DNA of 21,901 nucleotides from IMG/VR virus record IMGVR_UViG_3300007640_000279, positions 1 through 21,901 of that record; one strand, given 5' to 3'. Numbering within the stretch: the first letter of the stretch is position 1; every line of letters starts with the position of its first letter. The position numbers and the translations under genes were made by a program. Below, piece after piece: positions 1 through 21,901 of this stretch. The notes below the pieces were generated by a model. The model was not told where the DNA came from, ran no database searches, and saw only the letters and a program-made list of their open reading frames with translations. This stretch comes from a virus.

Positions 1-178
1 CCTGAGTGGCCGTGAAGCCCGAGGACGCAAGAAACGTGGTTCCCGCAAACGTGATATCTTCGTCGTGTTCGGTAAAGCCCTGAACGATACCGTCCGTACG
101 AGTCACCCGCCAGCAGTAGCACATGGTTGTTGCTTCGCCGTCCAAGTGGTCTTGAAGAGCTGCAGATAATTTCTTCAC
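1..178 (-). CDS. DUF2163-family distal tail protein, N-terminal part only
   Basis: Only the first 59 residues are in the window. They begin MKKLSAALQDHL and contain TMCYCWRVTRTDGIVQGFT and EHDEDITFAGTTF, which I recognise as the N-terminus of the DUF2163 family (Rhodobacter gene transfer agent ORFg13-like). In that system the protein sits at the distal tail tip, encoded just after the DUF2460 protein. The start is a GTG whose G is shared with the TAG stop of the upstream tailspike gene, so the two genes are probably translationally coupled. Here the usual DUF2460-DUF2163 neighbours are separated by the tailspike gene. The family call rests on remembered sequence resemblance plus position. The rest of the gene lies outside the window. 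Confidence 0.8.
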   Translation of the reverse strand, partial: MKKLSAALQDHLDGEATTMCYCWRVTRTDGIVQGFTEHDEDITFAGTTFLASSGFTATQ

Positions 179-2115
179 TACCTAGCCCCATCATTGCCGT
201 AAACTGTTTGCCCCCAGCCTCCTGTAGAATTATAAGTCCGGTTAGACGTAGTAGCAGTTAGCATGTTCTTTGCCTGAATTGTCGCCCGAGCCTCTCCGGC
301 AACAAAAAGATCATTAGAGGCATTGTTTACAATGTCTGCATTGTCAACATAAGCGTCGGAAAATCCGCCACAATATACTCCGTATCGCAAATTTCGCGAA
401 ATTAAAGCTCCTTGCGTCCAGACCTGAGCGCCGTTGAGTTTTAATGCATCTTGACAATGAGATATATACAACTCGGGGCTGCCTAAGGCCCCCGGGGCAA
501 AAAGTTTTCCACCATAACGACCTTCAACCCCAGCCTCATTGAAACCTATGATACCTACTTTCTTAAACTGGCTTGAACCCGAATATCTGTCCCCCGTTTC
601 AGAGCCTAACACAACTCCGTCGGCATTCACGTCTGCCGCTATTAAAAGGTTTTCAAAAGCATGGACCGGAGACACGAGAGCTAAAGCTTGTCCTGTAGGA
701 CGCAAACGCGAAGGCCAGTAGCTTTCCCAAGCACTAAGATCGGTAGAATACGTTCCAGTAAGATTAGAAGCAGTAGGCTCAGTGCCAGATACGGGAGCTC
801 CTCTGAAAATAATCTGATTAGAATTAGCTGCGTCAACTACCAAACTTTTATAGATATGGTCTCCGGGCTTAAGATTTATTATGACTATTTTAGACGGTTC
901 AATGCGAGAAGCCGAAACCGCGTACCAAATATCTTGTAGGTTGTTAAAAAGCACTCCGGTCGTGCCTGTTGGGTGTAAGTCAATTATGGAATTATCAGCT
1001 ATATATGCGTCAACTGACGTATTCAAGGCTGGAGCGGTAAGGGTTTGTTCAGCCATTGCACCAATAGCGTCTGTAGACTCTCCAGAAAAATGCAGAGCGT
1101 CCTTCATTGGCATAAGTCTAGTCCGCAAAATTTTATGAATATCAGGTCTTTTGCCTGAAAGCAACTGCTTCGACCATATCTGCTTGTCTGACTTGCCCGC
1201 CAGGTTTGCTGTGCCCATTTCAACGTCCATGAACAACGAAAAACCCCGGACAAACCAGGGCTGGTTGTCAATCAGATCGTCGATGATGGCATCTAGTTTT
1301 ATGTAATATTCGTCAAGGGGCATATTCGAGTCAGACTCCCCTTGCGCAAATAGAATGTGAGCCTTAGTGGCCCCTGCGAGACTAAGTGCGGCCGGTACGT
1401 CAGTTGTTAGCGGCGTCCACATGTTTAGCGTCGGAGCCGAGTTTCCCTGCAGAGGTTCGTGCCAGTTGTCAATCGATAAGCCCCCTTGCGCGTTGTCGAC
1501 CACAATAACTTCGACGCCGTATTTTTCAGCAATACGATGCGCAGTAGTCAGGCCCATGTCCGCAGCGTCTGGCGTGTTAAAAAAGCCATAAGTTGCTTCG
1601 ACTATCTGATTGTTAGGCTGATCATACACTTTGACTAGGGAGTTGTACGCAGTTATACCTCCCGTTTCCCCCTTACCGACGGCATTCGACTGCCCCATTT
1701 TTACAAGAATGACCCGCCAGACCCCATCCGCACAAATTTCCGCAAACCAGGGCATTCCTGAACGGTTTGCAACTAACTCCCATTCAGTGGGCACAAAAGT
1801 TGCAGTTGTCGTAAAATTTGGAGAGTCATTTGAAGGAGCATATATATTACCATTATAGCGTACGGTGAAAGCCGGATCATCGACGAGTAAACCTGCCCCG
1901 AAATCTACTGGCACTTTGTAAGTTGCATTCTGCCGAAGGTCTTGCAATACTCGCGCTGCATTTTTGACTACATTCCCGCTGCGTGTTGTAACCGTACCGC
2001 TGGGCTGCCCGGCGTTTGGTGTGTCTGCGGCGTCGTTGACAATCTTGCCCAGTGTGTTGGCGTCAACGTCAATGTTTTCTAGCCGAGTAGTCAATTGTTC
2101 TAATGTTACGGGCAT
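178..2115 (-). CDS. Tail fibre/tailspike with SGNH (sialate O-acetylesterase-like) domain
   Basis: Probable receptor-binding protein of 645 residues acting on surface glycans at the tail tip. Residues 1-115 resemble phage fibre N-termini (GTVTTRSGNVVKNAARVL near 40-57) and probably attach it to the tail. Residues about 130-360 carry the SGNH hydrolase blocks: GQSN at 141-144 (nucleophile Ser143), NAQGG at 208-212, QGESD at 258-262, and DALH at 339-342, where Asp339 and His342 would complete the triad. This set matches carbohydrate O-acetylesterases of the sialate-esterase/CE type. Residues about 370-620 are short hydrophobic repeats with Asn/Gly turns, consistent with a right-handed beta-helix. 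The ATG lies inside the end of the DUF2460 gene (10-base overlap). The gene is much AT-richer than the head genes, a sign of recent exchange. Deacetylation of host polysaccharide is inferred; the exact substrate cannot be read from sequence. Confidence 0.82.
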   Translation of the reverse strand: MPVTLEQLTTRLENIDVDANTLGKIVNDAADTPNAGQPSGTVTTRSGNVVKNAARVLQDLRQNATYKVPVDFGAGLLVDDPAFTVRYNGNIYAPSNDSPNFTTTATFVPTEWELVANRSGMPWFAEICADGVWRVILVKMGQSNAVGKGETGGITAYNSLVKVYDQPNNQIVEATYGFFNTPDAADMGLTTAHRIAEKYGVEVIVVDNAQGGLSIDNWHEPLQGNSAPTLNMWTPLTTDVPAALSLAGATKAHILFAQGESDSNMPLDEYYIKLDAIIDDLIDNQPWFVRGFSLFMDVEMGTANLAGKSDKQIWSKQLLSGKRPDIHKILRTRLMPMKDALHFSGESTDAIGAMAEQTLTAPALNTSVDAYIADNSIIDLHPTGTTGVLFNNLQDIWYAVSASRIEPSKIVIINLKPGDHIYKSLVVDAANSNQIIFRGAPVSGTEPTASNLTGTYSTDLSAWESYWPSRLRPTGQALALVSPVHAFENLLIAADVNADGVVLGSETGDRYSGSSQFKKVGIIGFNEAGVEGRYGGKLFAPGALGSPELYISHCQDALKLNGAQVWTQGALISRNLRYGVYCGGFSDAYVDNADIVNNASNDLFVAGEARATIQAKNMLTATTSNRTYNSTGGWGQTVYGNDGAR

Positions 2116-2873
2116 GATAGCACTCCAGGATAGACCACGTTAACTGTGTTGTCGAGTTTGTTAGCCAAATCAATTAGGGCGTTAAGGCCATAAACTGCTG
2201 CAATATCTACGGCATATTGTGCCTCGATAGGAACCGGTGCCTCTTGAAGCTTTAGTTCTCGTATCTCTACTGCTGGCACTGAGCCCGCCTCAAAAGCATC
2301 AATACTAATCATAAGACTGTCTGCATTAAACCTAACTGGAACGTCAAACTCGTAGCCCGCAGTAATTTTAGCGCCTGCGCTCGGAGGACTGAAGAAAATT
2401 ATTAAGCCCTTATTTACTGAGTACAAATACTCGTCGGTCTCTGTCCCGTTTAGCGCAACTAATACGCTGTCTTCCACTAGTTTTGTAATCCTACGAGTGT
2501 AAAAAGCTGTTTCGGGGCCACCGTAAGTCTTGTAGACTTTGTAGACTGTGTTAGTGCCGTCTCCGGTACCTAGTACCTGATCTATGGCTGAAGGCTGAGC
2601 TTTTCCCCGGCTGCTTTTATAATCAAGCCAGTCTTTCCATCTAAAGCCATATAGCTGTCCGAAGCGTGCCTCCCAAAATTCTATTATTGCATGTAAATGT
2701 TGTACATTTCTAAGTCCGATGCCTGCATCGTACATACGCTTCGAGTTTGCTTGAGCCGCATTCCTCTTCTCGTGCCCTGACACGAGCTCGACGATGTCGG
2801 TCCTACGTGTCGGCCCGCCACTCGAGCCCTTGCTTATGTCGTCCGGGAACCGGACCTCGTGAAAGTCTGTCAT
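2106..2873 (-). CDS. DUF2460 (TIGR02217) distal tail protein
   Basis: A 255-residue protein with the family's hallmark N-terminus: FHEVRFPDDISKGSSGGP at residues 4-21, RRTDIVELVSGHEKRNA at 23-39, and RFGQLYGFRWKDWLDYKSS at about 70-88. These match the TIGR02217/DUF2460 family, which includes ORFg12 of the Rhodobacter gene transfer agent, a distal tail (Dit-like) hub protein linking the tube to the tip. It follows the tape measure gene with a one-base gap, the classical position for a distal tail protein. The first 40 or so codons are GC-rich like the tape measure gene, while the remainder is AT-rich with many A/T-ending codons, so the gene looks mosaic. Family assignment is firm. The exact structural role is inferred from the GTA system. 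Confidence 0.9.
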   Translation of the reverse strand: MTDFHEVRFPDDISKGSSGGPTRRTDIVELVSGHEKRNAAQANSKRMYDAGIGLRNVQHLHAIIEFWEARFGQLYGFRWKDWLDYKSSRGKAQPSAIDQVLGTGDGTNTVYKVYKTYGGPETAFYTRRITKLVEDSVLVALNGTETDEYLYSVNKGLIIFFSPPSAGAKITAGYEFDVPVRFNADSLMISIDAFEAGSVPAVEIRELKLQEAPVPIEAQYAVDIAAVYGLNALIDLANKLDNTVNVVYPGVLSCP

Positions 2874-2874
2874 C

Positions 2875-5670
2875 TTATCTCACCCTGTCTCCGCGTGAAG
2901 CGATCCGTTGCATGCGAGCAGCGATCTGAGCCTCTGACTGTCGGAAGCCTTGGACGTCCGGCGTCGAGATATTGAATACCACTTGACGAGGACCTCCGCC
3001 GCCGTCAGAGGGGTTCTCGCCTGGACGTGTGATGTTCACGCGCTCACCCGGTGACGCTCGGAACTGTACAAGCTGACTGTCAACCCCGCCTCCGCCGCCG
3101 ACTGTGAAGCCGCCGCCCGTGGCAAAGCCTAGGCCTCCTCCGCCGCCACCGAAGCCTCCTCCTCCAAAACCCCCGCCGAAGCTGCTAGCGAACGACCCTA
3201 GGGCGTTCGTCAGGGGCTTGATGATTGCCTGACGTATGGCTATGCGAGCCAGGTCAGCGATGATGCTCTCTGCGAGGGACTTGAAGTCGAGCTTGCCGGT
3301 CGTCACGAACTCGACGAGTGCGTCCTCTGCGCCGCGGAAGGCGTTCGTAAGAGCGTCCTCGATCTGGGAGGCCACGTCGTCTATGTCGCGCTGTATCTTG
3401 AGCAGTCCGCGCTCGAAGCCGGAAGTGAAGTCCGTCTGGCTCTCGAGGAACTCGATGCGTACGTCTCGAACCGCGTTCTCGTACTCGTCCAGGCTGATCT
3501 TGCCTTTGTCGAGCAGTGCGGACAGGGCGTCGAGCTTCTGACCGTAGTCAGTCGCGGGACCACGGATGCCTTCGAGCAGTTCCTTCTGCAGCTTCAACGC
3601 GTCGTTCAGCTTCTCAGCGTCTTGAGCGGCTGCGCCGCTAGAGCCTGAAGCCGCCGTCGGAATGTTGATGCCCCCGGGGTTCACGGTCGGGATTGTCGGC
3701 GCGACGGCGTCTGCGACTGCTTCACCCCTGCGACGTTCTGCTATCTCACGAGCGCGGTCCAGTACGGCATTTGCCACGTCCCCGATGTAGTCTCGGTTCA
3801 ACGCGTCGCCGAACGCTCCGGACACTGCTTGTCCTAGCTGAGCCGCGGCTCCAGCAGCGTTGTTCTCGAACTCCTCGAACTGTACGGCGCCTATGTCTAC
3901 GCCGGGCAGCTCGTTGAGCAGGCCGATCATCTTGTTGATGCCGCTCTCGACCAGGCCGATGGCCCCGTTGAGGGCCTGAATGAATATGTCCTTCAATGCG
4001 TCCGGGAAGATGCCCCAAGCGGCGATGACGGCCTGTACGGCTCCGACCCAAAGCCCGATGTACTTGTTGACGACGTCCTTCGCGAACTCGAGGACCTTGC
4101 CTAGCACGTCAACGAAGAACTGGAGCAGTTTACCGAGGTATCCGCCCACGCTGTCCACAGTGCCATCCCACGCGTCTTTGAAGAACTCGACGACGGGGCC
4201 TAGCGCGTCGGTCACGAAGCTGAAGAGCGCTCGGAAGATGTCGAGCAGTGACACTACACCGTCGCCCGTCACGCTTATCTGGTCGCCGAACAAGACGAGG
4301 GCTGTAACCGCGCCGGCTATGAGAGCGACGAGGGCTCCGACCGGGTTGGCGATGAGTGCGACGGTCAGAGCTCGCACGGCGCCGGTGGCGCCCGCGGTTG
4401 CTCGGGTGAACGTCTTGCTGGCAGCAGAAGCTAGGGCCTGCGCCGTAGTCGTGGCCCCGAGTGCCTTCTCTAGGGCGACCAACTGGGTCACGGCCGTGAT
4501 TAGAGCTCCGCCTCGTACGGTCGCGTAGTAGGCAGCCGTAGCCGCTGTCGCGACCTTCAGCAGGTCTATGATGTTCGACAGGTTGTCTGCGAGGAACCTC
4601 ATGGCAGGCACGAGAGCGTCGGCTATCGCGGAGCCTAGCTCGATGGCCTCTACCTTTATCGCCGCCATGACACGGTTGAGCTGGAAGCCCGGAGAGTTGG
4701 CGATCTTGTTGAACGCCTCCTCAGTAGCTCCGCCCTTCTCAGCCATATCCTCTAGGATATTAGCGAAGTCGACGCCCGCTTGACCAGACAGAGCCATGAC
4801 AGGTATGAGGGCCTCCACGCCACCGAACAGCTGAGCGAGTGCCTCCGTGCTGCCGCCCGTCTTCTGTACGAGCTGCTCGAGGAAGCCCGCCAGGCCGAGG
4901 GACTGGAGTGCAGCCGCGTTGAACTCGATGCCTAGGGCGTTCGCGAGGTCGGAAGCCTCCTTGGTCGGTTTGGCCACGGCGGCGAGTACGGCTCGCACGC
5001 CCGTGACGGCTTCCGTCGTCTTGATGCCTCCCTTAGTGAGGGCTGAGATTGAAGCGAGCAGTTCATCGAAGGACACGCCGGTCTGAGCGGCTAGTGGAGC
5101 GACCTTACCTATGGCACTCGACAGTTCCGCAATCGTCGTCTTGCCGGCCTTCATGGCTACGAACAACGCGTCCGTGACCGCAGTCGCGCCTTCGACGCGA
5201 GGCCCGTAGGCATTGAGCACGGAAGTCAAGCCGTCTGCAGCCGTCGCCACGTCCGTCACGCCTCCCACGGCCAGCTTGTTGGCTGCCTCCAGGCGTTCAG
5301 TCGCGTCGGCTGCCGAAGAGGCTCCGGCGGAGATTATCTGATATATGGCCTGCACCTGTGCGACGGGCTGTTGCCCGAACGCTGCGGCCTGGTCGAGAGC
5401 AGCTCGCTTGAGCCTGTCCATGTCGAACACGGCCGTGTCGACCAAAGTCGAGACCTCGGCCATGGCGTCTTGGAACTGGATGGCTGCGCGTGTGACGCCT
5501 ATGAGGGCTGCGGACGCCGAGGCTCCGATGGCGAGACGCTTGAGCTCAGACGTGAAGAAGCCTACCGCCTTACCTGACTTGGTGGCGCTAGACCCTACGT
5601 CCTCAATGTTACGACGTACCCGGCGAGAGCCTCGCTCGGATACGACTATGTCAATACGTTCGGTCGGCAC
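2875..5670 (-). CDS. Tail tape measure protein
   Basis: At 931 residues this is the longest protein in the window and fits a tape measure protein, which sets tail length and is ejected with DNA. Residues about 50-340 match the TP901-type tape measure core (FQDAMAEVSTLVDTAVFD near 66-83, then an Ala/Thr-rich helical stretch). A hydrophobic segment lies at about 433-463 (ALIANPVGALVALIAGAVTA). The last quarter resembles the lambda gpH C-terminal domain: ALVEFVTTGKLDFKSLAESI, then a Gly-rich run, then FATGGGFTVGGGGGVDSQLV and SPGERVNITRPGE. At the usual 1.5 angstroms per residue it would span roughly 140 nm of tail. It is flanked by tail chaperones upstream and DUF2460 downstream, as expected. 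Confidence 0.95.
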   Translation of the reverse strand: MPTERIDIVVSERGSRRVRRNIEDVGSSATKSGKAVGFFTSELKRLAIGASASAALIGVTRAAIQFQDAMAEVSTLVDTAVFDMDRLKRAALDQAAAFGQQPVAQVQAIYQIISAGASSAADATERLEAANKLAVGGVTDVATAADGLTSVLNAYGPRVEGATAVTDALFVAMKAGKTTIAELSSAIGKVAPLAAQTGVSFDELLASISALTKGGIKTTEAVTGVRAVLAAVAKPTKEASDLANALGIEFNAAALQSLGLAGFLEQLVQKTGGSTEALAQLFGGVEALIPVMALSGQAGVDFANILEDMAEKGGATEEAFNKIANSPGFQLNRVMAAIKVEAIELGSAIADALVPAMRFLADNLSNIIDLLKVATAATAAYYATVRGGALITAVTQLVALEKALGATTTAQALASAASKTFTRATAGATGAVRALTVALIANPVGALVALIAGAVTALVLFGDQISVTGDGVVSLLDIFRALFSFVTDALGPVVEFFKDAWDGTVDSVGGYLGKLLQFFVDVLGKVLEFAKDVVNKYIGLWVGAVQAVIAAWGIFPDALKDIFIQALNGAIGLVESGINKMIGLLNELPGVDIGAVQFEEFENNAAGAAAQLGQAVSGAFGDALNRDYIGDVANAVLDRAREIAERRRGEAVADAVAPTIPTVNPGGINIPTAASGSSGAAAQDAEKLNDALKLQKELLEGIRGPATDYGQKLDALSALLDKGKISLDEYENAVRDVRIEFLESQTDFTSGFERGLLKIQRDIDDVASQIEDALTNAFRGAEDALVEFVTTGKLDFKSLAESIIADLARIAIRQAIIKPLTNALGSFASSFGGGFGGGGFGGGGGGLGFATGGGFTVGGGGGVDSQLVQFRASPGERVNITRPGENPSDGGGGPRQVVFNISTPDVQGFRQSEAQIAARMQRIASRGDRVR

Positions 5671-5673
5671 CTA

Positions 5674-6117
5674 TCAGTCCTCCAATAGGCGGGCCTCCTT
5701 GATAGCCTTCACCCCCTCTCGTACGCCTTCTTCGACGAACTCAGCGGGAGCCTGGGCGGAATACCCGTCGTTCAGGCGTTCAATGTAAGGCAGGTTGTTT
5801 GTGATGTGTACCTCGCTATTGCGGTCGCCGTCGTAGGCGGCCGAGACCGAGGCTGCTTGGGCGAGAGCGGCTTGCGCGTTCGCCTGTTCTCCGACACCGA
5901 GCCCCTCACCTGGAGCGTATGGGTCTATCGTTCCGTTGTACGGTTCGTCGAGCTGAGCGACCCAGTTGGACCGGGCCCGTCCTCTGTCTACCGGGGTAGA
6001 CATGACGACGGCTTGGTCTACCGCTAGTACGGTCTTGCGGACTATGCGGTCTGAGCCATCGGTGACCTCTACTGCGAGGTCCCCCATCCTCTTACCGAAG
6101 TCCGCAAATCCTGCCAT
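5674..6117 (-). CDS. HK97 gp10-like minor tail/tail completion protein
   Basis: A 147-residue protein resembling the HK97 gp10-like family. The recognisable parts are STPVDRGRARSNWVAQL (about residues 40-56), the beta segment VHITNNLPYIERLNDGYSAQ, and the C-terminal helix APAEFVEEGVREGVKAI. Family members act at the neck or during tail completion. It is unusual that the gene lies between the tail chaperone extension and the tape measure, because gp10-like genes normally sit among the head-tail connector genes. The start follows the stop of the chaperone extension by two bases, so coupling is likely. The family call is from remembered motifs and is good; the function at this location is less certain. 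Confidence 0.75.
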   Translation of the reverse strand: MAGFADFGKRMGDLAVEVTDGSDRIVRKTVLAVDQAVVMSTPVDRGRARSNWVAQLDEPYNGTIDPYAPGEGLGVGEQANAQAALAQAASVSAAYDGDRNSEVHITNNLPYIERLNDGYSAQAPAEFVEEGVREGVKAIKEARLLED

Positions 6118-6119
6118 GG

Positions 6120-6928
6120 CTAGTTTTCCTCACGTTCTTGTTCACGTTTGTCTTGTAGGTGGCGTAGGAAAACGTCGTCCATGGCTCTCACCATCTTGAC
6201 GAGGTACTCGAAGCCGTCGCCGGCGAAGCCTTTTCTCCTTGCGTATGCGTCGATCGCCGTCCAGGGGATCGGACCTGAGGCCCCCATGTCTGAGAGCCCT
6301 CGGCACGTGCTCAACTCTGTGAACGCCTCGTAGTACATCTCGAGGCCCGTGTACAGCGACGGAGCGTTAGCTATCGTCTCTGGCAGAGGCCGCCGTCTCT
6401 TGATGGCGGCCTCTATGATCTTGCGTTCAGTCGGTCCCTGCGTCAGCGAGTAGCTGAGGACCGCCGTCAGTTTCCCGCGTCGGCTTCAGCCTCGTTGGCG
6501 CGGAAGAGCGACACTTTCTGAGCCTGTTCGTAGACGTCCTGAAAGAGGTCTGGCAGCTTCTCGAAGAGGTCAATCACGTTCTCAACAGAGAAGGGGATAG
6601 CCTCACCGTTCTTCCCGACCATCTTGCCGTCGCCATGCTTCGTGCTGCCCCAGCCCCTGACCACGGTCTCAGCCACGGTCTCACGAAGCAACTGCTTCGA
6701 GCGTTCCTCAGGCATGCGCTCCTCTTGGATGAGGCGACGATAGGGGCGGGTCTTGTCGGCGAGCGCCTTCTTGAACCCTTCGTTCGAACCGCCGGCGCGA
6801 GCGACAGTGATGTAGAACGCTCCGTAGTCGAGCTCGATGCCGTCCGCCTCGACAGACTGGTCAGTCTCGAAGAGGGCGAACGGATTGTTCAGCACGTCGG
6901 CTGCGGTATCTTTGGTCTTGTCAGTCAT
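6120..6928 (-). CDS. Long tail assembly chaperone made by -1 frameshift (gpG-T analogue)
   Basis: Predicted 269-residue fusion: 153 residues of the short chaperone, then 116 residues read in the -1 frame after the heptamer at 6476-6470, ending at 6120. The extension starts LTAVLSYSLTQGPTERKII and continues RRRPLPETIANAPSLYTGLE, YYEAFTELSTCRG, PIPWTAIDAYARRKGF and MVRAMDDVFLRHL. This is the pattern of siphophage gpT-type extensions that bind the tape measure and recruit tail tube subunits. The conserved stretch before the first ATG in this frame (6338) is only reachable by frameshifting, and that ATG has no purine-rich ribosome binding site. Both facts argue against a separate small gene. It sits between the tail tube and tape measure genes, the standard place for this pair. 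Confidence 0.85.
6385..6414 (-). repeat. Perfect 10-bp hairpin inside the chaperone extension
   Basis: AGAGGCCGCC (6385-6394) is the exact reverse complement of GGCGGCCTCT (6405-6414), with a 10-base loop. It lies within the translated extension, 56 bases after the slippery heptamer. That is too far for the usual frameshift stimulator, though it could slow ribosomes or protect the message. It could also be a chance result of GC-rich codons. Confidence 0.4.
6432..6476 (-). promoter_or_regulatory. Programmed -1 frameshift signal: slippery heptamer plus stem-loop
   Basis: On the minus strand, GGGAAAC occupies 6476-6470 in the frame G GGA AAC, followed at once by the zero-frame TGA (6469-6467). 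This is the canonical X XXY YYZ form and differs from the lambda G-T site (GGGAAAG) only in the last base. After a 6-base spacer, a stem forms between CGGTCC (6463-6458) and GGACCG (6437-6432). A second stem stacks inside it, TCAGC (6457-6453) with GCTGA (6447-6443), leaving a 5-base loop and a 5-base bulge. Spacer length and stem position fit a stimulatory element. The -1 frame stays open for 116 codons with family-like sequence. Confidence 0.88.
6467..6928 (-). CDS. Short tail assembly chaperone (gpG analogue)
   Basis: A 153-residue unshifted product ending EAEADAGN followed by TGA. Recognisable stretches are ELDYGAFYITVARAGGSNEG, TRPYRRLIQEERMPEE, ETVVRGWG and FSVENVIDLFEKLPDLFQD, which resemble tail assembly chaperones of GC-rich siphophages. 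Such proteins coat the tape measure with the frameshifted form before tube polymerisation and are absent from the virion. The start ATG is preceded by AAGGA. The gene follows the tail tube gene with a 39-base gap. The last two sense codons (GGA AAC) are part of the slippery heptamer, so the stop codon directly after it helps to pause the ribosome at the shift site. Confidence 0.85.
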   Translation of the reverse strand: MTDKTKDTAADVLNNPFALFETDQSVEADGIELDYGAFYITVARAGGSNEGFKKALADKTRPYRRLIQEERMPEERSKQLLRETVAETVVRGWGSTKHGDGKMVGKNGEAIPFSVENVIDLFEKLPDLFQDVYEQAQKVSLFRANEAEADAGN

Positions 6929-6967
6929 GTGTCTAATCCTTGTTTCCCCTAGGGACCCCTAAGCCGA

Positions 6968-8452
6968 TCACATTGCGGCGTTCGGGAGGTAAGTGAAGCT
7001 GCCTGCAAGCAGGGTGTGATGCAGCGTCGGGTGTTCCGCTCCCTCCATGGTGAGCGGGATTTTGATCGACTGGTCCTTCTCGACATTCAACCGACCGTCC
7101 CCCATAGATACGAGGGGAAGGTCAAACAGCCAACCGGCGTTCGACTTGACGAGCGCGAAGTCCAGAGAGACGTCGTCGTTGTTGCGCACGGCACTCATCG
7201 CCGCCACGTCGTCGAAGTAGGCAGTCACTGAGCCGGCGGCCATGAAGTCCCCGGCACTAACGCCGATGGCTCCCAGCTGGCTGATGGCCTTGTTCGGCCG
7301 TACGCCGTTGTCGATTGTGATACGCATCTCGGTGAGATACGTGGCCAAAGTCTGAGCAGTGTCCTCGTTCAACAGACGCAGACGTGAGAAGTCTGAGCTC
7401 GAGTTGAAGGCCTCTTCCTCGGGGAGGTCAGGGCGTGCGCCTGGCTTCTCTCCGTCGCCGACCGTACGCGTCTCCGCGTCGATGCCGACAAAGCCTAGGT
7501 CGACGGTGATTTTGTCAGCCGTGTTGATCGCGATCTCCATGGTGTTGGCGACCGCGCCCTTGACGTACTCGAAGCCCGCTGAGCCGAGTGTGCGCTCAAA
7601 CTGATAGGAGCGACACTTGATGAGGCTCTCGTCAAACTCGTTCTTGATGACGTGACCGACGAACAGACGGATTGTCTTGCCGGTGCCGGCGTCCGCGACC
7701 ATTGTCGACGGCTGACGATCGAGCACCAGCTCTCCTGCCGAGACGCTCTTGACCCGGGCGAACCCGTTGTCTGCTGCTGTGTCGAACTTGTTCGCCAGGG
7801 CGTCGCCGCCGATGAACAGCCATTCGCCCGGGATGAGCCCCAAGTCAGTGAAGTCGAGTGTGGTGGCAGTGAGCTTCGGGTCCGAGCCGCTGACGTCTAC
7901 CGCGACGTCGCCAGCCGTAGCCTGAGCTCCTACCTTCGTGATCTTGGCACCAGACGGAGGTGAGGCCTCTGCAGTCAGGCCGGAGACTTGCACAGAAGTG
8001 CCGGTCGTACCGGTCACGAGCTTCAAGCCGTTGTTGCCCGAGTTGGTGAAGCCTTCGGCGAACACGAGGTCGTTGGCATCATAGTCAGACGCTGCCGCGC
8101 CGACCGTGTAGCCTGTCCCTGAGACTGCAGTCGGCTCGGTGTTGACCTTCTCTCGCCAGTCAGCGAACATGAAGCCTTGCATCAGGTCGTACATGCTCTT
8201 CTGAAGGAAGTCGGACTGGAAGCCGGCTGAAGCGTCCAGGTCGACGACGACGCCCTTCTTACGTTGGCGAGACTTGTTGATTGGATTGCGTGCGACCTGG
8301 CTTATCTGCGGACCGAACTCCCCGTAGGTGTTCGGTTCCAAAGGGTTCCAGTCGGGGTCTGGTCCGGTCGGCAGGACGCCGATAGAGCCGAGGACTTCCT
8401 CAGCATAGCGCAGACCGACCTTGTTGCTGTCGATTGTTGTTCCGGTGCTCAT
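6968..8452 (-). CDS. Major tail tube protein
   Basis: A 494-residue protein resembling the phage tail tube family I know as Phage_tube_2. Its N-terminal part reads DPDWNPLEPNTYGEFGPQIS, then VARNPINKSRQRKKG, VVVDLDASAGFQSDFLQKSM and MQGFMFADWREK. The middle (about residues 100-240) is rich in Gly, Thr and Val and looks like inserted beta-sandwich material. The C-terminal half returns to tube-like sequence (RLRLLNEDTAQTLATYL, VRNNDDVSLDFALVKSNAGW). It would polymerise around the tape measure to form the tail tube. The start is secure: a perfect AAGGAGG lies 7 bases before the ATG, fitting high expression. It lies just upstream of the tail chaperones. Confidence 0.88.
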   Translation of the reverse strand: MSTGTTIDSNKVGLRYAEEVLGSIGVLPTGPDPDWNPLEPNTYGEFGPQISQVARNPINKSRQRKKGVVVDLDASAGFQSDFLQKSMYDLMQGFMFADWREKVNTEPTAVSGTGYTVGAAASDYDANDLVFAEGFTNSGNNGLKLVTGTTGTSVQVSGLTAEASPPSGAKITKVGAQATAGDVAVDVSGSDPKLTATTLDFTDLGLIPGEWLFIGGDALANKFDTAADNGFARVKSVSAGELVLDRQPSTMVADAGTGKTIRLFVGHVIKNEFDESLIKCRSYQFERTLGSAGFEYVKGAVANTMEIAINTADKITVDLGFVGIDAETRTVGDGEKPGARPDLPEEEAFNSSSDFSRLRLLNEDTAQTLATYLTEMRITIDNGVRPNKAISQLGAIGVSAGDFMAAGSVTAYFDDVAAMSAVRNNDDVSLDFALVKSNAGWLFDLPLVSMGDGRLNVEKDQSIKIPLTMEGAEHPTLHHTLLAGSFTYLPNAAM

Positions 8453-8474
8453 ATTGCATCCTCCTTAAGGGGTG

Positions 8475-8930
8475 TCACTTGACGACGTCATACACGAACT
8501 CAGCCGTCACGTTCACTTGGTACCAGTGAGCGTCGGGACCTACCTCTCGGAGGACGGCGTCCCTAAACCATACGCCTTCGGACTGCTCGCCCTCAAACGC
8601 ATCTTGAGCCACTGTACCCAAACGGTGAGCAAGGGTGAGCCCGCGTTGGCCAACGGGGGCGAATACCTGCACGCTGACCAGGCCGCGCCGCTCGAAGCGT
8701 CTGCAGTCTTCCTCCCCTAGCGATCTCTGTGAGCCTGAAGTATGGCGGGTGGTTATGCGTGCCCATGCGCGATCCTTGGAAGTCTCGCTCTTGGGCTTCT
8801 CTATTCGCACGTTGGGCCACTCGACCTCGGGTACGTATCCGGCCGTGGCCTCTTCCGCCCGACGGTCCCACTCTTCCTTGAACTTACCGAGCACGATGTC
8901 GGTAGCCGTCTCGAAGTCTAAGCTTGCCAT
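8475..8930 (-). CDS. Tail terminator-like protein (DUF4128 type)
   Basis: A 151-residue protein with the pattern of phage tail terminator/DUF4128 proteins: EWPNVRIEKP, AWARITTRHTSGSQRSLGEE, RRFERRGLVSVQVFAPVGQRG, and near the end WYQVNVTAEFVYDVVK. Such proteins cap the tail tube and dock it to the head. The open frame extends seven codons further upstream, but the ATG at 8930 is the better start. It overlaps the stop of the preceding HNH-like gene as TAATG, has GAGGAG upstream, and yields the expected N-terminus MASLDFETATD. It lies directly before the tail tube gene, the usual place for a terminator. Confidence 0.75.
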   Translation of the reverse strand: MASLDFETATDIVLGKFKEEWDRRAEEATAGYVPEVEWPNVRIEKPKSETSKDRAWARITTRHTSGSQRSLGEEDCRRFERRGLVSVQVFAPVGQRGLTLAHRLGTVAQDAFEGEQSEGVWFRDAVLREVGPDAHWYQVNVTAEFVYDVVK

Positions 8931-9289
8931 TAGCCCTGTCTCCTCATCCATTCGAGAAGCTTCTCTATCTCCTCTACTGACGCGTCACGCTTAAGCGTGT
9001 TTGCCCGTAGGCTCATGATCGTCACGTTGCCTGGAACGTATCCCTTGCTGTTGTCTATCCTGTCGAGCGATGCGGCGTTGTGGCTAAACGCAGACGGTTG
9101 AGGCTCGTAGTTTAGTTCGGTTCCAAACACAGGACAATGCGTGAGCTTCTCGACGTCTTCGTGTGTGATTGAGAACTCGATACCCTTGTCTCTCGCTCGA
9201 CAACGAGCACGAATGACCATGTGCTTGATAGGGTTGTTCTTCCGCCATCTCACCTGGTCTTCGTACCTGTTATGTCTTTCGGTCGTCAT
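8930..9289 (-). CDS. HNH-like, possibly homing endonuclease protein
   Basis: A small 119-residue basic protein whose C-terminal half carries SLDRIDNSKGYVPGNV (74-89) followed by RANTLKRDAS, preceded by HCPVFGTEL (51-59). This combination recurs in small phage proteins annotated as HNH or endonuclease VII-like nucleases. Asp, Asn and the GYVPGN turn would be in the metal-finger region. Only two cysteines are present, so a zinc-binding CxxC pair is lacking. It sits between head closure and tail terminator genes, a place where freestanding homing genes are often found, and it has a poor ribosome binding site compared with its neighbours. Nuclease activity is inferred. Confidence 0.55.
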   Translation of the reverse strand: MTTERHNRYEDQVRWRKNNPIKHMVIRARCRARDKGIEFSITHEDVEKLTHCPVFGTELNYEPQPSAFSHNAASLDRIDNSKGYVPGNVTIMSLRANTLKRDASVEEIEKLLEWMRRQG

Positions 9290-9292
9290 CCC

Positions 9293-9706
9293 TTATTCTT
9301 TCAAGTACAGGACGTAGAGGACGTCCTCTTCGCCTGGTGCAAGTATCTCTACCTCGAGCACCTCGTGATTGGACAGTCCGTCTACAACCACGTCCCCGAC
9401 CTTCGGTCGCTCGGTCAGGTCTGCGGCTGCGACGTACGCGAGCTGCTTGGCTTCCGGCACCAGGGCCTTACCGACCGTTGCCGCGAGGGCGAAGGAGTTG
9501 AGAGTGTTGTTCTCTGATACGCGATACTCCAGGAAGACCATCGGCTTGAGTTGCACGACGTTCCTGTAACGAGTTGACCCCGGCTTCCAGGGCTTGGAAG
9601 GGTCCGGGGGCGTCCCGTCGGACTTGCGTTGTATGGTTGCGTTACGCCCCCGGTTCTTGATCAGCCTCTGGGCTAGGGCGCGAGAGCTTGCGTACTGTGT
9701 CGTCAT
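9293..9706 (-). CDS. Head closure/head-tail connector protein (putative)
   Basis: A 137-residue protein in the position of the head closure (stopper) protein, between the adaptor and the tail terminator. It begins with a basic helix (RALAQRLIKNRGRNATIQRK), then a Pro/Trp turn (PPDPSKPWKPG), then beta-rich sequence to DVLYVLYLKE. This layout resembles small phage connector proteins. The ATG overlaps the adaptor's stop as TGATG and has GGGGAGA in front, so the pair is translationally coupled. I recognise the pattern rather than a sharp motif, so the specific role is inferred from gene order. Confidence 0.6.
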   Translation of the reverse strand: MTTQYASSRALAQRLIKNRGRNATIQRKSDGTPPDPSKPWKPGSTRYRNVVQLKPMVFLEYRVSENNTLNSFALAATVGKALVPEAKQLAYVAAADLTERPKVGDVVVDGLSNHEVLEVEILAPGEEDVLYVLYLKE

Positions 9707-10236
9707 CAGCCTCTCCCCACGATGCCCCCGCCGATGCCGGCAGACCTACGAAGGACTAGCTTGCGGGCAAACAACAGCCTGTCCGCACTGGGATACTCGG
9801 GGAGCTGGAACACCTGACCGTCGTAGGCGTACTCCACGCTCTCCTTGATCGGCCCGACGCTCTCGGACTTCGACTTGATCGCTCGACCGGTTGCATCGCG
9901 CGTGGGGTCTGACAGCAGGTCGGCTGAGATGGCCCGGAGGGCGTACTCACACGTCGCGTCCTTGACGGCCTGCGGCACTCCCTCGACGTTGTCGCCTCGA
10001 TCGTCGTAGGCGTGGTCCCGCGGCCACTCCGTTGTCTGGTCCTTGGTGTCCCGACAGCCGACGAAGCGGAAGCGTGTGTCTAGGTAGTCGGTAGCCTTTA
10101 CGAGGGCTTGCTCGATGGCGGTGTCTTCCGCCGTGAATGTGTTTCCCCTATCCGCGTGATAGGCCTTGAAGTCGGCCACGGCCACGTAAGAGTTCGCCGA
10201 AGCTACGGGGGTATCTTGCTGTACGACGAAAGCCAT
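9706..10236 (-). CDS. Head-tail adaptor, DnaT-like family
   Basis: A 176-residue protein starting with the conserved segment ANSYVAVADFKAYHADRG (14-31). A helical bundle follows (AIEQALVKATDYLDTRFRFVG), then EWPRDHAYDDRG and GVPQAVKDATCEYALRA. In phage genomes this family is usually annotated as a DnaT-like ssDNA-binding protein, but its place and fold type suit a head-tail adaptor that binds the portal ring (gp6/gp15-like). Upstream GGAGACGGCC supports the start. It lies first in the connector cluster, followed without a gap by the head closure gene. The family is fairly certain, the adaptor role probable. Confidence 0.72.
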   Translation of the reverse strand: MAFVVQQDTPVASANSYVAVADFKAYHADRGNTFTAEDTAIEQALVKATDYLDTRFRFVGCRDTKDQTTEWPRDHAYDDRGDNVEGVPQAVKDATCEYALRAISADLLSDPTRDATGRAIKSKSESVGPIKESVEYAYDGQVFQLPEYPSADRLLFARKLVLRRSAGIGGGIVGRG

Positions 10237-10245
10237 GGCCGTCTC

Positions 10246-10491
10246 CTATTCGAATGATACCTTGCTGGGGTCTGTGGCGACCACCTTTTGGGTCGTGTTG
10301 TAGTTCTTGTCGCTGACCGTGACGGCGATGCCGTTGCTGGCCTTCTCGACGTGTGCGCGACCGCCCTTAGGGATCGTCACTGCAACCTTCTTAGCCGTAG
10401 GTTGCCTCGCTCCGCCGGCGTTTCCGCCGGGCTTCGGGCCGCCGCTTCCGCGGCGGCCCTTGAGCATATCGGCTGAGGACATGCGGCCCAT
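10246..10491 (-). CDS. Small unknown protein in the head-connector cluster
   Basis: An 81-residue protein I do not recognise. The N-terminal 35 residues are basic and rich in Gly and Pro (LKGRRGSGGPKPGGNAGG). The rest looks like a small beta domain (KKVAVTIPKGGRAHVEKASN, GIAVTVSDKNYN). I chose the ATG at 10491 because AAAGGAG lies 7 bases before it and it begins just after the neighbouring stop. A longer form from 10521 would overlap the upstream gene by 26 bases and lacks such a site. Placement between capsid and adaptor genes suggests a minor head or decoration component, which is inference only. Confidence 0.6.
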   Translation of the reverse strand: MGRMSSADMLKGRRGSGGPKPGGNAGGARQPTAKKVAVTIPKGGRAHVEKASNGIAVTVSDKNYNTTQKVVATDPSKVSFE

Positions 10492-10495
10492 TCGT

Positions 10496-11008
10496 TTACT
10501 CCTTTGCGGCCTTGGCGGCATCTCGGTCGAAGTCAGGCGCAGCCTCTTCGATCTCAGCGCGGGTGACAGAACGACCCATCAGCTTCTCGACCTCGTCGAC
10601 CTGAGGCAGCTTGCGGGAAGTCCAGTGACTGTCGTCCTCAGGGTCGAGCATGTTCAAGGCCTCGGCGACCGTCTCGGGCTTGTCGTTGTCGTCAGCCAGG
10701 GGGTCAGGGTCCGCAGGAAGCGTCGGTTCAACGGGCTTCTGCGTGTGCTTTTGTTTTGCCGGTGCTGCGGGCTCGTCGCCTGCTGCGGCCTTCTTTGCGG
10801 CCTCAAGCAGCGGCCCTTCAGGATAGGCCTGGTAGCAGCGCTTCAGGTAGTTCCCGATGCTCAACGCTTCCTTGTCGGAGCCGCTGAAGGTGTACACGCC
10901 GTCGACGAACTCGAACTGACGCCCCATTTCCTTCTTCTTGGCGCCAAGGGTTACGGTCTTGCCGGCGTACGGCCCGACCAGGTGAAACTTTGTGACTGTA
11001 TGTGCCAT
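10496..11008 (-). CDS. Unknown capsid-adjacent protein
   Basis: A 170-residue protein with three parts. Residues 1-60 form a compact N-terminal region (KFHLVGPYAGKTVTL, QFEFVDGVYTFSG). Residues about 65-115 are a flexible Ala/Pro/Asp-rich linker. The C-terminal segment DDSHWTSRKLPQVDEVEKLM plus GRSVTRAEIEEAAPDF resembles a short HWT-x-x-LP-x-V motif I have seen in proteins next to phage capsid genes, whose role I cannot name. The start has CGGAGACATCC immediately upstream. The gene follows the major capsid gene after a terminator-like hairpin, so it is probably a minor head or head-fibre-like protein made in lower amounts. Confidence 0.6.
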   Translation of the reverse strand: MAHTVTKFHLVGPYAGKTVTLGAKKKEMGRQFEFVDGVYTFSGSDKEALSIGNYLKRCYQAYPEGPLLEAAKKAAAGDEPAAPAKQKHTQKPVEPTLPADPDPLADDNDKPETVAEALNMLDPEDDSHWTSRKLPQVDEVEKLMGRSVTRAEIEEAAPDFDRDAAKAAKE

Positions 11009-11104
11009 GGATGTCTCCGTTTGGTTTGATGTCCCGGCCGCGCCGGTACTACGAAATTGTCACGGCCCGCCCTGCAAGAGAGCCCTCGCTCCAGAAACGA
11101 CAAC

Positions 11105-11130
11105 GGGGACCCACCTCTCGATGGGCCCCC
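11105..11130 (-). terminator. Terminator-like hairpin after the capsid gene
   Basis: On the minus strand GGGGGCCCA (11130-11122) pairs with TGGGTCCCC (11113-11105), giving a 9-bp stem with one G-U pair and an 8-base loop. It is followed by a T-containing tail (GTTGTCGTTTC). It lies about 40 bases after the capsid stop. The tail is not a pure U-run, so termination is probably partial. This would leave capsid protein in excess over the connector proteins. Confidence 0.55.
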
Positions 11131-11170
11131 GGCGCGGCGAGTTGAGGCTTGAAGCCCCAGGGGAAAGCCG

Positions 11171-12088
11171 TTAGTTTGTGATGCCGTCCGCGGCAGAGAT
11201 GCCGAGCTCGGAGAACAGCGCGAGACCGCAGTACCACTTGACGCGGGTGATGGTCTCGTCTTTGGACTGATGAACACCGACGTCCTCGATGACGATACCG
11301 GCCTCGTTGCGAGCAGTCAGGCCCGCGAAGCCGTAGCTGCGAGAGCCGTCATCCAGGGTACCCGCGAAGATGGTAGTTTGGCCGGAGCCCGTACCCTTCG
11401 TCTGGTCCGTAGGAATGTAGTCGTTGCGGAAGATCGGCACACCGGAGTAAGCGATGATGCGCTTGCCGCTCGGAAGCTCGTACATGTCCTCTGCACCCGT
11501 GCCACCGAGCGTGCGAAGCAGCGCCTTGTAGGAACGGATCGTGCGAGAAGGCATGACCATGTAGTCGACTTCGCCGTCCTTGTCGATGACGTTGTCAAGC
11601 ATCTCGTCCATGACTTCGAAGGAAAGGGCCTGACCGTTCGCCCCGGTGTCGACCATCTGGCCGGCGGGTGTGAGGTTGATGAGACCGTCGAACTCGTTGC
11701 CTGAACCGGTGCCTGTGATGAGCATGGACTGGAACTTCCGGCCTGCGGACTTCGCCTTGCTCTCGATCTGGGTCTCTTCCTGGTCCGTCTCGGTAGAGCG
11801 GGTAGCCTGGATCAAACCGTTGACTTCAGCGTCGCCGATGATGGTCGTGAGGTCAGCGTTCACCTTGGTGAAGGTCGCAGCGTTCTTTGCCGTGATCGTA
11901 CCCCCTACGCCGAGGGTCTCGACGTCGCCGAGCACGTTCTCACGGTTGTATGCGAGGGAGTTGCCGTCGATGCCGTCGAAGGGAACCATCTCGAACATTT
12001 GGTTCACTGTGATGATGTTTTCGATCACGCCGACGACGAGGTCGTCTTGCGCGAGCTTGGCACTTTCTGCCAGGGTAACTGATGCCAT
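11171..12088 (-). CDS. Major capsid protein (HK97 fold)
   Basis: A 305-residue protein in the capsid position just after the scaffold gene. Typical capsid features are the N-terminal helix (SVTLAESAKLAQDDLVVGVI), KFQSMLITGTGSGNEFDGLI, the P-domain-like helix DYMVMPSRTIRSYKALLRTL, LPSGKRIIAYSGVPIFRNDY, and a late beta segment RVKWYCGLALFSELG. These resemble the gp7-like branch of HK97-fold capsid proteins. No prohead protease gene is visible next to it, and a separate scaffold gene precedes it. A strong GAGGAGGG lies 9 bases before the ATG. The long leader with hairpins upstream and a terminator-like hairpin downstream suggests that expression is set separately from its neighbours. Confidence 0.88.
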   Translation of the reverse strand: MASVTLAESAKLAQDDLVVGVIENIITVNQMFEMVPFDGIDGNSLAYNRENVLGDVETLGVGGTITAKNAATFTKVNADLTTIIGDAEVNGLIQATRSTETDQEETQIESKAKSAGRKFQSMLITGTGSGNEFDGLINLTPAGQMVDTGANGQALSFEVMDEMLDNVIDKDGEVDYMVMPSRTIRSYKALLRTLGGTGAEDMYELPSGKRIIAYSGVPIFRNDYIPTDQTKGTGSGQTTIFAGTLDDGSRSYGFAGLTARNEAGIVIEDVGVHQSKDETITRVKWYCGLALFSELGISAADGITN

Positions 12089-12240
12089 TTTCGTGTCCCT
12101 CCTCAGGGTTAAGGCTGTTGATCGGCGTAATGCCCCTGACTTTCTACATGGGTCGGATCACCCTTCCCGGGGGTCCGGCCTCTATCAGCGTCACGCTTCG
12201 AGGAGGGCCGAGGTCGTGCTTGGGGCCGACCGAGGTTCTC

Positions 12241-12266
12241 AGGGGCGACGATCTCTCGTCGCCCCT
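12241..12266 (-). repeat. Perfect 11-bp hairpin in the capsid leader
   Basis: AGGGGCGACGA (12241-12251) and TCGTCGCCCCT (12256-12266) are exact reverse complements around a four-base loop. On the minus strand no T-run follows, so a simple intrinsic terminator is unlikely. A processing site, a 5' stabiliser of the capsid message, or a partial terminator all fit. Confidence 0.6.
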
Positions 12267-12282
12267 ATGCTTGCTATATATG

Positions 12283-12298
12283 ACGCGGGTCCCCGCGT
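12283..12298 (-). repeat. ACGCGGG/CCCGCGT hairpin after the scaffold gene
   Basis: ACGCGGG (12283-12289) and CCCGCGT (12292-12298) can pair around a very short loop (effectively six pairs with a four-base loop). It begins 15 bases after the scaffold stop. The same stem sequence recurs in the gaps at 16036-16052 and 18909-18937, suggesting a shared element. Confidence 0.6.
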
Positions 12299-12312
12299 TG
12301 CGGTACCAGCAG

Positions 12313-13098
12313 TTACTTGGCGCGACGTGCTGCAAGTCCCTTCTTGATACGATCGCGAGCGCTCAGGTCGCCATCCTGACTGCGTGCGGGCTTGGCACGC
12401 TGTGACTGACCGGGCTTCGCGCCGGTTCCGGGAGGCGCCTCGCTCTCGAACGCTGCGGAGAAGGTCTGAGAGGCCTTCATCTCTTTGACGAGGTCCGCGA
12501 TCGTCATGAAGCCACCTTTGCCATCGCCACGATAGTCACCTGCGTCGTCGAGCACCCGCACGACGTAGTCGTCGCCGTCCTCGACCACCCGGGCCTTGCC
12601 CATGACGTGCGGGAGCAACAGCTCAGTGCTGCCCTTCGCGTTTGCCAGAGCTGACGTTGCGGCTGCTTGCACCATGTAGCGTGTCAGTGCCGCGTCCTTC
12701 TTGGCGTCGCGGTCCTTGTACTCCTGCTCACGACCCGCGAAGGCCTTCTCCATGTCAGCCTTCATCTTGTCGAGGTTGACCTTGTTGCCGTTGGCGGCGG
12801 CCTCCTCGAGCTGGGTCTGCAGACCGGCGATGTGCTCCTTGACGGCGTCGACACTGTCGAACTCGCCAATCTGGCCGATGACGCTCTCGGGCGTGATGAC
12901 TTGCCCCTTGAGCGTCTTAGCCTCCTTGCGGGAAGCAGCTAGGGAACGGTTAAGCCCTGTGACGGCTTCGACCAGGCCCTTCGCCGTGTCGCTGATGCTG
13001 TATACCCCGTCGTCGCTTGCGACGTAGGCCCCCCGGAACTGTTCCGGGACCGCGTTGATGTCCTCTACGGACTGGTTGGTTGTGAAGTCGAACTCCAT
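12313..13098 (-). CDS. Head scaffolding protein
   Basis: A 261-residue protein with the make-up of phage scaffolds: acidic and helical, with a central coiled-coil-like region (LNRSLAASRKEAKTLKGQVI; then KEHIAGLQTQLEEAAANGNK; then MKADMEKAFAGREQEYKDRD). It ends in a basic tail (SARDRIKKGLAARRAK) of the kind that contacts the capsid protein's inner face. A middle segment (LLLPHVMGKARVVEDGDDYV) resembles the gp20-like scaffold family. It directly precedes the capsid gene in transcription order. AAGGAGACTTTCAA before the ATG supports the start. It would guide prohead assembly and then leave. Confidence 0.8.
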   Translation of the reverse strand: MEFDFTTNQSVEDINAVPEQFRGAYVASDDGVYSISDTAKGLVEAVTGLNRSLAASRKEAKTLKGQVITPESVIGQIGEFDSVDAVKEHIAGLQTQLEEAAANGNKVNLDKMKADMEKAFAGREQEYKDRDAKKDAALTRYMVQAAATSALANAKGSTELLLPHVMGKARVVEDGDDYVVRVLDDAGDYRGDGKGGFMTIADLVKEMKASQTFSAAFESEAPPGTGAKPGQSQRAKPARSQDGDLSARDRIKKGLAARRAK

Positions 13099-13129
13099 TT
13101 GAAAGTCTCCTTAGTGACTGTTTGCTTCA

Positions 13130-13158
13130 GGATCACCCTTCCGCCGGGGGATCACCCC
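13130..13158 (-). repeat. Tandem GGATCACCC element upstream of the scaffold gene
   Basis: The sequence holds GGATCACCC at 13130-13138 and GGATCACCC again at 13149-13157, separated by a CG-rich spacer. GGATCACCCTTCC followed by CGGGGG also occurs in the capsid leader at 12155-12173. The copies lie only in these two gaps, each preceding a highly expressed head gene. Local stems are possible (GGGG-TGAT-CCCC on the minus strand). The function is unknown. Confidence 0.5.
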
Positions 13159-13191
13159 GCCGTTAGAGCCACTCTGTCTATTCCTCTGTCT

Positions 13192-14364
13192 CTACTCGTC
13201 GCCGAACGCCCTGGCCCAAGCCGCAGGCTCTCGTCTCCTGAGTTCGTCCAGGCCGAACTCACGGCCCGATCCGTCCACGAAGCGATCGAGCGGTAGCTCT
13301 CCCTTCCTGAACAGTGTTCCCTTCTTATCACCGAGCACGTCGTCCTGAAAGCCCTTGGACTGACGTCTCAGGAACTGCTCGTATGTCGTCTCGGCTGGCA
13401 CCCTGCCTATGACGCTGTCAGCCCACTCACGGCGGACTTGTTGTATCGGTACACCCCTCTTACGAGCCTCCGCCCGGAAGTCCACCTCACGCCTGGCGCG
13501 GGTACGCGTGTCGACCACGGTGGGTCGTTTTCCTAGCACCCCTACGCCGTCTAGGATGGGAACCATGACGGAGCGGCAGTTCACGTGAGCGGGAGGCCTC
13601 GGGCCTCTATCGACAGGAAAGACGCGGCCGTCTCTACCCCGGCAGACTGCCGAAGTTCGACCGTCCAGCGTAGCCGTCCAGCGGAGGCCCTCAATGACGT
13701 CTGAGTTCGCCTTCCATACCTCGTTGCGAGCCGCGTTAGAGTAGTGGGTGACGGCCGTGCGCGTGATCGCCTCCGCGTTGCGTCGGGTGATGGACAGCGC
13801 GCCGTCCTTGAAGCCGTTCGCCCGGGTGCCTCGCACCCTGCGGACTATCTGGTCGGTCGTCTCTCCCTCTATAACGCCTAGACGGATGGCGGTCTCTACG
13901 GCGCGACGGTCTCGTTGCTCCAAGCCTAGGAACCAGTCACGCAGGAAACGCCCCTGGAACGGTCGGGCGTTCACTAAGGCCCTCAGCGTCGAGGCCGGGA
14001 TGCGAGCGAGCTCGATGGATATGGGTATCGCTTGGGTTAGCACGGCGGCCTCTAGGGCGCCCTCGGCTACGGACATGTCTCGCATGTCCTGCGCGACCTT
14101 GGTTGCTAACTCGGCCATGGCCTTTTTACGGAGCTCTCGAACCTCCTTGAGGAGGGCTTCGAGCCGTTCGAGCGTGCGACTGCCGGTCTCGGGTATCGGT
14201 CCGTCAGACAACACGCGTAGGCGTCGCTGAATGAGGTCGAGCAGGTCGTCGTCAGCCTGCTTGAGTAGCTTCAGTATCTCGCGTATCTCACGAGACGTGA
14301 AGCGTCGCAGACCGATCTGATGACGGATGACGTCGTCGAATAGCTCTTCGTTCGCTGTAGGCAC
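13192..14364 (-). CDS. Phage Mu gpF-like minor head protein
   Basis: A 390-residue protein with the Mu gpF/SPP1 gp7-type head morphogenesis domain. The key part is about 200-270: ITRTAVTHYSNAARNEVW, RWTATLDGRTSAVCRGRDG, then GPRPPAHVNCRSVMVPI, with Cys241, His260 and Cys263. Residues 60-120 are strongly helical. Such proteins bind the portal and enter the head in few copies. The start is GTG at 14364, 23 bases after the portal stop, with only a weak GGGGAA site. Tail residues about 270-390 are basic and not assigned. The portal-then-MuF order is standard. Confidence 0.88.
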   Translation of the reverse strand: MPTANEELFDDVIRHQIGLRRFTSREIREILKLLKQADDDLLDLIQRRLRVLSDGPIPETGSRTLERLEALLKEVRELRKKAMAELATKVAQDMRDMSVAEGALEAAVLTQAIPISIELARIPASTLRALVNARPFQGRFLRDWFLGLEQRDRRAVETAIRLGVIEGETTDQIVRRVRGTRANGFKDGALSITRRNAEAITRTAVTHYSNAARNEVWKANSDVIEGLRWTATLDGRTSAVCRGRDGRVFPVDRGPRPPAHVNCRSVMVPILDGVGVLGKRPTVVDTRTRARREVDFRAEARKRGVPIQQVRREWADSVIGRVPAETTYEQFLRRQSKGFQDDVLGDKKGTLFRKGELPLDRFVDGSGREFGLDELRRREPAAWARAFGDE

Positions 14365-14387
14365 TGTCTAATTCCCCGCGTTTATTC

Positions 14388-15983
14388 CTATACGACCTCA
14401 GGCTCCTTGACCTTGCCCTGCCCCTTGGGGTCCACTGGCGGGTCGTCGTTCGTCTCGTCGCCATCATCGTCCGGAGGCGTCTCGCCGCCGAACAGCCCCA
14501 TGTCGTCGGTCTCGTCAGACAGGGCGTCCTTGTCGTCGTCCGCGTCGAAGTCGTCGTCCAGGACGCCTCGGCGCTTGAGCTCCTTCAGATACGTCTCGCG
14601 GCTGATGTCCCGGCGAGTGCGCGCCTTGTCGAGGGTGTCGAGCTCCTTGCCGTCCGAGGCGTCGACGTCAACGTCTACCTCGAAGGCCACGGCGTAGTCG
14701 TCGGCCCCCGCGTCGTTGCGCCCCAGCCAGGCGAGCGTGTAGCTCAACGCTAGCTCGAGTGCGTCCTTGAAGTCCACGCCCATCGCTTGCAGCGGGCTGA
14801 TGGCCTCCGAGCTGTCGATCGCTCGTCCAGTCGCAGTCACTGAGCCCGGCCGTTTCTTCAGGAACTCCGCGCCATACATGCTCATCTGTTCCTCGAGCTC
14901 GGACAGGTCCTTCCAGCCCTGCTCTATGCCTGAGCCTTGAGGCTCGACGTAGTAGAACTTGCCCTGGGCGTCGGGGGTAGAGAGCCACCGCTTGGGTCCA
15001 ACGACCAGTGGCTCGTCCGTCTCCTCGTCCGTCGCCGGGGCGCCCGCTACCGCGAGCATGGCAAAGCGAGACACCGTCAAAATGGCCCGCTGGTCTGAGG
15101 TGGACTGGAAGTGAGAGACGTTGAGGTGGGCGAGGTCTTCGAGCGGCGGGGTGCCCTCGCAGGTGTCCTCGCGGTCCGTGTAGAAGGTGACGAGCGGCAC
15201 GAAGTCCACTCCGGTCTCTCCATCGTCGATCTTCACCCACTTGGGCCTCTGGCCCTTCTTGGTCTCCTCCATCTCGAAGAGCTCGAAGCGGCCGGGCTCG
15301 ATGACGCGGATGCGTTCCCTGACGACCTCGGCGTAACCGTCCATCTCAACGGCCGTCTCCCTGATGCGGACGTGCGTATACACCTCGCGACCATCGATGA
15401 GGTCCGCGTGAGCGAATATCAGGTTCTCGGGGGCGACTAGCATCCAGAAGGGACGTACGCCCTCACGCTCGTCGTCCTGCTTGGTGCGCGGACGATCCTC
15501 GTCCGTCTCCTCCGGACGACTGAAGTCTACCAGCACGTGACACATGGCCTTGGCCAGTCCCGCCTTGAACCACCGACGTGCGAACACGGCTAGGCCGGTG
15601 CCGCTGCCGTCGACGTCCTCGACGAAGTTCTTGAGCTCCTCTGCCGCGTCCTCTGAGAGCTGAGGCGGCTCTCGAAACGCCTTGCCCGTTAGCGTGTTCA
15701 ACGTGAAGCGGGTGTAGTTGAGCAGCGTCGCCCGATCACGTCGCTCCTCGTAGGTCTGCTTGCCCTCGTACTCGTGCTTCGGCAGGTACTCGTCGGAGGC
15801 CGCTCGCATGGCACGAGTGCCCCCGAGTAGCGCCTCGATGAGACGCCACTTGGGCAGCATGGCCTCGTAGGCCATCGACGTCGTGGAGACGTCGTCCTTC
15901 TTCTTGGTCGTGCTCGTGCCGACCTGCTTCCTCTTGTACGGTCCGCCCTGGGGGCCCCTGTCAGTGTCTTGGCCGTTAGCCAT
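14388..15983 (-). CDS. Portal protein (DUF4055 type)
   Basis: A 531-residue protein resembling DUF4055 portals: DEYLPKHEYEGKQTYEERRD (about 64-83), then LLNYTRFTLNTLTGKAFREP, RWFKAGLAKAMCHVLVDFSR, and in the middle HLNVSHFQSTSDQRAILTVS. The C-terminal 60 residues are very acidic (DDDFDADDDKDALSDETDD) and probably disordered. The portal forms the ring at the DNA entry vertex and anchors the terminase. AAGGAGGGTCAC in front of the ATG supports the start. It lies between the large terminase and MuF genes, as in most tailed phages. Confidence 0.9.
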   Translation of the reverse strand: MANGQDTDRGPQGGPYKRKQVGTSTTKKKDDVSTTSMAYEAMLPKWRLIEALLGGTRAMRAASDEYLPKHEYEGKQTYEERRDRATLLNYTRFTLNTLTGKAFREPPQLSEDAAEELKNFVEDVDGSGTGLAVFARRWFKAGLAKAMCHVLVDFSRPEETDEDRPRTKQDDEREGVRPFWMLVAPENLIFAHADLIDGREVYTHVRIRETAVEMDGYAEVVRERIRVIEPGRFELFEMEETKKGQRPKWVKIDDGETGVDFVPLVTFYTDREDTCEGTPPLEDLAHLNVSHFQSTSDQRAILTVSRFAMLAVAGAPATDEETDEPLVVGPKRWLSTPDAQGKFYYVEPQGSGIEQGWKDLSELEEQMSMYGAEFLKKRPGSVTATGRAIDSSEAISPLQAMGVDFKDALELALSYTLAWLGRNDAGADDYAVAFEVDVDVDASDGKELDTLDKARTRRDISRETYLKELKRRGVLDDDFDADDDKDALSDETDDMGLFGGETPPDDDGDETNDDPPVDPKGQGKVKEPEVV

Positions 15984-16035
15984 GTGACCCTCCTTCGTTT
16001 TCGATCGGTCGGTCTTTGAGCTTCAATCTGTCGGA

Positions 16036-16052
16036 ACGCGGGTTCCCCGCGT
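16036..16052 (-). repeat. ACGCGGG/CCCGCGT hairpin after the large terminase gene
   Basis: ACGCGGG (16036-16042) pairs exactly with CCCGCGT (16046-16052) over a three-base loop. It begins 6 bases after the terminase stop in a 75-base gap before the portal. No U-run follows, so a message-stabilising or processing role is as likely as termination. Confidence 0.6.
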
Positions 16053-16058
16053 ACCGCC

Positions 16059-17495
16059 TCACATGGTGCCGGAGCGTACGCCCTTCTTGGGCTTACGGAC
16101 ACGGTATCGCACCTCGTCCCCGATGTGGTCCTCTGCTTCGGTGTCGACGTCGTCTAGCTTCTTGTCGTCCCTTGGCAGCACCGGGAAGGTCTCAAGGAAC
16201 GACAGGCACGTGTCGAACACGAACAGCCCCGGCTTCTCACGTACCCCTCCGTCTCCGGGTAGGGCGTTGCTGAGCCTCGTCCGTATCTCCTCCCAGCCCT
16301 GTATCCTCGAGCCCGGTGCCTTGTCGGCCTGCTCCCATAGCACACCCTTCTTGCTCATGTTCGACGCGATGGACGGCCCGTCCTCGCTAGTCCATATCGC
16401 CGTGTCTGCCGGACCGGGTCGTATGCGCCCCTGCACTCGTCCCGAGTTGAACAGCTCGACCTCTCGCTCCTTGATGCCCGTCGCTACGTCCTCCGCGAGC
16501 ATGCGGAGGCCGACGTTCGGCTCTCGCTTGTCACAGCCGTACCACTCGTGGATGCGGAACAGGTCTCCCTTGATCGTGTGCAACGTCCGTCCGTCGGGCA
16601 GCTCTATGTCCGAGCCGTCTGCCTCAGCCCACCAGCCTACGCTGAAGGGCTTCGACGAGCCCCAGTCGAACGAGCGATCGACACGCCACTGCCGAGGTAT
16701 CGGGAAGGGCCTGAGGACGTGACGCCTCGGCTCCCAGACGTCGTCGAACATGCCCCCGGCCACGATGTCCCAGCTGCCGTACAGCCAGGCCTTGAGCTCG
16801 GCCGCGTTGCGAGCTGCGGCTCGTAGCTTGGAGACGTAGTCGGGGTTCGCGTCCAGGAGTATCTTATTCTCCTTCAACGCACCATGTATGGCAACGCGAG
16901 CCGGTTCGACCTGACCGTCCTGGTCGAGGCTGTCACGTATGACCTTGCCCCTACCGCCGGGCAGGCGGTAGCGCCTCTTCACCCAGTTGTGTCCGGCGCC
17001 GTACGGGTTACAGGTGGCCCGATACTTCAACGGCGCGTTCGGGTTGGTCGAACGCGAGCAACTCATCATCTTGCGGAAGCAGCCGTCGTCCGGCCAGTTG
17101 GTCAGCTCCTCCCAGCCTATCCAGGGGTAAGCGTGACCGTGGTAGTTCCAATAGTCGTCGACCGTCCGCATGTATGAGAGTACGAGCTGCTCGCCGTCCG
17201 GGAAGGTCCATGTCTTCTCGGTCTTGTTGTACTCGGCTCCTGGGAAGAACTTCTTGAACCACTTCTGCGTCTTGGCGATGACGTCCTTGAGCTCGGTGTA
17301 AGTCCGTCTGAAGAGGATGCCTCGCCAGTCGGCTCCTAGGCCCTGGCCGACGTGCTGAACGAAGTCCATCAACAGCGCATCGGTCTTGCCGGGTCCGCGT
17401 GTCCCCTCGTAGAGGACTTCGTATATAGGGCAGCTCAGGAATAAGACCTGCGATCCCGGTTGGGGCTGCCAGGCAACGTCATGCAAGTCGCCCAT
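16059..17495 (-). CDS. terL: Terminase large subunit
   Basis: A 478-residue DNA packaging motor with both expected domains. The ATPase domain has a Walker A-type loop GTRGPGKT (31-38), RGILFRRTYTELKDVI (58-73), a Walker B-type strand YPWIGWEELTN with acidic residues at 129-130, and a coupling motif RATCNP (159-164). The nuclease domain starts at DRSFDWGSSKPFSVGWW (Asp277). A second acidic cluster is near ADTAIWTSED and a third is in EDHIGDEVRY near the C-terminus. The start overlaps the end of the preceding 140-residue gene by 17 bases. Nearby GAGG is a modest ribosome binding site. Packaging strategy (cos or pac) cannot be told. Confidence 0.95.
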   Translation of the reverse strand: MGDLHDVAWQPQPGSQVLFLSCPIYEVLYEGTRGPGKTDALLMDFVQHVGQGLGADWRGILFRRTYTELKDVIAKTQKWFKKFFPGAEYNKTEKTWTFPDGEQLVLSYMRTVDDYWNYHGHAYPWIGWEELTNWPDDGCFRKMMSCSRSTNPNAPLKYRATCNPYGAGHNWVKRRYRLPGGRGKVIRDSLDQDGQVEPARVAIHGALKENKILLDANPDYVSKLRAAARNAAELKAWLYGSWDIVAGGMFDDVWEPRRHVLRPFPIPRQWRVDRSFDWGSSKPFSVGWWAEADGSDIELPDGRTLHTIKGDLFRIHEWYGCDKREPNVGLRMLAEDVATGIKEREVELFNSGRVQGRIRPGPADTAIWTSEDGPSIASNMSKKGVLWEQADKAPGSRIQGWEEIRTRLSNALPGDGGVREKPGLFVFDTCLSFLETFPVLPRDDKKLDDVDTEAEDHIGDEVRYRVRKPKKGVRSGTM

Positions 17496-17901
17496 TGTAT
17501 ACCATAACCTCGCCGACGTGCGTTCTAGTCGTCTTGTCGGTCCCCCCTTCTACAATGTCTAGCTGATACCTCAATGGACCGCTGTTGTTGGCCATGGCCT
17601 GGCTCTCGTCCTGGCCGAGCTGGTCGGTCGTCGAGGTGTTCAGGTCGAGCTCCACGACCCCTGTCGTCACCATCTCACCGTCTATGAATACCGCCTTGGA
17701 CGCGTGAACAGTCAGCTGCGGCGTCGGCGTGCCCTCCGTGGCGTCGAGGCTCAACACCACGGTGCGTTCCTTGTCGTACACACGCAGCTTGGCCTGGTAA
17801 CCGGTGAGGTCCCAGGCCGTGCCGTCGTCGTTCCGAATGGGCAGGTCCAGGCAGAGAGAGGCCCCTCGCTGGACCGATAGGGTGAATAGTCCTGGTCTCA
17901 C
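17479..17901 (-). CDS. Unknown beta-sandwich-like protein between terminase genes
   Basis: A 140-residue protein whose start I place at the GTG at 17901. It shares bases with the previous stop (GTGA) and has GGGAG seven bases upstream. An ATG 31 codons further up would overlap the neighbour and add an Arg-rich, shadow-like sequence. The core reads LCLDLPIRNDDGTAWDLTGY, then QAKLRVYDKERTVVLSLDAT, VVELDLNTSTTDQL and RYQLDIVEGG. The phrase DDGTAWDLTGYQAKLRV resembles the N-terminal domain of siphophage baseplate upper proteins (BppU) and similar fibre-linked modules. Location next to the terminase rather than the tail is odd. The function is not known. Confidence 0.6.
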   Translation of the reverse strand: MRPGLFTLSVQRGASLCLDLPIRNDDGTAWDLTGYQAKLRVYDKERTVVLSLDATEGTPTPQLTVHASKAVFIDGEMVTTGVVELDLNTSTTDQLGQDESQAMANNSGPLRYQLDIVEGGTDKTTRTHVGEVMVYNGRLA

Positions 17902-18299
17902 TGCAGCACTCCCGTGGCCTTGCCACCGTGCTCCACCTCGAGCCGGAAGGCGCGGAGCGTGTCGTCGAACAGCTTGCGTGCCGTCTTGGCGCACTCCTCG
18001 GGGTCGAGCTTGTCGTTGTACATCTCGTTCAGGCCCTCAGCCGCTGCGCCGGCAGCGATCTCACAGGCCCGTCTGTTGCGGTCGTCAGCCCCCTGGTCCT
18101 TGATCTTGACCGTGCGCAGGAACTGCGGCTTGACGGCCGAGAAGACGGACACGGTCAACAGGTGCGCGGTCTCGTCGCTGATGGTCACCTCGACGAGGCC
18201 CTTGTGGCGGTTGTCCTCCTGAGTGCGCAGCTTCCTGTGCACCTCCTTCGGGGGTTGAGGCTTCGACAGCGTCTCGTGAATTGGGTCTACCTTGCTCAT
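17898..18299 (-). CDS. Unknown protein between small terminase and BppU-like gene
   Basis: A 133-residue protein I do not recognise. The N-terminal 30 residues are charged (PQPPKEVHRKLRTQEDNRHK). A beta-rich segment (GLVEVTISDETAHLLTVSVF) follows, then a helical C-terminal half with AIEAAGAAAEGL-like composition (CEIAAGAAAEGLNEMYNDKL, ARKLFDDTLRAFRLEVEHGG). No membrane segment or signal peptide is visible. It is firmly part of the operon: its ATG shares bases with the small terminase stop (TGATG) and its stop overlaps the next GTG. Packaging-associated or virion roles are both possible. Confidence 0.6.
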   Translation of the reverse strand: MSKVDPIHETLSKPQPPKEVHRKLRTQEDNRHKGLVEVTISDETAHLLTVSVFSAVKPQFLRTVKIKDQGADDRNRRACEIAAGAAAEGLNEMYNDKLDPEECAKTARKLFDDTLRAFRLEVEHGGKATGVLQ

Positions 18300-18892
18300 C
18301 AGTCTTCTCCCGTGCTCGCGCGGTGTTCGGCCTGCTGCTCGACGGCAGCGGCCTCCCAGTCGGCCTCTTTTGCCACGCCGGGGACCACGAGTACGCCGCC
18401 CTTGACGTCGTGCTCCATTTTCACGTTCTCACGGTAGGTGTTCGGGCGTCGGGCCTTCAGGAGTATCTCCAGCATGCGCTCCGAGTACTTGACCTTGAAG
18501 CCGCACTGCTCGCCGTTGTGGAAGACGGGCTCCTTGACGCCCTTCATGGCCAGGCTCCAGGCCTGACCCTCGAGCATGTCGACGCTGATGTCGATTGCCT
18601 CATCCCAGGCCTCAGCGAACAGCTTGTCCGTCTGCCGCAATGCGTACGGGGTGCCTCGGCTCCAACCGGTGGCTCGAGCAGCCATCGCGACGTTGCCCAT
18701 CTGGGCCAGGTTCTCGACGAACAACGCTCGCTTCCTGTAGGAGGCGCGCTGTGCGGAGGTCAGGTCCGTAGGCTGTTGGGCTAGGAACTCGGCGGAGGTC
18801 AGCTCCGCCGCCTCCCTCGTCGCTAGGGCGAGGTCGTCGAGGCGTACGTCTGGGTCGTCGTCTGGGTCGTATAGCGGGTCGTTCTTGTCCAT
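18299..18892 (-). CDS. terS: Terminase small subunit (putative)
   Basis: A 197-residue protein with a helix-turn-helix-type region at about 53-95 (RKRALFVENLAQMGNVAMAA, RATGWSRGTPYALRQTDKLF). A helical oligomerisation region follows (AEAWDEAIDISVDMLEGQAW), then the tail KYSERMLEILLKARRPNTYR. This arrangement matches small terminases that recognise the packaging start on phage DNA. The acidic N-terminus (PLYDPDDDPDVRLDD) is probably disordered. No good ribosome binding site precedes the ATG, and a hairpin lies 17 bases upstream at 18909-18937. The gene is followed by two small genes and then the large terminase, somewhat further apart than usual. Confidence 0.78.
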   Translation of the reverse strand: MDKNDPLYDPDDDPDVRLDDLALATREAAELTSAEFLAQQPTDLTSAQRASYRKRALFVENLAQMGNVAMAARATGWSRGTPYALRQTDKLFAEAWDEAIDISVDMLEGQAWSLAMKGVKEPVFHNGEQCGFKVKYSERMLEILLKARRPNTYRENVKMEHDVKGGVLVVPGVAKEADWEAAAVEQQAEHRASTGED

Positions 18893-18908
18893 GCCCGCAG
18901 GATGCCAC

Positions 18909-18937
18909 GAACGCGGGCCACGTGGGGACCCGCGTTC
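18909..18937 (-). repeat. GAACGCGGG/CCCGCGTTC hairpin before small terminase gene
   Basis: GAACGCGGG (18909-18917) and CCCGCGTTC (18929-18937) are perfect 9-bp arms. The 11-base loop contains the palindrome CCACGTGG (18918-18925). It fills most of the 56-base gap between the preceding gene and terS. It shares its stem with hairpins at 16036 and 12283 and may limit read-through or initiation at terS. Confidence 0.6.
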
Positions 18938-18948
18938 ATGCTGGTGCC

Positions 18949-19293
18949 TTAGGCGTCCACGAAGACGGCCTTCAGGACGGCCTCACGCTTGGCGTCGACG
19001 TCCTCGAAGTCGTCAGCCTCCAGGCCGTGAGCCTCGAGCAGCTCGTCGAGCTCGGCCTCGTCGGCGGCCTCAATGCTCTCACGTGTCAACTCCATCGGCT
19101 CGTCGTCTTCAGGCTGACCGCCTCCGACCCCACCGACCATGCCCTCGACGTACTCCTTGGGGCCCACGATGACGACGTGGCCCTGTGACAGGTGGTTCTG
19201 TACGGCGGCCATCGCCTTGGCTGAGGAGCAGACGCCCTGTGCGGCCAGCGTGCCCGGTCCCGAGGCTGCCGCCCATGCTACTTCGTCGTCCAT
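18949..19293 (-). CDS. Small protein with HeH/LEM- or SAP-like C-terminal helices
   Basis: A 114-residue acidic protein. The N-terminal half contains GPGTLAAQGVCSSAKAMAAV and QGHVVIVGPKEYVEGM and a Gly-rich turn. The C-terminal 45 residues (ESIEAADEAELDELLEAHGL then EADDFEDVDAKREAVLKAVF) look like the two-helix HeH/LEM or SAP fold seen at the end of many small phage proteins, often linked to nucleic acid binding. That is a pattern-level guess. Its ribosome binding site (AGGAGA) lies in the 3' arm of a hairpin, so translation may be regulated. Position before terS places it early in the leftward operon. Confidence 0.6.
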   Translation of the reverse strand: MDDEVAWAAASGPGTLAAQGVCSSAKAMAAVQNHLSQGHVVIVGPKEYVEGMVGGVGGGQPEDDEPMELTRESIEAADEAELDELLEAHGLEADDFEDVDAKREAVLKAVFVDA

Positions 19294-19301
19294 GTCACTT
19301 T

Positions 19302-19328
19302 CTCCTATCTTGGTTGCAACGATAGGAG
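19302..19328 (-). promoter_or_regulatory. Hairpin that sequesters a ribosome binding site
   Basis: On the minus strand CTCCTATC (19328-19321) is the exact complement of GATAGGAG (19309-19302), with an 11-base loop that itself contains GTTGCAAC. The 3' arm includes the AGGAG ribosome binding site of the gene starting at 19293, and the 5' arm works as an anti-Shine-Dalgarno. It lies directly after the denV stop, so translating ribosomes or a bound factor could open or close it. Confidence 0.62.
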
Positions 19329-19335
19329 GGTGTCG

Positions 19336-19710
19336 TCAGTCGCCCCTCAGGCGAGCCGCTATACGCTCTCGGTTGCTGGCCAGGGCCTCGTCCGTCGGTG
19401 CCCAGTCGTTGAGCAGACAGGAGGGCACGTCGACGACTAGGGAGTACGGGTCGGTGTGTTGAGGGGAGTAGCCCCTTCGCAGCATCTCGGCTATGAGGGC
19501 TAGCTGCCTGTCGAGCAGGTAGCCTAGCTTGTCGTAGAAGAACTTGACGTGTCCGGTGCCGAGGCGATAGGTCGGCGGGATCGTCTCGAGGCGGCCGTCA
19601 CGGTCGTGCCACGCAACGGCGAGCTTGAACGTGCGGGGGAGCTCGCGGTACTCGGCTACGAGGTGCTCCCGCGTGAGCTCCTCGGGAGGGACGCAGTTGA
19701 TCCTAGTCAT
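19336..19710 (-). CDS. denV: DenV-like pyrimidine dimer DNA glycosylase (T4 endonuclease V family)
   Basis: A 124-residue enzyme that would repair UV damage by cutting the glycosyl bond of pyrimidine dimers and then the abasic site. It aligns by eye with T4 endonuclease V over most of its length: MTRIN start, HLVAEYRELPRTF (16-28), LGTGHVKFFYDKLGYLLDRQ, LIAEMLRRGY, and a terminal DEALASNRERIAARL. The catalytic residues are in place: Thr2, whose amino group attacks after Met removal, Arg3, Arg22, Glu23 and Arg26. It lacks the aromatic WYKYYG tail of T4, so it is about 14 residues shorter. The start overlaps the upstream stop by 8 bases and has no good ribosome binding site, so coupling is likely. 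Confidence 0.93.
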   Translation of the reverse strand: MTRINCVPPEELTREHLVAEYRELPRTFKLAVAWHDRDGRLETIPPTYRLGTGHVKFFYDKLGYLLDRQLALIAEMLRRGYSPQHTDPYSLVVDVPSCLLNDWAPTDEALASNRERIAARLRGD

Positions 19711-19993
19711 GTGGGGAGTAGAACCCCTCAGACTGTGCGAGGTCCCAAGCTTCGTTCCACAGCGTCACGGTCTCCTCGGACATCCCGTCGTCGCCGAACA
19801 CCTCTAGCTCGAGACGCTCGAAGGCCTCGTTCATCACCATGTTGGCGTCGCAGTAGTCGTGTGAGGCACAGGTGGCGTCCGATCGCTTGCGGTTCTCGGC
19901 GTCTATGGCTCGGAGCTCGTCGGGTTGGAGCGTCTCAGCCATGCAGTCCTTGAACTCGTCGGCGACACGGCGTGTGAGGGAGTTGACAGGCAT
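19703..19993 (-). CDS. Small unknown phage protein upstream of denV
   Basis: A 96-residue acidic protein with no function I can name. It resembles small early phage proteins that carry the phrase HDYCDANMVMNEAFERLELE followed by a C-terminal LWNEAWDLAQ. Two cysteines (in TCASHDYCD) are three to five residues from a histidine and an aspartate, but I would not claim a metal site. GAGGGAGAG before the ATG supports the start at 19993. It follows the first leftward gene by three bases and overlaps denV by eight. All four genes here are probably read from the promoter at 20227-20255. Confidence 0.6.
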   Translation of the reverse strand: MPVNSLTRRVADEFKDCMAETLQPDELRAIDAENRKRSDATCASHDYCDANMVMNEAFERLELEVFGDDGMSEETVTLWNEAWDLAQSEGFYSPHD

Positions 19994-19996
19994 CGC

Positions 19997-20200
19997 TCAC
20001 TCTCCCTCGTTGAACATGAAGTCGGTGACCTCCTTCAGCTTCTCGGCCATGTAGCCGAGGCTGCCGACGTGACCGTAGTTGACTTCGTCAGGGTGCGCCT
20101 CGAACATGTTGTCGCTCAGGTCCTGCAGGCGCTTCAGCTGTGCGTCGATCTCAGCCTTCTTGGCGAGGAAGGCGTCGAGGGCTTTATCATTGTTCGTCAT
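19997..20200 (-). CDS. First leftward gene, small helical unknown protein
   Basis: A 67-residue protein: an amphipathic helix (KKAEIDAQLKRLQDLSDNMF), a short loop with AHPDEVNYGHVGSL, and a second helix (EKLKEVTDFMFNEGE). It resembles small conserved early phage proteins of unknown function. The start at 20200 follows AAGGAGACAGACA at ideal distance. Longer in-frame starts fall at or upstream of the predicted transcription start near 20220 and can be dismissed. It opens the leftward operon. Its leader is almost the same as that of the first rightward gene (see 20201-20390). Confidence 0.7.
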   Translation of the reverse strand: MTNNDKALDAFLAKKAEIDAQLKRLQDLSDNMFEAHPDEVNYGHVGSLGYMAEKLKEVTDFMFNEGE

Positions 20201-20226
20201 TGTCTGTCTCCTTGGTTGTTGGTGCC

Positions 20227-20255
20227 AATATAGGGGGTAACTGCGGGCGTGTAAA
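20227..20255 (-). promoter_or_regulatory. Leftward sigma70-type promoter
   Basis: On the minus strand TTTACA (20255-20250) and TATATT (20232-20227) are spaced by 17 bases, with an A/T-rich stretch upstream that could act as an UP element. Predicted transcription begins near 20220, about 20 bases before the first leftward ATG. The -35 and -10 each overlap an ATARGGGG-type motif, so repression is likely. It would drive the whole leftward operon unless late promoters exist that I cannot see. Confidence 0.75.
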
Positions 20256-20340
20256 CCCCCTATTTGCATTTTTCCCAACTTTTTTCCCCTATTATAGAGA
20301 GCGGGAAAAAAGTTGGGAAAAACGCAAATAGGGGGTTTAC
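20251..20340. repeat. 38-bp inverted repeat with one mismatch and 14-base loop
   Basis: Arms are 20251-20288 and 20303-20340, starting GTAAACCCCCTATTTGC and ending with its complement. The only mismatch is A at 20268 opposite C at 20323, which would be a G-U pair in a minus-strand RNA. The arms include phased A/T-tracts. The loop contains TATAAT on the minus strand. A terminator role is unlikely because genes diverge from it. Promoter/operator or replication origin roles fit better. Confidence 0.92.
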
Positions 20341-20366
20341 GGGTACCCCTTATTGCGGCATATAAG
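20336..20366 (+). promoter_or_regulatory. Rightward sigma70-type promoter
   Basis: TTTACG (20336-20341) at the outer end of the right repeat arm mirrors the left -35. TATAAG (20361-20366) is the best -10, at a spacing of 19 bases; CATATA (20359-20364) gives 17 but is a worse match. It is weaker than the leftward promoter by sequence. Motifs of the ATARGGGG type overlap both elements. Confidence 0.55.
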
Positions 20367-20391
20367 GGGTAACAACCACGGAGACAGACAC

Positions 20392-20628
20392 ATGTTCGAC
20401 CCAGTAATTGCCCACGAGGAACTCAGCGACGGCCACAAGAAACTTGTCGGCCTATATCAGGAAGTCCTACTGTCGGAAGACGAGGGCACCCTCGAAGACG
20501 ACATGTGGTTCCCGAAAGCCGTCAAGGCCGTCGGTGAAGACGCTGACGTCGTCATCTCTGAAGTGTCCGCTCGTTGGCCTCACGGTCAAGTGAGCGAACA
20601 ACAGATACGTCAACACTGTTCGATCTAA
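20392..20628 (+). CDS. First rightward gene, unknown small acidic protein
   Basis: A 78-residue acidic protein without recognisable motifs. It has helical stretches (SDGHKKLVGLYQEVLLSEDE; FPKAVKAVGEDADVVISEVS) and ends RWPHGQVSEQQIRQHCSI. The ATG at 20392 follows CGGAGACAGACAC. Starts further up in the same frame lie inside the promoter. It opens the rightward operon and shares its leader sequence with the first leftward gene, so both may be induced together early in infection. Confidence 0.65.
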   Translation: MFDPVIAHEELSDGHKKLVGLYQEVLLSEDEGTLEDDMWFPKAVKAVGEDADVVISEVSARWPHGQVSEQQIRQHCSI

Positions 20629-20640
20629 GGAGGCAGTCAC

Positions 20641-20838
20641 ATGCACAGCGAACAACACCTCTCGCAACAGGAGTTCGAGTTCCACTGGGAGACTGACTAC
20701 GGGATGACCTCACGCACGATCGTGAACGGCACCCTGAAGGCAGCGACCGCGGAGCTCAAACGCCTCCATCCTGAAGACCACGGAGCCGACGGCTTCGTCA
20801 CCCTCGAAGACGGCACTGAGAAGCCGATCAACTGGTAA
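20641..20838 (+). CDS. Unknown small rightward protein
   Basis: A 65-residue protein that looks like one small beta-rich domain: FEFHWETDYGMTSRTIVNGT, a helix ATAELKRLHPED, and a final hairpin GFVTLEDGTEKPINW. I cannot name a family. AAGGAGGCAGTCAC precedes the ATG, a strong site, and it starts 12 bases after the previous stop. It has the codon use of its neighbours. Confidence 0.65.
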   Translation: MHSEQHLSQQEFEFHWETDYGMTSRTIVNGTLKAATAELKRLHPEDHGADGFVTLEDGTEKPINW

Positions 20839-20866
20839 CCCCTCAATCCAACCACGGAGAAGACAG

Positions 20867-21265
20867 ATGACCACAACAGCAGAGCTCCTCGAGCAGCACA
20901 ACGAGTTCGCAGAGAAGTGGGGCAAGAAGCCCCTGAAGTCCTGGAAGCAGTCGAAGGACGCCCTACGGGAACGCATCGACGCCATGAGGGCGGAAGTCGC
21001 AGACGACGTGATCGGAGACGACGAGCCCGAGGCCCCGAAGCCGATCAAGCTCAGGGGCGCGATGATGCCCTCAGTCACCATCGGCGCACTCGTCAAGGAG
21101 CTCCTACTCATGGAGGACGGACTGTCCTACGACCTCATCGAGGAGGCCGTCAAGCGTGAGTTCCCTGAGGCGAAGACGACGCGCCGCTCCATCGCCTCAG
21201 TGGCCGCAGACCTCCGTCGCAAGGGCGTTGAGGTGCCGATGCGCAAGAAGGGGCGTCCAGCATGA
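20867..21265 (+). CDS. Unknown phage protein, possible winged-helix DNA-binding domain
   Basis: A 132-residue protein. Residues 1-45 include a helix with KSWKQSKDALRERIDAMRAE, a pattern common in small phage proteins. Residues about 50-65 are an acidic linker. Residues about 68-125 (SVTIGALVKELLLMEDGLSY, DLIEEAVKREFPEAKTTRRS, IASVAADLRRKGVEVPMRKK) look like a winged helix: two helices, a recognition-type helix starting at TTRRSIASV, and a short wing. A regulatory role is possible, and it would be a candidate for binding the operator cluster nearby, but this is inference. CACGGAGAAGACAG precedes the ATG, echoing the leader at 20371-20390. Confidence 0.62.
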   Translation: MTTTAELLEQHNEFAEKWGKKPLKSWKQSKDALRERIDAMRAEVADDVIGDDEPEAPKPIKLRGAMMPSVTIGALVKELLLMEDGLSYDLIEEAVKREFPEAKTTRRSIASVAADLRRKGVEVPMRKKGRPA

Positions 21266-21483
21266 GCTGGTCGTTCGCTATTCGGGCGGGGTTCGTGCTA
21301 GGGGCGTTGCCGTGGGTCCTCATCGTCACGTGGAAGGCCCTCGACGCCTGGGCGTCCATGCCGACCGTAGAGGTCAGCCACTCCACCGGTCACTGCGAGC
21401 GCGTGATCGAGTACGTCGAACCGAAGAGGGGATACTCATGCGAGAACCTTCCAAACAAGTACGATCACGTCTGGGTGCGCTGA
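21262..21483 (+). CDS. Small inner-membrane protein with two cysteines
   Basis: A 73-residue protein with one hydrophobic segment at about 6-27 (AIRAGFVLGALPWVLIVTWK) and a short C-terminal domain carrying Cys45 and Cys60 (STGHCERVIEYVE; GYSCENLPNKYDHVWV). The C-terminal motif CENLPxKYxHVWV recalls small conserved phage proteins of unknown function. The ATG shares bases with the upstream stop (ATGA). The last 46 bases overlap the lipoprotein gene in another frame. If the C-terminus is periplasmic the cysteines could form a disulfide. An i-spanin role was considered but the domain is too short and not coiled. Confidence 0.6.
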   Translation: MSWSFAIRAGFVLGALPWVLIVTWKALDAWASMPTVEVSHSTGHCERVIEYVEPKRGYSCENLPNKYDHVWVR

Positions 21484-21901
21484 GCCTCGCGCTCCTCCTA
21501 GGGGGATGCGCGACGGCATCGTACGACGGGCCGGTGGGCGACGGACGGTACGTCTTCAACGGCCTGTTCGGCGAACAGCCCCACATAGGCCGTGCCATGA
21601 ACGAGCTCAGCCAGCGCCTCGCCGGCAGGGACGCCCTGTCACACGACGACGTGCGGACCCGAGAGGTCAGGGGCCACGTCGGCCCCGTCTGCCTCGTCGG
21701 CCACAGCCTCGGAGCGCTGAGGGCGGTACGGACCGCTCGAGAGGCGCGACGTCCGATCGCGTTCCTCGCGACCGTGGACGCCCCCGAGGACTTCGAGGTC
21801 CCGAGCAACGTCCGCGTGCACGTCGACTTCAGGCAGTGGGAACGTGGTGAGCCCTCGTACCCCGAGGGGTCGAGGACGAGGCGCGAGGGACACTACTTCC
21901 C
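21438..21901 (+). CDS. Phage lipoprotein with alpha/beta-hydrolase nucleophile elbow, 3' end outside window
   Basis: At least 154 residues, open to the window edge. The N-terminus is a lipoprotein signal: basic start (MREPSKQVRSRLG), hydrophobic core (ALSLALLLGG) and a Cys at 24. A motif RYVFNGLFGEQPHIGRAM (37-54) resembles the oxyanion-side loop of lipase-like hydrolases. Then PVCLVGHSLGALRAV (83-97) has the GxSxG elbow with Ser90. Asp114 (in ATVDAPEDF) and His152 (in EGHYF) lie where the acid and histidine of a triad are expected. It overlaps the upstream membrane protein gene by 46 bases. AGAGGGG precedes the ATG. Family and localisation are inferred; the end of the gene is not visible. 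Confidence 0.65.
   Translation, partial: MREPSKQVRSRLGALSLALLLGGCATASYDGPVGDGRYVFNGLFGEQPHIGRAMNELSQRLAGRDALSHDDVRTREVRGHVGPVCLVGHSLGALRAVRTAREARRPIAFLATVDAPEDFEVPSNVRVHVDFRQWERGEPSYPEGSRTRREGHYF

Follow-up and report, generated by a model that had tools for sequence, protein, structure and literature searches.

The window, by which is meant the entire stretch of DNA under analysis, is a 21.9-kb virus record (G000). Its DNA matches to named phages, all of which are short and at 68-70% identity, are to the roseophages RDJL1 and RDJL2 and to the Rhodobacter phages RcRudolph and RcSimone-Hastad. On the basis of these matches, together with the relatives of two genes referred to here as X and Y, the host is likely a member of the Rhodobacterales, and the phage, as judged by its relatives, would be a siphophage. 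Three contigs, L001-L003, belong to the same species (99.94-99.96% identity over the aligned length), and the segment 20190-20400 is identical in all three.

Two sets of genes diverge from this segment. The leftward genes include a member of the pyrimidine dimer glycosylase family, the small and large terminase genes, and a Mu F-like gene, and the leftward set does lead to the terminase genes, as expected for the late operon proposed in an earlier note on this DNA. The glycosylase gene (pyrimidine dimer DNA glycosylase family, Pfam PF03013; 19336-19710, minus strand) lies close to the start of the leftward operon, and DNA similar to it occurs in RDJL1, RDJL2, and RcRudolph. Relatives of gene X were located with tblastn in RDJL1, RDJL2, RDJL6, and Ruegeria phage Tedan, and weakly in Pseudomonas phage phiH2 and a Janthinobacterium phage; relatives of gene Y are found in RDJL2 and RDJL6. 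Queries of viral_contigs with X and Y returned the same species and one additional locus, L093, which does not have the mirror. The features of the region are as follows.

19997-20200, minus strand: gene X, first leftward gene, 67 amino acids, phrog_14596, unknown function
20201-20220, minus strand: left leader with Shine-Dalgarno GGAG, abutting the ATG at 20200
20227-20232, minus strand: left -10, TATATT, 17-nt spacer (promoter scan)
20250-20255, minus strand: left -35, TTTACA (promoter scan)
20251-20288, minus strand: left arm of the inverted repeat, mirror orientation of the right-arm element
20256-20261, minus strand: AGGGGG adjoining the left -35
20289-20302, no strand: centre (loop), 14 nt, holding the axis at 20295.5
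20303-20340, plus strand: right arm of the inverted repeat, with A-tracts, TGGGAAAAACGCAAAT, AGGGGG, and TTTAC
20306-20389, plus strand: 84-bp unit repeated outside the window at 94% identity (L003:445-528 and L002:477-560, both minus strand)
20330-20335, plus strand: AGGGGG adjoining the right -35
20336-20341, plus strand: right -35, TTTACG
20345-20370, plus strand: dyad ACCCCTTAT / ATAAGGGGT spanning the right spacer and -10 (sequence, fold)
20359-20366, plus strand: right -10 candidates, CATATA (N17) or TATAAG (N19), inferred from sequence
20371-20390, plus strand: right leader (Shine-Dalgarno GGAG), separated by a single base from the ATG at 20392
20392-20628, plus strand: gene Y, first rightward gene, 78 amino acids, no family found
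20867-21265, plus strand: gene Z, third rightward gene, 132 amino acids

As can be seen, the inverted repeat and the pair of leaders are centered on a single axis at 20295.5, and this central claim of the earlier note was confirmed. The 38-nt arms (20251-20288 and 20303-20340) match at 37 of 38 pairs, are thus 97% complementary, and enclose the 14-nt loop, and the 20-nt leaders match at 19 of 20 pairs (95%). In the 21,901-base window this is the sole inverted repeat to pass a filter requiring a score of at least 18 and a span below 260. Alignment of the two outward halves gave a score of 80, whereas 500 shuffles of one half averaged 16.5 and did not exceed 28, and a single strand folded across the mirror has a predicted energy of -42.4 kcal/mol (z -11.8).

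The earlier note had also placed an outward-pointing -35, TTTAC(A/G), at the end of each arm; the last A or G lies one base beyond. On the left the match is good, with TTTACA-N17-TATATT matching at 10 of 12 positions in the promoter scan. The right promoter is weaker: its -35 is TTTACG, the -10 at N17 is CATATA (20359-20364, 3/6), an alternative, TATAAG (20361-20366), lies at N19, and the site was not listed by the promoter scan. Because the -10 regions differ, equal strength of the two promoters is not assured. The scan found three leftward promoter-like sites versus 0.3 in shuffles, the other two being 20319-20291 (10/12), which crosses the axis, and 20228-20199 (9/12). From these elements, leftward transcription would be expected to start near 20220 and rightward transcription near 20371-20373. 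The run of G residues that precedes each -35, hereafter the G-run, occupies -36 to -40. When GTTTAC is numbered -36 to -31, positions -40 through -44 are G, A, T, A, A in both arms of the window; the RDJL copies vary in this stretch.

Cassette copies in the species and in its roseophage relatives

The 84-bp unit of the right half recurs in the sister contigs, a short distance outside the window, as a third copy. That in L003 (445-528) has the orientation of the right half, is followed by a Shine-Dalgarno site and a 53-residue ORF, and retains the dyad at 20345-20370 apart from one base, the first in the left arm of that dyad. Beyond the -35, the right half of the window is closer to this third copy than to the left half, and thus the pair in the window is not one simple inverted duplicate. 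The third copy heads a block of ∼470 bp that is present in L002 and L003 and absent from L001. The block (L003:57-528) contains the promoter cassette, the small ORF, and a stem-loop; one boundary coincides with the upstream edge of the cassette, and the other lies past the stem-loop, which has no U-run and was not listed by the terminator scan. On one side, L003:529-1500 is 97% identical to L001:5402-6373, and on the other, L003:1-56 is 87.5% identical to L001:5342-5397. The flank directly beside the block is identical at 168 of 194 positions, and hence the surrounding area is mosaic. The block may have been gained or lost, and not necessarily as one clean insertion.

Additional copies of the core with the GGAGACAGAC leader are located on the minus strands of L001 (5013) and G001 (77), and by eye both are devoid of the A-tract/TGCA block. 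Exact copies of the GGAGACAGAC leader number five in the sequence searched, each of them 0-2 bases 5' of an ATG. Within the set of TerL relatives, nine exact cores were found, all in L001-L003, whereas permuted cores averaged 0.4 hits and never gave more than 7. The exact core is absent from every one of the remaining relatives, L004-L080, which were accordingly discarded as a source of further mirrored regions. One of them, L053, carries a very long imperfect inverted repeat at 5888-6149 with 99-nt arms and TTGCTTACCTTG-like units, the sequence of which is unrelated to that of the window. Beyond the window, at a distance of ∼2 kb rightward from the mirror, L001:5062-5259 holds an iteron-like cluster of five GGTTGTAAGGTC-like copies (two or fewer mismatches, both strands), three of which are direct repeats; this cluster is a candidate origin of replication.

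Exact AGGGGGTTTAC cores are not confined to the species. There are three in RDJL1, four in RDJL2, six in RDJL6, two in Tedan, and five in the species of the window, for a total of 20 distinct sites. An automatic test for a Shine-Dalgarno sequence followed by an ORF was passed by 19 of the 20, seven of these 19 with ORFs that run past the end of the sequence piece; the remaining site is truncated at the end of a contig, yet it shows GGAGACAGACAG-ATG. TATNNT at N17 is found in just 12 of the 20, and the two cores of Tedan have other -10 sequences. The exact core is absent from RcRudolph, RcSimone-Hastad, and the contig of L093. In a divergent region of RcSimone-Hastad (L085:9340-9390) there is a TTTACA-N17-TATATT sequence with a CCCCC...GGGG dyad within the spacer.

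Each of the X and Y relatives in RDJL6 has a core of its own, at 6640 and 2576, respectively; in the window the X and Y promoter-gene units stand back to back. The X junction of the Xiamenvirus roseophages RDJL1, RDJL2, and RDJL6 resembles that of the window in having a related X gene, a mirrored -35 and leader, and AGGGGGTTTACA on the X side. In each of the three the sides mirror one another from the -35 through the leader, and 0 of 500 shuffles reached the score. In RDJL1 and RDJL2, TATCAACAGCGACA lies on both sides of the junction, and ungapped mirrored arms of 49 nt (71-73%) extend outward from GTTTAC; the 54-56 nt between their mirrored -35 boxes are not palindromic. No ungapped inverted repeat was found at the RDJL6 junction. 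The junctions of all three differ in sequence from that of the window, however, the inner 38-bp palindrome is absent, and the other arm reads GTTTACA or ATTTACA without the G-run. The leftward gene opposing X in the RDJL phages weakly matches the N-terminus of Z (E 7e-5 to 5e-4, 33-39% of the length of Z), which suggests that their X junction is orthologous to the divergent junction of the window.

If each genome homogenizes its own promoter-leader family, this pattern would be the one expected. The earlier note had called for relatives to be checked for symmetric changes that co-vary, and the RDJL phages do carry mirrored promoters and leaders of different sequence at what is apparently the same junction. 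It had also held that relatives keeping one arm with the divergence intact would count against its reading, and this was observed in part: RDJL1, RDJL2, and RDJL6 maintain the divergence without the palindrome, and one arm lacks the G-run.

The G-run motif in viral and bacterial contigs

A search of viral_contigs with TAGGGGGTTTACA-N17/18-TATNNT gave at least 120 stretches, many of them T4-like, whereas a control with CCCCC in place of GGGGG gave 21. All 120 stretches (loci L097-L216, some sharing a contig) were analyzed, and they represent 100 distinct sites. These loci were chosen for the motif, and the figures obtained from them are therefore biased and describe those phages only. According to a simple ORF caller, 84 of the 100 distinct sites lie outside called ORFs. 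A downstream ORF is present at 86, at a median of 26 nt from the predicted start and within 50 nt in 61 of them; among the downstream genes are a group of T4-like DNA polymerases and one of CobS-like genes. The same loci contain 129 non-seed TTKAC-N17-TATAWT sites, in which each of the four positions preceding the -35 is G in 58-71% of cases; when six bases before the -35 are considered, 57 of these sites have four or more G residues and 30 have none or one. The spacing is 17 nt in 35 of the 41 non-seed GGGGTTTAC sites with TATAAT.

A narrower pattern, TAGGGGGTTTACA-N17-TATAWT, was found in 10 stretches of genome_contigs (257 Gb, bacterial and archaeal), nine of which are titled as MAGs. Eight of the 10 carry names that we take to be those of Clostridia. 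By our arithmetic, 10 stretches is a few-fold above random sequence of even composition. Of the 100 distinct viral sites, 86 fit the narrower pattern; as viral_contigs has no stated size in bases, the comparison is a qualitative one. Given this rarity, the motif was rejected as a general bacterial promoter, and it may be that the G-run is read by a host factor with few sites of its own. With respect to named phages, GGGTTTAC-N18-TATNNT is absent from T4, KVP40, S-PM2, P-SSM2, HTVC008M, Mosig, Cr30, DSS3phi2, SIO1, and phiM9, and also from RcRudolph, RcSimone-Hastad, and Tedan; C48C1 has one site. A simple explanation of the motif by a Rhodobacterales host is weakened by DSS3phi2 and SIO1.

Mirrored partners also occur among these sites. 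With two or fewer mismatches allowed, 8 of the 100 sites have one, versus a mean of 1.2 and a maximum of 4 for 50 permuted cores and two for same-strand tandem copies, and all eight partners have TATAAT at N17. With one or no mismatch the count is 5 of 100 (permuted mean 0.14, maximum 1), and no partner is exact. A search for exact divergent pairs yielded 83 stretches, of which 80 were analyzed, 52 were distinct, and 51 were scored. Two -10 boxes are present in 10 of these 51, one in 12, and none in 29. The convergent control gave 22 stretches, 18 of them distinct, with two -10 boxes in none and one in five. By eye, several of the exact divergent pairs resemble repeats of one coding sequence.

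In a T4-like contig, L087, a mirrored GGGGGTTTAC pair at 1943-2079 lies ahead of a gp55-like late sigma gene. The halves mirror one another only in a 15-nt core, with the score reached by 3 of 500 shuffles, and one promoter is directed into an upstream gene encoded by the opposite strand, such that L087 is not a case of divergent operons. A second contig of this kind is L086, and in L132 a copy facing the other way lies ahead of a gene similar to the gp55-like late sigma.

Searches of open-licence papers in PubMed Central did not turn up the G-run promoter, and none of the papers listed there as containing GGGGTTTAC is titled for such a promoter; the accessible part of PMC9004378 does not give the motif. 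The recurrence of the G-run promoter is more surprising than the mirror itself.

Explanations for the mirror

The cassette copies, their positions ahead of ORFs, the mirrored promoters in relatives, and the presence or absence of one block can be read directly from the DNA. The region is, with high probability, a divergent promoter pair composed of two outward-facing copies of a dispersed promoter-leader cassette. The order within such a cassette would be an A-tract/TGCA block, AGGGGG, a -35 of the T4-early type within GTTTAC, the spacer, a -10, a short Shine-Dalgarno leader, and the start codon. The A-tract/TGCA block is probably an UP element that would help RNA polymerase to bind via the -35 and -10, and the G-run would provide either a contact for a factor or a feature of the DNA itself. 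The host RNA polymerase with a sigma-70-like factor is predicted to start two operons here: a leftward one of small genes, then the terminase and head genes, at about 20220, and a rightward one of small genes at about 20372. Two polymerases would thereby start ∼150 bp apart and depart in opposite directions, and the matching leaders would give matching entry of ribosomes. The occurrence of transcription, its timing, the polymerase employed, and the route of duplication are what we infer beyond the DNA itself.

The long palindrome would then be the product of near-identical upstream halves set back to back; cassette copies traveling with small ORFs probably gave rise to it, through duplication or gene conversion among them. 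The earlier note envisaged a single promoter copied by inversion; duplicated, mirrored promoter-leader units stand, in that the third copy occurs singly and 19 of the 20 core sites have the expected leader and ORF, but the unit comes from a dispersed family, and the symmetry in the window arises from two of its members facing apart. The mirror is real, and its cause would be ordinary in kind, namely duplicated promoter cassettes.

It could be argued that the identity merely reflects convergent likeness of strong promoters within one phage, with no duplication at all, since each phage seems to own a promoter-leader family and the RDJL arms are alike mainly through common promoter and leader sequence. 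For the window this is improbable: the 37/38 identity reaches through the upstream bases, the third copy is 94% identical over 84 bp, and such identity exceeds what a consensus requires. Still less probable is the suggestion, offered as an alternative in the earlier note, that the palindrome is an origin of replication, or a cruciform for a replication or recombination protein, with the promoters incidental. A very stable hairpin is indeed possible, the arms and loop have a G+C content of 40% versus 61-62% in the 1-kb flanks, and the AT skew flips at the region, although the flip in gene direction would explain the latter as well. The half-units, however, are found singly elsewhere before ORFs, the iteron-like cluster of the species lies at another position (L001:5062-5259), and the relatives with the same junction have not kept the inner palindrome. 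Promoter mirroring recurs in other sequence and the cruciform does not, which makes an origin unlikely and argues against a conserved cruciform.

A further reading holds that the arms are mainly operators, on which a dimeric regulator would bind G-run/C-run dyads (AGGGG...CCCCT) around each -35 and exert joint control. C-runs do follow the -35 in many copies, as in AGGGGGTTTACAAGCCCC of the RDJL phages, and in the T4-like set they cluster at spacer positions 2-5 and accompany the G-run (27 of 140 G-run sites versus 4 of 74 others, Fisher p 0.007, seed and related sites included). On the other hand, the C-run is missing at 113 of the 140 G-run sites, and by eye the dyad spacing varies from ∼8 to 18 nt. 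As the main function of the arms this is doubtful, yet less so than the two readings above, and it could coexist with the cassette explanation; the C-runs suggest an operator in some copies.

Comparison with known systems begins with the T4-type early promoters. In the accessible text of PMC1524935, the T4 early -35 is GTTTAC at -36 to -31, an A-rich sequence is located at -40 to -44, and many early promoters of T4-like phages stand before novel ORFs. The likeness lies in the GTTTAC of the -35, the ∼17 nt to a TATAAT-like -10, and the A+T-rich DNA upstream; the left half, GGGGGTTTACA-N17-TATATT, has both the GTTTAC and this spacing, and the right half is weak at N17. The difference is that five G residues stand in place of the single G of T4, with A-T-A-A upstream of them, and that the phage of the window is, by its relatives, a siphophage. 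The G-run class thus resembles a T4-type early promoter in which the single G has been turned into a run.

Promoter early stem-loops (PeSLs) are mobile cassettes with a regulatory role in T4-like phages and consist of a stem-loop joined to an early promoter. The original papers on them are those of Arbiol in 2010 and Comeau in 2014. The available part of PMC4503421 describes PeSLs as mediating gene shuffling among related T4-like phages. In a similar manner, the block of L002 and L003 begins at a cassette and ends near a stem-loop, and its absence from L001 within a mosaic area fits an exchange of modules between close relatives. Unlike the carriers of PeSLs, the phage of the window is not T4-like, as judged by its terminase families and its roseophage-siphophage relatives, and the stem-loop of L003 has neither a U-run nor a terminator listing. 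For 98 segments upstream of the T4-like sites, the folding z averages -1.06 and falls below -2 in 19.

The SAS and ESAS elements of cluster K mycobacteriophages, as presented in the accessible portion of PMC3203893, are repeats that lie immediately ahead of the start codon in several genes and contain a Shine-Dalgarno core, and are in this regard similar to the leaders described here. They differ in sequence and in host group, the GGAGACAGAC leader being distinct from the cluster K 13-mer given there, and the leader in the window is tied to a promoter. The inverted repeat of an ESAS is 17 bp within one unit, whereas that of the window lies between two divergent units.

A broader proposal can be put forward tentatively. 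The G-run with its -35 and -10, AGGGGGTTTACA-N17-TATAAT, in many cases with a C-run following the -35, may form a virus-specific class common to unrelated tailed phages, both T4-like and RDJL-type siphophages; it is possible, if less than probable, that a common factor reads the G-run beside sigma region 4, that the class spread as mobile promoter-leader-ORF cassettes, and that back-to-back copies gave rise to mirrored control regions.

If the cassette explanation is true, the mirror would be a snapshot of phages gaining coordinated control by means of one copied cassette, with the divergent pair of operons receiving matching start and translation signals. The G-run promoter, frequent in viral contigs but scarce in bacterial genomes, is a sequence handle for the prediction of transcription units in uncultured phages. 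It also raises the testable question of which protein reads the G-run. The RDJL phages can be studied in culture on Roseobacter denitrificans OCh114.
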